DNA of 64,000 nt, from the NCBI GenBank assembly GCA_015069045.1, contig SVJJ01000001.1, forward strand, positions 1 through 64,000, written 5' to 3'. Below, one piece after another: positions 1 to 64,000 of this stretch; position 1 is the first letter of the stretch; every line of letters starts with the position of its first letter. A program made the translations under genes and the position numbers. The notes beneath the pieces were generated by a model. That model was given only the letters and a program-made list of their open reading frames with translations, was not told where the DNA came from and did not search any database. Origin of the DNA: Oscillospiraceae bacterium. GTDB lineage: Bacteria; Bacillota; Clostridia; UBA1381; UBA9506.

Positions 1-1
1 T

Positions 2-718
2 GCAAGAGTAATTGAAGTAACTGACGGACTGCAGACACTCAAAGAAGCGGTTGATGCAGCATTTATGGCATACTGCAATGAATATAAGGATGCAATTTAC
101 TGCATAGGCTCTGTTGTTGGACCACATCCATTCCCGATGATGGTAAGAGATTTTCAGAGTGTTGTAGGTATCGAAGCAAGAGAACAGTTTATTGATATGA
201 CAGGAGAACTTCCGGATAGCGTTGTTGCTTGTGTTGGCGGCGGCTCAAATGCTATGGGACTTTTCTCAGGCTTCTTAAATGATCCCGTTGACATTTATGG
301 GGTTGAACCATTAGGACGCGGAACTGCGCTCGGTGACCACGCTGCAAGTCTTACCTACGGAACAGAGGGTATTATGCACGGCTTTAACAGCATTATGCTG
401 AAAGATGAAAACGGAGAGCCTGCTCCCGTATATTCTGTTGCAAGCGGTCTTGATTATCCGTCAAGCGGTCCTGAACACGCATTTTTGCATGACATCGGCA
501 GAGTTAAATATGATGTGGTAACTGACGATGAAACCATTGATGCTTTCTTTGAACTATCAAGAATGGAAGGCATTATCCCTGCAATCGAAAGTTCTCACGC
601 TGTTGCCTACGGTATGAAGCTTGCAAAGACAATGGGCAAAGGTTCTGTTCTCATAAACCTCTCAGGCAGAGGCGATAAGGATATGGATTATATCATTGAG
701 AAGTACGGAATTAGATAA
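2..718 (+). CDS. trpB: Tryptophan synthase beta chain, 3' part only
   Basis: The reading frame is already open at base 2, so the N-terminal third, including the PLP lysine, lies outside the window. The visible 238 residues carry the glycine-rich phosphate-binding loop GGGSNAMG and the C-terminal LSGRGDKD segment that are diagnostic of TrpB, the subunit that condenses indole with serine. The closely spaced PHPFP, GVEP and SSHA motifs fit the classical TrpB1 form. No trpA follows. The next ORF with a convincing ribosome binding site is more than 700 bases downstream, so trpA must be upstream, elsewhere or absent. The identification is firm; the operon context is unknown. Confidence 0.96.
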
Positions 719-744
719 ATTAATCATTTTAAATGAACATTAAA

Positions 745-774
745 AAGACCTCCGAGGGTTAACCTCGAAGGTCT
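745..774 (+). terminator. Hairpin downstream of trpB, probable weak terminator
   Basis: GACCTCCGAGG and CCTCGAAGGTC form a GC-rich stem around a short loop, 27 bases after the trpB stop. The 3' side has only two T residues before TGTATG, so intrinsic termination may be inefficient or assisted by Rho. Confidence 0.55.
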
Positions 775-906
775 TGTATGAAGTTAAAGAAAAAGGTTCG
801 ATTTCGAACATAAATTAATTTTGTTTATTTAGAATAAATAAAGTTCATGAAATATGTTTTATAATTGATAATAATAAATAAAATGAAATTTTTTATTTAA
901 AAACTC

Positions 907-935
907 TTGACAAATAAAAAACATGAGAGTATAAT
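907..935 (+). promoter_or_regulatory. Sigma-A promoter of the ilv-leu operon
   Basis: A perfect TTGACA (907-912) and a perfect TATAAT (930-935) are separated by exactly 17 bases. It lies about 30 bases upstream of the first T-box module, so transcription would start near 942 and include the whole leader. Because the promoter matches consensus, control is expected to act mainly after initiation. Confidence 0.9.
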
Positions 936-964
936 AAACGATAATTTAATAATTCAAATTAAAA

Positions 965-1140
965 GCTGTGACGAAGAATGGACTGGAGAAAAGCATTTGA
1001 GAGAGCTGATGGGTGGTGCGAATCAGTATGTTATATATCCAAATCCTCTCCCTTCTGAGCCGGAAACCTGAAGCGAAAGTGTGTAGGGCGCCCCGTGTAT
1101 GCTACGTTAGTGCATAGAGGTTAGTAGACTTCGAATCAAT
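965..1140 (+). promoter_or_regulatory. T-box module 1 (Stem I region), apparent Leu specifier CTC
   Basis: This is the first of two T-box sensing modules. Recognisable parts are the GACGAAGA start, GAGAGAGC (999-1006), an apical hairpin CTGAT/ATCAG with a GGTGGTGCG loop (1006-1026), the conserved CTTCTGAGCCGGAA (from 1052) and the 18-base block GCTACGTTAGTGCATAGA (1101-1118). Aligning CTTCTGAGCC with module 2 places CTC at 1048-1050 in the specifier position, which would read tRNA-Leu. The following base is C where an A is usual. No T-box sequence or terminator follows before module 2 begins, so this module has no decision domain of its own. The specifier assignment is inferred from alignment. 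Confidence 0.75.
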
Positions 1141-1148
1141 TTAAAGGC

Positions 1149-1330
1149 GTTGATGAAGACGGAACCTACAACGAATTTATGAGAGAGCCGGGGATGGTGC
1201 GATCCCGGTAAAGGACTGTAGAATTCTTATCACTTCTGAGCCGGAAGCCCGAAAGGTTTAAACACCCAGTAGATACTTCCCGTGAATGCTACGTTAGTGC
1301 ATAGAAGTTGATAGACTTCGAAGAGTGGTA
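1149..1330 (+). promoter_or_regulatory. T-box module 2 (Stem I region), apparent Ile specifier ATC
   Basis: This second sensing module has the same order of elements as module 1: GATGAAGACGG, GAGAGAGC (1181-1188), a CCGGGGAT/ATCCCGG apical hairpin around GGTGCG, CTTCTGAGCCGGAA (from 1233) and an identical GCTACGTTAGTGCATAGA (1288-1305). The triplet in the specifier position is ATC (1229-1231) followed by the conserved A, which fits tRNA-Ile and the first structural gene, ilvA. It leads directly into the only antiterminator/terminator of the pair. Confidence 0.85.
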
Positions 1331-1350
1331 GATTTTTATATCTGCAATTT

Positions 1351-1410
1351 GAGTGGTACCGCGGGTTATTATAACTCGTCTCAAAGTTATCTTTGAGGCG
1401 AGTTTTTTTG
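1351..1410 (+). terminator. T-box antiterminator and intrinsic terminator
   Basis: The canonical T-box sequence GAGTGGTACCGCGGG starts at 1351. Its GAGT can pair with ACTC (1374-1377) to form the antiterminator around the bulge that binds the tRNA acceptor end. The competing terminator is a 14-bp stem, 1373-1386 with 1391-1404, with loop TTAT and a T-rich tail to about 1416. Uncharged tRNA should favour read-through. It serves both upstream sensing modules. Confidence 0.92.
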
Positions 1411-1450
1411 TTTTTTCAGGAATTCACAAAAATATGTAGAAAGGAAAAAG

Positions 1451-1585
1451 ATGAAAATGGCTGCAATTTTTAATTCTCTTGCACTAATTATATACCTTAT
1501 TCTCAGCATAATTATTATTGGTTATGCTTATTTGTATATACTCATTTTGCAGGCGAGTGGGAAAATTGGAGCAAACTCATCATAG
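1451..1585 (+). CDS. Ile/Leu-rich 44-residue leader peptide (putative attenuator peptide)
   Basis: The ATG lies five bases after an AAAGGA ribosome binding site, 40 bases beyond the T-box terminator. The 44-residue product has 11 Ile and 7 Leu and no Val; codons 10-33 hold 16 of these, including four consecutive Ile (20-23). Codons 33-36 (1547-1557) read TTGCAGGCGAG, which repeats the 3' arm of the terminator at 1625-1652 and can pair with its 5' arm. This is the arrangement of an amino-acid operon leader peptide whose stalled ribosome permits antitermination. The alternative is a small one-pass membrane protein, since residues 8-33 are hydrophobic. The ORF is directly visible; the attenuator role is inferred from layout and pairing. 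Confidence 0.65.
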   Translation: MKMAAIFNSLALIIYLILSIIIIGYAYLYILILQASGKIGANSS

Positions 1586-1624
1586 TTTTATACTATAAAA
1601 ATTGTTCATATTATACTTTTCCTT

Positions 1625-1659
1625 CCTCGCTTGCAACGAAACGCAGGCGAGGATTTTTT
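1625..1659 (+). terminator. Second terminator of the ilv-leu leader (attenuator)
   Basis: CCTCGCTTGC (1625-1634) and GCAGGCGAGG (1643-1652) form a 10-bp stem with one G-U pair and an 8-base loop, followed by ATTTTTT. The 5' arm, extended to 1636, can instead pair over 11 bp with TTGCAGGCGAG inside the leader ORF (1547-1557), so terminator and alternative helix exclude each other. Confidence 0.8.
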
Positions 1660-1687
1660 ATTGTGGAACACAACAAGGTTCCGGGGC

Positions 1688-1725
1688 ACCCGACCGCAAT
1701 CTGTGATTGCGTTATCGGGTCGGGT
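1688..1725 (+). promoter_or_regulatory. Bulged 14-bp hairpin just upstream of ilvA
   Basis: ACCCGAC (1688-1694) pairs with GTCGGGT (1719-1725) and CGCAATC (1695-1701) with GATTGCG (1705-1711). This gives 14 perfect pairs, a TGT loop and a 7-base bulge on the 3' side. Only a weak T-rich stretch follows. It could be a further attenuator, an mRNA-stabilising structure or a translational element. A shorter GGAAC/GTTCC hairpin (1665-1682) precedes it. Its function is unknown. Confidence 0.55.
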
Positions 1726-1771
1726 TCTTATTACTAAAAGTCAAATTATTAAAAAGTTAGGAGAATAAACC

Positions 1772-2968
1772 ATGTTGACACTTGACAAAATCTTTCAAGC
1801 TTCTGTTGTACTAAAAGATATAGTCAGAAGCACATCGATAGTTAGCACATCGGGTATTACTGATAACTGCGAGCTATTTCTAAAACCCGAAAACCTACAA
1901 TACACGGGTTCATTCAAACTAAGAGGTTCGGGATATAAAATAGCGATGCTCTCGGATGAAGAAAAAGCGAAAGGTGTTATTGCCTGCTCTGCCGGAAACC
2001 ACGCTCAGGGCGTTGCACTTGCCGCATCAAAATGCGGTATTAAATCACTTATTTGCCTACCGGACAGCGCACCAATTTCAAAGGTTGAAGCAACAAAGGG
2101 ATATGGTGCAGAAGTTTGCTTGGTTAACGGATGCTATGATGATGCATACAAAAGAGCACTTGAATTAAAAGACGAAATGGGATATACATTTGTTCATCCC
2201 TTTGATGATGAGGATGTTATCGCAGGTCAAGGCACAGTCGGACTTGAAATCGTAAACGAATTTGCAGATGTTGATGCAGTTATCGTTCCTATCGGCGGTG
2301 GCGGACTGATTTCAGGTGTTGCCTATGCTATTAAAGCACTAAAACCATCTATCAAGGTTTATGGTGTTCAGGCACAGGGCGCACCAAGCATGTATAACTC
2401 GGTAAAACACGGAAATATCGAATGCTTAAAATCCGTTTCCACCATTGCAGACGGTATCGCAGTTAAACAACCCGGCGAACATACATACGAACTGATTAAG
2501 GAATATGTCGATGATATTGCATTGGTTACGGATGATGAAATTTCATCAGCAATTCTTACTCTAATCGAAAAGCAGAAAATGATTGCCGAGGGTGCAGGTG
2601 CCGTATCAGTTGCGGCGGCAATGTTTAATAAGTTCCCAATTCAAGGTAAAAAGGTTGTAAGCTTGGTTTCAGGCGGTAACATTGATGTTTCGATCCTATC
2701 AAGAGTAATTGAAAGAGGTCTTATGAAATCAGGCAGAGTAACAAGCCTTCTTATCGAACTTATTGATAAACCCGGACAGCTTAAAGATGTATCAAGAATT
2801 ATTGCTGATCTCGGTGGTAATGTAATAAGTGTTCATCACGAGAAAAACGGTGCGACATCGGAAGTTACAGGATGTTATCTCAGAATTGATATGGAAACAA
2901 GAAACTATGAACACGTTCAGGAAATAACAAAAGCCCTTAAAAACGAAGGCTTCAAATTAGTGAAATAA
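1772..2968 (+). CDS. ilvA: Threonine dehydratase with C-terminal ACT domain
   Basis: This PLP enzyme deaminates threonine to 2-oxobutanoate, the entry step of isoleucine synthesis. The 398-residue protein has the PLP lysine in SFKLRG (Lys49), the substrate loop SAGNHAQG (about 73-80), the phosphate loop GGGGL (about 175-179) and one ACT domain from about residue 322 to the end. Its length and single ACT domain match the short Firmicutes IlvA/TdcB-like form rather than the long E. coli IlvA with two regulatory repeats. An AGGAG lies 8 bases before the ATG. Placement at the head of the ilv-leu operon, behind Leu/Ile-sensing leader elements, supports the biosynthetic role. The ACT domain suggests allosteric control, but its ligand cannot be read from sequence. 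Confidence 0.95.
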   Translation: MLTLDKIFQASVVLKDIVRSTSIVSTSGITDNCELFLKPENLQYTGSFKLRGSGYKIAMLSDEEKAKGVIACSAGNHAQGVALAASKCGIKSLICLPDSAPISKVEATKGYGAEVCLVNGCYDDAYKRALELKDEMGYTFVHPFDDEDVIAGQGTVGLEIVNEFADVDAVIVPIGGGGLISGVAYAIKALKPSIKVYGVQAQGAPSMYNSVKHGNIECLKSVSTIADGIAVKQPGEHTYELIKEYVDDIALVTDDEISSAILTLIEKQKMIAEGAGAVSVAAAMFNKFPIQGKKVVSLVSGGNIDVSILSRVIERGLMKSGRVTSLLIELIDKPGQLKDVSRIIADLGGNVISVHHEKNGATSEVTGCYLRIDMETRNYEHVQEITKALKNEGFKLVK

Positions 2969-2984
2969 TGGGAGGAAATAAAAA

Positions 2985-3359
2985 ATGAGTAAGATTATTG
3001 AAACAGATAAGGCACCGAAAGCAATCGGACCTTATTCACAGGCAGTTGTTTGCGGAAATGTAGTATATACATCGGGACAGATTGCAATTAATCCCGAAAG
3101 CGGAAACGTTGAAGCAGAAACAATAGAGACACAGACCGAGCAGGTTTGTAAGAACATCAAAGAACTTCTTACTGCATCGGGCAGCGGAATAGATAAAGTT
3201 GTAAAAACAACTTGCTTTCTTAAAAATATGGAAGACTTTGCAGCGTTTAATGCAGTATATGAAAAATACTTTGTATCAAAACCTGCAAGAAGTTGTGTAG
3301 CAGTAAAGGAACTGCCGAAAAATGTGTTGGTTGAGATAGATACAGTGGCGGAGGTATGA
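2985..3359 (+). CDS. ridA: RidA family enamine/imine deaminase
   Basis: This 124-residue YjgF/YER057c/UK114 protein starts 16 bases after the ilvA stop behind GGGAGGAAA. RidA hydrolyses the reactive 2-aminocrotonate and iminobutyrate released by threonine dehydratase, preventing damage to PLP enzymes. Family marks include the opening KAPKAIGPYSQA, GNVVYTSGQI (about 25-34) and the substrate-carboxylate arginine in the C-terminal PARSCVAV. Direct coupling to ilvA makes the functional pairing convincing. Its stop overlaps the region containing the leuA start. Confidence 0.96.
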   Translation: MSKIIETDKAPKAIGPYSQAVVCGNVVYTSGQIAINPESGNVEAETIETQTEQVCKNIKELLTASGSGIDKVVKTTCFLKNMEDFAAFNAVYEKYFVSKPARSCVAVKELPKNVLVEIDTVAEV

Positions 3360-3361
3360 AA

Positions 3362-5035
3362 ATGGATGCAACAAAATACCAAGTGGGATACTTTCCGGTA
3401 GATAAAAAGTACAACAAATGGGTAGAAAAAGACCATGTAGCAAAAGCACCTGTATGGTGCAGTGTGGATATGCGAGACGGAAATCAGGCACTCGTTATTC
3501 CAATGAGTTTGGAAGAAAAGCTTGAATACTACAAAGTTTTGCTTGAGGTAGGATTTAAGGAAATTGAAGTAGGCTTCCCTGCAGCAAGTGAAACCGAATA
3601 TGAATTTTTAAGAACCCTTATTGATAACAATATGATTCCCAATGATGTAACCGTTCAGGTGCTTACACAATGCCGTGAGCATATCATCAGAAAAACCTTT
3701 GATGCCTGTAAGGGTGCTCCAAGTGCGATTATTCACTTCTACAATTCAACAAGCGTAGCACAGCGTGAGCAGGTGTTCAAAAAATCAAAAGAAGAAATTA
3801 AGCAAATTGCGGTTGACGGTGCAAAGCTTGTAAAGAAACTTGCATCAGAATATGAAGGTAACTTCCGTTTTGTATATTCGCCTGAATCTTTTACCGGAAC
3901 TGAGCCTGAATATGCTTTGGAGGTTTGTAATGCAGTTCTTGATGTGTTAGAGCCGAGTGCAGATAACAATGTCATTATCAATCTTCCTGTTACAGTTGAA
4001 ATGAGTATGCCTCATGTGTACGCTTCTCAAGTTCAGTATATGCACGAAAACTTAAAATACCGTGAGTTTGTAACGATTTCTCTTCATCCTCATAATGACA
4101 GAGGTACAGGCGTTGCAGATACAGAGCTTGCTCTGCTTGCCGGAGCAGACAGAGTTGAAGGAACTCTTTTCGGCAACGGTGAAAGAACAGGTAATGTTGA
4201 CATTATCACTCTTGCTATGAATATGTATTCCCACGGTGTTGATCCGAAGCTTGACCTTTCCAATATGAACTATCTTGTTGAAAAGTATGAAAGCTGCACC
4301 CGTATGCATGTCTATGACAGAGCGCCCTATGCAGGAGCATTGGTGTTTGCAGCCTTTTCAGGTTCGCATCAGGATGCAATTGCAAAGGGTATGAAATATA
4401 GAGTTAAAAATAAGCTTCATCAGTGGAGTGTACCGTACATACCGATTGATCCGAAGGATATCGGCAGAACATACGATGCAGATGTTATCAGAGTTAATTC
4501 GCAGTCAGGTAAAGGCGGCATCGGATATCTTTTGGAACAGACCTACGGATACAATCTTCCGCCTAAAATGCGAGAGCATTTCAGTTATTTGTGTAAGGGT
4601 GTTTCAGACCACGAACACAAGGAATTAAAGCCCGATGAAGTGCTTGATATCTTTGAAACAAATTACCTTAATCTTGACTGCGGTATTGAAGTAACGGATT
4701 TTGACTTTATGCGTGAAAATGAAGTCGTAAAAGTTAATATCACTTTTAATAAGAACGGAGAAGAGACCGAATTGGAAGCTGAAGGAAACGGTACTCTTAA
4801 TGCAGTGAACAATGCACTTTCTGAATTCAGCGGTGAAAATTACACATTGCAGGTATTCACTCAGCACAGTATGCAGGGTGATGGCTCACGAAGTGTTGCG
4901 GCATCCTATATCGGACTTCAAAACGAAGACGGAACTTATTTCTGGGGTGCAGGTACAGACACAGACGTTATTTGGGCAAGTACAAAAGCACTTTTCAGTG
5001 CATTCTATAATATGACAAAAGGAGATGCAAAATAA
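3362..5035 (+). CDS. leuA: 2-isopropylmalate synthase, long form
   Basis: The enzyme condenses acetyl-CoA with 2-oxoisovalerate, the first committed step to leucine. The 557-residue protein has the catalytic-domain motif RDGNQA (about 38-43), the metal-binding His242 and His244 in LHPHNDRG and a C-terminal LeuA regulatory domain. It belongs to the longer LeuA2-like type. An ATG at 3356 overlaps the ridA stop but lies one base after the GGAGG (3350-3354); the ATG at 3362 has a 7-base spacer and is preferred. A C-terminal allosteric domain implies leucine feedback, although the inhibitor site cannot be confirmed by eye. Confidence 0.95.
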
Positions 5036-6294
5036 TGGGAATGACAATGACGCAAAAGATTTTAGCAGACCACGCAGGACTTGAAAATGTTGTGGCAGGT
5101 CAGCTTATTTCTGCAAAGCTTGATATTGTTCTTGGCAACGATATTACAACTCCCGTTGCAATTAACGAGTTTAAAAAGGCAGGATTTGAAAAAGTATTTG
5201 ATAAAGACAAAATTGCCGTGGTTCTTGACCACTTTGTACCGAACAAGGATATTAAAGCAGCAGAACAATCAAAACAATGCCGAGAATTTTCTTGCTCTCA
5301 TTGTATCAGCCATTTTTATGATGTTGGTAAAATGGGTATCGAACACGCTCTTCTCCCTGAACAAGGTGTAGTAACCGCCGGAGATTGTATAATTGGTGCA
5401 GACAGTCATACCTGCACATACGGAGCACTTGGCGCTTTCTCAACAGGTGTGGGAAGTACGGATATGGCAGCAGGTATGGCAACAGGTACAGCTTGGTTTA
5501 AAGTGCCGTCTGCAATTAAATTTAACCTTACAGGAAAGCTTCCCTCAAATTGTAGCGGTAAAGATGTAATTTTATATATCATCGGCAAAATCGGTGTTGA
5601 CGGAGCGCTTTATCGCAGTATGGAATTTACGGGCGAGGGCGTGGCTACTCTTTCAATGGATGACAGACTTTGCATTTGTAATATGGCAATCGAGGCAGGT
5701 GCAAAAAATGGTATTTTCCCGGTTGACAGAGTAACAATGGATTATTTAGATGGCAGAGGGATGAGACCTCCTGTGGTATATCAGGCAGACGAAGATGCAG
5801 AGTATGACGAAGTGATTGAAGTTAATCTTTCTGAATTAGTACCCATTGTAAGTTGTCCTCATCTTCCCGAAAATACAAAGCCTGCCAAAGAGCTTTCTGA
5901 AATCAAAGTTGATCAGGTTGTTATCGGTAGTTGTACCAATGGTCGTATGGAGGATATGGAAGCAGCGTATAAGGTGCTTAATGGTAAAAAGGTTGCAGAC
6001 GGCGTAAGATGCATTATCATTCCTGCAACAATGCAGATTTATCGTGAGTGTGTAGAAAAAGGTTATGTAACCGCATTTATAGATGCAGGTGCGGTTGTTT
6101 CTACTCCCACCTGCGGTCCTTGCCTTGGCGGATATATGGGAATACTCGCTGCAGGAGAAAAATGTATTGCAACAACTAACCGCAACTTTGTCGGCAGAAT
6201 GGGACATGTTGAAAGCGAAGTTTATCTTGCAAGTCCTCTTACTGCTGCTACAAGTGCAATAACTGGTTACATTACAAATCCGGAGGTAGAATGA
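5035..6294 (+). CDS. leuC: 3-isopropylmalate dehydratase large subunit
   Basis: Together with LeuD it isomerises 2-isopropylmalate to 3-isopropylmalate in leucine synthesis. The 419-residue aconitase-family protein carries the three [4Fe-4S] ligands at Cys300 (GSCTNG) and Cys360 and Cys363 (TCGPCLGG), plus DSHTCTYGA in the active site. It is the shorter LeuC type that pairs with a LeuD of about 165 residues. The ATG overlaps the leuA stop by one base (TAATG), with GGAG 10 bases upstream; in-frame ATGs at 5041 and 5047 are possible alternatives. Confidence 0.96.
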
Positions 6295-6295
6295 T

Positions 6296-6793
6296 ATGAA
6301 CACAAAAGGAAAAGTTTTTAAATATCCCGATAATGTAGATACAGATGTTATTATCCCTGCAAGATACTTAAATACGGCAGACGCAAACGAGCTTGCAAAA
6401 CATTGCATGGAAGATATTGATACCACCTTTGTAGATAAGGTATCAAAAGGAGATGTTATGGTAGCAGGTTGGAACTTTGGTTGTGGCTCTTCAAGAGAAC
6501 ATGCACCACTTGTTATTAAGACCTGCGGAACAGGTTGTGTTATCGCAAAAAGCTTTGCTCGAATTTTCTACCGTAATGCAATCAATATCGGACTTCCTAT
6601 TTTGGAATGTGAGCAGGCGGCAGATGAAATTAATGCAAATGACGAGGTTTCAGTTGACTTTGATACAGGCGTAATAACAAACCACACAACAGGCAAAACA
6701 TATAAAGCACAGCCCTTCCCTGAATTTATTCAGAATATCATTAAATGTGGAGGCTTGTTGAAATCCCTGAAAGAAGGCGAAAACAATGAATAA
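6296..6793 (+). CDS. leuD: 3-isopropylmalate dehydratase small subunit
   Basis: This 165-residue swivelling subunit of isopropylmalate isomerase starts two bases after the leuC stop. The conserved [11 protein letters not shown] (about 60-70) and the N-terminal [11 protein letters not shown] segment mark the short LeuD subtype. The last eight bases overlap leuB, so translation of the two is probably coupled. Confidence 0.96.
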
Positions 6794-7856
6794 AAATATA
6801 GCAGTAATCAGAGGTGACGGAATCGGTCCCGAAATCGTAGAACAGGCAATCAAGGTTCTTGATAAGGTAGCTTTAGCTTACGGTCACACATTTACATACA
6901 CAGATGTAGATATGGGTGGATGTGCCATTGATAAATATGGTGAGCCGCTTCCTGAAGCAGAACTTAAAAAATGTTTAGAGTCTGACAGCGTTCTTTTAGG
7001 CGCAGTCGGCGGAGATAAGTGGAACGATGTTCCGGGAGATAAGAGACCTGAAAAGGGACTTTTAAAACTCCGTGCAGGAATGGGTGTTTACTCCAATAAC
7101 AGACCTGCAAAAATCTGGCCGCAATTAGCAGATGCGTCCCCACTTAAAAAGTCCATTGTGGATGCAGGCATTGACTTTATCATTGTCCGTGAGCTTATAG
7201 GCGGTATTTACTTTGGTGAACATAAAACTGAAGGTGATGTTGCAACAGATGTTTTGAAATACTCCGAAGCAGAAATCGAAAGAATTGGCAGAATCGGTTT
7301 TGAAACTGCAAGAAAGAGAAACAAAAAGCTTTGCTCTGTTGAAAAAAGTAATGTGTTGGATTCGTCAAGACTTTGGAAAAAGGTTATGCATCGTTTAGCT
7401 TCGGAATATCCAGACGTTGAGCTTTCTGATATGCTTGTAGATAACTGTGCTATGCAGATTGTGAAAAATCCTGCTCAGTTTGATGTTGTCGTAACAGAAA
7501 ATATGTTTGGTGATATTTTATCGGATGAAGCATCAATGATTACAGGCTCAATCGGTATGATTCCATCATCAAGTCTTGGTAGTTCTTCCTGTGGTCTGTA
7601 TGAGCCTATTCACGGTTCTGCTCCCGACATAGCAGGCAAAGATGTGGCAAATCCAATCGGTACAATTTTATCTGCTGCTATGATGCTTCGTTTTAGCTTT
7701 GATATGCCCGATGAAGCGGATGCTATTGAAAATGCAGTTTCTGTATTTCTTGATAAAGGCTATCGCACAGCCGACATTATGAGCGAGGGAGGAAACCTCG
7801 TAGGCTGCAGTAAGTGCGGAGAGCTGATTTGCGAGAATTTGAGAAAGGGGTGTTAG
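6786..7856 (+). CDS. leuB: 3-isopropylmalate dehydrogenase
   Basis: NAD-dependent oxidative decarboxylation of 3-isopropylmalate gives 2-oxoisocaproate. The 356-residue product has the N-terminal [14 protein letters not shown], the substrate-binding arginine region [11 protein letters not shown], the catalytic YxxxK-type region around residues 140-195, metal-binding aspartates in [11 protein letters not shown] and the NAD pocket [10 protein letters not shown]. It overlaps leuD at the 5' end. This is a typical member of the family. Confidence 0.96.
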
Positions 7857-7858
7857 AT

Positions 7859-9528
7859 GTGCTTCTTTCAGGCTCAGATATCATAGTAAAAACTTTAATT
7901 GAACAAGGATGCGACACAGTTTTCGGTTATCCGGGCGGTCAAATCCTCAATGTATATGACAGTCTTTATAAATACCAAGACGAAATAAATCATGCATTGA
8001 CCGCTCACGAACAAGGTGCCACGCATGCCGCAGATGGATATGCGAGAGTTACAGGTAAGGTTGGCGTTGTTATCTCAACATCAGGTCCGGGCGCGACTAA
8101 TTTAGTTACGGGTATTGCCACTGCATATCTTGACTCAATTCCAATGGTTGCAATTTGCGGAAATGTTCCTACAACTCAGATTGGTACAGATAGTTTTCAG
8201 GAAATCGACATAACAGGCGTGACACTTCCCATTACCAAGCACAATTATTTTGTAGGCTCTGTGGAAGACCTTGCTGATACTATCCGTGAGGCGTTCAAAC
8301 TTGCAAAATCAGGCAGACCTGGACCGGTACTTATTGATGTACCAAAGGATGTTCAGATTAACAAATGCGAATATGAAGTGCAAAAACCCGTAGAAAAAGA
8401 TGAGCCTTTCGCTGCAAAAGATGTACGTATCATCGAGGCCGCTTCGATTATCAATTCTGCCAAACGCCCATTTATTTATTTTGGTGGCGGTGTAATTACA
8501 GCAGACGCACAAGAAGAAATGCTTGCACTTAGCGAAAAGATTGATGCACCGATTGGTTGTTCTCTGATGGGACTTTCAGCTATCCCGACCGACCATCCGA
8601 GATTCCTTGGTATGCAGGGTATGCACGGACACTTTGCATCTTCAATGTCAATGCACAATGCAGATGTAATCCTCTCTCTCGGTGTGCGCTTCAATGACCG
8701 TGTTACAGGCAATCGTTCAAAGTTTGCAACTGGTGCAAAGATTGTCCATATTGATGTGGATGGCTCAGAACTAAATAAAACAGTTAATTCGGTATGTGGT
8801 CTTCGCGGAGATGTTAAGCTTACCTTGCAAAAGCTTCTTCCTCTTCTCGTTGAAGATAAAAAAGAGGAATGGATGAAAAAGGTCAATGCTTTCCGCACGG
8901 AAGAAGAAACCTATCTTGACAACCGTGAGGGACTTACACCACGCAGAGCAATACTTACAGTTAATAAGTATTTAGGAGCAAGTACTGCGGTATGTACCGA
9001 TGTAGGTCAGCATCAGATGTGGTCAGCACAAAGTCTTAATTTCAAAACCTCTCGCCGTTTTGCTTCAAGTGGCGGTCTTGGTACAATGGGTTATGGCTTC
9101 GGCGCAGCAATCGGTGCGGCATACGGAACAGGTGAACGCAGTGTGCTTATAACAGGAGACGGAAGCTTTGGAATGAATCTCAATGAGCTTGCTACTGCTG
9201 TAAGATATAATGTACCTGTTGTTGTTATCATCATGAATAACGGTGTTCTCGGAATGGTTCGCCAATGGCAGACACTATTTTACGATAAGCATTATTCCAA
9301 TTCTGTTCTTCAAAGAAAAACCGATTTTGCTGCTTTTGCTCGTTCTTTTGGTGCTGATGGTGAGGCAGTTACAACTCCCGAAGAATTGGATGAGGCACTT
9401 GCAAAAGCTTTCAAAACCGAAGGTCCTTATATCATAGACTGTAAAATAGACAAGGATGAATTTGTTCTGCCTATGCTCCCACCGGGTGGAAGTATGGATG
9501 ATATTATTACAAAATTGGAGGTGGAGTT

Positions 9529-9532
<4 letters not shown>
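7859..9532 (+). CDS. ilvB: Acetolactate synthase large subunit
   Basis: This thiamine-diphosphate enzyme makes acetolactate or acetohydroxybutanoate, the common step to Val, Leu and Ile. The 557-residue form starting at GTG 7859 opens with LLSGSDIIVKTL, aligning with normal family N-termini, and has AAAGGGG 9 bases upstream. An ATG at 7814 would overlap leuB by 43 bases and add an untypical extension. The cofactor-activating Glu lies in AHEQGATHAADGYA (near residue 50) and the ThDP motif GDGSFGMNLNEL in the C-terminal third. The regulatory partner follows immediately. Confidence 0.94.
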
Positions 9533-11071
<1,539 letters not shown>

Positions 11072-11085
11072 CGGAGGTGTTTGTT

Positions 11086-12741
11086 ATGTCGAAAGAAAAT
11101 GTTGTAGAGGGCGTTCAAAACGCCCCTCACCGCAGTTTGTTCCATGCATTGGGACTTACTGAGGAAGAACAAAAAAGACCGCTTATCGGCATTGTAAGTT
11201 CATATAATGAGATTGTTCCCGGACATATGAATATTGATAAGATTGTAGATGCCGTAAAGATCGGCGTTGCAATGGCAGGCGGAACACCGATTGTGTTCCC
11301 TGCAATTGCAGTTTGTGACGGTATTGCTATGGGACATCAGGGAATGAAGTATTCTCTTGTTACCCGTGATTTAATTGCAGATTCTACCGAGGCGATGACT
11401 CTTGCTCATGGTTTTGACGGTCTTGTTATGGTTCCTAATTGCGATAAGAATGTACCCGGACTTTTAATGGCGGCAGCAAGAGTAAATATTCCTACTGTAT
11501 TTGTCAGCGGAGGTCCTATGCTTGCAGGAAAAATTGACGGATGCAAAACAAGCTTATCAAGTATGTTTGAAGCAGTTGGTAGCTATAATGCAGGAAAATT
11601 AAGCGATGAAAAGCTGAAAGAGTATGAGTGTAAAACCTGTCCGACCTGCGGTTCGTGCTCAGGTATGTATACAGCAAATTCTATGAACTGCCTGACGGAA
11701 GCTCTCGGCATGGGACTTCAAGGAAACGGAACGATACCTGCGGTATATTCGCAGAGAATAGAACTTGCAAAACATGCAGGTATGGCAGTAATGGAGCTTG
11801 TTAAAAAGAACATCTGTCCCCGTGATATTATGACAGAAAAAGCTTTGATGAATGCTTTGACTGTGGATATGGCACTCGGTTGTTCTACTAATAGTATGTT
11901 ACATCTTCCTGCTATTGCTCACGAGTGTGGTGTTGATTTGAATTTGGATGTTGCAAACAAAATCAGTGCAAAAACTCCAAATCTTTGCCACTTAGCACCT
12001 GCAGGTCGTACCTATATGGAAGATCTTAATGAAGCAGGCGGTGTTTATGCCGTAATGAATGAGCTTAATAAGAAAGGCTTGCTTAATACCAATTGTATGA
12101 CCGTAACAGGCAAAACCATAGGAGAAAATATTTCAGGCTCAGAAAATCTCAATCCCGAAGTCATTCGCCCGATTGAAAATCCGTATTCAGAGACAGGAGG
12201 TATTGCGGTTCTTCGTGGAAATCTCGCTCCTGACGGAAGCGTTGTTAAAAGAAGTGCAGTTCTTCCCGAAATGCTTGTGCATGAAGGTCCTGCAAAGGTA
12301 TTCGACTCGGAAGAAGATGCACAGAAAGCGATAAATGCAGGTAAAATCGTAGCCGGAGATGTAGTAGTAATTCGTTACGAAGGACCAAAAGGCGGTCCCG
12401 GTATGAGAGAAATGCTGAACCCCACATCTGCTATTATGGGTATGGGACTTGGAAACAGCGTTGCACTCATCACAGACGGAAGATTTTCAGGTGCGACAAG
12501 AGGTGCTTGTATCGGTCATGTATCACCCGAGGCTGCAAGTGGCGGTATGATAGGAATTGTTAAAGACGGAGATATCATCTCAATCAACATTCCTGAAAAT
12601 AAGCTTGAACTTATAGTATCAGATGAAGAAATAGAAAAGCGTATGGCAAGCTTTGTGCCAAAAACAAAAGAACTTTCAGGATACTTAAAACGCTATGCGG
12701 CGTTAGTTTCAAGCGGAGCTGAAGGAGCTGTACTGAATTGA
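11086..12741 (+). CDS. ilvD: Dihydroxy-acid dehydratase
   Basis: This iron-sulfur dehydratase produces the 2-oxoacid precursors of Val and Ile. The 551-residue protein begins at ATG 11086, with GGAGG 8 bases upstream; a GTG at 11077 lies inside that GGAGG and is rejected. Cluster cysteines are in PNCDKNVPG and [17 protein letters not shown]. Other IlvD/Edd marks are [10 protein letters not shown] and the C-terminal [11 protein letters not shown]. It is the last recognised biosynthetic gene of the operon; no ilvE is present. Confidence 0.96.
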
Positions 12742-13940
12742 ACAAATTAAAAGAATTATCACTTCGCCTTCATGCGGTATCTGTAATGAGAGATTTGCTT
12801 GAAGATAAAGTGATAAAGGCTCTTATGAACTTTTTAGACCTTGCGGATGAAGCAAGCGAGGCAGACAGGGTTGATGCATATACGTTGTTTGTTTCGGAGC
12901 TTTATAAGACAGGTGCAGAGGACTTGTCTTGTTATGTGAAAAAAATTGTATTTGAAAGTGAAAATGTTTATGTAAAGCTCAAAGGAAAAGGCGAAGTTCC
13001 CTCTGCTGTGCTATTAAAAAGCCTTGAAAACGAATTAAAAACATTCGATGAAGTTGCAACACTTTCTGCCGAAGAACTTTTAAGTGAATTTAACTTTCTT
13101 CCCGGATATTATACCGGGAAAGGCAACATATCCAAAGAATACATAAAACGCCTTGATAACATAAGTAAATACGGTTACGGCATATATGCAAAGTACAGAA
13201 TGTTTTATATCGGTGAGGATGGTCAGATCACTCCTGTTCAGAATCCCGATGAAACGAAGCTCTCAGACCTTATAGATTATAAGCGTGAGCAGAATGTGAT
13301 AATGGATAACACAAAGGCTTTGCTCGCCGGTAAGCCTGCTGCAAATATTCTTCTTACGGGTGATGCAGGAACGGGTAAATCTTCTACTGTAAAAGCAGTT
13401 GTAAATGAGCTTTACGATAACGGTCTTCGTATTATTGAAGTGCGCAAGGAACAACTCCACGGCATACCGAAAATTCTTGACGAGCTGACAAAAAATCCGC
13501 TAAAATTCATCTTGTTCATTGATGATTTGTCATTCACAAAGGATGATGATAATTTTAGTGGATTAAAGGCAATCTTAGAAGGCTCTGTGTCTGCAAAGTC
13601 AAGCAATGTGGTTATTTATGCAACATCAAACCGCAGACATTTGGTAAAAGAGAATTTTTCTGATCGTGAAGGTGACGATGTTCACTTTAACGATACAATG
13701 CAGGAATTATTATCTCTTTCCGAAAGATTTGGAATTCAGATTACATTTTCAAGACCCGATAAAGCAACATATCTTGATATCGTACATAATCTTGCCGATA
13801 AACAAGGAATTACATATGGTACGGAAAAACTTGACACAGCGGCGGAAAAATTTGCATTAAAACGTGGTACTCGGTCTGCCCGTGCTGCAAAACAGTTTAT
13901 TGACGGAATTATAGCAGGAAGTATTACCGATATAAAATAA
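12738..13940 (+). CDS. DUF815-type AAA+ ATPase at the operon end
   Basis: This 400-residue protein has an uncharacterised N-terminal half and a P-loop ATPase module: Walker [10 protein letters not shown] (about 207-215), Walker [11 protein letters not shown] (about 254-263), a sensor-like YATSNRRHL and a C-terminal helical lid. This is the layout of the DUF815 family, for which I know no assigned substrate. The likely start is TTG 12738, overlapping the ilvD stop (TTGA), with AAGGAG 10 bases upstream, so it is probably translated with ilvD. A terminator follows at once. Whether it acts on the pathway enzymes, for example as a chaperone or metal-cluster helper, is speculation. Confidence 0.8.
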
Positions 13941-13945
13941 AAAAG

Positions 13946-13984
13946 ACGAGAGACTTCCAATTTTGCGGAATCTCTCGTTTTGTT
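13946..13984. terminator. Bidirectional terminator between the ilv operon and lysR
   Basis: ACGAGAGA (13946-13953) and TCTCTCGT (13971-13978), extended by CTTCC/GGAA, form a strong stem with T-rich sequence on the right and an A-run on the left. It can therefore end both convergent transcripts. Confidence 0.88.
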
Positions 13985-14875
13985 TTAATGCGCAAAGTCA
14001 TTTTCCATCATATAATCAATCAAAGTTTTAAGTGCTTTTGACATCCATTTGTTTTTATGATAGATAAGCTGTTTCCAGATATCTACATCCATATCACAAA
14101 CATCAAGATAGCACAATTCTCCCGATTCGATAAAGTCCTTTGTTACAAAGTCAGGCAAAAAGGAAAGCATATCACCCTGGGCGATGAGAGAGGTTATCAT
14201 ATCGGTTCTTCCGATTTCAAGGATTGGAGTTATCTCTAATGACTTTTTGGCAAGCTCTTTATCAAAAACTCGTCTGTAGCCCTGACCGTACTCGGTTAAA
14301 ATAAACGGCTCGTTAATAATATCGTGAATGGATAAGTTCTTTTTGCCTGCGAACTTCGATTTGGTATTTGCAACAAAGTGCATTGAAACAGGCTCTTCTT
14401 TTGCAATAACATAGTCTTTATGATATGAGTGACTGTCAAGTGTTATTATGACATCTGCCTCATTATGATCAAGCATATCAAACATCACTGCTGTATCTGC
14501 AGTTGTGAATTTGACAGAAATATGAGGATATTTTGTATGAAAATCAATATAGTTCGGGGTAACCATAGCATCACACAAAGAATCGGGTGTTACAAGATGT
14601 ATATGTCCGCTGCACTTCTTTTCTTCTTCGAGATTTTCTTTGAACTCATCGGTAAGAGTACGAACCTGATGGGCATAGGAAACAAGCTCATGACCTCTTT
14701 GTGTAAGTGTTATAGTATGATTTATTCTTTCAAACAAAAGACAGCCAAGTTCGTCTTCTAACTGTTTTATCTGAACTGATATAGTTGATTGAGAATAGCC
14801 AAGCTGTTCCCCGGCTTTTGTAAAGCTCCCAAGCTCTGCAACATGAATAAAAGTGATTAAATTACGTAATTCCAT
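13985..14875 (-). CDS. LysR-type transcriptional regulator
   Basis: The 296-residue protein has an N-terminal winged helix-turn-helix (about 1-60, ELRNLITFIHVAELGS, then SQSTISVQIKQLEDELG) and a periplasmic-binding-fold effector domain (about 90-290). The preferred ATG lies 7 bases after GGAGG on the minus strand; an in-frame start 13 codons upstream would include that ribosome binding site. It is divergent from the ABC importer. The intergenic palindrome TTAATG-N5-CATTAA is a plausible operator, so it probably controls the importer and itself. Effector unknown. Confidence 0.92.
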   Translation of the reverse strand: MELRNLITFIHVAELGSFTKAGEQLGYSQSTISVQIKQLEDELGCLLFERINHTITLTQRGHELVSYAHQVRTLTDEFKENLEEEKKCSGHIHLVTPDSLCDAMVTPNYIDFHTKYPHISVKFTTADTAVMFDMLDHNEADVIITLDSHSYHKDYVIAKEEPVSMHFVANTKSKFAGKKNLSIHDIINEPFILTEYGQGYRRVFDKELAKKSLEITPILEIGRTDMITSLIAQGDMLSFLPDFVTKDFIESGELCYLDVCDMDVDIWKQLIYHKNKWMSKALKTLIDYMMENDFAH

Positions 14876-14900
14876 TGTATATCCTCCAACATTAAAAATC

Positions 14901-14917
14901 TTAATGGTAATCATTAA
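14901..14917. promoter_or_regulatory. Candidate LysR-type operator
   Basis: TTAATG-GTAAT-CATTAA is a perfect interrupted palindrome in the divergent lysR/ABC intergenic region. It sits 11 bases upstream of the -35 box of the importer promoter, where LysR family activators often bind. Confidence 0.55.
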
Positions 14918-14927
14918 AACTATTCGT

Positions 14928-14956
14928 TTGACTAATGATAAAAAGTATTATATACT
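14928..14956 (+). promoter_or_regulatory. Promoter of the ABC importer operon
   Basis: TTGACT (14928-14933) and TATACT (14951-14956) are spaced by exactly 17 bases, about 77 bases before the binding-protein start codon. Confidence 0.82.
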
Positions 14957-15032
14957 ATGTTACAGAAAAAAGCAAGTACTTGGTAAAACCTAATTATTAT
15001 CAAATTTTTATTTTGTGTAAGGAGTTTTTGTT

Positions 15033-16007
15033 ATGAAAAAGGTATTATCTCTTATGTTGGCACTTGTTATGTGCGTAGGTTGTTTGTCTCTCACCGGCTG
15101 TTCAGGTGACAGTTCAGAGAGCGCAAAGTATAAAATCGGTATTGTTCAGCTTGTTGAGCATGTGGCTCTTGATGCTGCAACAGAAGGCTTTAAGCAGGCA
15201 ATTATTGACGAGCTTGGCGAAGATGCAGTTGAATTTGATTTCCAGAACGGTCAGAATGATCCGAATACGTGTTCAACCATCGCAAATCAGTTTGTTTCCA
15301 ATAATGTGGATTTAATTATGGCTAACGCTACTCCTGCTCTTCAGGCAGCGGCAGCAGCAACAGGCGATATTCCTATCCTTGGTACATCAGTTACAGAATA
15401 CGGTGTGGCTCTTGAAATTAAAAACTTCAACGGAACAGTAGGCGGAAACATTTCAGGTACATCCGACCTTGCTCCTCTTGATAAACAGGCAGAAATGATT
15501 ACAGAGTGGTGTCCGGATGCTAAAAATGTAGGTCTTCTTTACTGCTCGAAAGAAGCAAACAGCCAGTATCAGGTAGATGTTGTTAAAGCAGAGCTTGAAA
15601 AGAAAGGTCTTACAGCTACATTATATCCGTTCACAGATTCCAATGACCTTGCTCAGATTTGCACTACAGCAGCAGATAAGTCTGATGTAATCTATGTTCC
15701 TACAGATAACACAGTAGCAGAAAATACGGGTATTATTGATAATATCTGCGAACCTAAAAAAATCCCTGTAATCGCAGGTGAAGAAGGTATCTGCTCAGGA
15801 TGCGGTATTGCAACACTTTCTATCAGCTACTATGACCTTGGATACACAACCGGTAAGATGGCGGTTAAGATTTTAAAAGACGGTGCTGACATTTCCACAA
15901 TGCCTATCGAATACGCAGAAAAACAGACTCCTAAATTCAATAAGCAGAATTGCGAAGCTTTAGGAATTACACCTCTTGAGGGATATACAGCTATTGAAGA
16001 AAATTAA
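15033..16007 (+). CDS. ABC transporter substrate-binding lipoprotein (TrpX-like family)
   Basis: The 324-residue protein has a Lys-rich start, a hydrophobic signal and a lipobox LTGC with the lipidated cysteine at residue 23, then a two-lobed binding fold. IGIVQLVEHVALD and GTSVTEYG are typical of the ABC substrate-binding family that includes streptococcal TrpX. AAGGAG lies 7 bases before the ATG. Members studied elsewhere bind aromatic amino acids; because this copy follows a BCAA operon, its ligand is uncertain. It is first in a binding protein-permease-ATPase set and is followed by a hairpin that may raise its yield. Confidence 0.9.
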   Translation: MKKVLSLMLALVMCVGCLSLTGCSGDSSESAKYKIGIVQLVEHVALDAATEGFKQAIIDELGEDAVEFDFQNGQNDPNTCSTIANQFVSNNVDLIMANATPALQAAAAATGDIPILGTSVTEYGVALEIKNFNGTVGGNISGTSDLAPLDKQAEMITEWCPDAKNVGLLYCSKEANSQYQVDVVKAELEKKGLTATLYPFTDSNDLAQICTTAADKSDVIYVPTDNTVAENTGIIDNICEPKKIPVIAGEEGICSGCGIATLSISYYDLGYTTGKMAVKILKDGADISTMPIEYAEKQTPKFNKQNCEALGITPLEGYTAIEEN

Positions 16008-16020
16008 TCAGTGAATTTTC

Positions 16021-16049
16021 AGCCGGAGGGAACATACTTCTCTCCGGCT
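16021..16049 (+). promoter_or_regulatory. Intercistronic hairpin after the binding-protein gene
   Basis: AGCCGGAG and CTCCGGCT form a perfect 8-bp stem 13 bases after the stop, without a strong T-run. Such hairpins commonly stabilise the upstream binding-protein mRNA or partly terminate, giving more binding protein than membrane components. Confidence 0.65.
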
Positions 16050-16076
16050 AAATAAGTTTTAACAGAGGTGGAAAGA

Positions 16077-17009
16077 ATGGAAATTATAACACAACTTTTG
16101 AATGCCTTGCCCGGTTCTTTTTCACAAGGACTTATATGGGGTATTATGGCAATCGGTGTTTATATCACATACAGAATATTAGATGTTGCAGATTTGACCG
16201 TTGATGGCTCCTTTGCAACAGGCGGCGCGGTTGCTGTCATACTTATTTTAAACGGATGTAATTTGTGGCTTGCAATGCTACTTGCATTTGTTGCAGGTCT
16301 TTTGGCAGGTGCAATAACAGGACTTTTGCATACCCTTATGGGAATTCCTGCAATTTTATCGGGAATACTTACACAGCTTGCGCTTTATTCTATAAACCTT
16401 AAAATTATGGGTAAAGCAAATCAATCTGTAAATGTTAATCAGACAGACCTTCTCGTTTCGCTTCGTTGGGTTAAGGAGTTTGCTTTCCATAATCCGCTTA
16501 TAACGGTAGGTGTGGTTCTAGTTGTTTTGATTGCACTTTTATATTGGTTCTTTGGAACTGAAATGGGTTGCGGAATAAGAGCAACGGGAACAAATCTTAA
16601 TATGAGCCGCGCGCAGGGTATTAACACAAACTTTAATAAGGTTCTTGGTATCATGCTTTCAAACGGACTTGTAGCGTTTTCGGGAGCGTTCCTCGCACAG
16701 TATCAGGGATTTGCTGATGTTAAAATGGGACAGGGTGCAATCGTTATCGGTCTTGCTGCAGTTATTATAGGCGAAGCATTGTTCGGTAAAATTTTCAAGA
16801 ACTTTGCATTAAGACTTTTGTCAGTTGCATTCGGTTCGATTATCTATTATATTGTAATTCAAACGGTTATCACTTTAGGAATGGATGCAAACCTCTTGAA
16901 GCTCCTTTCGGCAGCAATTGTTGCAATCTTCCTTGCAGTTCCGTATTGGAAAGGACAATATACTCAGAAGCATATGAGAAAACATAAAGGGGGTAAAGTA
17001 AATGCTTAA
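16077..17009 (+). CDS. ABC transporter permease (TrpY-like)
   Basis: This 310-residue integral membrane protein has about eight or more hydrophobic segments and the BPD_transp_2-like motif VADLTVDGSFATGGAVA near residues 40-56. It forms the channel for the preceding lipoprotein. An in-frame GTG nine bases upstream lies within the AGAGGTGG sequence, so ATG 16077 is preferred. The last eight bases overlap the ATPase gene. Confidence 0.9.
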   Translation: MEIITQLLNALPGSFSQGLIWGIMAIGVYITYRILDVADLTVDGSFATGGAVAVILILNGCNLWLAMLLAFVAGLLAGAITGLLHTLMGIPAILSGILTQLALYSINLKIMGKANQSVNVNQTDLLVSLRWVKEFAFHNPLITVGVVLVVLIALLYWFFGTEMGCGIRATGTNLNMSRAQGINTNFNKVLGIMLSNGLVAFSGAFLAQYQGFADVKMGQGAIVIGLAAVIIGEALFGKIFKNFALRLLSVAFGSIIYYIVIQTVITLGMDANLLKLLSAAIVAIFLAVPYWKGQYTQKHMRKHKGGKVNA

Positions 17010-17826
17010 TATATCAGATGTTGAAAAAACTTTTAACCCCGGAACTATAAACGAGAAAAAAGCATTAAACGGCATTAACCTTCATCTTGCCGAGGGTGAC
17101 TTCGTAACGGTTATCGGAGGCAACGGCGCAGGCAAATCTACAATGCTTAATATGGTTGCAGGTGTATATCCCGTAGATTGCGGAAATATTGTGATAGATG
17201 GTGTTGACATTACACACTTGCCTGAGTATAAACGTGCGAAATATTTAGGCAGAGTTTTTCAGGATCCGATGACAGGAACTGCTGCTGATATGCAGATTGA
17301 AGAAAACCTCGCTCTTGCTGCAAGACGTGGGAAAAGAAGAACGCTCAGGGTTGGTATCACATCAAAAGAAAGAGCAGAATACAAAGAACTGCTTAAAATT
17401 CTTGGTTTGGGACTTGAAAATAGACTGACTGCAAAGGTTGGGCTTTTGTCAGGCGGACAAAGACAGGCCTTAACACTTCTTATGGCAACACTAAAAAAAC
17501 CAAAGCTTTTGCTTCTTGACGAACATACTGCGGCACTTGATCCTAAAACTGCCAAGAAGGTTTTGGAAATCACCGATGAAATTGTTTCAAAGGATAATCT
17601 TACAACACTTATGATTACTCATAATATGCACGATGCAATCGAGTATGGTAATCGTCTAATTATGATGCACGAAGGCAGAATAATTGTTGATGTTTCCGGA
17701 GAGGAAAAGAAAAAACTTACCATTCCCGAACTTCTTGAATTGTTTGAAAAAGCAAGCGGAAGCGAATTTGCAAGCGACAAGGTTATGCTTTCAAAAAAAC
17801 AGGAGGCTTACTTATGTTCCATATGA
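17002..17826 (+). CDS. ABC transporter ATP-binding protein (TrpZ-like)
   Basis: The 274-residue ATPase has Walker A GGNGAGKST (about 39-47), signature LSGGQRQ (about 149-155), Walker B LLLLDEHTA and the switch histidine in ITHNM. It energises the importer. The coding end contains AGGAGG and an out-of-frame ATG (17814), which look like the start signal of a lost fourth gene. The extreme C-terminus may therefore be altered by a recombination junction. Confidence 0.92.
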   Translation: MLNISDVEKTFNPGTINEKKALNGINLHLAEGDFVTVIGGNGAGKSTMLNMVAGVYPVDCGNIVIDGVDITHLPEYKRAKYLGRVFQDPMTGTAADMQIEENLALAARRGKRRTLRVGITSKERAEYKELLKILGLGLENRLTAKVGLLSGGQRQALTLLMATLKKPKLLLLDEHTAALDPKTAKKVLEITDEIVSKDNLTTLMITHNMHDAIEYGNRLIMMHEGRIIVDVSGEEKKKLTIPELLELFEKASGSEFASDKVMLSKKQEAYLCSI

Positions 17827-17855
17827 ATATATGCTATTACATATGTCAAACTTGA
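17814..17855 (+). pseudogene. Truncated start of a lost fourth gene
   Basis: A strong AGGAGG (17801-17806) stands 7 bases before an ATG at 17814, but the frame stops after 13 codons. The surrounding sequence becomes markedly more AT-rich at about 17820. This suggests a deletion or insertion junction where a gene co-transcribed with the importer once began. Confidence 0.4.
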
Positions 17856-17892
17856 CAAAAGACAAATTCAAAAAGAAAAGAATTCTAAAGAA

Positions 17893-18349
17893 ATGGCAAA
17901 TGTATTATTGATAAACACCTATAAAAGATGTATTGATACATTACCATTTGTTCACGATAGAGAATTTGTCAAGAAATTTATAGTTATGAAAACAGATTCT
18001 GAAGAAAAAGAACAAGATGAAGAAATTGCACAGAATTTATGTATTTCACCATTTTTTACGAGTGATACTATTTTAAGGTTAGCAGAGAATGGCTATATTG
18101 AAAAGGTTAGCAGAGAATGGCTATATTGAAAAGGAAGTATTAGAAAATTATTTGATTATTCAAAAGGACTTTAAATACTGGGTTTCAAGCAAAATTGCTT
18201 TTTGCGATTTAGATGGTGACCATTACTTTAAAATTCATCGAAAAAATCACAATCTTGACCGTGCCAGAACACACATCAAACTTGTGACCGACATGGAAGA
18301 GAAAATGGAGCGCATGAACGAAATTGTAATGTCGTATTATAAAAGATAA
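17893..18349 (+). pseudogene. Unrecognised gene split by a 28-bp tandem duplication
   Basis: The first part (17893-18129, 78 codons) begins MANVLLINTYKRC and stops just after its second repeat copy. The rest continues in another frame to TAA at 18349. Bases 18075-18102 and 18103-18130 are identical 28-mers; since 28 is not a multiple of three, the second copy shifts the frame. Removing one copy restores a single frame of roughly 142 residues ending MSYYKR, acidic in the middle and mixed-charge at the end. I recognise no family. A weak AATTCTAAAG precedes the start. The codon pattern and AT content resemble mobile or plasmid genes, but that is an impression. Confidence 0.6.
18075..18130. repeat. 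28-bp perfect tandem duplication
   Basis: Two adjacent identical 28-base units (18075-18102, 18103-18130) are followed by the first four bases of a third (AAGG). Slippage between units would switch the host gene between broken and intact. Confidence 0.97.
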
Positions 18350-18360
18350 TTATGCTACAC

Positions 18361-18385
18361 AGGGCTGCTGCGGCAGCCCTTTTTT
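18361..18385 (+). terminator. Terminator at the end of the amino-acid block
   Basis: AGGGCTGC and GCAGCCCT pair perfectly over 8 bp with loop TGCG and are followed by TTTTT, 11 bases after the broken gene. Confidence 0.92.
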
Positions 18386-18400
18386 GTTTGCATAATATAG

Positions 18401-18429
18401 TTGCACAGGCAAAGTTTTTATGTTATACT
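18401..18429 (+). promoter_or_regulatory. Promoter of sstT
   Basis: TTGCAC (18401-18406) and TATACT (18424-18429) are spaced by 17 bases. The leader before the sstT ATG is about 135 bases long; I see no riboswitch in it. Confidence 0.78.
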
Positions 18430-18569
18430 TTAATCAGTATCCGTTTTAATACCCCCTTGATTTGCCATGATAAATATAGTGAAGCATAGAGGGCTAGAAA
18501 ATGGAAAAACTGACATCTAGTAGTTATAGCCTTTAAAATATAAAATACATTAAGAAAAGAGAGCAAGAT

Positions 18570-19817
18570 ATGAAAAAAGTTTTGAAAATATATCTGGGGT
18601 TAAATCTCATATTAAGAATTGCCATAGGCCTTGTACTTGGCTCCTTTTTGGGGTTGTTTTTACCCCAGCTGAACGGCATAGGTATCCTTGGTGATTGCTT
18701 TGTTGGGTGTCTTAAGTCTATAGCACCTGTCCTTGTGTTTGTGCTTGTTATCTCTTCAATTGCCAACTCTTCCGGTGCAATTGGCAGGAGATTTCGTACC
18801 GTCATATTCCTGTACATTGTGAGTACACTTTTGGCAGCTGTGTTGGCGGTAATTGCCGGATATGCATTTCCTGTAACCCTCAAACTGGCGGAAACTGCAG
18901 AGGGTACGGCTCCGGGTGGTTTGGCAGAGGTAATGAAGAATCTTGTAAACAACATGATATCCAACCCCATAGCATCCATAGTGAATGCTAATTATATAGG
19001 CATACTTTTTTGGTCTGTCATTATAGGCATTTCCATTAAGCTTGTAGCAAAAGAGACAACGAAACAAATGTTTTATGATATATCCAATGCCATAACCTCG
19101 GTGGTGCGATGGATTATTGAGTTTGCTCCCTTTGGTATTTTAGGACTGTCCTTTGTTCTCGTTTCAGAGAACGGCCTTGGCATATTCTATGATTATGGAA
19201 AGCTTCTTTTGGTTCTTGTTGGATGTATGCTGGTGCTTTCACTTGTAGTAAATCCCATTATAGTTGCCATATGCCTCAAAAAAAATCCGTATCCCCTTGT
19301 GCTCAAGTGCATTAGAGAAAGCGGCATAACTGCGTTTTTTACAAGGAGCTCCGCTGCCAATATTCCAGTTAACATGGAGCTTTGCCGAAAGTTAAATCTT
19401 GATGAAAATCTTTATTCTGTATCTATTCCTCTTGGTGCAACGATCAATATGGATGGTGCTGCGATTACCATTACAATCATGACGCTGGCTGCGGCAAATA
19501 CCCTTGGACTTTCTGTTCCCCTACCGCTGGCGATACTTTTAAGCACAGTTGCTACAATTGGTGCTTGCGGTGCGTCGGGTGTGGCAGGGGGCTCTCTTCT
19601 GCTTATACCGGTGGCGTGCTCCCTTTTTGGAATATCCAACGACGTTGCCATGCAGGTTGTGGGTATCGGTTTTATAATCGGCGTTGTACAGGATTCTTTG
19701 GAAACGGCTCTCAATTCTTCCGGAGATGTCATTTTTGCTGCGACTGCCGAGTATATGGAAAGACAGAAAAAAGGCGAAAAAATAGTTTTTAAAGAAGAAT
19801 TCTCCAAACATCGGTAA
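18570..19817 (+). CDS. sstT: Serine/threonine:sodium symporter
   Basis: This 415-residue dicarboxylate/amino acid:cation symporter family protein imports serine and threonine with sodium. Family marks are FFTRSSAANIPVN, GATINMDGAAITIT and the late NSSGDVIFAAT, which match SstT rather than glutamate carriers. There are about eight membrane helices and two re-entrant loops. Threonine uptake would feed the threonine dehydratase of the preceding block, but the gene has its own promoter. Base composition seems different from both flanks, so separate acquisition is possible. Confidence 0.92.
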   Translation: MKKVLKIYLGLNLILRIAIGLVLGSFLGLFLPQLNGIGILGDCFVGCLKSIAPVLVFVLVISSIANSSGAIGRRFRTVIFLYIVSTLLAAVLAVIAGYAFPVTLKLAETAEGTAPGGLAEVMKNLVNNMISNPIASIVNANYIGILFWSVIIGISIKLVAKETTKQMFYDISNAITSVVRWIIEFAPFGILGLSFVLVSENGLGIFYDYGKLLLVLVGCMLVLSLVVNPIIVAICLKKNPYPLVLKCIRESGITAFFTRSSAANIPVNMELCRKLNLDENLYSVSIPLGATINMDGAAITITIMTLAAANTLGLSVPLPLAILLSTVATIGACGASGVAGGSLLLIPVACSLFGISNDVAMQVVGIGFIIGVVQDSLETALNSSGDVIFAATAEYMERQKKGEKIVFKEEFSKHR

Positions 19818-19957
19818 AAGGAGAATCTATTATAAGAAAAAGTATCAGGCAAAGGAAGTTTATAACCTGAAAAAAGACGGACATTTAAGGTCCTATGGTC
19901 ATTATATAAATTTTATGGCATGCAATATTATGATGCAAAAAGCGCAGGTGTGTATTT

Positions 19958-21016
19958 ATGGAACGCAGACAAACCAAAAAAATTATGGTTGGCAATGTAG
20001 AAGTTGGTGGAAATTCGCCTATTTCCATTCAATCTATGTTGTGTACACCCAATGGGGATTTTGATAGTGCATTAAAGCAATGTGAGGCCCTATGCAAGGC
20101 GGGATGTCACATCATTCGTTTGGCGGTCATTGATGAACAAAGCCTTTTGGTTGTACGTCGTTTAAAAGAGGTTTTATCGGTGCCTTTGGTAGCAGATATT
20201 CAGGTGGATTATCGCTTGGCCCTAGGAGCCATGGAAGCCGGCGTTGATAAGGTGCGACTGAATCCCGGCAACATAGGCAGTGCAGATAGGGTGCGTCAGG
20301 TGGTTGCTGAGGCAAAAAAGCGGCATATCCCTATTCGTGTAGGCGTTAATGCGGGGTCTGTTTCTAAGGCCCTTTTAGCTAAATACGGAGCGCCTACTCC
20401 AGCGGCTTTGGCAGAGGAAGCCCTAGGACAAATTGGCATTTTGGAGAATTGCGGTTTTTACGATATTGCTGTTTCATTAAAAGCTTCCTCGGTTCCTATG
20501 ATGATCGAAAGCTATCGTATGATGGCAGAAAAGGTGTCCTATCCTCTGCATTTAGGCGTTACAGAGGCAGGAACGACCTATGGGGGCACGGTTAAATCAG
20601 CGGTTGGGATTGGGACCCTTCTTTCAGAGGGAATTGGAGATACCATTCGAGTTTCTTTAACAGCTGACCCGGTGGAAGAGGTACGGGCAGCTAAGGAAAT
20701 TTTAGGGGCTTTAGAATTGTTGCAGGATAGACCGAAACTGGTATCCTGCCCCACCTGTGCCAGATGTAGTATTGATTTAATCTCCATTGCTAATCGTGTA
20801 TCGGAGCGAATGGATGAAATAAAAAAATCGGTAAAAATTGCTGTGATGGGTTGCGTGGTGAATGGGCCAGGAGAAGCACGTGATGCGGATATTGGCATTA
20901 CTGGCGCCAATGGGGAAGGCATTATTTTTAAGGCAGGGCAGGTTTTAAGACGAGTACCTGAGGCAGACATTATAAGCGCCTTGTTTGAGGAATTGAAAAA
21001 TATGGATGCCCTATAA
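19958..21016 (+). CDS. ispG: 4-hydroxy-3-methylbut-2-enyl diphosphate synthase
   Basis: This [4Fe-4S] enzyme of the MEP isoprenoid pathway reductively opens methylerythritol cyclodiphosphate. The 352-residue bacterial form has a TIM barrel opening RRQTKKIMVGNV and a cluster domain with cysteines in SCPTCARCS (about 264-270) and near 301 in GCVVNGPGEA. AGGTG lies 7 bases before the ATG. The ispG-polC order is common in Clostridia, usually with dxr and rseP upstream; here sstT takes that place. Confidence 0.95.
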   Translation: MERRQTKKIMVGNVEVGGNSPISIQSMLCTPNGDFDSALKQCEALCKAGCHIIRLAVIDEQSLLVVRRLKEVLSVPLVADIQVDYRLALGAMEAGVDKVRLNPGNIGSADRVRQVVAEAKKRHIPIRVGVNAGSVSKALLAKYGAPTPAALAEEALGQIGILENCGFYDIAVSLKASSVPMMIESYRMMAEKVSYPLHLGVTEAGTTYGGTVKSAVGIGTLLSEGIGDTIRVSLTADPVEEVRAAKEILGALELLQDRPKLVSCPTCARCSIDLISIANRVSERMDEIKKSVKIAVMGCVVNGPGEARDADIGITGANGEGIIFKAGQVLRRVPEADIISALFEELKNMDAL

Positions 21017-21060
21017 GGCAATAAGGAAACAGAAGAACGAAGGGGTAACGGAAGGGTACT

Positions 21061-24000
21061 ATGGCAGATTTACTACAGACACTGGCCGGTGAAGAGCTTG
21101 CAAAATTAATGGATGGAGCAGAGCTGACACGGTTTCAGGTGTTTAAAGAAGACAGAAAAGTACATATTGGATTGCTATGTAGTCGGGTTCTTGGCCGTAC
21201 TATCTTAGATAGCTTTTGTCAGGGTATTAAAACAAGCTTTGAGCTTACGGATGTGGACCTTACGGTAACATATAAACCTTCGGTTTTAACGGCAGATACG
21301 GTGGATGTTGTTTACGAAAATCTGCTGGAGGAGGTTTTTCAAAAGCTGCCTGCAACTCGTGGCGTTTTAGTTAACAGCTATGCCGTTTTAGAGGAAGGTT
21401 CTTTTGTCGTACATCTAAAGTTCGGTGGCGAAAAAGCATTGCTGGATAATGGTGTAGACACCTTACTGGAGAAAAAACTCAAAGAAGTATATCACACGGT
21501 TTTATCGGTTACATTTTGCAGCGATGCCCTTTCCACAGAGGCAATATTTGAAAAGGTGGAAAGTCAGCGGGAGGAGCTGATTCGTGGCGCTTCCGTGGCT
21601 GCCGCTGCGGCTGAACTTGCTGCGGCAAAGCCTGTTGTAGAGAAGAGAGAAAAACCGGACGCTCCGGAGGATTTGCTGCTTGGTAAACCTTTTGGCGGGG
21701 CGTTGACACCCATTGTTGAAATTAACGAAAACAGCGGCAGGGTTATTATTGAAGGCCGTGTGGTTGCCCATGAAACTCGCGAATTAAAAAACAAAAAAAT
21801 CCTACTGGAGCTATACGTGGCAGATGCCGGTAGTTGTATGATTTGCAAGGCTTTTTTATCGGAACAACAATTTGAACCTTTAAAGGCAAACTTGAAAAAA
21901 CTGAATGGTGTCCGTGTTTCTGGCATGGCTCAATACGATACCTATGCCAAAGAGGTTGTTATTATTATTCGGGATATTATGAAGGTGGACCTTGCCATAA
22001 GGCCGGATCATGCAGAGGAAAAGCGGGTAGAGTTGCATGCTCACACGGTTATGTCTACAGAGGATGCCCTTGTTAAACCGAAAGATTTAATTGCCCGTGC
22101 AGCTGCCTGGGGTCATAAGGCAGTGGCTATTACAGACCATGGTGTTGTGCAGGCCTATCCCGAAGCTTATGATGCGGGACAAAAACATGGCATTAAAATC
22201 ATTTATGGTATGGAAGCTTATCTGGAGGCCGATGTTCCCGCTTATGTAATGAACGAAACATCTATGCCCCTAAGTGGCAATTTTGTGGTGTTTGATATTG
22301 AAACCACCAGCCTTTCGGCTCGTTATGGTGAAATCATTGAAATTGCCGGTGTCAAAATATCCGGCGGAAAGATTGCAGAGACTTTTTCGAAATTTGTTAA
22401 ACCCAATCATGGGATTCCCTATCACATTACAGAACTTACCAATATTTCTAATGATATGGTTCGAGAGGCAGAACCGATTGACATCGTTTTGCCTGCTTTT
22501 TTAGAGTTCTGTGCGGGCTGTGTTTTGGTGGCGCACAATGCAGCCTTTGATGTGGGCTACATTAAAAAGAAAGCAGAAGAACAAAACCTGGATTTTTCTT
22601 TTTGTTATGTAGACACCTTAGCCCTTAGCCGCAGGCTGTTGACAGGCCTAAAAACCCATAAATTGAATCGTGTGGCTAAACATTTGGGTTTTTCCTTTGA
22701 AGGACATCATCGCGCCATTAACGATGCAGAAGTAACGGCACGAATTTTTCTACATTTTATGGAGCTAATGGTAGGGCTGGATGTTCAGGATGTTTCTCAA
22801 ATTAACAGTCGGTTATCCACAGAGCATCTTGCTAAATATGCCGATACCTATCATGCCGTTATTTTGGTGCAAAACATGGTGGGTTTAAAAAATTTATATA
22901 AGCTGGTTTCTTTTTCCCATTTAGACCATTTTTATAAACGCCCCCGCATTTCAAAAAACTTATTTGATACCTATCGTGAGGGTTTGCTTTTAGGGAGTGC
23001 CTGTGAGGCAGGGGAATTATATCAAAAGATGCTTCGTGGAGCCACAGAACAAGAGCTGTGGGATATTGCTGCCTATTATGATTATTTGGAAATTCAGCCT
23101 TTGGGCAATAACGAATTTATGATTCGCAGTCATATGGTAGATGGCAGGGAAGAACTGGAGGATATGAACCGTACCATTGTTGCCTTAGGAGATGCGCTAA
23201 AGAAACGGGTTGTGGCCGCCGGCGATGTTCATTTTTTAGATGCAACAGATGAAGTATATAGGCGGGTTTTGCAAACGGCTAAGGGCTATGATGATGCAGA
23301 CAGGCAAGCGCCCCTTTATTTGCGAACAACAGAGGAAATGCTTTCAGAATTTTCCTACCTGCCCAAAGAAAAAGCATATGAGATTGTGGTGACCAATACC
23401 AATCTTATTGCTGAAGAAATAGGGGAAATTCTTCCCATTCCAAAGGAAACCTATCCACCGGAAATGCCCGGTGCCACAGAGGAACTGCAGGAATTATCCT
23501 ATAGAAAAGCACATGAGCTATATGGAGATACACTACCCCAGTTAGTACAAGACCGTATAGATAAGGAACTTGTACCTATTATTAAATATGGTTTTTCTGT
23601 TATGTACATGATTGCGCAAAAATTGGTAGCAAAATCCCTGTCCGACGGCTATTTAGTTGGATCTCGTGGATCAGTTGGGTCCTCTTTTGTTGCCTATTTG
23701 TCGGGCATTACGGAAATTAATTCCTTGCCACCCCACTATTTATGCCCCCATTGTAAGCAAGTGGAATTTGTTTTAGATGGCAGTTATAGCATGGGTGCCG
23801 ATATGCCGGATAAGGTGTGTCCCTCCTGCGGCACGAAGTATAAAAAGGATGGCTACGATATTCCTTTTGAAACCTTTTTGGGTTTTGATGGGGACAAAGA
23901 ACCGGATATTGACTTAAATTTTTCCGGGGAATATCAAAGTGTGGCCCATAAATACACAGAAACACTTTTTGGAGAGGGCAATGTATTCCGAGCCGGGACC

Positions 24001-25329
24001 ATTGGTACTTTGGCAGAAAACACAGCAATGGGTTATGTAAAGAAGTATGCTGAGGCAACAGGGATTAGTCTTACAAAGGCGCAGATGAAACAATTATCCT
24101 TAGGCTTAGAAGGTGTTAAACGTACCACAGGGCAGCATCCCGGTGGTGTTATGATTGTGCCCAGGGCCAATGAGGTGTATGAATTTACACCCATTCAACA
24201 CCCTGCCAACGATTCGGAGAGCCATATTATTACCACTCATTTTGATTATCACTCCATTAGTGGTCGTCTTTTAAAACTTGACATTCTGGGTCACGATGAT
24301 CCTAGTGTCATTCGCATGCTTGAGGACTTAACAGGGCTTGATGCACGATCTATTCCTATTGATGATAAAGCGACCATGAGCCTATTTACCAGTACAGATG
24401 CTTTGGGTGTTACGCCGGAGGATATTGGTAGCGAGGTAGGCACTTTTGCTGTGCCGGAATTTGGCACTCGGTTTGTGCGGCAAATGCTATTGGATACAAA
24501 GCCCACCACCTTTAGTGAATTAATTCGCATCAGCGGATTGTCCCACGGGACAGATGTGTGGACAAATAATGCTCAGGATTTGGTACGAAATGGCGTTGCC
24601 ACCCTGCCTGAGGTTATTTGTACCCGTGATGATATTATGCTATATTTACTGCAGCATGATGTGCCGCCTTTAACCTCCTTTAAAATTATGGAAAAGGTTC
24701 GTAAGGGAAAAGGCTTAACCCCGGAGGATGAGGCGTTGATGCGGGAGAAAAAAGTGCCGGATTGGTACATTACTTCCTGCAAAACAATTAAATATATGTT
24801 TCCTAAGGCTCATGCTGCGGCCTATGTAACCATGGCCTTTCGTATTGCCTATTTTAAGGTACATTATCCGATTTCTTTTTATATTGCCTACTATACTGTG
24901 CGTGCTACCGATTTTGATGCTGAACGGATGTTAGGCGGTAAAGATCGTGTGATGGCGGCCATGCGGGAAATTGAAGCAAATCCGGATGCTACGCAAAAGG
25001 AAAAAAACGTTTTGACCATTTTAGAAGTATGCAATGAGATGTATGCTCGGGGGATTGAGTTTTTGCCAGTTGATTTATACGCCTCCCATCAAACCAAGTT
25101 TTTAGAAGAAAAAGGTGCTATTCGTCCGCCGCTTAATGCCATTGCCGGCGTATCTGATGCAGTAGCGGAGATGATTTGCACTGCTAGAGCGGAAGGGGCA
25201 TTCTTATCTATAGAAGATTTAAAAAGACGGGCAAAAATAGGCAATTCTGTTGCAGAAAAATTGCAAGAATTTCATGTTTTAAAGGATATACCGGACACCA
25301 ATCAGGTTAGCCTGTTTGACATGGGATAG
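21061..25329 (+). CDS. polC: DNA polymerase III alpha subunit, Gram-positive type
   Basis: This 1422-residue replicative polymerase has built-in proofreading. In order it has an N-terminal region (1-210), an OB-fold (about 220-315), a PHP domain with HAHT near 326 interrupted by a DEDD exonuclease beginning VVFDIETTS (about 408-416) and including VAHNAAFDVGYI, then the PHP remainder and C-family polymerase. Catalytic acidic residues are in EPDIDLNF (about 947), and a four-cysteine zinc-finger pair (CPHC, CPSCG) lies just before. GRGSVGSS-like nucleotide-binding residues read GSRGSVGSSFVAY. Its presence fixes the phylum as low-GC Gram-positive. Confidence 0.97.
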   Translation: MADLLQTLAGEELAKLMDGAELTRFQVFKEDRKVHIGLLCSRVLGRTILDSFCQGIKTSFELTDVDLTVTYKPSVLTADTVDVVYENLLEEVFQKLPATRGVLVNSYAVLEEGSFVVHLKFGGEKALLDNGVDTLLEKKLKEVYHTVLSVTFCSDALSTEAIFEKVESQREELIRGASVAAAAAELAAAKPVVEKREKPDAPEDLLLGKPFGGALTPIVEINENSGRVIIEGRVVAHETRELKNKKILLELYVADAGSCMICKAFLSEQQFEPLKANLKKLNGVRVSGMAQYDTYAKEVVIIIRDIMKVDLAIRPDHAEEKRVELHAHTVMSTEDALVKPKDLIARAAAWGHKAVAITDHGVVQAYPEAYDAGQKHGIKIIYGMEAYLEADVPAYVMNETSMPLSGNFVVFDIETTSLSARYGEIIEIAGVKISGGKIAETFSKFVKPNHGIPYHITELTNISNDMVREAEPIDIVLPAFLEFCAGCVLVAHNAAFDVGYIKKKAEEQNLDFSFCYVDTLALSRRLLTGLKTHKLNRVAKHLGFSFEGHHRAINDAEVTARIFLHFMELMVGLDVQDVSQINSRLSTEHLAKYADTYHAVILVQNMVGLKNLYKLVSFSHLDHFYKRPRISKNLFDTYREGLLLGSACEAGELYQKMLRGATEQELWDIAAYYDYLEIQPLGNNEFMIRSHMVDGREELEDMNRTIVALGDALKKRVVAAGDVHFLDATDEVYRRVLQTAKGYDDADRQAPLYLRTTEEMLSEFSYLPKEKAYEIVVTNTNLIAEEIGEILPIPKETYPPEMPGATEELQELSYRKAHELYGDTLPQLVQDRIDKELVPIIKYGFSVMYMIAQKLVAKSLSDGYLVGSRGSVGSSFVAYLSGITEINSLPPHYLCPHCKQVEFVLDGSYSMGADMPDKVCPSCGTKYKKDGYDIPFETFLGFDGDKEPDIDLNFSGEYQSVAHKYTETLFGEGNVFRAGTIGTLAENTAMGYVKKYAEATGISLTKAQMKQLSLGLEGVKRTTGQHPGGVMIVPRANEVYEFTPIQHPANDSESHIITTHFDYHSISGRLLKLDILGHDDPSVIRMLEDLTGLDARSIPIDDKATMSLFTSTDALGVTPEDIGSEVGTFAVPEFGTRFVRQMLLDTKPTTFSELIRISGLSHGTDVWTNNAQDLVRNGVATLPEVICTRDDIMLYLLQHDVPPLTSFKIMEKVRKGKGLTPEDEALMREKKVPDWYITSCKTIKYMFPKAHAAAYVTMAFRIAYFKVHYPISFYIAYYTVRATDFDAERMLGGKDRVMAAMREIEANPDATQKEKNVLTILEVCNEMYARGIEFLPVDLYASHQTKFLEEKGAIRPPLNAIAGVSDAVAEMICTARAEGAFLSIEDLKRRAKIGNSVAEKLQEFHVLKDIPDTNQVSLFDMG

Positions 25330-25403
25330 AAGTCCTCGTTTTTGTGATGTGTAATTCGATAGGGTGTAAAAAAGATTTATATAATAGGAAAGGAGCGTCG
25401 GCA

Positions 25404-27794
25404 GTGAAACGGAGCCTGTTCGTCTGCAATATAGCCTTGTTAGGCGGGGTGTATGCAGCATATTGTATACCGGATTTCATTCCTGTTACGCTCCTTTTTT
25501 ATTTGCTGTGGATATTATTTGTTTCTTTATTTTTCACAAAAAGAGGTCGGCTTCCTTTCTTTATACTGTTATTCTTTTTATTAGGCGCATTTCATTTGCA
25601 GTTTACCAATGATATCACAAAAAGACCCTTATATCCATATATTGATAAATATGTTACCATTTCAGCTGATGTAATTCAAGAGCCGGAGGCTAAGGAGAAT
25701 GGAAGCCATGGGGTGATAGTGCGACTTAACCGGCTATCTTATTTAGAAACAACCACTCGGGTTGAGGAAAAGATTTACTTAACGATTCCGGAGGGTGAGA
25801 CAGTTCCCCGGTTTGGTCAACGATTTACGACCATATGCTTACTCACTATACCTTACGAAGCTATGAATCGGGGCGGGTTTGATTATGCTTTATATTTAAA
25901 GTCGGAAAATATTTTCTTTCGTGGAACAGCGGAAAGGGACACTATGGAAATTACGGGCCATTTCCCTTTGGGTTTTACAGACAGAATTTATCAGTTAAAT
26001 CAACGATGTGGTGCGGTTTTTACACATCATTTTCCTTCAGATGCAGCCGGCATTTTACGAGCTATAGCCTTGGGCGATACAAGTGGAATTTCAGAGGAGT
26101 TGGAAGAGAAATTACAACTTAGCGGCTTGGTTCATATGGTTTCCGTTTCCGGTATGCATGTTTCTATCCTTCTCTCTGCCATGTGTGTTATGTTTACAAT
26201 TTTGGGACGAAACAAATATAAATATGTATGGTTAAGTGGTGGTGTTATTTTGTTCTTCATGTTGTTTACAGGAGCCTCACCACCGGTTATTCGCGGATGT
26301 GTTATGGGTTTGTTGGTTCTGTTGGCACAGGTTTTTCTGCGTAAGGAGGATTCTCTGACCTCCTTATCTATAGCAGCTGCGGTGATTATTTTTATAAATC
26401 CCTTGCTAGCCTTTCATGGCGGATTCATGTTGTCGTTTGCGGCAAGCTTGGGGATTTTTATTTTGTATAAGCCAATCCATCAGCGACTGGTTGGCCTATG
26501 TCAATTAGGACATCCCCGCAACAGACTGCAAAAATGGTTAGTAGCCGGGGTTTCTGTTATATCGGTAACACTTGCTGCGCAAATTTTTATGATGCCGGTT
26601 TTATCCTTGGTTTTTAATTATACAACTTTATGGAGTTTTATAACCAGCTTATTGTGTGCGCCATTTGCTTCCATTCTTTTAATTTGTGGTTTGTTGATTG
26701 GTTTTATAGGATTAATAAACCCAATGTTTGTTACACCGATAGTAGGCTTTGTCTATCCCTTTGTTCGTTTGTTTTTATATATTGTTCATGTGTTTGGAAA
26801 CCTGAAGTGGGGACTTTTAACATTGAGTTCTTTCAGCCTTTTTGGGATTTTTCTTTACGGACTTGCTGTTTTTATTTTTTACAAGGTGTTGCAATGTAAA
26901 TGGGATCAATGTCTTGTGCCGGTGCTATCTTTTTCGGTTTTGCTTTGCGTATTTTGTATCTTTACAATCCTTAAGAGTGAGGTAGCCGAAGTTACATTTA
27001 TTAATGTTGGACAAGGGGATTGTACCCTGCTGCAGTTACCCAAGGACATTCAGGTTTTAATAGATGGCGGAGGTACACCGAGTTACCAGGGAAACTTTGA
27101 TGTGGGAAAAGGCATTGTGCTTCCCTATTTGCGTAAAGAGGGTATAGGAGATTTGGAATATATGGTTGCTACTCATCCCCATGAGGACCATATAGAAGGA
27201 TTAAGTTCGTTGCTGGAGGAAATTCCGGTTGAAACAGTCGTTGTGCCTATAGGATTTGACGAAACAGAGGAGGGGACAGCGTTTTTGACGAAGGCGATAA
27301 AAGCCGGGGCAAATATTAAAATGGTTTCTGCCGGCCATATCCTTTCTTTAGGCCATAGCTGTTCCCTAGAAACACTGTTGCCGGACGAAAATTGGCTGAC
27401 AATAACAGAAGAAGAAAATGATAAATCCCTTGTGCTGCGATTTAGATTTGGTAGCAATACGGCTCTTTTTACCGGAGATTTAGGTGAGGATGGGGAAGAC
27501 TATTTAGCAACAACCCAGCCTGCAGAGGGACATATTCGCATTTTAAAAGCGGGACACCATGGCTCTGCCACATCCACAACGGAGACCTTTCTCTGTTGGG
27601 TCAAGCCACAATTTGTGTATATTCCTTGTGGTCAAAACAGTTTTGGACATCCGGCGAGGGCAACCTTGGAACGATTAGAGAAAGAAGGCGCTACAATCTA
27701 TCGTGCCGATCAAGATAAGGACGTGACATTTGTGCTTAGTAAAACGGGGATACGTTCTATTAGAAAGGGTGGTATGGACGACGATGCAAATTGA
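25404..27794 (+). CDS. comEC: DNA internalization channel ComEC/Rec2
   Basis: This 796-residue membrane protein carries transforming DNA across the membrane in competent cells. It has N-terminal helices, a DUF4131/OB-like extracellular region (about 60-170), the Competence multi-helix domain (about 200-480, with VSVSGMHVSILLSA) and a C-terminal metallo-beta-lactamase domain with THPHEDHIEG (about 590) and KAGHHGSATS. The GTG at 25404 is preferred because AAAGGAG is 8 bases upstream; an ATG at 25344 has no such signal. Whether the species is naturally competent is not shown by this gene alone. Confidence 0.93.
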   Translation: MKRSLFVCNIALLGGVYAAYCIPDFIPVTLLFYLLWILFVSLFFTKRGRLPFFILLFFLLGAFHLQFTNDITKRPLYPYIDKYVTISADVIQEPEAKENGSHGVIVRLNRLSYLETTTRVEEKIYLTIPEGETVPRFGQRFTTICLLTIPYEAMNRGGFDYALYLKSENIFFRGTAERDTMEITGHFPLGFTDRIYQLNQRCGAVFTHHFPSDAAGILRAIALGDTSGISEELEEKLQLSGLVHMVSVSGMHVSILLSAMCVMFTILGRNKYKYVWLSGGVILFFMLFTGASPPVIRGCVMGLLVLLAQVFLRKEDSLTSLSIAAAVIIFINPLLAFHGGFMLSFAASLGIFILYKPIHQRLVGLCQLGHPRNRLQKWLVAGVSVISVTLAAQIFMMPVLSLVFNYTTLWSFITSLLCAPFASILLICGLLIGFIGLINPMFVTPIVGFVYPFVRLFLYIVHVFGNLKWGLLTLSSFSLFGIFLYGLAVFIFYKVLQCKWDQCLVPVLSFSVLLCVFCIFTILKSEVAEVTFINVGQGDCTLLQLPKDIQVLIDGGGTPSYQGNFDVGKGIVLPYLRKEGIGDLEYMVATHPHEDHIEGLSSLLEEIPVETVVVPIGFDETEEGTAFLTKAIKAGANIKMVSAGHILSLGHSCSLETLLPDENWLTITEEENDKSLVLRFRFGSNTALFTGDLGEDGEDYLATTQPAEGHIRILKAGHHGSATSTTETFLCWVKPQFVYIPCGQNSFGHPARATLERLEKEGATIYRADQDKDVTFVLSKTGIRSIRKGGMDDDAN

Positions 27795-28806
27795 AGAGTT
27801 AAAAAAAATACTTAAGGGACAAAAACCAGCACCACGCATTTTTTTGCTATGGGGGGAGGAGGCCTTTCTAAAGGCTCACTATAAAAAACAACTGATAGAG
27901 CTTTTAATGCCCTCTACCATGGAGGACCTCAATTTGTTTCACTTTAATGGTAAGGGATATGACCTGCGTCATGTGGATGAAGCGATTGAGTCCTTGCCGG
28001 TGATGGCAGAAGGTAAGTTGTTAATTTTTACTGATTCCATGCTTTTTAAGCCCGATGGACGAGTGGGCGCTAAGGCGGAATATCGGGAGTACTGGTTACA
28101 TCGATTTAAAGACATTCCGCCCTATGTTACCATTCTCTTTGATGAAAGTGAAATAGATAAACGCAGTGCCTTGCTAAAACAAGTGGACAAAGAAGGTGCT
28201 TGTGTGGAATTTGCTTATATGACCGAGGAGGAAATGGTACGCTGGACGATACGGTTATTTGGTACAATGGGTAAACAAATTGAGATAGCAGACGCACGAT
28301 ACTTAAATGAAATTACAGCTGCCGGCATGATGGCTGTCCGTCGCGAAGCGGAGAAGTTAGCGGCCTATACAGGGGATAACCCCCGGATAACGAGGCAAGA
28401 TATTGAGCTTTTGGTCACACCGGAAACAGAAGGTCGGGTTTTTGAGATGCAGTCTGCTATGCTGCAGGGTGATGGGGACAGGGCTCTGCGTCTTTTGGAG
28501 GAGCTGTTTGCTTTAAAAACAGAACCGGTACAGATTTTAGGCGCTATTGTATATAATGCAGATAAATTGCTGCAAACCAAACTACTTATTGCAGAGGGAG
28601 CGGATAAGGCACAAATTATGTCTAAACTGAAAATTAGTCCCTTTGCGGCGACTAAATTTATTAAAGACAGCGCAAAATATTCCGTAAAGACTCTGCACGG
28701 CTTTATAGAGCGCTTAGCAGAAACAGACCGGTATATTAAATCGAATTCCATAGAAAACGAAACACTGCTTAGCTTGCTTGTTTCCGAATTGGCTACATCT
28801 ACATGA
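27784..28806 (+). CDS. holA: DNA polymerase III delta subunit
   Basis: This 340-residue clamp-loader wrench opens the sliding clamp. The start at ATG 27784 gives MQIEELKKILKG followed by IFLLWGEEAFLKAHY, the usual delta N-terminus; it overlaps comEC by 11 bases. A GTG at 27769 in the same frame is possible. The comEC-holA order is standard in Firmicutes. The central AAA+-like domain lacks a functional Walker A, as in all delta subunits. Confidence 0.92.
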   Translation: MQIEELKKILKGQKPAPRIFLLWGEEAFLKAHYKKQLIELLMPSTMEDLNLFHFNGKGYDLRHVDEAIESLPVMAEGKLLIFTDSMLFKPDGRVGAKAEYREYWLHRFKDIPPYVTILFDESEIDKRSALLKQVDKEGACVEFAYMTEEEMVRWTIRLFGTMGKQIEIADARYLNEITAAGMMAVRREAEKLAAYTGDNPRITRQDIELLVTPETEGRVFEMQSAMLQGDGDRALRLLEELFALKTEPVQILGAIVYNADKLLQTKLLIAEGADKAQIMSKLKISPFAATKFIKDSAKYSVKTLHGFIERLAETDRYIKSNSIENETLLSLLVSELATST

Positions 28807-28846
28807 ATGTAAATTATCAGGACATAAAAAATTCATAATTTAAGGC

Positions 28847-28875
28847 TTGACAATTGTATTAAAAAGTGCTATCTT
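28847..28875 (+). promoter_or_regulatory. Promoter of the hrcA-grpE-dnaK-dnaJ cluster
   Basis: A perfect TTGACA (28847-28852) is followed after 17 bases by TATCTT (28870-28875), directly upstream of the CIRCE operator. Confidence 0.78.
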
Positions 28876-28879
28876 ATTA

Positions 28880-28906
28880 TTAGCACTCAAAGAGATAGAG
28901 TGCTAA
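28880..28906. promoter_or_regulatory. CIRCE operator (HrcA binding site)
   Basis: TTAGCACTC-N9-GAGTGCTAA matches the CIRCE consensus perfectly. It overlaps the expected transcription start and lies 16 bases before the hrcA ATG, so HrcA should repress its own operon in the absence of heat stress. Confidence 0.98.
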
Positions 28907-28922
28907 TAACGGGGTGGATGTT

Positions 28923-29984
28923 ATGGATATGAACGAAAGAAAGCGTAAAATCCTTCACTCAATCATTAATGAATATATTAAAAGTGCTGAACCCATTGGT
29001 TCTCGTCATGTAGCAAAAAATTTAGACATCGGTCTTTCCAGTGCAACGATTCGTAACGAAATGGCCGATTTAGAGGACATGGGCTATTTGGAACAGCCAC
29101 ATACGTCGGCGGGTCGTATTCCCTCCGATAAGGGTTATCGCCTTTATGTTGACTCATTGATGAATGACTATGAGTTAACCGTGAATGACTTAACAGCTCT
29201 GGGTGGCGTGTTAGAATGGAAACTGGGTCAGATTGATAAAATTATTAAGCGTGCCTCTGAAATTCTTTCAAAATTGACAAATTATACCGCCATTTTAACC
29301 TCTCCCGAAATGAAACGGGGTGCTATTAAAACCGTTGAGCTTGTTCCGGTAGACGGTTCATCGGCGTTGGTTATTTTAGTCACCAATGAAGGAGTTATGA
29401 AACATAAGCGGGTTATGTTGCCTGCCGGTGCAGATAGCGAGTTTATTCATGGGTTTTCTAATTTATTGCGAGAAAAGCTGTCAGGGTTAACCTTAGAGGA
29501 AATTAATGTTGCAAAAATTAGAGAAATTCGTTGTTCCATGCAATCCCATTTTGAATTTCTGTTTCCGATTTTGGATTTTATAGCGGATATTATTGATGAT
29601 GTCCGTGCCGAAACAGAAATTTACACAAGCGGTGCCACTAATATTTTAAGTTATCCTGAATTCAGTGATGTTCGTTTTGCTAAAGAATTTTTAGACTTTT
29701 TAGATGATAAAAATGCCGTGGCGGGTATTTTACGGTCAAGCGATGAGACTGCTGATGGCAAGGATGGTGGAATTACTGTTCGAATAGGTAAGGAAAATAC
29801 TCTGGATATTATGCAGAAATCCAGTGTAATCACGGCAAATTATTATGTTGGAGATCGGGTAATGGGTCGATTGGGCATTATTGGGCCAACTCGTATGGAT
29901 TACCCCAAGACAATTGCAAAAATAAAAAATATTTCAGCTATGTTGAATCGGCTCTTATATGAGTTATATATAGACGAGGAATGA
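28923..29984 (+). CDS. hrcA: Heat-inducible transcription repressor HrcA
   Basis: This 353-residue repressor has an N-terminal winged helix (about 1-75, NERKRKILHSIINEYI and SSATIRNEMADLEDMGYL), a GAF-like central domain and a C-terminal dimerisation region. GGGGTGG lies 5 bases before ATG 28923; an ATG at 28929 is also possible. It heads the heat-shock operon and binds the CIRCE element just upstream. Its activity normally depends on GroEL, which is not in the window. Confidence 0.96.
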   Translation: MDMNERKRKILHSIINEYIKSAEPIGSRHVAKNLDIGLSSATIRNEMADLEDMGYLEQPHTSAGRIPSDKGYRLYVDSLMNDYELTVNDLTALGGVLEWKLGQIDKIIKRASEILSKLTNYTAILTSPEMKRGAIKTVELVPVDGSSALVILVTNEGVMKHKRVMLPAGADSEFIHGFSNLLREKLSGLTLEEINVAKIREIRCSMQSHFEFLFPILDFIADIIDDVRAETEIYTSGATNILSYPEFSDVRFAKEFLDFLDDKNAVAGILRSSDETADGKDGGITVRIGKENTLDIMQKSSVITANYYVGDRVMGRLGIIGPTRMDYPKTIAKIKNISAMLNRLLYELYIDEE

Positions 29985-30005
29985 CAGGAAGGGAAGGGTT
30001 AAATC

Positions 30006-30533
30006 GTGAGTTGTGATAAGGAAAAAACCATTGCCGAACAGGAAGAATTAGACCAGGAAATAGCGGAGGCAGACGCTCCTGCAGAGGCAGAGGAAACGGT
30101 CGAAGATAACCCATTACAAAAAAGTTACGATGAGTTATATGACAAACATTTGCGAACCTTAGCAGAATATGATAACTACAAGCGAAGAACGCAAAAGGAA
30201 AAGGATGAGCTGTATACAGTAGCACAGGCAGATACCATTATGAATCTTCTGCCAGTAATTGATAATTTGGAACGGGCTGTATCGGCCGCAGAAAATTCTC
30301 CTCTTTCTGAGGGGGTACAAATGGTTCTAAAGCAGTTTATGGATATTTTGGAGAAGATGGGTGTTAGTGAAATAGAGGCTGTTGGTCAACCCTTTGATCC
30401 TAATTTACACAATGCGGTGATGCATGTGGAAGATGAGAATTTAGAGGAAGGTATGGTAGCTGAAGAGTTTGCCAAGGGTTACAAGCTAAAGGACAGAGTC
30501 CTTCGACACTCTATGGTTAAGGTGGCCAATTAG
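30006..30533 (+). CDS. grpE: DnaK nucleotide exchange factor GrpE
   Basis: The 175-residue protein has an acidic, disordered start (residues 10-40), a long coiled coil (about 40-110, YDELYDKHLRTLAEYDNYKRR) and the C-terminal beta domain with FDPNLHNAVMHVED. It starts at GTG 30006 behind AGGGAAGGG. It releases ADP from DnaK. It lies 21 bases after hrcA in the same operon. Confidence 0.95.
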   Translation: MSCDKEKTIAEQEELDQEIAEADAPAEAEETVEDNPLQKSYDELYDKHLRTLAEYDNYKRRTQKEKDELYTVAQADTIMNLLPVIDNLERAVSAAENSPLSEGVQMVLKQFMDILEKMGVSEIEAVGQPFDPNLHNAVMHVEDENLEEGMVAEEFAKGYKLKDRVLRHSMVKVAN

Positions 30534-30552
30534 GTGCAAAAGCGCCATAAAA

Positions 30553-30568
30553 GTGGCAATGTAGCCAC
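30553..30568 (+). promoter_or_regulatory. Small hairpin in the grpE-dnaK spacer
   Basis: GTGGC and GCCAC pair around a 6-base loop, with a competing GCCA/TGGC pairing just upstream. There is no T-run, so mRNA processing or stability is more likely than termination. Confidence 0.4.
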
Positions 30569-30613
30569 AGTATAATTATTAATATGTTTTATAGTATCAG
30601 GAGGTAAACGATT

Positions 30614-32452
30614 ATGGCAAAAATTATTGGTATAGACTTAGGAACAACAAATTCCTGTGTAGCGGTTATTGAGGGTGGCGAGCCCACAGTTATCCCAAAT
30701 GCAGAGGGCGGCAGAACAACCCCGTCTGTGGTTGCTTTTTCTAAAGAGGGTGAACGACTGGTTGGTCAGGTAGCCAAAAGACAGGCTATTACCAATCCGG
30801 ATCGTACCATTAGCTCTATTAAGCGTGACATGGGTACTGCCAGGAAAGATGATATTGATGGTAAATCCTATTCTCCTCAGGAAATTTCTGCAATGATTTT
30901 GCAAAAATTAAAGGCTGATGCCGAGGCATATTTAGGTGAACCGGTTTCTCATGCGGTTATCACGGTTCCGGCTTATTTTAACGATTCTCAAAGACAGGCC
31001 ACTAAGGATGCAGGTAAAATTGCCGGCCTTGAGGTACAGAGAATTATCAATGAGCCTACGGCGGCAGCTTTGGCTTATGGTATGGATAAGGAAACTGACC
31101 AGAAAATTATGGTATATGACTTAGGCGGTGGTACTTTTGATGTATCCATCCTGGAATTGGGTGATGGTATTTTCGAGGTACTGGCTACCAGTGGTAACAA
31201 TCGCCTGGGCGGTGACGATTTTGACCAAAGAGTGATTGACTATTTAGCAGATGAATTTAAAAAGGATACAGGCATCGACCTAAAAGCTGATAAAATGGCT
31301 TTGCAACGTTTAAAGGAAGCAGCAGAAAAAGCAAAAATTGAACTTTCCGGTGTGACAACAACTAATGTGAATTTGCCCTTTATTACAGCAGATGCTTCTG
31401 GGCCGAAGCATTTGGACATTACCTTAACTCGTGCTAAGTTTGATGAGTTAACTCATGATTTGGTAGAGGCTACCATGGAGCCTACCCGTAACGCCCTTCG
31501 TGATGCAGGTCTTTCTGCCGGCGACATTGATAAGGTACTGTTGGTTGGCGGCTCATCTAGAATTCCGGCTGTTCAGGAAGCCGTTAAAAAGATTACCGGC
31601 AAAGAGCCTCACAAGGGTATTAACCCCGATGAATGTGTAGCCGTTGGCGCTTCCATTCAGGGTGCTGTTTTGGGCGGTGATGTGAGTGGTATCGTTCTTT
31701 TAGACGTAACACCCCTTTCTTTAGGTCTTGAAACCTTAGGCGGCGTGTTTACAAAGTTGATTGAGAGAAACACAACCATTCCAACTAAAAAGTCTCAAAT
31801 TTTCTCTACAGCAGCTGATGGTCAAACCAGCGTTGAGGTTCATGTCCTTCAGGGCGAACGGGAAATGGCGGCTTATAATAAAACCTTAGGAAAGTTCCAC
31901 TTGGATAATATTCCGGCAGCACCTCGTGGCGTACCTCAAATTGAGGTAACTTTTGATATTGATGCCAACGGTATTGTTCATGTATCGGCAAAAGATTTAG
32001 GCACAGGTAACGAGCAGGAAATTACGATTACAGCCAGCACAAACCTATCTGATGAAGAGATTGATAAGGCAGTTAAAGAGGCTGAAAAGTTTGCGGCTGA
32101 GGATAAGCTGAAAAAAGAAGAGATTGATACACGAAACAATGCTGATTCCTTGGTTTATCAGAGTGAGAAATCCTTAACAGAACTGGGCGATAAGATAGAT
32201 GCAACCGATAAGGCAGCCATTGAAGCTGAAATTGCCAAGGTTAAAGAAGCTTTAAAAGGAACAGATACAGCAGCTATCAAGGCAGCATCTGAGGCTCTTT
32301 CTGCAAAGTTCTATGAAGTAAGTGCTAAGGTGTATCAGGCAGCTAATCCGCAACAGGGTGGTCCTGAGGGTCCTCAAGGCCCCGCCGCAGGTGGTCAGGC
32401 ACCCGGTGGAGATGACAACGTAGTTGACACCGATTATGAAGTTGTGGACTAA
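30614..32452 (+). CDS. dnaK: Chaperone protein DnaK (Hsp70)
   Basis: The 612-residue protein has an N-terminal ATPase (1-360, [14 protein letters not shown] and [14 protein letters not shown]), the linker [11 protein letters not shown], a substrate-binding beta domain (to about 480) and a helical lid. It ends with a Gly/Pro-rich tail and [13 protein letters not shown], close to the usual acidic DnaK C-terminus. AGGAGG lies 9 bases before the ATG. It works with the neighbouring DnaJ and GrpE. The length is typical of Firmicutes. Confidence 0.98.
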
Positions 32453-32484
32453 GACACGAATTTAATAGTTAGGGGCTGGAAGAA

Positions 32485-32550
32485 AAATTGTGCTAAGAGG
32501 GTGATTTATACCTAAGGCATATTTTACTACAGCCTCTTATGCTTATTTGT
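32485..32550 (+). promoter_or_regulatory. Spacer with alternative hairpins between dnaK and dnaJ
   Basis: TAAGAGG can pair with CCTCTTA across about 35 bases, or AGGGGCTG with CAGCCTCT over the same 3' arm. No T-run follows. The spacer may limit dnaJ relative to dnaK. Confidence 0.3.
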
Positions 32551-32565
32551 GAGGGTGAAAGGGTA

Positions 32566-33708
32566 ATGGCAGAAAAAAGAGATTATTATGAAGTATTAGG
32601 GGTGGCCAAAAGCGCCAGCGCCGATGAAATAAAAAAAGCCTTTCGAAAAAAGGCTAAGCAGTACCACCCTGATTTAAATCCTGATAATAAAGAGGCAGAG
32701 GCTAAATTTAAAGAAGTCAATGAAGCATATGAGATTTTATCTGATGCCGACAAAAAACAGCGCTATGACCAGTTTGGCCATGCGGGCGTAGACCCTAATT
32801 TTGGTGCTGGCGGCGGTTTTGGCGGCTTTGATGGCGGTTTTGACATCGGTGATATTTTTGAAGGATTCTTCGGTGGCGGTGGCTTTGGCCGTAATAGCGC
32901 CCGCCGCAACGCCCCTCGTCGCGGTGCAGATTTGGAAACACAGGTTTCCATTAGCTTTGAGGAAGCGGCGTTTGGTTGTGAAAAGGAGATTCATTTATAT
33001 AGAACAGAATTTTGTCCCGATTGTGATGGCAGCGGTGCTAAAGCAGGCAGTGATGTGGCAACCTGTACTGTTTGCGGCGGCAGCGGTCAGGTACGCAGTA
33101 CACAACGCACAATTTTGGGAAACATGTCTACGGTGACCACCTGTACAGCTTGTGGCGGTAAAGGTAAGATTGTTAAGGAGCCTTGTGGCAAATGCGCTGG
33201 GAAAGGAAAAATTAGAAAATCCAGAACAATTAAGGTTACCATTCCTGCCGGTATTGACCATGGTCAAAGTATTTCTCTTTCGGGTCAGGGAAATGTGGGG
33301 GATAAGGGTGCACCTGCCGGAAATTTATTTGTTGCTGTAAGTGTTGCACCTCACGATTTGTTCCAGCGTAGCGGTGCAGATGTGATGTGTGAAGTCCCTA
33401 TTACCTTTGTTCAGGCAACGCTGGGTGCCGAGCTGGAGGTGCCTACCCTGGATGGCAAAGTGAAATATACCATTCCTGAGGGGACACAAACAGGTACAGT
33501 GTTTCGGTTAAAAGGCAAGGGTATTCCCATGCTCCGTCGCAACGGGCGTGGCGACCAGTTTGTAAAGGTAGTGGTTGAAATTCCCACCCATCTATCTAGT
33601 AAACAAAAGGCCCTGCTTCGAGAATTTGAAAGTGGCTTAAAAGGCAATAACCATGCTAAGCAAAAAGGTTTTTTTGACAAGATGCGGGGCAATAGCGGAA
33701 GGGGCTGA
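32566..33708 (+). CDS. dnaJ: Chaperone protein DnaJ (Hsp40)
   Basis: This 380-residue type I DnaJ has a J domain with HPD in YHPDLNPD (about 34-36), a Gly/Phe-rich region (about 75-110), four zinc-finger repeats ([32 protein letters not shown]; about 145-215) and the C-terminal substrate domains. The ATG at 32566 is preferred over an upstream in-frame ATG, because GAGGGTGAAAGGG lies between them. It stimulates DnaK ATPase. Confidence 0.97.
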
Positions 33709-33713
33709 GGGCT

Positions 33714-34691
33714 ATGCTATTTATTTATAACGAGAGCACAGATCCCTATTTTAATTTAGCTGCCGAGGAGTTTTTAATTAAGGAACTACAAGAAGAAATT
33801 TGTATGCTTTGGCGCAATGATAATACCATTGTCATCGGCCGTAACCAAAATACCCTATCGGAGATAAATTATGACTATGTTCGTGACCATAATATCCGCG
33901 TTGTTCGTCGCATGTCCGGCGGCGGCGCGGTATTTCACGATATGGGCAATATAAACTTTAGTTTTATTGTCAACTCCGGAGATGATTTTAGCAATTATCA
34001 AAAATTTACGGAACCGGTTATTCAATTTTTAGGGTTATTGGGTGCAAAGGCAGAACTTCGTGGGCGCAATGATTTAGTTATTGCAGATAAAAAAATATCC
34101 GGCAATGCACAATATATGTATAGAGATCGGATTTTGCATCATGGTACCCTGCTTTACAATGTAGAAAAAAATCATCTTGCAGATGCGTTGCGTGTTTCGA
34201 ATGAAAAAATCCAATCCAAGGGAATCCAATCCGTTCGCAGTCGGGTAACCAATATAGAACCCTATTTACGTGAACCATTGTCTCCTGAGGAATTTATTCG
34301 GCAATTTGCAGATTTTTTGATTAAAAACACACCGAATTGTCAATACTATGATATTGGTGTTCATCGAGCCGCAATACAAAAACTGCGAGATGAAAAATAT
34401 GCTACCTGGGATTGGAATTTTGGTTATTCTCCTGCATATACCTTTGTGCGCAGGGAGAAATTCTGTTTTGGCAGCGTTGAGGTACATATGGATATTGGTC
34501 CTCAATCGGTGATTCATGATTTAAGACTTTACGGAGATTTCTTTTCTAAAAAGCCTGTGTCACAACTAACAGAAAAGCTGTGTGGCATATGTCATGAAGA
34601 AAAAGCGATAGAAAATGCCTTATCGAGCCTTTTGATTTCTGATTACATACAAGGAATGACCCGGGAAGAGTTGATTAGATTGTTATTTTAG
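33714..34691 (+). CDS. lplA: Lipoate-protein ligase A
   Basis: This 325-residue ligase attaches lipoate, or octanoate, to E2 or GcvH proteins. The catalytic domain has RRMSGGGAVFHDMGNINFS (about 63-81) and the lysine in DKKISGNAQ; the C-terminal accessory domain begins near 250. It starts 5 bases after the dnaJ stop with a GAGGG overlapping that stop, so it may be read with the heat-shock operon. The lipoylated target is not in this window. Confidence 0.93.
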   Translation: MLFIYNESTDPYFNLAAEEFLIKELQEEICMLWRNDNTIVIGRNQNTLSEINYDYVRDHNIRVVRRMSGGGAVFHDMGNINFSFIVNSGDDFSNYQKFTEPVIQFLGLLGAKAELRGRNDLVIADKKISGNAQYMYRDRILHHGTLLYNVEKNHLADALRVSNEKIQSKGIQSVRSRVTNIEPYLREPLSPEEFIRQFADFLIKNTPNCQYYDIGVHRAAIQKLRDEKYATWDWNFGYSPAYTFVRREKFCFGSVEVHMDIGPQSVIHDLRLYGDFFSKKPVSQLTEKLCGICHEEKAIENALSSLLISDYIQGMTREELIRLLF

Positions 34692-34701
34692 GAGGGAGAA
34701 T

Positions 34702-36072
34702 ATGTATCAAACAGAAAGTGGCTGGAAGTCGGCAGATAGCACCTTGAGGCAGGAAATTTTTCGGTTTGCAGAGGGTTATAAGGACTTTCTCAATGCAGGA
34801 AAAACAGAGCGTTTGGCCGTTGGTGAGGCGGTGCGCTTGGCTGAGGCCAATGGGTTTTTTAATTTAGAAGAAAAGAAAACACTTGTGGCTGGAGACAAGG
34901 TGTATTTTGTTAATCGACATAAGAATGTATTTTTGGCAGTGATTGGGCAAGAGGTTGTAGAGGCCGGGATTCATTTCATTATTGCACATGTGGATTGCCC
35001 TCGCATTGATTTAAAGCAAAACCCTTTGTATAGTGACAGCGGCTTAGCTTTAATGAAAACACATTATTATGGTGGCATTAAAAAATATCAGTGGACAGCC
35101 ATTCCCCTGGCCCTTCATGGTGTTGTTTTAACTAAAGATGGTACAAAAGTGGAAATTAGTATTGGTGATAAGCCGGAGGACCCGGTTTTGTGTATTACGG
35201 ATTTGCTACCTCATTTGGCTACAGACCAAATGCAAAAAAAGGCAACGGAAATCATAGGAGGAGAGGCCTTAAACATTGTAGTAGGCAGTTTGCCTGCAGA
35301 GGAGAGCGACAAAGATAGTGAAAAAGAAGCGGTGCTTGCCTTGTTATCACAAGAATATGGCATTTGCGAGGAGGATTTTCTGAGTGCTGAGCTTGAGGTG
35401 GTTCCTGCCTTTCCCGCACGGGATTTAGGTCTTGACAGGAGCATGATAGCTGCCTATGGTCAGGACGACAGAGTTTGTGCCTATACAGGCCTTAGAGCTA
35501 TTTTAGAAACAAACGCACCGAAGAAAACGGCAGTTTGCGTGTTGACAGATAAAGAGGAAATCGGCAGCATGGGCAACACCGGCATGCGCTCGGCATTTTT
35601 TGAATATGCAGTGGCCTTGCTTTTGGAAAAAACAACAGGACATTATAATGAATTGATGCTCAAGAGAACCTTCCGCCATTCGGCATGTTTATCGGCAGAT
35701 GTTAGCGCCGGCGTGGATCCTACCTGGCCGGAGGTGCATGACAAGCTGAATGCGCCTTACATCGGTCGTGGTATTGTGTTGACAAAATATACTGGTTCAC
35801 GCGGTAAATCAGGCACATCTGATGCCAATGCGGAATTTATGTATGGCATTCGCCGTTGCTTTGACGAGCATAATGTATTTTGGCAAGCGGGTGAGTTAGG
35901 TAAGGTAGATGCCGGCGGTGGAGGTACCATTGCTCAGTATGTAGCGAATTTGGATATAGAGGTTGTGGATTGCGGGGTGCCCCTTCTTTCCATGCACGCA
36001 CCATTTGAGGTGGCCTCAAAACTGGATATTTACATGGCTTACCGTGCTTACAGTTCTTTTCTTAACGAATAA
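34702..36072 (+). CDS. M18 family aminopeptidase
   Basis: This 456-residue cytosolic metallo-aminopeptidase is of the aspartyl-aminopeptidase type. Zinc and catalytic residues are visible in IIAHVDCPRIDLK (about 92-104), DKEEIGSMGNTG (about 280) and the late MHAPFE. It is probably involved in peptide turnover. GGAGGGAG lies directly before the ATG, 10 bases after lplA, suggesting co-transcription. Confidence 0.93.
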   Translation: MYQTESGWKSADSTLRQEIFRFAEGYKDFLNAGKTERLAVGEAVRLAEANGFFNLEEKKTLVAGDKVYFVNRHKNVFLAVIGQEVVEAGIHFIIAHVDCPRIDLKQNPLYSDSGLALMKTHYYGGIKKYQWTAIPLALHGVVLTKDGTKVEISIGDKPEDPVLCITDLLPHLATDQMQKKATEIIGGEALNIVVGSLPAEESDKDSEKEAVLALLSQEYGICEEDFLSAELEVVPAFPARDLGLDRSMIAAYGQDDRVCAYTGLRAILETNAPKKTAVCVLTDKEEIGSMGNTGMRSAFFEYAVALLLEKTTGHYNELMLKRTFRHSACLSADVSAGVDPTWPEVHDKLNAPYIGRGIVLTKYTGSRGKSGTSDANAEFMYGIRRCFDEHNVFWQAGELGKVDAGGGGTIAQYVANLDIEVVDCGVPLLSMHAPFEVASKLDIYMAYRAYSSFLNE

Positions 36073-36086
36073 ATAAGGGATAATAA

Positions 36087-36118
36087 AAAGAGTTGCAGCG
36101 CAGCTGCAACTCTTTATT
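36087..36118. terminator. Bidirectional terminator
   Basis: AAAGAGTTGCAG (36087-36098) and CTGCAACTCTTT (36104-36115) form a 12-bp stem with loop CGCAG and A/T tails on both sides. It ends the aminopeptidase transcript and the convergent MATE transcript. Confidence 0.92.
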
Positions 36119-37463
36119 TTATGGAGAATTTGTTTTGTTTTCGTTTAAAAATAAAATAGAAAACGAACAAGATAAGGGTGGTTATGATCCATGAAACAGG
36201 GTAAGCAATAAACAATATGAATAATGATGGTGTCGCCTTAAACACAGTCATAATCCACGCAAGACGAAACCCGCATATGCATACGCAGGAGACAAGCGTA
36301 GGAAAAACCGAATACCCCATACCGCGCAGTACGCCGGTTATAACTTCCATATAACCACATAAAAAATAGGTAGAGGCAATAATGTTGAGTCGCACCAAAC
36401 CATGTTCAATGGCGGCTATATCCCGGGTATAGAGCATAAGGAGTTGACGGTTAAAAAGTAAGGCAATAGCCCCTGCGCCAACGCCAATGATTGTCACATA
36501 TAAAAGACAAAGATAAAGAATTTTTGAAATTTTATGGTTTTGGCCGGCACCCACATTTTGAGCAGTGAAATTAACAGAGGTCTGATGCATGGCATTCATG
36601 GAGGTGTAAATAAAGTTATCAATACAACCGGCAGCTGCAGAACCTGCAATGGCAGCCGAACCAAAAATATTTACAGAAGATTGAATTTGTGTGTTGGAAA
36701 TGTTAAAGAGCATGCTGTTTACAGTGGCAGGAATACCGATGGAAAAAATCTTTTTTAAAAGTACAAAGGAAATGCGGAGTTTGCGAAAATCTAAACAATA
36801 TAGGCTTTTTGGGTCACGCAGACAATGGAGAATCAACAAGGCTGAAACAAATTGAGAAGTTACTGTGGCAATGGCAACGCCGGCAACAGAGAGATGAAAT
36901 ACTGTGACCAAAATAATATTTAATACAACATTAATGATACCGCTCATAGTCAAAAATAACAAGGGCTGCCTGGTGTTGCCCTGGGCACGTAAAATGGCGG
37001 CTCCGAAGTTATATAACAACAAAAAGGGAATTCCGGAAAAGAGAATACGCATATATAAAGTAGCCCCGTCCAGTACGTTTGATGGCGTGTTCATGGCAGC
37101 CAGACAAGGACGACAGACTATAATACCCAAAATGGCTAATGGAATGCCACAGACTAAACTGAGCGTAACAGCTGTATGGACAGTTTTTTGAAAGTTTTCA
37201 TGATCCCGGGCGCCAAAATAAAGAGCCGCCACAACATTAACACCCACAGATAACCCTAAAAAAGCATTAATTAACAGATTAACCAAATAGGTGGTTGCAC
37301 CAACTGCGGCCAAAGCATCACTACCGGAAAATTGCCCCACAATAATCATATCGCAGGTATTAAACAAAAGCTGCAGAATGCCTGTGAGCATAACAGGCAT
37401 TGCAAAGGATATTAATTTTTTTGGCATAGAGCCATTGACAATATCAATATTTCTTCTCATCAT
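36114..37463 (-). CDS. MATE family efflux transporter
   Basis: The 449-residue protein has 12 predicted hydrophobic segments and the MATE opening GSMPKKLISFAMPVMLTGILQLLFNTCDMIIVGQFSG. It exports organic cations or drugs in exchange for Na+ or H+; the substrate cannot be read. AGGA precedes two adjacent ATG codons, 9 bases after the mgtC-like stop, so the two are probably one operon. Its last codons overlap the terminator stem. Confidence 0.93.
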   Translation of the reverse strand: MMRRNIDIVNGSMPKKLISFAMPVMLTGILQLLFNTCDMIIVGQFSGSDALAAVGATTYLVNLLINAFLGLSVGVNVVAALYFGARDHENFQKTVHTAVTLSLVCGIPLAILGIIVCRPCLAAMNTPSNVLDGATLYMRILFSGIPFLLLYNFGAAILRAQGNTRQPLLFLTMSGIINVVLNIILVTVFHLSVAGVAIATVTSQFVSALLILHCLRDPKSLYCLDFRKLRISFVLLKKIFSIGIPATVNSMLFNISNTQIQSSVNIFGSAAIAGSAAAGCIDNFIYTSMNAMHQTSVNFTAQNVGAGQNHKISKILYLCLLYVTIIGVGAGAIALLFNRQLLMLYTRDIAAIEHGLVRLNIIASTYFLCGYMEVITGVLRGMGYSVFPTLVSCVCICGFRLAWIMTVFKATPSLFILFIAYPVSWIITTLILFVFYFIFKRKQNKFSIK

Positions 37464-37472
37464 TGTCGTCCT

Positions 37473-38144
37473 TTATTCATACAGCATTAAACTACAATCA
37501 CAATCAAAGCGGGACATTAAGTCGCTTTCGTGCAAATGGGAGGGAATTTCCAACAGGAAGCGATATTCCATGGTTCCTTTTTGCACATCTTTTTTAATAT
37601 CAATGTCGTTTACGATAATATTAAAATCCTGAAAGACGGACATGGCATATTGCTGCATTTCTGGTTCGTCACCACACTGCAGGTAAAAACGTTTTTGTTT
37701 CGGCCGTTGCAGCCATTTGGCATTTGTATGCAAAATTAGCTGTACCAATAATACAATTAAGGTAGCTGAGAGCCCTAAAACATACATGCCGGCGCCAATG
37801 GTTAATCCTACACCGGCGGTGGCCCAAATGCCGGCAGCTGTTGTTAAACCGCTAATTGTGCGTTTGTGCACATAAATCATACCGGCACCCAAAAACCCAA
37901 CGCCACTGGCAACACCAGAGGCCACACGGGATGGATCTAACTTAATGAGACTTCCTGTCATATCTTCGTAGGCATATTTTGATATAATCATCATCAGCGC
38001 GGCAGCACAGGCCACTATGCAGTGAGTTCGAATACCTGCCTCCTTAGCACGACTTTTACGCTCTATACCAATTACAATACCGCAAACGCATGCCACCAAT
38101 AATCTAAGAATAAAATGCAAGTCGTAATGATAGAACCAATCCAT
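37473..38144 (-). CDS. MgtC/SapB family membrane protein
   Basis: This 223-residue protein has four to five N-terminal membrane segments containing RLLVACVCGIVIGIERK, SRAKEAGIRTH and GVGFLGAGMIYVHK, and a soluble ACT-like C-terminus (about 150-223). MgtC proteins affect Mg2+ adaptation and membrane ATPase activity in other bacteria; the role here is unknown. GGAG lies upstream of the ATG. It is the first gene of the mgtC-MATE operon. Confidence 0.9.
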   Translation of the reverse strand: MDWFYHYDLHFILRLLVACVCGIVIGIERKSRAKEAGIRTHCIVACAAALMMIISKYAYEDMTGSLIKLDPSRVASGVASGVGFLGAGMIYVHKRTISGLTTAAGIWATAGVGLTIGAGMYVLGLSATLIVLLVQLILHTNAKWLQRPKQKRFYLQCGDEPEMQQYAMSVFQDFNIIVNDIDIKKDVQKGTMEYRFLLEIPSHLHESDLMSRFDCDCSLMLYE

Positions 38145-38180
38145 GCTTTCATCTCCATTTTATATACTTTTATTGTCAAC

Positions 38181-38209
38181 AGTATAACATAAAAAGTTGG
38201 TGTAAGCAA
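38181..38209 (-). promoter_or_regulatory. Promoter of the mgtC-MATE operon
   Basis: Read on the minus strand, TTGCTT (38204-38209) and TATACT (38181-38186) are separated by 17 bases, about 37 bases before the mgtC-like ATG. Confidence 0.78.
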
Positions 38210-38285
38210 GAAGGTTCGAAGATTTTTATTATAATTTTAATAAAGTGGTACAATGGCTAATTTAGTTTGCAGTCGTTTTATCGAC

Positions 38286-38314
38286 TTGACAGCATCTTGA
38301 TCTTTTTATATAAT
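38286..38314 (+). promoter_or_regulatory. Promoter of the araC-type gene
   Basis: Perfect TTGACA (38286-38291) and TATAAT (38309-38314) hexamers lie 17 bases apart, 62 bases before the GTG start. Confidence 0.9.
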
Positions 38315-38376
38315 GTAAAACGAGGTATGCATTGTTACCATATATTTGCTTAATGATAACGAAAGGTGGCCGCGCT

Positions 38377-39249
38377 GTGAGGGATGTACAACAAAACAAC
38401 CAAGGAGATGAAAAAAGCCCAATGGATAGCGGCCTCCGTTGTACTGAAGCGGAATTATACATTTCGTTGGATGGTCATGCTGTACATCTGATTAATGGTC
38501 AGAAACGGGAGGTTTATCCCTACGATGTGTTTGTGTTGCCCAGAGATGTAAGTCATGGTCAGCTGGAAACGAAGCACTATCGATATTGCGTATTTAAATT
38601 TAATATGGATGCTCTACAAAAAAGAGCAAAAGATTTGTTATGCATGGATGCCTTCCACTCTCTGTTTGTTATTAACGCCAGGCAACAACGGCAGGGAATC
38701 GCAGCGCCAACGCGGAAAGTGAATGGTAAAATTGCGAAATATGCCGCATACACAGCCCGCATGATTATGGATGAATCAGATTCTGGCGTGTGTGATATGT
38801 TGTTTTATACCTTAGTTTCGATCCTTTGTAAAAATGCTAGTCCTCGAATGGGGCAAAGCTCTGCTGCTGACTTAATTGCAGAAACAGCTGCTTACATGGA
38901 ATGTCACTACAAAGAGGCGTTGGAATTGGGTGGCTTGGCAGAACGCACCCACTATTCCAAGCGCCATTTAACTCGTTTATTTAGGGAGTATTATGACCTT
39001 TCGCCTATGGACTATGTGAATCAAATTCGTTTGCGCCGGGCAACGGCCATGCTTCTTCACTCTTGTGCCAGTATCACACAGGTTGCAGAAACTTGTGGTT
39101 TTGCAGATAGCAGCCAGTTCTCTAAGCATTTTCGTCGTCGCTTTGGTGTAACACCTTCTGCATATCGCAAACAGCATCCCTTATCTTTGTCTGAAGAAGA
39201 GATATTACTCAGCGCTTCTGTTATTGAACCGGGCACTTCCTGGTATTAA
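38377..39249 (+). CDS. AraC family transcriptional regulator
   Basis: The 290-residue protein has an N-terminal cupin-like sensor (LYISLDGHAVHLINGQ, YPYDVFVLPRDVSHG) and a C-terminal pair of helix-turn-helix motifs (about 185-285, HYSKRHLTRLFREYY and GFADSSQFSKHFRRRFG). The GTG at 38377 has AAAGGTGG 7 bases upstream; the earlier in-frame ATG lacks a site. It is divergent from mgtC-MATE, which it may regulate. The effector is unknown. Confidence 0.9.
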   Translation: MRDVQQNNQGDEKSPMDSGLRCTEAELYISLDGHAVHLINGQKREVYPYDVFVLPRDVSHGQLETKHYRYCVFKFNMDALQKRAKDLLCMDAFHSLFVINARQQRQGIAAPTRKVNGKIAKYAAYTARMIMDESDSGVCDMLFYTLVSILCKNASPRMGQSSAADLIAETAAYMECHYKEALELGGLAERTHYSKRHLTRLFREYYDLSPMDYVNQIRLRRATAMLLHSCASITQVAETCGFADSSQFSKHFRRRFGVTPSAYRKQHPLSLSEEEILLSASVIEPGTSWY

Positions 39250-39275
39250 TTTGTTGTTGGAATGTGTTATATAAA

Positions 39276-39316
39276 AAAGAAAACCATCCATAATGTTATT
39301 ATGGATGGTTTTCCAT
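39276..39316. terminator. Bidirectional terminator between araC-type gene and citrate synthase
   Basis: AAACCATCCATAAT (39281-39294) and ATTATGGATGGTTT (39298-39311) form a 14-bp stem with loop GTT. A-rich sequence on the left gives a good U-tract for the minus-strand transcript. Confidence 0.88.
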
Positions 39317-39339
39317 TATACAGGATATTATTTGCCGGA

Positions 39340-40695
39340 TTATCGTTCATGAATGGGTGTATAATCCCGGGTTTTACAAACACTTTTATAAGCGGGACGG
39401 ATAATGCGGCTGCCGTAAAGACCTTCTTCAATGCGGTGTGCACACCAACCCGCCATACGTGCAATAGCAAACATGGGTGTATACAATTCTGGTGGAATAT
39501 GCAGCATTTTATATACAAAGCCGGAGTACAGATCCACATTGGCGCACATAACCTTGGAGCCTCGTACGCGTGCAAAAATTTGAGGTGTTAGCTCTTCGAT
39601 CATGCAATATAGCTTAAATTCTTTTTCGTTGCCGGTTATCTCAGCAAGCTTGGCCGCTTTTTGTTTTAACATAACCGCCCTGGGATCAGACAAGGTATAA
39701 ATAGCATGACCCATACCATACACTAAGCCGGAGTGGTCATAGGTTTCCCTTTTCAAGGTTTTTTCAATGTAGGCCGCCACCTGGTCAGCATCACCAATAT
39801 CCTCAATATTTTGTTTAAAGTCCTCTATCATGCCCATAACCTTTTGGTTTGCACCACCATGACGGGGCCCCTTCAGGGAGCCGATAGCTGCTGCAATAGC
39901 CGAATAGGTATCACTGCCGGATGAAGCAACAACACGGGTGGTAAATGCGGAGTTATTACCGCCGCCATGCTCGGCGTGGAGAATAAGCGCTAAGTCTAAA
40001 ATTTCAGCTTCTAAGGGCGAAAATTTATTATTGCTACGAATCATGTATAAAAAGTTTTCAGCTGTAGAAAGATCAGCCTGGGGGTGATGAATGTATAAGC
40101 TTTTGCCGTCGTAATAATGGAGCTTAGCCTGGTAGGCATAGGCTACCATCGTTGGTACACGGGCCACCAATAGCAGGGCTTGCCTAATCATGTTAGACAG
40201 ACTTGTGTCGTCGGCATTCGGATCGTAGGAATAATTCGTTAAAACGGCACGAGCCAACTTATTCATAATATTAGGGCTGGGGCACCGCATAATAACATCC
40301 TCGCGAAAATCATAAGGAACAGGGCGCAGGGTGCATAGCAGCTCGTTAAAAGCCTTTAATTCTGCTTGATTGGGCAGGCGGCCAAATAAAATCAAGTAGC
40401 AAACCTCTTCATAGCCAAAACGCTTTTCTCTGGCACAGGAAGCGACAATATCAGCAACATCAATGCCACGATAGCGCAAACGACCTTCATCAGCCACTTT
40501 TTCGTCCTCAGAAACAATGTAGCCGTGTACATTACCAATGTTTGTCAGGCCTGCTAATACACCAGTACCATCACTATTACGAAGACCTCTTTTTACTTTA
40601 TAGTTATTATAAGACTCTGGTGCAATCTGAGTGTTTTCCAGCAATACCGCTTGAAAGGATTCCAGAGCTTTTTCGATCATAGCTTGATTTTCCAT
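39340..40695 (-). CDS. Citrate synthase
   Basis: The 451-residue enzyme condenses oxaloacetate and acetyl-CoA. Conserved features are RYRGIDVADI, a catalytic histidine in ALILHAEHGGGNNSAF, a second in GMGHAIYTLSDPRA and the late aspartate region. This is the longer citrate synthase type common in Clostridia. It stands alone with its own promoter and terminator, without aconitase or isocitrate dehydrogenase nearby, so an incomplete TCA cycle serving glutamate synthesis is plausible but inferred. AGGTG precedes the ATG. Confidence 0.94.
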   Translation of the reverse strand: MENQAMIEKALESFQAVLLENTQIAPESYNNYKVKRGLRNSDGTGVLAGLTNIGNVHGYIVSEDEKVADEGRLRYRGIDVADIVASCAREKRFGYEEVCYLILFGRLPNQAELKAFNELLCTLRPVPYDFREDVIMRCPSPNIMNKLARAVLTNYSYDPNADDTSLSNMIRQALLLVARVPTMVAYAYQAKLHYYDGKSLYIHHPQADLSTAENFLYMIRSNNKFSPLEAEILDLALILHAEHGGGNNSAFTTRVVASSGSDTYSAIAAAIGSLKGPRHGGANQKVMGMIEDFKQNIEDIGDADQVAAYIEKTLKRETYDHSGLVYGMGHAIYTLSDPRAVMLKQKAAKLAEITGNEKEFKLYCMIEELTPQIFARVRGSKVMCANVDLYSGFVYKMLHIPPELYTPMFAIARMAGWCAHRIEEGLYGSRIIRPAYKSVCKTRDYTPIHER

Positions 40696-40727
40696 GTGAA
40701 CACCTACTTATTGTTTGTTGTAAAACA

Positions 40728-40756
40728 ATTGTAAACGAAAATGCAGCTAAAGTCAA
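40728..40756 (-). promoter_or_regulatory. Promoter of citrate synthase
   Basis: On the minus strand, TTGACT (40751-40756) and TACAAT (40728-40733) are 17 bases apart, about 32 bases before the start codon. Confidence 0.82.
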
Positions 40757-40854
40757 GTAAATCATAAAATATTAGCAAAAATATTCATATAAGGTTTAAA
40801 GTGTTTTATTTTCAATTATTTTCTTAAAAATCCTAAAAAGTGAATAAATACTTC

Positions 40855-40883
40855 TTGCAATTCTACCTATTATTCGGTATAAT
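40855..40883 (+). promoter_or_regulatory. Promoter of spoIIM-xerD
   Basis: TTGCAA (40855-40860) and TATAAT (40878-40883) are spaced by 17 bases. The leader to the preferred spoIIM start is about 115 bases. Confidence 0.8.
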
Positions 40884-41005
40884 GTAAAAGTCTCATTTTA
40901 TATTTTACAGCTTTAAAACAGGACAAGAAGTTATTTTTTATTCTTTTTTATCATAGGCTTTATTGTGTGAACATAAAACGGACAGATAAGAAAGAAGGAA
41001 ATAAC

Positions 41006-41629
41006 TTGAAATTACTACATCATGGGTTTGAAGGACTTATACCATATTGGAAAGCAGATAAAGGTTACTATATCTGTATTTTTGTTGCCTTTTTTTTAGG
41101 GGTAATATTGGCAGGTGTGTCTGTTGTGACCATGCCTGAAGCGACATCCAAGGAATTGCTTTTATATTTAAATGATTTTTTTCAAAACATCAGGGAAAAC
41201 GGAGCAGATTCTACGGTGTTGTTTAAGGCAGGGCTGATGCAAAATGTAAGGAGCTTTGTCTTTTTATTTCTGTCGTCAGTTATGGTCATTGGTGGGCCCT
41301 TTATTGTGGCCTTTGCTGTTTTGCGTGGGTTTATGCATGGTTTTACACTGATTTTTATGTTTCGGCTTTATGGGATTCGAACGACCTTGTTTTTTTTACT
41401 TGGTATGCTGCCTCATGAACTGATATTGTTTCCCGCTTATCTGTTTTTGTGCGTGTTGTGTCTTAAGTTTTCCCTATCTTTATCTCGGGGAAAGCAACAT
41501 TTAAAGGCAGGGCTTGCTCAAATAGCCGGTAAGTTTTTGGGGCTTTTTGCATTGACTTTTATGGCGGCTCTGCTGCAGGCTTATGTTGAACCTATGCTCA
41601 TTCAACTCATTGCCGGTTTATACTTGTAG
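41006..41629 (+). CDS. spoIIM: Stage II sporulation protein M
   Basis: This membrane protein of the SpoIIDMP complex drives septal peptidoglycan thinning and engulfment in sporulation. From TTG 41006 it has 207 residues, with AAGAAGGA about 7 bases upstream; a GTG at 40967 would add 13 residues. There are about five membrane segments; the family motif LLGMLPHELILFPAYLF lies near residue 130. The spoIIM-xerD order recurs in Firmicutes. Its presence suggests the organism can form spores. Confidence 0.9.
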   Translation: MKLLHHGFEGLIPYWKADKGYYICIFVAFFLGVILAGVSVVTMPEATSKELLLYLNDFFQNIRENGADSTVLFKAGLMQNVRSFVFLFLSSVMVIGGPFIVAFAVLRGFMHGFTLIFMFRLYGIRTTLFFLLGMLPHELILFPAYLFLCVLCLKFSLSLSRGKQHLKAGLAQIAGKFLGLFALTFMAALLQAYVEPMLIQLIAGLYL

Positions 41630-41665
41630 CACATACCGGCCTTACAAAGGAAAGGACAGAGTGCA

Positions 41666-42547
41666 TTGGATTTAGTACAGGATCTTATTCGTTATTTGGA
41701 AAAAGAAAAAAGGCTGACGAAAAACACATTATACTCCTATCGGCGTGATATTGTGTCGTTTTTGCAATATATAGATGACATTGGCGTTCATGACCCTATG
41801 GCAGCAACTCGTAAAACCCTGGAACGATATTTAACATCACTAAAAAAAGCCGGTCGTGCCAATACAACCATTTCACGTAATTTAGCTTCTTTAAAAGCAT
41901 ATTATGCCTATGCTGTTTATCGTGGATTGCTAGAGACTAATCCCACCGACAATATAAAGCCACCGCGAATTGAAAAAAAACTACCCCATGTGTTAACTCC
42001 CAGTGAAATTGACCGACTTTTAGATCAGCCAATTTGTAGCAATGTAAAAGGGATTCGGGATAAGGCCATGTTGGAGCTTTTATATGCTACGGGGATTCGG
42101 GTAACAGAAATGGTGGGCCTTCATCTGGCAGATGTTAACCCCGATTTGGGGTTTATTCGTTGCCATGCAGATGGTCGTGAACGGATTATTCCCATTGGAA
42201 AGGTTTGTGCAGGTGCTATTCATGATTATTTGCAAAAGTCCCGGCCTGTTTTGCTTAAAAATGGGGAAGAAGTAGCTATGTTTTTAAATATGCATGGTCA
42301 ACGTATGACCAGGCAAGGTTTTTGGAAATTACTTAAGCAGTATGCGGAGGAGGCGGGGATTGCCGGTTCTATTACCCCCCATACCTTGCGACATTCCTTT
42401 GCGGCTCACCTTTTAGAAAATGGTGCCGACGTTCATTCTGTTCAGTCTATGTTGGGGCATGCTGATGTTTCTACCACTCAGGTTTACGTTCAGCTAGTGA
42501 ACAGCAAGTTAAAAGATGTTTACATAAAAGCGCATCCCCGTGCCTAA
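41666..42547 (+). CDS. xerD: Site-specific tyrosine recombinase XerD-like
   Basis: The 293-residue protein has an N-terminal SAM-like core-binding domain (about 1-85) and a catalytic domain with Arg in TGIRVTEM (about 147), HTLRHSFAAHLLENG, LGHADVSTTQVY and the nucleophilic Tyr in the last motif. It would resolve chromosome dimers at dif with a XerC partner. It begins at TTG 41666 behind AAAGGAAAGGA. Chromosomal context makes a mobile-element integrase unlikely. Confidence 0.92.
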   Translation: MDLVQDLIRYLEKEKRLTKNTLYSYRRDIVSFLQYIDDIGVHDPMAATRKTLERYLTSLKKAGRANTTISRNLASLKAYYAYAVYRGLLETNPTDNIKPPRIEKKLPHVLTPSEIDRLLDQPICSNVKGIRDKAMLELLYATGIRVTEMVGLHLADVNPDLGFIRCHADGRERIIPIGKVCAGAIHDYLQKSRPVLLKNGEEVAMFLNMHGQRMTRQGFWKLLKQYAEEAGIAGSITPHTLRHSFAAHLLENGADVHSVQSMLGHADVSTTQVYVQLVNSKLKDVYIKAHPRA

Positions 42548-42567
42548 CGGATTTTTATGTATATACA

Positions 42568-42601
42568 AATGGCCATATCATGTTGATATGGCCATTTTTT
42601 G
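42568..42601 (+). terminator. Terminator of spoIIM-xerD
   Basis: AATGGCCATATCA and TGATATGGCCATT pair perfectly over 13 bp with loop TGT, followed by TTTT. Confidence 0.95.
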
Positions 42602-42625
42602 TTAATGCCTTTAGGCGTGGAAATA

Positions 42626-42820
42626 TCCCCCCCCAGTTCTACCGGGGGAAGAAACATGAGCGGCGCAATAATAAAGGGGGCGAGCGTTAAGCAAGCCCAA
42701 AAGAAAGCCTCCCTCGTCTAGAGGGAGGCAGTGGAGGGATTTATATTCTGAGTTTTGAATCCCCCAGTCAGCCTATCGGCTGCCAGCCCCCTTTAGACAA
42801 GGAGGACCTTTACCCGTTTA
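42626..42820. repeat. Non-coding palindromic repeat element
   Basis: There is no credible ORF from 42548 to about 43000. A C-run/G-run hairpin (about 42627-42649) is followed by two imperfect inverted arms. The left arm (42707-42741) has GCCTCCCTCGTCTAGAGGGA then GTGGAGGGATT; the right (42758-42805) reads as its reverse with AATCCCCCAGT then CCCCCTTTAGACAAGGAGG. The right arm holds an extra small palindrome (AGCCTATCGGCT). This resembles the interspersed palindromic repeats I have seen in gut Firmicutes genomes, but copy number cannot be judged here. Confidence 0.6.
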
Positions 42821-42930
42821 TGGGTTGACTTGACTGTATTTTTCTGTCATGATAGGTCAAAATTCTTCTTCTTCCCTTTAATGTAATAGAAAAAGCTTTT
42901 AAATGTAATACTTTTGTAAAGAATTTATAT

Positions 42931-42936
42931 TATAAT
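42931..42936 (+). promoter_or_regulatory. Probable -10 box of the class A PBP gene
   Basis: A perfect TATAAT stands 79 bases before the preferred start. No good -35 hexamer lies at the standard distance, so this is tentative. Confidence 0.4.
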
Positions 42937-43015
42937 GTACATGTATAGGTAGCATTGGAATTTGTTATATAAAACAGATTATTCGCGGTTTAATGCTGTG
43001 GAAGGATGTGACGAT

Positions 43016-45349
43016 TTGCGTAAAAGGGATGAGAAAACCATAGAACATACGACGAAAGAACAGAAGGAGAGTAAAGGGCAGCAATTTGCTCGCAGACTTA
43101 AGCAAATTGTGGTTATATGCTGTATCCTACTTGTATTGTTTTCGGCTGTTGTAGCAGGTGCAGCACTTGGTTTTATTGATAACAGTACAGATTTAATTGC
43201 TCAGGAGTATAATTTGGATTTTTCTTCTGTTGTATATTCGATTGATGAGGAAACTGGTCAGCCTGTTGAGTTGGAACGACTGTATGCGGAACAAAATAGG
43301 GTATGGGTGGATTTAGAAGACACGCCACTTCATTTAAAACAGGCCTTTATCGCCATTGAGGATGAACGATTTGAAAGCCATAAGGGCGTTGATTGGAAGA
43401 GAACCATGGGCGCAACAATAAATTTTATATTTAAAGGTAATCGCTCCTATGGGGGTTCTACCATTACACAACAGTTAATTAAAAATATTACCGGTGACGA
43501 TGAACGTTCCCCTATTCGTAAAATACAAGAAATTGTGCGTGCGATTAATCTGGAGCGCAAAATGAGTAAAGACCAGATTGTGGAAATGTATATGAACACC
43601 ATTTACTTAGGACAAGGTTGTCATGGTGTGCAAACAGCAGCTAATGTGTATTTTAGCAAAGATGTATCAGAATTATCCTTAGCAGAGTGTGCTTCTATTG
43701 CAGGTATTACGCAATATCCGGCCAAATATGACCCCTTGCTGAACTTTGAAGCACATAAAGAAAAGCAGGAAATTGTTTTAGGGAAAATGTTAGAGCTTGG
43801 TTATATTAATCAAGAGGAGCATGATGAAGCTGTCTCAGCAGAGCTAAAATTAATTAAAGGCACTTCCAAAACAGGGAATGCCAAAATTCAGTCATATTAT
43901 GTTGACCAAGTTGTTTTGGATGTTATGAATGATTTAATGACACGGAATAAAATGTCAGAAAGTGCGGCTACCAAAGCTATTTTTAAGGGTGGACTTAAAA
44001 TTTACGCCAACATAGACCCTAAGGTACAGGAAGGCATGGAATCTGTTTTTGAAAACAACAAAAATTTCCCCGGTTCCGGTACGCAATCAGCTATGGTGGT
44101 AATAGACCCGTACACAGGGCAGGTTAAAGGTATTGTGGGCGGACGCGGAGAAAAAACAGGGAACCGGGTGCTGAACCGCGCCACACAATCTTTGCGTCAG
44201 CCCGGATCCTCCATTAAGCCCCTATCTGTTTTTGCACCTGCTATTGAATATGGACTCATTACACCGGCTACCATGGTAGATGATACGCCTTTGACCATCG
44301 GTGATTGGTCACCCCGTAACTCTGACCGTGATTTTATGGGTCCTATTACAACGAGAGTGGCGTTAGAAAAATCCAGAAATATTCCGGCAGTTCGCATTTT
44401 GGATAAACTTACAGTAGATAGGTCCTTCGATTTTATGACGAGTAAGTTAGGCTTTACCTCCCTGGTCAGCCACGAAAAACGGGAGGATGGTAAAATCTAT
44501 TCGGATAAATTTCTAAGTTCCTTGGGTTTGGGTGGCCTGACGGATGGTGTTTCCGTTATGGAGATGACAGCGGCCTATGCATCTTTTGTTAATGGTGGAA
44601 TATATACAAAACCAACCACATATACTAAGGTTATTGATGCCAACGGACGAGTTATTTTGGAAAATAAAATAGAAAGCCATCGTGCCATGAGCGAAGGGAC
44701 AGCCTATACCATGGCGAAAATGTTATCCGGTGTTGTCCAGTATGGTACTGGTACGGGTGCGCGACTCTCCGGTAATATCTTTGCCGGAGGTAAAACGGGT
44801 ACTACTACAGGCGACATTGACCGTTGGTTTGCAGGGATAACGCCCAATTATGCCGGTGTGGTTTGGTTTGGCTATGATACGCCAAAGCAAATGACCGGTT
44901 TAGGCAATCCGTGTGTTTCCTTATGGAAAAAGGTTATGGATTCTATACACAAGGGAATAACCATTAATACGTTACCTTATCCTGCCAATATGGTAGAACG
45001 GGTGGTTTGCCAGATTAGCGGTAAAATAGCTACGGCAGATTGTGGTACTGATGTTCGAACAGATTATTTTAAGTCCGGTACACAACCATCGAGTTTTTGT
45101 ACCTCTCATCAAGCTGATGCCCTTGAGGATAAAATTGATGATACAATTCAAAGTGAAGGGCAAGGTTTAAATCAAGCAGAGCCAGGCGTTGGTGCAAGTA
45201 ATCCTCCGGCAGAAGGGGAAATCATTTCACCCTCCGGCTCCGCCAACGAATCGGGACAAACAACAGAAACAGAGCCGGATGTACCGGCGAATGCCGATGT
45301 TCCCAAGGCTGATGATGAGTCTCAGTATTGGTGGAGTGGTGACGAATAA
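43016..45349 (+). CDS. Class A penicillin-binding protein (transglycosylase/transpeptidase)
   Basis: This 777-residue bifunctional cell wall synthase starts at TTG 43016, with AAGGA 9 bases upstream; a TTG at 42962 is less well supported. It has a short cytoplasmic part, one membrane anchor (about 33-58), a GT51 domain with the catalytic Glu in AIEDERFESHKG and GGSTITQQLIKN, then a transpeptidase with SSIK (about 398), SRN (about 460) and KTGTT (about 593). The C-terminal 80 residues are acidic, disordered-looking and end near WWSGDE. It is PBP1A/PonA-like. Confidence 0.94.
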   Translation: MRKRDEKTIEHTTKEQKESKGQQFARRLKQIVVICCILLVLFSAVVAGAALGFIDNSTDLIAQEYNLDFSSVVYSIDEETGQPVELERLYAEQNRVWVDLEDTPLHLKQAFIAIEDERFESHKGVDWKRTMGATINFIFKGNRSYGGSTITQQLIKNITGDDERSPIRKIQEIVRAINLERKMSKDQIVEMYMNTIYLGQGCHGVQTAANVYFSKDVSELSLAECASIAGITQYPAKYDPLLNFEAHKEKQEIVLGKMLELGYINQEEHDEAVSAELKLIKGTSKTGNAKIQSYYVDQVVLDVMNDLMTRNKMSESAATKAIFKGGLKIYANIDPKVQEGMESVFENNKNFPGSGTQSAMVVIDPYTGQVKGIVGGRGEKTGNRVLNRATQSLRQPGSSIKPLSVFAPAIEYGLITPATMVDDTPLTIGDWSPRNSDRDFMGPITTRVALEKSRNIPAVRILDKLTVDRSFDFMTSKLGFTSLVSHEKREDGKIYSDKFLSSLGLGGLTDGVSVMEMTAAYASFVNGGIYTKPTTYTKVIDANGRVILENKIESHRAMSEGTAYTMAKMLSGVVQYGTGTGARLSGNIFAGGKTGTTTGDIDRWFAGITPNYAGVVWFGYDTPKQMTGLGNPCVSLWKKVMDSIHKGITINTLPYPANMVERVVCQISGKIATADCGTDVRTDYFKSGTQPSSFCTSHQADALEDKIDDTIQSEGQGLNQAEPGVGASNPPAEGEIISPSGSANESGQTTETEPDVPANADVPKADDESQYWWSGDE

Positions 45350-45398
45350 GGACTATACATATCTGTGTTTATGAATGTAATGGGAAAGGGTGAATGTT

Positions 45399-47120
45399 GT
45401 GCCTGAACAATACAGAATGGAATATGAAAGATGGTGTCGTGAGGCAGATGAGGCCACAAAGGCTGAGCTTTTGTCAATGAGTGATGAAAAAGAGATTAAG
45501 GAACGGTTTTATAAGGAGCTGGCTTTTGGCACAGCCGGTTTGCGGGGCATTTTAGGCGCAGGTTGTAATCGAATGAATATGTACACCGTGCGCCGTGCTA
45601 CGCAAGGCTTAGCAAACTATATCCTTCAAAAGGGGAAGGATGTACAAAATCATGGTGTTGCTATTGCCTATGATTGCCGTCATTTTTCTAAACAATTTGC
45701 CTGGGCGGCCGCTACTGTTTTGGCGGCTAACGGCATTCGAGTATGGATTTACGCAGAGATGGAGCCAACGCCGGCTTTGTCCTTTGCGGTACGTCATTTA
45801 TCTACAACGGCCGGCATTATGATTACCGCCAGCCATAATCCCGCCAACTATAATGGCTATAAGGTTTATGGTGAAGATGGGGCTCAAATGAATGTGTCAG
45901 ATTCGGCTATTGTATTGTCCTTTATAAACAAAACTGATATTTTTAACGGTGTTAAGGATATGGATGTGGAAGAAGCGGAGCGAAAGGGTCTTATCACCGT
46001 TATAGAGGAGGATGTGCTGGCGCCATATTTGGAGGCCGTTAAACAATGTGTGCAAAATCCGGCATTGGTTACAAACCAAGGGAAGGATCTTACTATTGTG
46101 TATACACCCTTCCATGGCGCAGGGTATAAAGCTGTTATGAGGAGCCTTCAGGAAAGTGGCTTTACCTCTGTTTATCCTGTTGAGGCTCAAGCTGTTCCTG
46201 ACCCTGATTTTTCCACTGTTAAATCTCCCAATCCGGAAGATCCGGCAGGTTTTGCTATGGCTATTAAGCTAGCTCATGAAAAAAATGCCGATATTATCAT
46301 TGGCACCGATCCGGATTCTGATAGAATAGGCGTTTTATGCAAAACCGAGGATGGATATCAAGTATTAAATGGCAATCAGACTGGTATATTGCTGATGGAT
46401 TATGTTTTATCCCAAAGAGCAGCAAAGGGTCTTGTTCCTCAAGATTATGTGGTTAGCACGATTGTTTCCACCAATATGGTGCAGTCCATTGCAGCAGCCT
46501 ATGGCGTGAAGGCGTATCAGGTTTATACCGGCTTTAAATTTATTGCCGGGATTATTAAAGACCATGAAATGAATCCTGATGGTGGCTCCTACCTTTTTGG
46601 CTTTGAGGAAAGCTTTGGGTATCTGCCGGGCACTTATGCACGGGATAAAGATGCGGTCAGCGCTTCTCTTTTGGTTTGTGAGATGGCGACTTATTATAAA
46701 ACACAGGGCATGACCTTAGTGGATGCTCTTGGCCTTCTGCAGAAAAAATATGGCTATTATCTGGAATATACAGAGTCTGTTTATATGGAAGGCATTGATG
46801 GTATGGAACGGATGCAGGCGTTGCTTACTCAGGTTTCTAAAAACCCTTTTCGCAAACTTGGCGATATAGAGTTCTTAGCCTTTCGTAATTACCAAGAGGG
46901 AATACGGTATGAATTTAGTACCAATAAGGAAGAACCCCTTCCCTTAGAACCTTCCAATGTGTTATATTTTGAATTACCCAAGGGTGGATTTTTTATTATG
47001 AGGCCCTCCGGAACAGAACCAAAAATTAAGCTGTATTTTTCTGTTGTGGGAGAAAACGAACAGGATGCAGAAGAAAAACTGTTGGCTTTGCGCCGTGAGA
47101 CAGGAAAGAAGTTTGCATAA
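45399..47120 (+). CDS. Phosphoglucomutase/phosphomannomutase family protein
   Basis: This 573-residue alpha-D-phosphohexomutase has the phosphoserine loop TASHNPANYNGYK (about 144-156), metal loop GTDPDSDRIG (about 306-315), sugar-binding GFEESFGYL and phosphate-binding RPSGTEPKIK. This length and pattern match the Firmicutes PgcA-like phosphoglucomutase, which supplies glucose-1-phosphate for polysaccharide and lipid precursors. GTG 45399 has GAAAGGG 8 bases upstream; a GTG at 45390 overlaps that site. Confidence 0.92.
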   Translation: MPEQYRMEYERWCREADEATKAELLSMSDEKEIKERFYKELAFGTAGLRGILGAGCNRMNMYTVRRATQGLANYILQKGKDVQNHGVAIAYDCRHFSKQFAWAAATVLAANGIRVWIYAEMEPTPALSFAVRHLSTTAGIMITASHNPANYNGYKVYGEDGAQMNVSDSAIVLSFINKTDIFNGVKDMDVEEAERKGLITVIEEDVLAPYLEAVKQCVQNPALVTNQGKDLTIVYTPFHGAGYKAVMRSLQESGFTSVYPVEAQAVPDPDFSTVKSPNPEDPAGFAMAIKLAHEKNADIIIGTDPDSDRIGVLCKTEDGYQVLNGNQTGILLMDYVLSQRAAKGLVPQDYVVSTIVSTNMVQSIAAAYGVKAYQVYTGFKFIAGIIKDHEMNPDGGSYLFGFEESFGYLPGTYARDKDAVSASLLVCEMATYYKTQGMTLVDALGLLQKKYGYYLEYTESVYMEGIDGMERMQALLTQVSKNPFRKLGDIEFLAFRNYQEGIRYEFSTNKEEPLPLEPSNVLYFELPKGGFFIMRPSGTEPKIKLYFSVVGENEQDAEEKLLALRRETGKKFA

Positions 47121-47140
47121 ATAGGACAGGATTTGTGTTA

Positions 47141-47178
47141 AAAGAGGCTGTAGCATATTGCTACAGCCTCTTTAAAAA
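47141..47178. terminator. Bidirectional terminator
   Basis: AAAGAGGCTGTAGC (47141-47154) and GCTACAGCCTCTTT (47160-47173) pair over 14 bp with loop ATATT. It sits between the convergent phosphoglucomutase and smpB transcripts. Confidence 0.92.
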
Positions 47179-47208
47179 TGGGCAAAATATTTTAAATAAC
47201 CTTATGTT

Positions 47209-47670
47209 TTATTGATTTCTTTCTTTTACTTCTCGATCCATTCGGCGCTTGGCATCCCGTTCGGCAATATCACTCCGTTTATCATATAGTTTTTTTCCCC
47301 TCGCCAAACCAATTTGCACCTTTACCAAACTGTCCTTTAAATAAACGGATAGGGGAATCACAGAAAACCCCTTTTGTTTAACTGCGCCAAATAAATAATT
47401 TATTTCCCGTTTATGGAGCAACAAACGTCGATCACGTAGAGGGTCTCTGTTAAAAATGTTTCCTTGTTCATAAGGACTTATATGCATATTTTTAATGAAG
47501 GCCTCTCCGTTTCGGAAGCTAACAAAACTATCCTTCAGGTTTACCGCGCCTTTGCGCATAGATTTCACCTCTGTGCCGCAAAGAGAAATGCCGGCTTCAA
47601 AGGTTTCTTCAATAAAATAGTCATGTCGAGCCTTGCGATTTTCAGATAATATTTTCATGGAAGTCTTCAC
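47209..47670 (-). CDS. smpB: SsrA-binding protein SmpB
   Basis: This 153-residue tmRNA-binding protein works in trans-translation, with [37 protein letters not shown] and a basic C-terminus ([12 protein letters not shown]) that enters the ribosomal A site. It lies 8 bases after mutS and is the last gene of the minus-strand cluster. No ssrA (tmRNA) gene was recognised in the window. Confidence 0.96.
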
Positions 47671-47678
47671 CAGCCTTT

Positions 47679-50285
47679 TTATTGTTTTGCGGCTTTTTGC
47701 AGTTCAAATAGAGTATTCATTGCCTCAATGGGCGTAAGGGTGGTTACATCTAAGGCCAAAAGCTTTTCAATAATCTGGACATTATACATATCAGTAAGAG
47801 ATAACTGTGGCTCTGCCTCTAAATTTGTAACTAATGCTGAGGGCGCTATTATTTCGCCATCTTTTTGTTCAATGCCTCCCAAAATCTCCTTAGCACGGCT
47901 AATTACCTGTTGGGGCAGGCCTGCCAAGGCGGCTACCTCAATCCCATAACTATCATCAGCACCACCACGTACAATACGACGCAAAAAGGTAACGCTATCT
48001 CCCCGCTTTTTACAAGCGATGGAATAATTTTTTACACCTTGCAACTGTCCTTCTAAGGCAGTCAGTTCGTGGTAGTGGGTAGCAAACAGGGCTTTGGCGC
48101 CCAAACGTTTGGGATTGGCTATGTATTCCGTTACACTCCAGGCAATGGCCAAACCATCGTAGGTGCTGGTGCCTCGGCCTATTTCATCTAAAAGGAGCAG
48201 GCTTTTTCTCGTAGCATTCTGTAAAATGTGAGAAAGCTCGGCCATTTCTACCATAAAAGTACTTTGACCGGCCGATAAATCGTCAGAAGCGCCTATGCGT
48301 GTAAAAATCTTATCACAAATACCAATTGTGCAGCTAGAGGCCGGCACAAAGGAACCAATTTGTGCCATGATAACAATTAAAGCCACCTGCCGCATATAGG
48401 TGGATTTACCGGCCATATTGGGACCGGTTATAATTAAAAAGCGGTCATCATCACAATTCAGCGTAGCATCGTTTGGTACAAAAAGCTCATTTTTCAGCAT
48501 TTTTTCAACCACCGGATGCCGCCCGTCCTGAATATGAATGCGGTCAGACATATCTACAATGGGCATGGTATAGTTATTTTTTGCCGCTACCTCGGCAAAA
48601 GAACAAAAAACGTCAGTAGCAGCTAAAACGGCTGCTGTTTGTTGTACCCGTTCAACTTCCCTTGCAATTTCATCACGAATATCGCAAAATAATTTAAATT
48701 CCCGACGTTGTAATCGCTCTTCTGCGCCCAGGAGCTTATCTTCCAGAGCTTTTAATTCAGCGGTAATATAGCGTTCGTTATTTGCCAAGGTTTGTTTGCG
48801 CACATAACCCTCCGGAACATCACCACGGAAGGATTTTGGTACGTCAATATAGTAACCGAACACGCGGTTATATCCAATTTTTAAGGTTTTAATGCCGGTG
48901 CGTTCCCGCTCAAACTCCTCCATACGGGTTACAGCGCTATGGCCATTTTTCTTTAAATCCCGGTCAGTATCCACATCGGCATCGTAGCCGTCTTTTATAA
49001 TATCCCCCTCTCGCAGTGCGTTGGGGGCATCTTCACTGATGGAAGCCTCTAATATATCCAAAAGATCTCCCATGGTATCCAGCTTTTGACATAGCTCTTC
49101 TATCAAGGGGGTATTTAAGCGTGATAACAGCAGTTCAATATCAGGTAAAACTAAAAGGGAGCGCTTTAAAGCCAGCAATTCACGGGGGGTGGCCGATTTA
49201 CATACAATACGACCAATCAGGCGTTCTAAGTCCTGAATTTCACCTAAAGCGCCCATTAAATCAAAACGCAGTTCATTGTTTTTAAGCAAGGTTTCAACTG
49301 CAAAAAGCCGTTTTTGAATTTTTGTGCAGTTGGTTAACGGCTTGTCTAAATAGCTTTTTAAAAGCCGACCGCCCATGGCAGTTTTAGTTTTATCCAGCAC
49401 CCGCAAGAGAGAACCTTTTTTACTGCCCAAACGCATGGAAGCAGTTAGCTCCAGATTTCGCCTGGAATTTATGTCAATTTCCATAAAATCCTCTGTTGCA
49501 TAGTGGTGTATTTGGCGAATGTGAGATAAAAAGGTTTTTTGTGTAGCAGTTAAATACTCAATCAACAAACCAAGAGTATTGACCACATAGCTGTCCTCGG
49601 GGAGTGATAATTCAGCCAGTGACGCCACCTTAAATTGTTGTAAAATCAGGTTGCGGGAATGTCCCCATTCCGGATCACAAGCTGCCTTATCCAGCCTTGT
49701 TTGAAAACGCAGACCGATTTCTTCCCGAAGGGGGTCATTTTGATATACCGCACTTGAAACAATGATTTCCGCCGGCATATATCGTGCCAGTTCATCCACC
49801 AATCGTTGCCAATTGGGCAATGTAACTAAAAACAGTTCACCGGTACTGATATCCGTAAAGGCAGCACCATATACCCCGCCATCTGTATCCACGGCGCAAA
49901 GAAAATTGTTGCGTTTATCCTCAAGCTGTGTTGTGTCTGTAATGGTACCGGGTGTAATGACCCGCACAACATCTCGGGGCAGGATACCTTTTACCTCATC
50001 GGGACTGGCCATTTGCTCACAAATAGCAACCTTATAGCCTTTGGCGGTTAACCGACCAATATAGGTATCAGCTGCGTGGAAGGGAACGCCACACATGGGG
50101 TTGTTCTCCACATCGGGTTTGCCTTGGTCGTTTTTTTGTCGGCTGGTTAGAGTTAATTCTAAAACAGTAGCGGCCAGGCGGGCATCCTCGGAGAACATTT
50201 CATAAAAGTCACCCATTCGAAAAAATAAAATAGCATCCGAATATTCACTTTTGAGTTCGTAATATCGCTCCATGGCTGCGGTCAT
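47679..50285 (-). CDS. mutS: DNA mismatch repair protein MutS
   Basis: This 868-residue MutS1 protein has the mismatch-reading [11 protein letters not shown] (about 20-30, with the Phe-x-Glu intercalation motif), connector, clamp and a C-terminal ABC-type ATPase with [13 protein letters not shown] (about 619-631) and [20 protein letters not shown] lies 8 bases before the ATG. MutL, the usual next gene, is not present; smpB follows instead. Upstream order miaB-ricA-mutS matches Bacillus. Confidence 0.96.
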
Positions 50286-50336
50286 ACCATGTTCCTCCTG
50301 TTTCTGTTATCTCCTGTAGGGAAGGCATGTGGCGAC

Positions 50337-50729
50337 TTAATGACAACCCTTACAGCTTGAACAATGTCCGGAACAATTGCCGTCTTGTTCTTCGCCACGA
50401 ATGTGATAGCCTAAAATTTCATTAACTTGTGTAATCACACGATTAAAGGCGGATTTAGCCTCCAAATATTCGCGAGCTGTAGCATTTTTAGTCAGCTCAG
50501 CCATATTTTCATTCATCTGTTTGCGAAAAGCATCTAACTTTTCAGGTGTCATAGAACCACTACGCATTTCTTCAGCTAATTGAGTACTTTTTTTCTCATA
50601 TTCAGTAACAGCGGCTTGGGCACTTTCATCTGTTTGAAAAGCGATTTCCTGCTCTTGATAGCGGGCTAATTCCGTTGATGCGGCCAACAGTTCCCCTAAC
50701 TCGTGAGCCTTTTGTAAAATTTCGTCCAT
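50337..50729 (-). CDS. YlbF/YmcA family protein (RicA-like) with Cys-rich tail
   Basis: This 130-residue mostly helical protein has the Com_YlbF-type core (about 1-110, LGELLAASTELARYQEQE) and a C-terminal tail with C-x3-C-x2-C-x2-C in NCSGHCSSCKGCH. In Bacillus the RicA, RicF and RicT proteins form an Fe-S-binding complex that promotes RNase Y processing and Spo0A phosphorylation. The position between miaB and mutS is that of Bacillus ymcA. Four clustered cysteines could hold a cluster within one chain, which is notable. Family call good; cluster binding inferred. Confidence 0.82.
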   Translation of the reverse strand: MDEILQKAHELGELLAASTELARYQEQEIAFQTDESAQAAVTEYEKKSTQLAEEMRSGSMTPEKLDAFRKQMNENMAELTKNATAREYLEAKSAFNRVITQVNEILGYHIRGEEQDGNCSGHCSSCKGCH

Positions 50730-50751
50730 TTTCTTTTCCTCCGTATTTTGT

Positions 50752-52149
50752 TTATTGCACCTTGCCCGTTAGGGACCAGGTGTTCGTATGTTCTACCGTA
50801 ACCGTTACATAATCTCCCGCCTTAATAGTTCCTGTTTTTGGAAAGTTTATAATTTTACCGCCTGGGGTACGTCCGGTGAGCATGCTTGCATCTGTTTTGC
50901 TTTCCCCTTCTACCAAAAGTTCAAAGCTGGCGCCTAAACAACCATCATTAATCTCACGAGAAATTTGGTTTTGCAATGCTAGTAATCTATCGAAACGTTT
51001 GTGTTTTTCCTCATCCGTTATGCAGTCATTTATTTCAGCGGCGGGTGTACCGGTGCGTTTTGAGTAAATAAAGGAAAAGACGGTATCAAAACGAACCGTT
51101 TTCAGCACATGCAGTGTTTCCTCAAAATCTGCCTCAGATTCGTTGGGAAAGCCTACGATAACGTCGGTTGATAGTGTAATATGGGGTACTTTTTCTCGCA
51201 CACGACGGACTAAATCTAGGTACTGCGCTTGGGTGTAGCGACGATTCATAGCCGTTAAAATTGCATCACTACCGGCCTGAAAAGGCAGGTGGAGTTGCGG
51301 CATTACCTTTTCGCAGTCAGCCATGGCGCAAAGGAGAGCCGGACTCATGTCCTTAGGGTGTGAGGTCATAAAGCGGATACGACGTAACCCGGCAATGGCA
51401 TTGACCCGGCGAAGGAGCTGTGCAAAATCAACATCTATGTCCAGGTCCTTTCCGTATGCGTTTACGTTTTGCCCCAACAGGGTGACCTCCGTAACGCCTT
51501 GGGCAACGAGTTGGGTAATTTCTTCCAAAATTTTTTCCGGCATTCGGCTTCGCTCACGACCACGAACATAAGGTACAATACAGTATGTACAGAAATTGTT
51601 GCAACCATACATAACCGATACCCAGGCTTTAGGGTCACCTTTACGATATATGGGAATATCCTCGGCAATAACACCCTCTGAATCGGTTACATCAACAACT
51701 GCTTTTTGCTCCAATAGTGCTTCGTACAAAAGTTGCGGAAGGCGATGAAGGGCGTGGGTGCCAAAGATTAGTGATACATGTTTATATTTTCGTTTAATCG
51801 TATCTGCCATGTGTGACTGTTGCATCATGCAACCGCAAAGACCAATGAGAAGATTTGGTCGGCGGCGTTTTTCATGGGAAAGAGCGCCAATATTGCCAAG
51901 CACTCTTTGTTCGGCGCCTTCGCGTACGGCACAGGTGTTATAAATAATTAAATCAGCATCTTCCTTCGATTCGGTAAATGTATAGCCCACAGCAGCAAGC
52001 ATGCCGCGAATTCGCTCGGAGTCATTCTCGTTTTGTTGGCAACCATAGGTAATAACCAAAGCCTTTGGGGCGCGGTCCTGCAATAAAGAAGAAAGACGAG
52101 CAGAAAATTCAGCCTGGGCTTTTTGCTCTTCAGTGGTAATTGTTTTCAT
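50752..52149 (-). CDS. miaB: tRNA-2-methylthio-N6-dimethylallyladenosine synthase MiaB
   Basis: This 465-residue radical-SAM methylthiotransferase modifies A37 of tRNAs reading UNN codons. An N-terminal UPF0004 domain has cysteines in TYGCQQNEND, NTCAVREGAE and GLCGC; the radical-SAM CNNFCTYC lies near 178-185; a TRAM domain ends the protein. ATG 52149 is preferred; a TTG 24 bases upstream lies beside the AAGGAG. It belongs to the minus-strand cluster before the RicA-like gene. Confidence 0.95.
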   Translation of the reverse strand: MKTITTEEQKAQAEFSARLSSLLQDRAPKALVITYGCQQNENDSERIRGMLAAVGYTFTESKEDADLIIYNTCAVREGAEQRVLGNIGALSHEKRRRPNLLIGLCGCMMQQSHMADTIKRKYKHVSLIFGTHALHRLPQLLYEALLEQKAVVDVTDSEGVIAEDIPIYRKGDPKAWVSVMYGCNNFCTYCIVPYVRGRERSRMPEKILEEITQLVAQGVTEVTLLGQNVNAYGKDLDIDVDFAQLLRRVNAIAGLRRIRFMTSHPKDMSPALLCAMADCEKVMPQLHLPFQAGSDAILTAMNRRYTQAQYLDLVRRVREKVPHITLSTDVIVGFPNESEADFEETLHVLKTVRFDTVFSFIYSKRTGTPAAEINDCITDEEKHKRFDRLLALQNQISREINDGCLGASFELLVEGESKTDASMLTGRTPGGKIINFPKTGTIKAGDYVTVTVEHTNTWSLTGKVQ

Positions 52150-52205
52150 TTTGTGCCGCGGGACTCCTTTCAAAAACTATTTTCTATTGGCATCATAGCA
52201 ATCTG

Positions 52206-53312
52206 TTATTCAGATAAGTCTTGTAACACCTTAGATAATGCCCTTATAAAGCCTGCACATTGTTCGGGGGTTCCGATTGTAACGCGTAAATAACCGGGTA
52301 AATCTAGAACATGACCGCCTTTAACAATGTAGCCGGCAGCAAGAAGCCGTTCATACACCATTTTAGAATCGTGGCCTGTATCTACGGCAATAAAGTTGGT
52401 TGCACTGGGAATGTATGAAAGCCCCATACGGGAAAATTCGGTTTCTAAGTAAACGCGACCGGCATTGTTCAGCGCCAGAGATTTCTCTACAAACGCCTTG
52501 TCCGTTAAAGCGGCAATGGCGGCTTTCTGTGCCGGTGCACACACGTTAAAAGGCGGGCGGGCTTTTTCCAACTCGGCAATTAAAGCGGGGTCTGCCATGG
52601 CATATCCTACACGCAAACCTGCTAAACCGTAAATTTTGGAAAAGGTCCTGAGAATTATAATATTCTTCCTGGATTGTAAAAGTGCTAAACTTTTAGGAAA
52701 GGTAGGAAGATGACAGGCATATTCGTAATAGGCCTCATCAATGACCACTAAAATATGTTCGTCAAGCGCCTCTAAAAAGGCAAGTTGCTCTTGTTCTGTA
52801 TACATACCACCGGTGGGGTTGTTAGGATTACAAAGCCAAACCACCTTAGTTTTCGGCGTAATGGCGGCCAACAAATCAACAGGTTTATAGCCCTGATTAT
52901 TTCGCAGTAAAACCTTTCGTGGCATGGCTCCGGCAGCCAACACATTCAATTCATAAAGAGAGAAGGATGGATGAGGCATTACACTCTCATCTCCCTCGCT
53001 TAAAAAGGTTTTGCAAATTAACTCAATCAGGCCGTCGCTGCCGGTACCGAAAATAAATTGGTTCGGTGGCAGACCAATGTGAGAGGCTAAGGCATGACGC
53101 AATGCGTACCCATCGGGATCAGGATATAAGAAAATATCCTCTGCTGCATTGCGAACAGCCTCCTGGGCTAAAGGGGAGGCTCCTAAGGGATTCTCGTTTG
53201 AGGCAAGTTTGGTTACTTGCTCCAGGTTATATTGTCGTTTAATTTCATCAATAGGACGACCGGGGCTATAGGCCGGGGCCTGTGCTAATGATTTTTTTGC
53301 TTGTATTGTCAT
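52206..53312 (-). CDS. hisC: Histidinol-phosphate aminotransferase
   Basis: This 368-residue class I/II PLP aminotransferase has ASNENPLGASPLA near residue 38, WLCNPNNPTGG, DEAYYEYA and the PLP lysine in RTFSKIYGLAG. It transfers the amino group to imidazole-acetol phosphate in histidine synthesis. Other his genes are absent nearby. HisC paralogues outside his operons often serve as aromatic aminotransferases, so that role is possible. Confidence 0.88.
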   Translation of the reverse strand: MTIQAKKSLAQAPAYSPGRPIDEIKRQYNLEQVTKLASNENPLGASPLAQEAVRNAAEDIFLYPDPDGYALRHALASHIGLPPNQFIFGTGSDGLIELICKTFLSEGDESVMPHPSFSLYELNVLAAGAMPRKVLLRNNQGYKPVDLLAAITPKTKVVWLCNPNNPTGGMYTEQEQLAFLEALDEHILVVIDEAYYEYACHLPTFPKSLALLQSRKNIIILRTFSKIYGLAGLRVGYAMADPALIAELEKARPPFNVCAPAQKAAIAALTDKAFVEKSLALNNAGRVYLETEFSRMGLSYIPSATNFIAVDTGHDSKMVYERLLAAGYIVKGGHVLDLPGYLRVTIGTPEQCAGFIRALSKVLQDLSE

Positions 53313-53409
53313 GTTTTTGCTCCGGTAATTACATTTTAATATGTGATTCTAAAACTGCTAATATAGGCAAAATAAGTCCTTGCCCTTATAGCAGAATTTT
53401 AGCTGGAAC

Positions 53410-53916
53410 TTATAATGCGGCTACTTCTTTGCTAAGAGCCTGATCTTTTGCTTCTACCTCGGCGGCCATATCAGCTTTAAACTGTGCCAGCAGGGGTCTG
53501 AGTTGTTCATATTTTAAGGCAAGCATTTGGACTGCCAAGATACCGGCATTTTCGGCACCATCAACTGCTACGGTTGCTACGGGAATTCCCTTTGGCATTT
53601 GCACAACGGAGAGTAAGGAATCCAATCCGTCCAGAGTGGAGGATTTCATGGGAATTCCAATAACGGGCAGGGTGGTATACGCAGCTAAAACACCGGCTAA
53701 ATGGGCGGCTTTTCCGGCTGCGGCAATAATCACATCAACACCGCTTTCCTGCGCTGCTTTAGCATAGCAAGCGACGGCATCCGGCGTTCTGTGGGCAGAC
53801 ATAACCCGAACATCAACGGAGATACCGAATTTTTTTAGCATCAGCATACATTTTTTAACCACAGGAAAATCAGAATCACTACCCATAATAACAGCGACCT
53901 TTGGCTCATGTTTCAT
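53410..53916 (-). CDS. purE: N5-carboxyaminoimidazole ribonucleotide mutase
   Basis: This 168-residue class I PurE has VAVIMGSDSDFPVV (about 7-20), SAHRTPDAV and AAGKAAHLAGVLAAYT, converting N5-CAIR to CAIR in purine synthesis. Three closely spaced in-frame ATGs follow GGAAGG; the third, at 53916, has the best spacing (10 bases). No other pur gene is adjacent, so it is an isolated copy. Confidence 0.94.
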   Translation of the reverse strand: MKHEPKVAVIMGSDSDFPVVKKCMLMLKKFGISVDVRVMSAHRTPDAVACYAKAAQESGVDVIIAAAGKAAHLAGVLAAYTTLPVIGIPMKSSTLDGLDSLLSVVQMPKGIPVATVAVDGAENAGILAVQMLALKYEQLRPLLAQFKADMAAEVEAKDQALSKEVAAL

Positions 53917-53939
53917 TATCATCATTCCTTCCATTTATG

Positions 53940-54875
53940 TTAAACAATTTGTGATATAAACCAATATACAGCCGGCAAGGTGACTAGACTGAGTACGGTG
54001 GTAATAAATACACACTCAGTAGCATAACGAGCATCCGAATTAAACTCGTTGGCAACAATAGTCAACACCGTTTGCACAGGCATGGCTAATTCTAAGATTA
54101 AAGCGCCCAACATAATCTTGTCTAAGGAAAATTTGGCGAGAACATAGGTTAATAAGATAGGCGCAATCAGCATTTTAAACACAACGATTGTGTAGATGCT
54201 ACATTGTTTATAGATCCCCTTTAAATCTATGATTGCCAAGGTCATGCCAATAAACAACATTGATAGGCATGTGGTTGTGGAACCGATAGATGCAAAGGTG
54301 TTGTGCAGAAAATCAGGGAGACGTAAGCCCAAGGCCAACATGCAAAGGGCGATTAAAAAGGCAATCGTGTTAGGGTTTATCAATTTTTTTAGCCCCGCCT
54401 TTGTACTTCCACCACCGGATTTTGAAATTAAAAACACGCAAAGTGTCCACACAAAAAGATCGTTCACTAAAGCATATACAATAGCATAAAACAAACCTTC
54501 AGCACCATAAAGGGCATTAATCAGCGGATAACCCAGAAAGACAACATTTCCCGTACCGCTCATGCAGGTATGAATGACGCGTGTCTGCAAGGGCAAACGG
54601 AATAACTTTGCCCCAAGGTAACCAATTGTAAAAAATAATCCAATTGCCACCAGCTCTATGGCAACCAAAATACCGGCATTCCGCATCATTTCAGGACGCA
54701 ATGTTTGACCGGTAATGGAGGTTATATTTAAAAGTGGCAATGTAATGGTGAGAATTAATTTTGAAATGCTGTCTTTCAGTTCCGGTTTTAAATACTTTGT
54801 TTTAACGCCAATAAAACCGATTAACATAATCACAGCCAGCATGGTAATTTGCTGTGTAATTACTTGCATACCCAT
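53940..54875 (-). CDS. AEC (auxin efflux carrier) family transporter
   Basis: The 311-residue membrane protein has about ten hydrophobic segments and the AEC pattern LIGFIGVKTKYL followed by LPLLNITSITG, with CMSGTGNVVFLGYPLINALYG. Bacterial members export or exchange organic acids such as malate or malonate; the substrate is unknown. ATG 54875 has AAGGAAG 8 bases upstream; an in-frame start 11 codons earlier is rejected on that basis. Confidence 0.88.
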   Translation of the reverse strand: MGMQVITQQITMLAVIMLIGFIGVKTKYLKPELKDSISKLILTITLPLLNITSITGQTLRPEMMRNAGILVAIELVAIGLFFTIGYLGAKLFRLPLQTRVIHTCMSGTGNVVFLGYPLINALYGAEGLFYAIVYALVNDLFVWTLCVFLISKSGGGSTKAGLKKLINPNTIAFLIALCMLALGLRLPDFLHNTFASIGSTTTCLSMLFIGMTLAIIDLKGIYKQCSIYTIVVFKMLIAPILLTYVLAKFSLDKIMLGALILELAMPVQTVLTIVANEFNSDARYATECVFITTVLSLVTLPAVYWFISQIV

Positions 54876-54922
54876 ATTTGTAACTTCCTTACATTTAGTT
54901 CTTTGCAATATAGTACATCATA

Positions 54923-55933
54923 TTAGTGAATGGCCTTCATCCCTTTTAAGCAAATAGCTGCGGTTAAGGAATCAGGCTGCGGATGTTGGCGTATGGCATA
55001 GTCGGTAGATAAGTATTTTTTATTATCATCAGCAAAGACGGTGACCAAAACAGCATCTTTACCTAAAATTTCCTGTGCCAAGACACATCCTAAGAAGTTT
55101 GCTCCGCCGGATACACCTACCCCAACGCCCAGGGTTTCGGAAAGGAGTCGGGCCATACAGATGGCATCTCCGTCATCAACTGACACAATTTTGTCCAGTT
55201 CATCAAGCTTAACAATGTCAGGGATAAATTCATCAGAAATACCATATATTCTGTGTTTGCCTGTTTTATAACCTGTTGAAAGAGTGGGGGAGTTTGCCGG
55301 TTCTAAAGGGAACGCCTTACAGGAAGGATTTTTCATTCTCAAACCCCGGGCCAGTCCCATAATGGTACCACCGGTACCAACACCGGCTACGACACCATGA
55401 GGGACCAGACCGCAACTTTCGAGTTGTTCTATAATTTCGGCAGCCGTACCTTCAACATGAGCCATTGTATTATCTTCATTAGAAAATTGACGAGGCAAAA
55501 ATACATTGCCTTTTTCGGCCAGCATTTCTGTCATTTTAATGCTACCTAAAAATCCGCCTTCTTCTGCAGATACTAAATGAACGGTAGCACCAAAACTTTC
55601 CATTAAGGCAATGCGCTCGCGGCTCATCCAGTTGGGCATGTAAATGGTGACAGGATGTCCCAAATAACGGCCTAAGGCCGAAAAGGAAATACCGGTGTTA
55701 CCACTGGTAGCCTCGGCAATGGTATCTCCCGGATGCAGGGTGCCGTTTTTATAGGCTTTTTCCAAAATATATAATGCCACACGGTCTTTAATGCTTCCGG
55801 TTAAATTATAATATTCAGCTTTTGCGAAAAGCCGGCGGGGCTTGCCACAAAAGGTATAATCAATTTCTAAAAGCGGCGTGTGTCCGATTAAAGGACGAAC
55901 GGCCGCGAAACGATTATTGAGAGATTGCTCCAT
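54923..55933 (-). CDS. Cysteine synthase family PLP enzyme
   Basis: The 336-residue fold-type II PLP enzyme resembles O-acetylserine sulfhydrylase. Lys49 lies in NLTGSIKDRVA, the substrate loop is EATSGNTGIS (about 78-87) and the phosphate loop GVGTGGTIMG (about 189-198). The loop normally reads TSGNTGI in CysK, as here. The C-terminal DDNKKYLSTDY is also typical. Cystathionine beta-synthase-like or OASS activity cannot be separated by eye. It heads the minus-strand cluster behind a clear promoter. Confidence 0.87.
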   Translation of the reverse strand: MEQSLNNRFAAVRPLIGHTPLLEIDYTFCGKPRRLFAKAEYYNLTGSIKDRVALYILEKAYKNGTLHPGDTIAEATSGNTGISFSALGRYLGHPVTIYMPNWMSRERIALMESFGATVHLVSAEEGGFLGSIKMTEMLAEKGNVFLPRQFSNEDNTMAHVEGTAAEIIEQLESCGLVPHGVVAGVGTGGTIMGLARGLRMKNPSCKAFPLEPANSPTLSTGYKTGKHRIYGISDEFIPDIVKLDELDKIVSVDDGDAICMARLLSETLGVGVGVSGGANFLGCVLAQEILGKDAVLVTVFADDNKKYLSTDYAIRQHPQPDSLTAAICLKGMKAIH

Positions 55934-55979
55934 TATGCTTCATTCCTTCATGATTCAATGTCAAACTATCCTATACTAT

Positions 55980-56008
55980 ATTATAATACGCACGGGATTA
56001 TTTTGCAA
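55980..56008 (-). promoter_or_regulatory. Promoter of the cysK-like gene cluster
   Basis: On the minus strand, TTGCAA (56003-56008) and TATAAT (55980-55985) are 17 bases apart, about 45 bases before the start codon. The rest of the 55934-56249 spacer holds only a lone TATAAT (56190-56195) on the plus strand. Confidence 0.8.
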
Positions 56009-56249
56009 TAGTTTTCTTATTCTATGCGGCCTTTTGTTTGCTGTTTTCCCTTTTTTATTTCTGGGATATGGGGGTGTGGATGCAAGAGGTTTGTCAAAAA
56101 AATAACTTTGCTGGCAAAACAAAATGAAACTGTCATATATATGTCGAACTGTGCGAATTATAGTCATGGAAGGAGGGACTAAAATACTATATAATGTGTT
56201 TGTCGACGAAAAACAAACTAAATATAGAAAATTGAAAGGATGAAATATC

Positions 56250-56591
56250 GTGAGAAAATTATTTACAACCGTAACAATTCAAGAGGAGGAAGGTGCACAG
56301 GAATCCTTTAGTCTGGATTATTATTTGCTGGAAAAAGAGGTATGTGTGGAAGATGTACGTGTAAATCGTTTTGGTGTGGAGATTTATAAAAAGGCTAAAC
56401 GGAGCGACGGCACACCTTATGCGGAGTATAGAAAAATTTTTGACGTTTTTCATACAGAGGCAGAGGCTTTAGAGGTGCTTTCCATGATGGCACGAAATTC
56501 GGTAACCCCTATCTCCATGAAGGATGTTTTAGAGGATTTGCTTGGCATTGTTGAATTTGTTGATGAAGGGTTGCTCATGGAGGCAGTTTAA
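56250..56591 (+). CDS. Conserved hypothetical protein, possibly DUF6514-like
   Basis: The 113-residue acidic protein begins at GTG behind AAAGGATG. It opens RKLFTTVTIQ and contains LDYYLLEKEVCVEDVRVNRF then GVEIYKK and VFHTEAEALEVLSMMARNSVTP, a beta-rich start followed by helices. The pattern resembles small Clostridia proteins of the DUF6514 type, from memory only. There are no membrane segments or catalytic motifs. It stands alone before the rho promoter. Function unknown. Confidence 0.75.
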   Translation: MRKLFTTVTIQEEEGAQESFSLDYYLLEKEVCVEDVRVNRFGVEIYKKAKRSDGTPYAEYRKIFDVFHTEAEALEVLSMMARNSVTPISMKDVLEDLLGIVEFVDEGLLMEAV

Positions 56592-56665
56592 GAGATAACG
56601 CCATACAACCAGATTGTTTATGGAGCTTTTCTATGATTAAAATAAAAAAATTGTCATTTTATATA

Positions 56666-56694
56666 TTGCACAAAATAGTGGGTTGTGATAAAAT
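56666..56694 (+). promoter_or_regulatory. Promoter of rho with extended -10
   Basis: TTGCAC (56666-56671) and TAAAAT (56689-56694) lie 17 bases apart, with TG at 56686-56687 forming an extended -10. The leader to the rho start is about 290 bases. It holds a GCCCGC/GCGGGC pairing (56946-56951 with 56978-56983) that ends two bases before the ribosome binding site. Confidence 0.78.
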
Positions 56695-56992
56695 AAAGAC
56701 AAACAATAGTAATTTATACATCTGGCAAACAGCAAACATAAGCATATGTACTTATATGCATCAATAGCGGTTTGGTAGAGCTCAACTCACTTTATATTAT
56801 ATTAATTCTATCTCATTTATTTCCTATGTGTTTCCGTGTTTCTGTTTAAAACATAATGAAAAATCCCTCAACGATATCTGCCCCTCTTATGCAGGGAGTG
56901 TGTGTTTCCCCTTGCTTGTCAGCAGTATAATGATTATCTCTATTAGCCCGCAAATAGGGAATATAACCGATAATATAGCGGGCAGAAAGGCT

Positions 56993-58441
56993 ATGGGTTT
57001 TGTGGAACTTGCAACCAAAAAAATAGACGAAATTAAGGCAATTGCCAAGAGTTTGGGCATTAAAGGTTTAACAAAATATAGAAAACAGGAGTTAATAGAT
57101 TTAATCTTGCAAAAGCAACAATCGGGTGCAACTATATCAGAGAAAGAATCGGCAAATGCCTTTGTTGCGGCAGAAACTGAATCAACAGATATATTTCACA
57201 TTGGCCGCAAAGATGTGTCTTTTGCCAATACTGCCACCGATCGGAAGGAAGAGGAAGAGCAGTCTCCTACCCAAAGCAAAAATGGGTTGTTGCTTCAGGG
57301 TGGTGATAATATTGTGGGCGGCATATTAGAGGTTCTGGCAGAGGGATATGGTTTTTTGCGAGGTGAACATTATTTATCTACGCCAAAGGATGTATATGTT
57401 TCCCCTACTCAAATTCGCAGATTTAATTTAAAAACCGGCGATAAAGTTACCGGCATTGGACGTATGCCTAAAGAGGGAGAAAAGTTTCCTGCGTTGATTT
57501 TTGTTCAGCATGTGAATGATGATACCCCCGACAAGGCTATACGTCGTCGTCCCTTTGAATACCTAACGCCTATTTTCCCGGAACAACGGATTCGATTGGA
57601 AAATACTCAAAGTGATTTTGCTATGCGGTTGGTGGATTTAATTGCCCCTATAGGAAAGGGGCAACGCGGCTTGATTGTGGCACCACCCAAGGCAGGCAAA
57701 ACAACACTTCTTAAAAATATTGCTAATAACATAGAAAAAAATCATCCGGAGGTTACGTTGATTGTTTTACTTATTGACGAACGTCCGGAGGAAGTGACGG
57801 ACATGAAACGCTCCATCTCCGGGGATGTAGTTTTTTCCACTTTTGACCAGCCACCGGAGCATCATGTTAAGGTAGCGGAAATTGTATTAGAGCGAGCGCA
57901 AAGACTGGTGGAGCAACAAAAGGATGTAGTAGTTCTGCTTGATTCCATTACCCGATTGGCAAGGGCCTATAATCTTACGGTGCCCCCTTCGGGACGGACT
58001 CTTTCCGGCGGTCTTGACCCCAGTGCCTTGCATAAACCCAAAAAGTTCTTTGGTGCCGCCCGTAACATTGAAAATGGCGGGAGCTTAACTATTCTTGCTA
58101 CCGCTTTAATTGAAACCGGCAGCCGTATGGATGATGTTATTTTTGAGGAATTTAAAGGGACAGGAAACATGGAACTGCATTTAGATCGTCGTTTATCGGA
58201 AAAACGAATTTTTCCCGCATTGGATATTAACAAATCCGGTACACGTAAGGAGGAATTACTTCAATCTCAAAAGGAACTGGAGGCGGTATGGTCCATTCGG
58301 CGAGAGCTTTCCTCGAACCAAACCGTGCAAGAGGTTACAGAGCAATTGATTAACACGCTAATACGAACGAAAAATAATGTCGAGTTGATTGAAATGGTTG
58401 GGAAAGGTTTTGAAAAATCAAAACGATGTCGTAGGTCATAG
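56993..58441 (+). CDS. rho: Transcription termination factor Rho
   Basis: This 482-residue hexameric RNA helicase has an N-terminal Rho_N/SAP-like helical domain (about 1-50), a linker, an RNA-binding cold-shock domain (about 105-175, [19 protein letters not shown]) and a RecA-like ATPase with [14 protein letters not shown] (about 228) and [15 protein letters not shown]. Start is uncertain: ATG 56993 is 2 bases and GTG 57002 is 11 bases from AAAGG. The frame is open a further 55 codons upstream, but no ribosome binding site is there. Confidence 0.93.
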
Positions 58442-58464
58442 TTATAATAAGGGAGGGGACTTGT

Positions 58465-59025
58465 ATGGGTAAACTGATCATGGTTATCGGTGGAAAACGA
58501 AGCGGAAAAAGCGATTTTGCACAAGGACTGGCAGAAGGCTTCGGCGATAGCATTCTCTACATCGCCACATTGGTTCCCGAGGATGATGAAGAGGTTAAAA
58601 GCCGTATTGCCTATCGCAAAGCCATGAGGCCATCGGGATGGGATACTTTGGAAATCTATGATGGTATTGCTGCGCACATTGCTGAATTCGGCGGAGCCTA
58701 TGACGGCATTGTTTTAGACCGTATTTCCGTAATGGTTACCCAATTGTTAGGTGCATACAATGAAAGCTGGGAATCTGTTCCCCTGTCAGCAGTTTTAGAG
58801 ATTGAAAAGACAATACAACAAGAAACCCGTCAGGTTGTGAAGGCGGCTAAAAGTGTTAGCGCACCTGTTATTATCATTACAAATGAATTGGGAATGGGCA
58901 GCCGTCCTGCAGACCGATTTCATAAAATACGGCGGGATATTACGTGCCGTGTTAACACAAAGTTGGCGGCTCAGGCAGATGAGGTTTACTTTATGATGGC
59001 CGGCATACCAATGAAAATTAAATGA
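58465..59025 (+). CDS. cobU: CobU-like adenosylcobinamide kinase/guanylyltransferase
   Basis: The 186-residue protein has Walker A GGKRSGKSDFA (about 9-19), the CobU opening YIATL with acidic DDEEVKSRI and HR-like KAMRPSGWDTLE, VVL-type LDRISVMVTQLL and the C-terminal TNELGMGSRPADRF with RRDITCRVNTKLAAQAD. It activates adenosylcobinamide in cobalamin assembly. It lies between rho and ireB without other cobalamin genes. The usual catalytic His is not obvious: the segment after RI reads AYRKAMRP where CobU often has H. Function therefore needs caution. Confidence 0.8.
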   Translation: MGKLIMVIGGKRSGKSDFAQGLAEGFGDSILYIATLVPEDDEEVKSRIAYRKAMRPSGWDTLEIYDGIAAHIAEFGGAYDGIVLDRISVMVTQLLGAYNESWESVPLSAVLEIEKTIQQETRQVVKAAKSVSAPVIIITNELGMGSRPADRFHKIRRDITCRVNTKLAAQADEVYFMMAGIPMKIK

Positions 59026-59041
59026 AAAACGTTGAAAAGCC

Positions 59042-59070
59042 TTGCATATGAAAAAAATGTAGTGTATAAT
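59042..59070 (+). promoter_or_regulatory. Promoter of the ireB gene
   Basis: TTGCAT (59042-59047) and TATAAT (59065-59070) are spaced by 17 bases, about 40 bases before the preferred ATG. Confidence 0.82.
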
Positions 59071-59110
59071 ATAAAGAAGTCTTGAAATGTATAAGAAGGT
59101 GGCGGTTATA

Positions 59111-59365
59111 ATGGATATTAATGAAACACAGCAATATCAGTTTGGTGTCAGTCGGGAAGAGTATATTCGCTCAGTTATTACCACGGTATATGCAGCATTG
59201 AAGGAAAAAGGGTATCATCCTGTTAGTCAAATGGTAGGCTACATTATGTCCGGGGACCCTACTTATATTACCAGCCATAATAATGCGCGGGCTTTAATTC
59301 GCAAAATTGAGCGGGATGAAATTTTAGAGGCTTTGGTTAAACACTACATGGAAACAAATTGTTAA
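59111..59365 (+). CDS. ireB: IreB family regulatory phosphoprotein
   Basis: This 84-residue protein of the UPF0297/YrzL family has the diagnostic [24 protein letters not shown] (written in parts: [12 protein letters not shown], then [12 protein letters not shown]). Its Enterococcus counterpart is phosphorylated by the PASTA kinase IreK and affects cephalosporin resistance. ATG 59111 has AAGGTGG 8 bases upstream; an earlier ATG at 59087 precedes that site and is rejected. It is monocistronic here, without the alaS/ruvX neighbours seen elsewhere. Confidence 0.93.
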
Positions 59366-59388
59366 TCCCCTTATGGTTCGTACAGTTG

Positions 59389-59420
59389 GGCTGCAGCAAA
59401 TATTTGCTGCAGCCTCTTTA
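59389..59420 (+). terminator. Hairpin after ireB
   Basis: GGCTGCAGCAAA and TTTGCTGCAGCC form a long palindrome with a short AT-rich apex, followed by TCTTTA. It probably ends ireB transcription with incomplete efficiency, and queG begins 15 bases later. Confidence 0.65.
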
Positions 59421-59435
59421 CAGAGGAGGGTTGTT

Positions 59436-60317
59436 ATGCTGGGTGTTCAAGAACTAAAATCCTATGCGGCATCACTATCTATTCCGGTCTGTGGTGTTTG
59501 TTCTGCAGAAAAAGATGAGGAACTTGTTCAGCGACTTACAAAACGGCGCGCAAGCTTTCCCCTATGTGACTTTGAAGAAAAGGACATAGATAAAAGAGCA
59601 AACCCGTCCTTACTCTTAGCAGATGCCAAGAGTCTTTTTGTTTGCCTGTTTCCTTATTATCGCTCTCAATTGACGCCGATTAACCTATCACGCTATGCTA
59701 TGGTACCGGATTATCATAAAATTGTACGGACATATTTGGACAAGATAGCAAATTTTATACAAAGCAGAGAGCCACAGGCTCAGGTTGTTAACCTTTGCGA
59801 TTCAACACCTCTGGTTGATCGATGGATGGCATATCAAGCCGGTTTGGGCTTTTTTGGGAAAAACAATTTATTGATTCATCCCACATATGGTTCCTGGTTT
59901 TTTATTGGTGCTATTCTCACCAACATCTTTTTAGAGCCGGATAAGCCTATGGAAAACTGCTGCGCAAATTGTGGCGCTTGCATACAGGCGTGCCCCGGTC
60001 GAGCTCTTTCGGAAGATTTTGGCTTTTATTGCAAGCGGTGTATCTCTTATTTAACTCAAAAAAAGGATGTAACGGCAGAACAAAAAAAGCTAATTACGAG
60101 CCAAGACAGTGTGTATGGGTGTGATGTTTGTCAACAGGTTTGTCCCTATAATCAACAAGTGCCGGACACTCCGATTCCGGAATTTTACGAACATTCCATT
60201 ACCCAATTAAACAAAGAAGAAATAGAGAATTTAAGCGGACGTGGTTTTAAACAGACATATGAAAATTATGCATTTTCATGGTGTTCTAAAAAAACAATCT
60301 TGAAAAATTTTCAATAG
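59436..60317 (+). CDS. queG: Epoxyqueuosine reductase, short form
   Basis: This 293-residue cobalamin and Fe-S enzyme performs the last step of queuosine synthesis in tRNA. Two ferredoxin-type motifs are seen: CCANCGACIQACPGRAL (about 191-207) and CDVCQQVCPYN (about 229-239). The catalytic aspartate region DSTPLVDRWMAYQAGLG is present. It lacks the C-terminal HEAT-repeat domain of longer QueG. ATG 59436 follows GAGGAGGG; upstream in-frame codons run through the terminator. Its cobalamin need fits the nearby cobU-like gene. Confidence 0.88.
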   Translation: MLGVQELKSYAASLSIPVCGVCSAEKDEELVQRLTKRRASFPLCDFEEKDIDKRANPSLLLADAKSLFVCLFPYYRSQLTPINLSRYAMVPDYHKIVRTYLDKIANFIQSREPQAQVVNLCDSTPLVDRWMAYQAGLGFFGKNNLLIHPTYGSWFFIGAILTNIFLEPDKPMENCCANCGACIQACPGRALSEDFGFYCKRCISYLTQKKDVTAEQKKLITSQDSVYGCDVCQQVCPYNQQVPDTPIPEFYEHSITQLNKEEIENLSGRGFKQTYENYAFSWCSKKTILKNFQ

Positions 60318-60354
60318 CACATCATCATATTTGAAAAAAGGGAGGTGTACCGAT

Positions 60355-62388
60355 ATGGAAATTCTGTCACCGGCGGGAAATTTTGAGTCCTTGCAAGCTG
60401 CAGTTCACTATGGCGCTGATGCCGTTTACGTAGGGGGCAGTCGCTTTAGCGCGCGAAAAAGTGCGCAAAATTTTACGGATGACGAGTTGTGCAAAGCAGT
60501 AGATTTTTGCCATGCTCGTGGAGTTAAGCTTTATTTGTGCTGCAATACCCTGCTTAAGGAAGAAGAGCTTTCTAATGCCATGGAATTTATTCGGTATGGG
60601 TACCAAATTGGTGTTGATGCTTTAATTATTCAGGATTTAGGTCTGCTGGAATGTGTGAGGCAGGCTTTGCCCGATATGCCCATTCACGCAAGTACACAAA
60701 TGACCATTACCAATAGCGCTGCTGTTAAAACTCTTAAAAAGCTTGGTGTTCATCGAGTGGTGTTAGCCCGGGAGGTTACAGCCGGAGAACTTGAGGAAAT
60801 TCGCAAGCAAACCGATATGGAGTTAGAATATTTTGTTCATGGAGCTTTGTGCATCTCCTATTCCGGACAATGCCTTATGAGCAGTCTTTTAGGCGGCCGG
60901 AGTGGCAATCGGGGCGGATGTGCCCAACCCTGCCGGTTGCCTTATACCCTTTTACGCAATGGAAAGCCTGTTACAGAAACTAAGCCTCTTTTGTGTCCTA
61001 AGGATTTGTGCTTGGCTCAACGTGTACAGGAGCTTTCAGCTATGGGCATTGCCTCCTTAAAAATTGAGGGGCGTATGAAAAGTCCGGCCTATGTGGCCAT
61101 GGTGACACAGATATATAAGCAGGCGGCAGAGGGTAGCATCTCCCATGAGGATGTTCAAAACATGTTAAAGTTTTTTTCTCGTGGTGGTTCATGCGAGGGA
61201 TATTATAGCGGTTGCACCTATGATGGAATGATGGATACAACAGATAAGGCAAAAATTGCAGGAGAACTTCCTGTTTTAGAAAAAAAGATAAAAACAGCCC
61301 CGGTGATTTTATCTGCATCGGCTATAACCGGAAAACCGCTATTATTAACCATGGCCACCCATAGCGGAGAGACAATAACCGTTAGCGGTGAGCTGTGTCA
61401 GCGGGCGATTAAGAGCCCTACCACCAAGGAACGGATTGAGCAACAACTCTCTAAATTAGGAGGGACACCCTTTCACGCAGAGAAGGTTACGGTTTTGGCA
61501 AGCCCGGATGTAGCGGTGTCTGTGGGAGAATTAAATGCCCTGCGACGCAAAGGGGCAGAGCAGTTAGAGAACTTGGTTGTGCAAAAATTTAAAAGGGAAT
61601 TACCTCCCCAGCAGGTGTCATATGCTAAGCCGATTTCTAGGGTGCATATGCCTACACTTTGCTGTGATGTCCACACCGAGGAACAACTGCGTGCGGTTGT
61701 GGATATGGGTATTGGCAGAGTCTATGTTCCGGACCATTTGTGGTCTAAGGCAGGTACAGCAGAGGAACCAATTCTGTTGTTACCCCCCCTCAGTAAGGAA
61801 GGACAAGGGATTTCGGTGGCGCATGCAGAGCGGGTGTGTATCCAGAATTTAGGTCAGCTTTTGTCTTGTCGGGGTAAAGACATTGTGGCGGGGCACAGAC
61901 TTAATGTAACCAATAGCCATAGCGCGACTCTGCTGGCAGAACTGGGCATTCGGCGTATTGTACTTTCTCCGGAATTAAATATGCAGGCTATCTGCCAATT
62001 GCGTAGGAAAACCGAGGTGGATTTAGAAGTTATCGCCTATGGGCGCTTACCTTTGATGCTGCTTAAAAATTGCATCATAAAAAGCACCTATGCCTGCGAT
62101 TGCGGGAATGGGCATTACGCTCTGCGGGATAGAAAAAACGAGATTTTTCCTATTTTGCCGCGGCATTGCGGTAACGTTATTTATAATAGCAAGCCTGTCT
62201 ACATGGCGGACCGTATAGATGAAATGAGCAAAATGCAAATAGATGGACTTCGCCTATCCTTTACACTTGAAAATTATGAAACATGCTGTAATGTTATAAA
62301 GGAATATCAAGAGGCCCTGGGGGGAAAAACAAAAAAACGACCTACATATGATTTTACCCGTGGTCATTTTTACCGCGGAATGGAATAA
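60355..62388 (+). CDS. U32 family peptidase with DUF3656 domain
   Basis: The 677-residue protein has the U32 TIM-barrel opening MEILSPAGNFESLQAAVHYGADAVYVGG, ASTQMTITNS, the YFVHGALCISYSGQCLMSS signature and C-x-QPCRLPY, followed by a long C-terminal DUF3656-type region (from about 380). Relatives act in tRNA or 23S rRNA hydroxylation (TrhP/RlhA) rather than clear proteolysis, so the peptidase label is historical. GGGAGG is 9 bases before ATG 60355. Confidence 0.9.
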   Translation: MEILSPAGNFESLQAAVHYGADAVYVGGSRFSARKSAQNFTDDELCKAVDFCHARGVKLYLCCNTLLKEEELSNAMEFIRYGYQIGVDALIIQDLGLLECVRQALPDMPIHASTQMTITNSAAVKTLKKLGVHRVVLAREVTAGELEEIRKQTDMELEYFVHGALCISYSGQCLMSSLLGGRSGNRGGCAQPCRLPYTLLRNGKPVTETKPLLCPKDLCLAQRVQELSAMGIASLKIEGRMKSPAYVAMVTQIYKQAAEGSISHEDVQNMLKFFSRGGSCEGYYSGCTYDGMMDTTDKAKIAGELPVLEKKIKTAPVILSASAITGKPLLLTMATHSGETITVSGELCQRAIKSPTTKERIEQQLSKLGGTPFHAEKVTVLASPDVAVSVGELNALRRKGAEQLENLVVQKFKRELPPQQVSYAKPISRVHMPTLCCDVHTEEQLRAVVDMGIGRVYVPDHLWSKAGTAEEPILLLPPLSKEGQGISVAHAERVCIQNLGQLLSCRGKDIVAGHRLNVTNSHSATLLAELGIRRIVLSPELNMQAICQLRRKTEVDLEVIAYGRLPLMLLKNCIIKSTYACDCGNGHYALRDRKNEIFPILPRHCGNVIYNSKPVYMADRIDEMSKMQIDGLRLSFTLENYETCCNVIKEYQEALGGKTKKRPTYDFTRGHFYRGME

Positions 62389-62404
62389 AAAAGGGGGAAA
62401 CATT

Positions 62405-62863
62405 GTGGAGGTATTGATTAAACGGTTATCTAACGAAAAAGGGAATCAACCGCCTATGCCGTTTTACGCAACGGTGGGTTCTGCCGGCATGGATTTGACA
62501 GCGAACATTACAGATCCCCTTCTTTTAAAAAGGGGTTCCATGGCTCGGGTACCAACCGGTATTGCCATTGGCTTGCCTCACTCGGAGTGTGTGGCCTATA
62601 TATACGCCCGCAGTGGCTTAGGTGTTCGCTATGGCATTTGCCTGTCAAATGGGGTCGGCGTTATTGACTCCGATTATCGTGGTGAAATTTCCGTTGGATT
62701 AATTAATCTAGGACCTGCCGACTATACCATTGAGCCGGGGGAACGGATTGCGCAAATGGTGTTTGCTCCTGTTTTACGGGCAGAGCTAATAGAGGCGGAG
62801 AACTTGCCTGAAACAGAACGAGGCAGCGGTGGTTTTGGATCTACGGGCCGATCAAGCAGATAG
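62405..62863 (+). CDS. dut: Deoxyuridine 5'-triphosphate nucleotidohydrolase
   Basis: This 152-residue trimeric dUTPase has motif 1 GSAGMDLTA, motif 2 ARSGLG, motif 3 GVGVIDSDYRGEI with the catalytic aspartate, motif 4 GERIAQMVF and the C-terminal arm RGSGGFGSTG. It removes dUTP and supplies dUMP. GTG 62405 has AAAAGGGGG 8 bases upstream; an earlier in-frame ATG lies within the U32 gene. Confidence 0.95.
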   Translation: MEVLIKRLSNEKGNQPPMPFYATVGSAGMDLTANITDPLLLKRGSMARVPTGIAIGLPHSECVAYIYARSGLGVRYGICLSNGVGVIDSDYRGEISVGLINLGPADYTIEPGERIAQMVFAPVLRAELIEAENLPETERGSGGFGSTGRSSR

Positions 62864-62942
62864 AAAAGATCGTTAGTGATTGTTAGAGTTAATGGCCGAT
62901 TGCATGGAAGATATTCTATGCAAGAAAAAAAAGGAAAGAGTC

Positions 62943-62971
62943 TTGCAATCAGAACAAAATTTGGTTATAAT
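62943..62971 (+). promoter_or_regulatory. Promoter of maf-mreB
   Basis: TTGCAA (62943-62948) and TATAAT (62966-62971) are 17 bases apart, about 50 bases before maf. It probably drives the cell-shape operon continuing beyond the window. Confidence 0.82.
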
Positions 62972-63020
62972 AAGATAGTGATAGAAAATAGCAAAATTTC
63001 TTATTAATGGGAGTTTCGGC

Positions 63021-63644
63021 ATGAATAAAGTATCCATCCGATTACCTTGCCACACGCAGGTTGTGTTGGCTTCCGGCTCTCCAAGACGCCGAGAACTTTT
63101 AGAGCGAATTGGCATGCCGTTTAGTGTTTTGCCGTCTCAGGCCGAGGAACATATTCCATTTGGTCTTTCCCCGTCTATGGCCGTGGAAAGTCTTTCTCTT
63201 TTAAAAGCGGCGGATGTGGCTAAGTCGCAGCCAAAAGAAACGTTAGTCATTGGAGCTGATACCGTTGTGGTATTGGATGATGAAATATTAACCAAACCCA
63301 AGGATGCTGAGGATGCAAAGTGTATGCTCAGACGATTATCCGGTCGTTGCCATAGCGTTTTAACAGGACTTACTGTTATCCGGTGTGGCGATGGCAAGAG
63401 TGTCAGCGTTTGCGAGGAAACAAAGGTCTATTGTAAACCCTTGACAGAGAATGAAATTACTGCCTATGTAGATACAAAAGAGCCATTGGATAAGGCAGGT
63501 TCTTATGGAATTCAAGGGCTTGGCGGTTTATTTATTCAAAAAATTGAAGGGGATTATTATAATGTAGTTGGCTTGCCTTTAGCCCGTTTGAGTCAGCTGC
63601 TTAAGGAAGAATTTGATATTGAATTAATATGGGAGGTATTATAA
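63021..63644 (+). CDS. maf: Maf family nucleotide pyrophosphatase
   Basis: The 207-residue protein has the N-terminal [18 protein letters not shown], central [18 protein letters not shown] with catalytic Asp, and [11 protein letters not shown] then [13 protein letters not shown]. Maf proteins hydrolyse modified or canonical NTPs and influence septation. Location before mreB is the normal Firmicutes arrangement. GGGAG lies upstream of the ATG. Confidence 0.94.
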
Positions 63645-63648
63645 GATT

Positions 63649-64000
63649 ATGTCACTTGCAAAGGATATTGGTATCGACTTAGGAACGGCAAATACTTTGG
63701 TTTATTTAAAAGGAAAAGGGATTATTTTGCGTGAGCCCTCTGTTGTTGCGGTTAATAAAAATGAGGGAAAAATTTTAAAGGTGGGCAACGAAGCTAAGGA
63801 AATGATTGGCCGTACACCGGGTAATGTTGTTGCTATTCGTCCTTTAAAGGATGGTGTTATTGCAGATTTTGCAAGCACCCAGGCGATGATGAAATATTTC
63901 ATCAAGAAGGCATATCCTTCATCACTCATTAAGCCAACAGTAGTTGTTTGTATTCCTTTCGGTGTTACAGAGGTTGAGCGTCGGGCAGTGGAGGAATCCG
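63649..64000 (+). CDS. mreB: Rod shape-determining protein MreB, 5' part only
   Basis: The ATG at 63649 has GGGAGG 12 bases upstream. The frame stays open to the window edge (117 codons). It starts [21 protein letters not shown], the actin-fold phosphate-1 motif, followed by [20 protein letters not shown] and [16 protein letters not shown], all typical of MreB. It polymerises under the membrane to organise sidewall synthesis. Truncated by the window. Confidence 0.96.

Follow-up and report, generated by a model that had tools for sequence, protein, structure and literature searches.

The sequences that precede a ten-gene BCAA operon in the genome of a gut clostridium (Oscillospiraceae) hold a tandem T-box and, in series downstream of its apparent Leu and Ile sensors, an element that (judging from the arrangement of its sequences and from modelled folding) is probably a ribosome-mediated transcription attenuator. 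The locus lies near the 5' end of the window, which denotes throughout the whole stretch of 64,000 nucleotides that was analysed. The reading of this element as ribosome-mediated attenuation behind a T-box, which had been put forward in a first-pass annotation of the same DNA, is supported by a full set of alternative RNA pairings (1:2, 2:3 and 3:4), by controls for chance, and by comparison with a sister species. In the arrangement proposed here, RNA polymerase would meet two conditional terminators in series, and the operon would be transcribed only past both. The features of the locus are as follows.

907 to 935, plus strand: promoter, TTGACA-17-TATAAT (consensus match 12 of 12)
959 to 1123, plus strand: T-box sensor 1, stem I to III (RF00230, 50.0 bits, E 8e-10)
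1141 to 1386, plus strand: T-box 2, with antiterminator GAGUGGUACCGCGGG and specifier AUC (Ile) (RF00230, 91.4 bits, E 1.7e-20)
1373 to 1404, plus strand: T-box terminator, 14 bp, -20.0 kcal/mol (sequence scan and folding)
1440 to 1445, plus strand: ribosome binding site AAAGGA for the leader ORF (sequence)
1451 to 1585, plus strand: leader ORF MKMAAIFNSLALIIYLILSIIIIGYAYLYILILQASGKIGANSS, 44 codons, of which 11 Ile, 7 Leu and 0 Val (translation and codon count)
1460 to 1483, plus strand: segment 1, partner 1548-1572, 21 bp in four helices (folding)
1505 to 1528, plus strand: hairpin of 10 bp within the 1:2 loop, carrying the IIII codons 20-23 (folding)
1547 to 1574, plus strand: segment 2, pairing 1547-1557 with 1626-1636, 1559-1564 with 1618-1623, and 1569-1574 with 1602-1607
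1602 to 1636, plus strand: segment 3, the 3' side of the antiterminator, of which 1624-1634 doubles as the terminator 5' arm (folding)
1624 to 1653, plus strand: 3:4 intrinsic terminator, 11 bp with 7 GC pairs, about -20 kcal/mol, then TTTTTTATT (folding)
1772 to 12741, plus strand: putatively controlled operon ilvA-ridA-leuA-leuC-leuD-leuB-ilvB-ilvN-ilvC-ilvD (NCBIfam matches for 10 of 10 proteins)

The operon and its tandem T-box

The 5' end of the window is occupied by the tail of a gene for a PLP enzyme (Pfam PALP, with a sequence that resembles tryptophan synthase beta), beyond which the order, 5' to 3', is promoter, two T-box sensors, T-box terminator, ORF, second terminator, hairpin repeat, and the ten-gene operon. 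A consensus scan of the window found no promoter at 1654-1771.

The T-box that the first-pass annotation had placed upstream of the leader ORF was borne out, and is a tandem of two sensors with one terminator. Every domain of T-box 2 (1141-1404) aligns to RF00230 (stem I with its specifier loop, the T-box sequence, the antiterminator and the terminator), and sensor 1 (959-1123) is without a T-box sequence, platform or terminator of its own; both sensors score below the gathering score of that family, which is 93 bits, T-box 2 by 1.6 bits. The specifier of sensor 1 would be CUC (Leu), given an offset to CUUCUGAGC that equals the one in sensor 2. Tandem T-boxes have been documented on Bacillota BCAA operons (PMC12452182). 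Tandem sensors with a common T-box sequence and terminator were also observed upstream of ilvA in several relatives of the present locus (L023, L026, L030-L035, L037, L044, L056, L058, L070 and L085); the Ile sensor apparently stands first in L023, and the Leu sensor first in the window.

Other T-boxes of the same genome (L001, L002, L004 and L005) each have a gene directly 3', and neither a second terminator nor an Ile/Leu-rich leader ORF was found after any of these four. The last of them (L005; G000:C13:156382-156619, minus strand, at the end of the same contig) carries an antiterminator and terminator nearly identical to those of T-box 2, precedes a gene whose product fuses an XRE-like protein to a longer chain, and is without a peptide attenuator; it represents a copy of the Ile T-box that was recently duplicated in front of another gene. 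The element at 1545-1660 was itself considered as a further T-box platform, and was rejected: it is without a T-box sequence, and matches to RF00230 stop at 1386. No other Rfam element was found at 1405-1771, where the matches were sub-threshold and at the level of chance.

The leader ORF and its mutually exclusive pairings

The first-pass annotation had described an ORF of 44 codons with 11 Ile and 7 Leu behind an AAAGGA site, all of which was reproduced. Its Ile and Leu codons include an early cluster within codons 6-16 (I6, L10, L12, I13, I14 and L16) and the IIII run at codons 20-23. When the region was shuffled, ORFs that reached 44 codons or more and 18 or more Ile plus Leu arose in 3 of 5000 cases, and ones that also had a Shine-Dalgarno site in 0 of 5000. 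The codon content of the leader (Ile or Leu at 18 of 44 positions, and no Val) matches the upstream T-box sensors and looks selected, and the earlier suggestion that both layers of control point to the same amino acids holds for the leader codons, the apparent T-box specifiers and the operon products, all of which are Ile/Leu.

The layout of an attenuator is complete in this leader, with four segments that form a 1:2 helix, a 2:3 antiterminator and a 3:4 terminator, and with segments 1 and 2 both inside the leader ORF. As had been noted from the sequence, TTGCAGGCGAG (1547-1557) pairs with 1626-1636 over 11 bp (10 Watson-Crick pairs and one G-U), and GCAGGCGAG within it duplicates the terminator 3' arm. 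Nucleotides 1626-1634 are common to 2:3 and 3:4, so that antiterminator and terminator are mutually exclusive; the U-tract sequence directly 3' of the terminator (1624-1653) is TTTTTTATTG. The corresponding energies are -35.3 kcal/mol for 1:2, about -29.7 kcal/mol for the whole antiterminator, and about -20 kcal/mol for the terminator, and the 1:2 helix masks almost all of segment 2. The architecture is as first described, except that the full 21-bp extent of the 1:2 helix and the additional helices of the antiterminator had been missed.

These pairings are neither a product of chance or composition nor a by-product of the peptide, because control sequences that preserve dinucleotides or the encoded peptide rarely or never equal them. 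The 2:3 duplex, at -26.2 kcal/mol, was equalled in 0 of 2000 dinucleotide shuffles (mean -9.8, sd 2.3), in 0 of 3000 synonymous ORFs resampled from the codon usage of the operon, and in 18 of 3000 permutations of synonymous codons within the ORF. The self-fold of the leader ORF (-35.9, with z about -4 against synonymous versions) was equalled in 1 of 3000 resampled and 0 of 3000 permuted sequences, and the overall fold of the leader (1440-1665) has a z of -7.3.

Constraint on the RNA in a sister species

A sister species with approximately 91% DNA identity is represented by two loci, L018 and L019, which are identical over the stretch compared and were counted once, so that the comparison is one of two distinct sequences; the gene upstream in L019 is the same as that in the window. 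Segments 1, 3 and 4 (1460-1482, 1617-1636 and the terminator arms) are the same in the window and in L019, and 3 of the 6 bases of the terminator loop differ. Segment 2 carries a single change, at position 1569, which is unpaired in 1:2 and ends the outer helix of the antiterminator. Across the leader ORF, 1 synonymous and 3 nonsynonymous substitutions were counted, compared with 66 and 2 in ilvA; the expectation for the ORF, when scaled from ilvA, is about 7.4 synonymous and about 0.23 nonsynonymous substitutions (Poisson P 0.005 and 0.002, respectively). Two of the three replacements swap Leu to Ile.

Two patterns had been named beforehand as contrary to an attenuator, namely loss of the ORF where the hairpin is kept, and random synonymous drift in the pairing segments. 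Neither is seen in the sister species, which keeps both the ORF and the hairpin, and in which it is synonymous change that is depleted and the peptide that changes. As far as the two sequences indicate, the RNA has been held and the peptide (bar the Leu-to-Ile swaps) has not, as expected of a leader peptide and contrary to what a conserved small protein would show. In L018 and L019, moreover, the terminator stem ends a mere 47 nt before ilvA, a gap too small to hold a promoter and in which none was recognised; transcripts of the operon must consequently cross the second terminator, and that terminator, being strong, has to be conditional.

The corresponding gap in the window holds a palindromic dispersed repeat (1656-1733, between the second terminator and ilvA) that is missing in L018 and L019. 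Further copies of the repeat, lying between genes in either orientation, were seen in the same genome (G000:C17) and in another five genomes of the genus; several sit directly 3' of terminator U-tracts, and the element is REP- or MITE-like. A third hairpin (at about 1688-1726) was considered as a part of the switch and discarded, since it belongs to this inserted repeat.

Folding around a translating ribosome and the proposed mechanism

The leader was folded with a ribosome footprint masked codon by codon, with various RNA ends and with three footprint sizes. In this folding model, at an RNA end of 1640, the 2:3 pairing forms for a ribosome at codons 6-21 and 24-28 and partly for one at codons 22-23, and it is blocked for a ribosome at codons 31-42, with an outcome that is broadly equal across the three footprint sizes. 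Because a ribosome at codons 6-16 covers segment 1, 2:3 largely holds in that case to approximately nucleotide 1650; for stalls at codons 18-28, it is kept only to an RNA end of approximately 1645-1650, and that if ribosome-spanning pairs are allowed. The early Ile/Leu cluster (codons 6, 10, 12, 13, 14 and 16) is, on this model, likely to be the sensing stretch, and the IIII run (codons 20-23) is less effective, unless ribosome-spanning pairs are disallowed or segment 1 lies under a queued ribosome. The first-pass annotation had cautioned that a ribosome at the stop codon would not cover 1547-1557, and had suggested CUCUUGC as a competing partner for that segment. Most of this motif does lie in the 21-bp 1:2 helix, a competitor that largely answers the concern; a ribosome at the stop codon still leaves 1547-1557 uncovered, and the outcome for 2:3 then turns on how pairs that span the ribosome are treated (allowed or forbidden).

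When no ribosome is present, 1:2 is preformed (20.8 expected pairs to an RNA end of 1630), at best sharing with 2:3. Once the complete terminator has been transcribed, 3:4 beats 2:3 at equilibrium for every ribosome position in the model, so that the switch would have to be kinetic; a kinetic decision is accepted for trp attenuation.

In the mechanism proposed, uncharged tRNA would hold the T-box antiterminator, and the polymerase would get beyond 1404 and then transcribe the leader ORF. If Ile-tRNA or Leu-tRNA were scarce, the leading ribosome would stall at codons 6-16, covering segment 1 and freeing segment 2, which would capture segment 3 as it emerges; formation of 3:4 would be delayed beyond the U-tract, and the operon would be read. 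If charged tRNA were plentiful, the ribosome would cover segment 2 (at codons 31-43) as segments 3 and 4 are made, or, alternatively, 1:2 would re-form behind the ribosome, and by either route 3:4 would terminate transcription. In a leader that is not translated, the preformed 1:2 helix would favour termination.

Firmicutes have been predicted to uncouple transcription from translation (as summarized in PMC10953045, citing Johnson et al. 2020), a prediction that would disfavour ribosome-mediated attenuation. The distance from terminators to stop codons was considered as a sign of uncoupled transcription and was set aside, the window holding too few terminators for that purpose. That the locus carries three serial sensors of tRNA charging, of two unrelated kinds (a Leu T-box, an Ile T-box and an Ile/Leu stalling attenuator), all of which act on termination and the last of which needs coupling, is nevertheless considered fairly likely. 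Stacking a T-box and a peptide attenuator that answer to one pair of amino acids would create AND logic and make the response steeper. A ribosome near the polymerase is also required for ribosome-mediated attenuation, and the leader, if it works, would offer a natural means of probing coupling in Clostridia.

Alternative explanations

It is improbable that the ORF is a genuine gene for a small membrane protein, the first of the operon, behind which the hairpin would act as a constitutive partial terminator that lowers downstream expression and the pairings would be incidental. Short ORFs for hydrophobic peptides are frequent, and operons can contain partial terminators; the peptide is a hydrophobic chain of 44 aa with a good ribosome site, and Ile/Leu richness is expected of any small membrane peptide. 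The substitutions in the ORF (1 synonymous to 3 nonsynonymous) are nevertheless the reverse of those in ilvA (66 to 2), the pairings go beyond those of synonymous controls, and the peptide matched no Pfam family and no convincing homologue in 94 other genomes of the order. A terminator of 11 bp that is GC-rich and followed by a T6 run would, in addition, stop most of the ten-gene transcripts.

An RNA switch that is independent of translation (responding to a ligand, a protein or a small RNA), with the ORF a by-product of AT-rich sequence, is judged quite improbable: it accounts for the strong structure (z -7.3) and for RNA-level constraint between the window and L019, but the Rfam families compared with 1405-1771 gave none above chance, a comparable ORF with a Shine-Dalgarno site arose in 0 of 5000 shuffles, the Ile/Leu codons fit the products of the operon, and 2 of 3 replacements stay within Ile/Leu. 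Very improbable is a trp-like leader that mainly senses general translation, in which an untranslated leader would form 1:2 and terminate and any slow ribosome would lead to read-through. Ile or Leu at 18 of 44 codons and Val at 0, in agreement with the upstream T-box sensors, argue against such a leader, even though 1:2 is preformed without a ribosome (with the same 20.8 expected pairs to RNA end 1630) and stalls at non-BCAA codons in the same range yield the same pairing.

Distribution among relatives

The attenuator was sought upstream of ilvA at 80 related loci (75-99% protein identity). The layout of a T-box followed by a peptide attenuator was found in L018 and L019 only, and a filter for a terminator plus an Ile/Leu/Val-rich ORF detected a second layer in 0 of the other 78. 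Searches by peptide and by DNA in 94 other genomes, drawn from the genus, the family and the order, returned no convincing relatives of the leader; matches outside its own genome were dismissed as chance (pst transporter genes in L128, L130 and L131 among them) or as copies of the dispersed repeat. The closest loci after the sister species (L020, L021 and L022, with 94, 94 and 89% IlvA identity) were observed to lack a T-box, a terminator and a leader ORF alike upstream of ilvA, which indicates that regulation of the operon has turned over quickly.

No IlvA orthologue was found in nine other genomes of the genus (G001-G009), in which the best matches have approximately 24-32% identity, and the BCAA operon would thus seem to be unusual in the genus, having been either retained or gained by transfer. 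The attenuator appears to be restricted to this species pair. It also appears young, in that among close ilvA relatives some carry T-boxes alone and others lack both T-box and terminator, and its origin would be traceable.

Comparison with known systems

Peptide attenuation of ilv and leu operons is classical in Proteobacteria, and in E. coli the antiterminator and terminator exclude each other. Similar leaders before ilv and leu operons have been predicted in Actinobacteria (PMC1262725). The first-pass annotation had named both lineages, correctly, but such attenuation is not confined to them, being supported also for the ilv-leu operon of S. aureus (PMC5794164). Like the E. coli ilvL and leuL leaders, and like the Corynebacterium and Streptomyces ilvB leaders, the element described here consists of a short ORF rich in BCAA codons and a terminator before an ilv/leu operon; unlike the E. 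coli and actinobacterial leaders, it has no Val codons, holds segments 1 and 2 within the ORF, and stands behind a clostridial T-box.

The S. aureus system (PMC5794164) shares with the present one a Firmicute host, an Ile/Leu-rich leader ORF and an ilv-leu operon, with a distance from stop codon to terminator of 52 nt, compared with 38 nt here. It differs in having a peptide of 26 aa, ilvD as the first gene and CodY as the other layer (a T-box was considered, and excluded, by its authors), and in a proposed antiterminator that sequesters the U-tract without disrupting the terminator hairpin. Among the tandem T-boxes described in PMC12452182, the tandem arrangement upstream of ilvA, as in the window, is the only tandem riboswitch type listed for that gene; the third sensor is a peptide attenuator here, and a text search of that study found leader peptides unmentioned.

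According to PMC2965389, T-boxes and leader peptides substitute for one another from lineage to lineage, and no case in which a T-box precedes a leader peptide that attenuates transcription was found in the searchable literature, outside which most subscription papers lie. The first-pass annotation had termed the two-layer control unusual, which holds to the extent that the combination was seen in the species pair only and at 0 of 78 other ilvA loci, but which must be qualified by a precedent, rtpA (anti-TRAP) of B. subtilis. Each layer of the present element is of a known kind, and rtpA, whose peptide acts on translation, is the closest precedent for their combination. In that system, as summarized in PMC11255114 (citing Chen and Yanofsky 2003, 2004), a T-box is followed on one transcript by a leader peptide that responds to the same tRNA, as here; the rtpA peptide concerns Trp and the initiation of rtpA translation, whereas the peptide described here is predicted to concern Ile and Leu and the termination of operon transcription.
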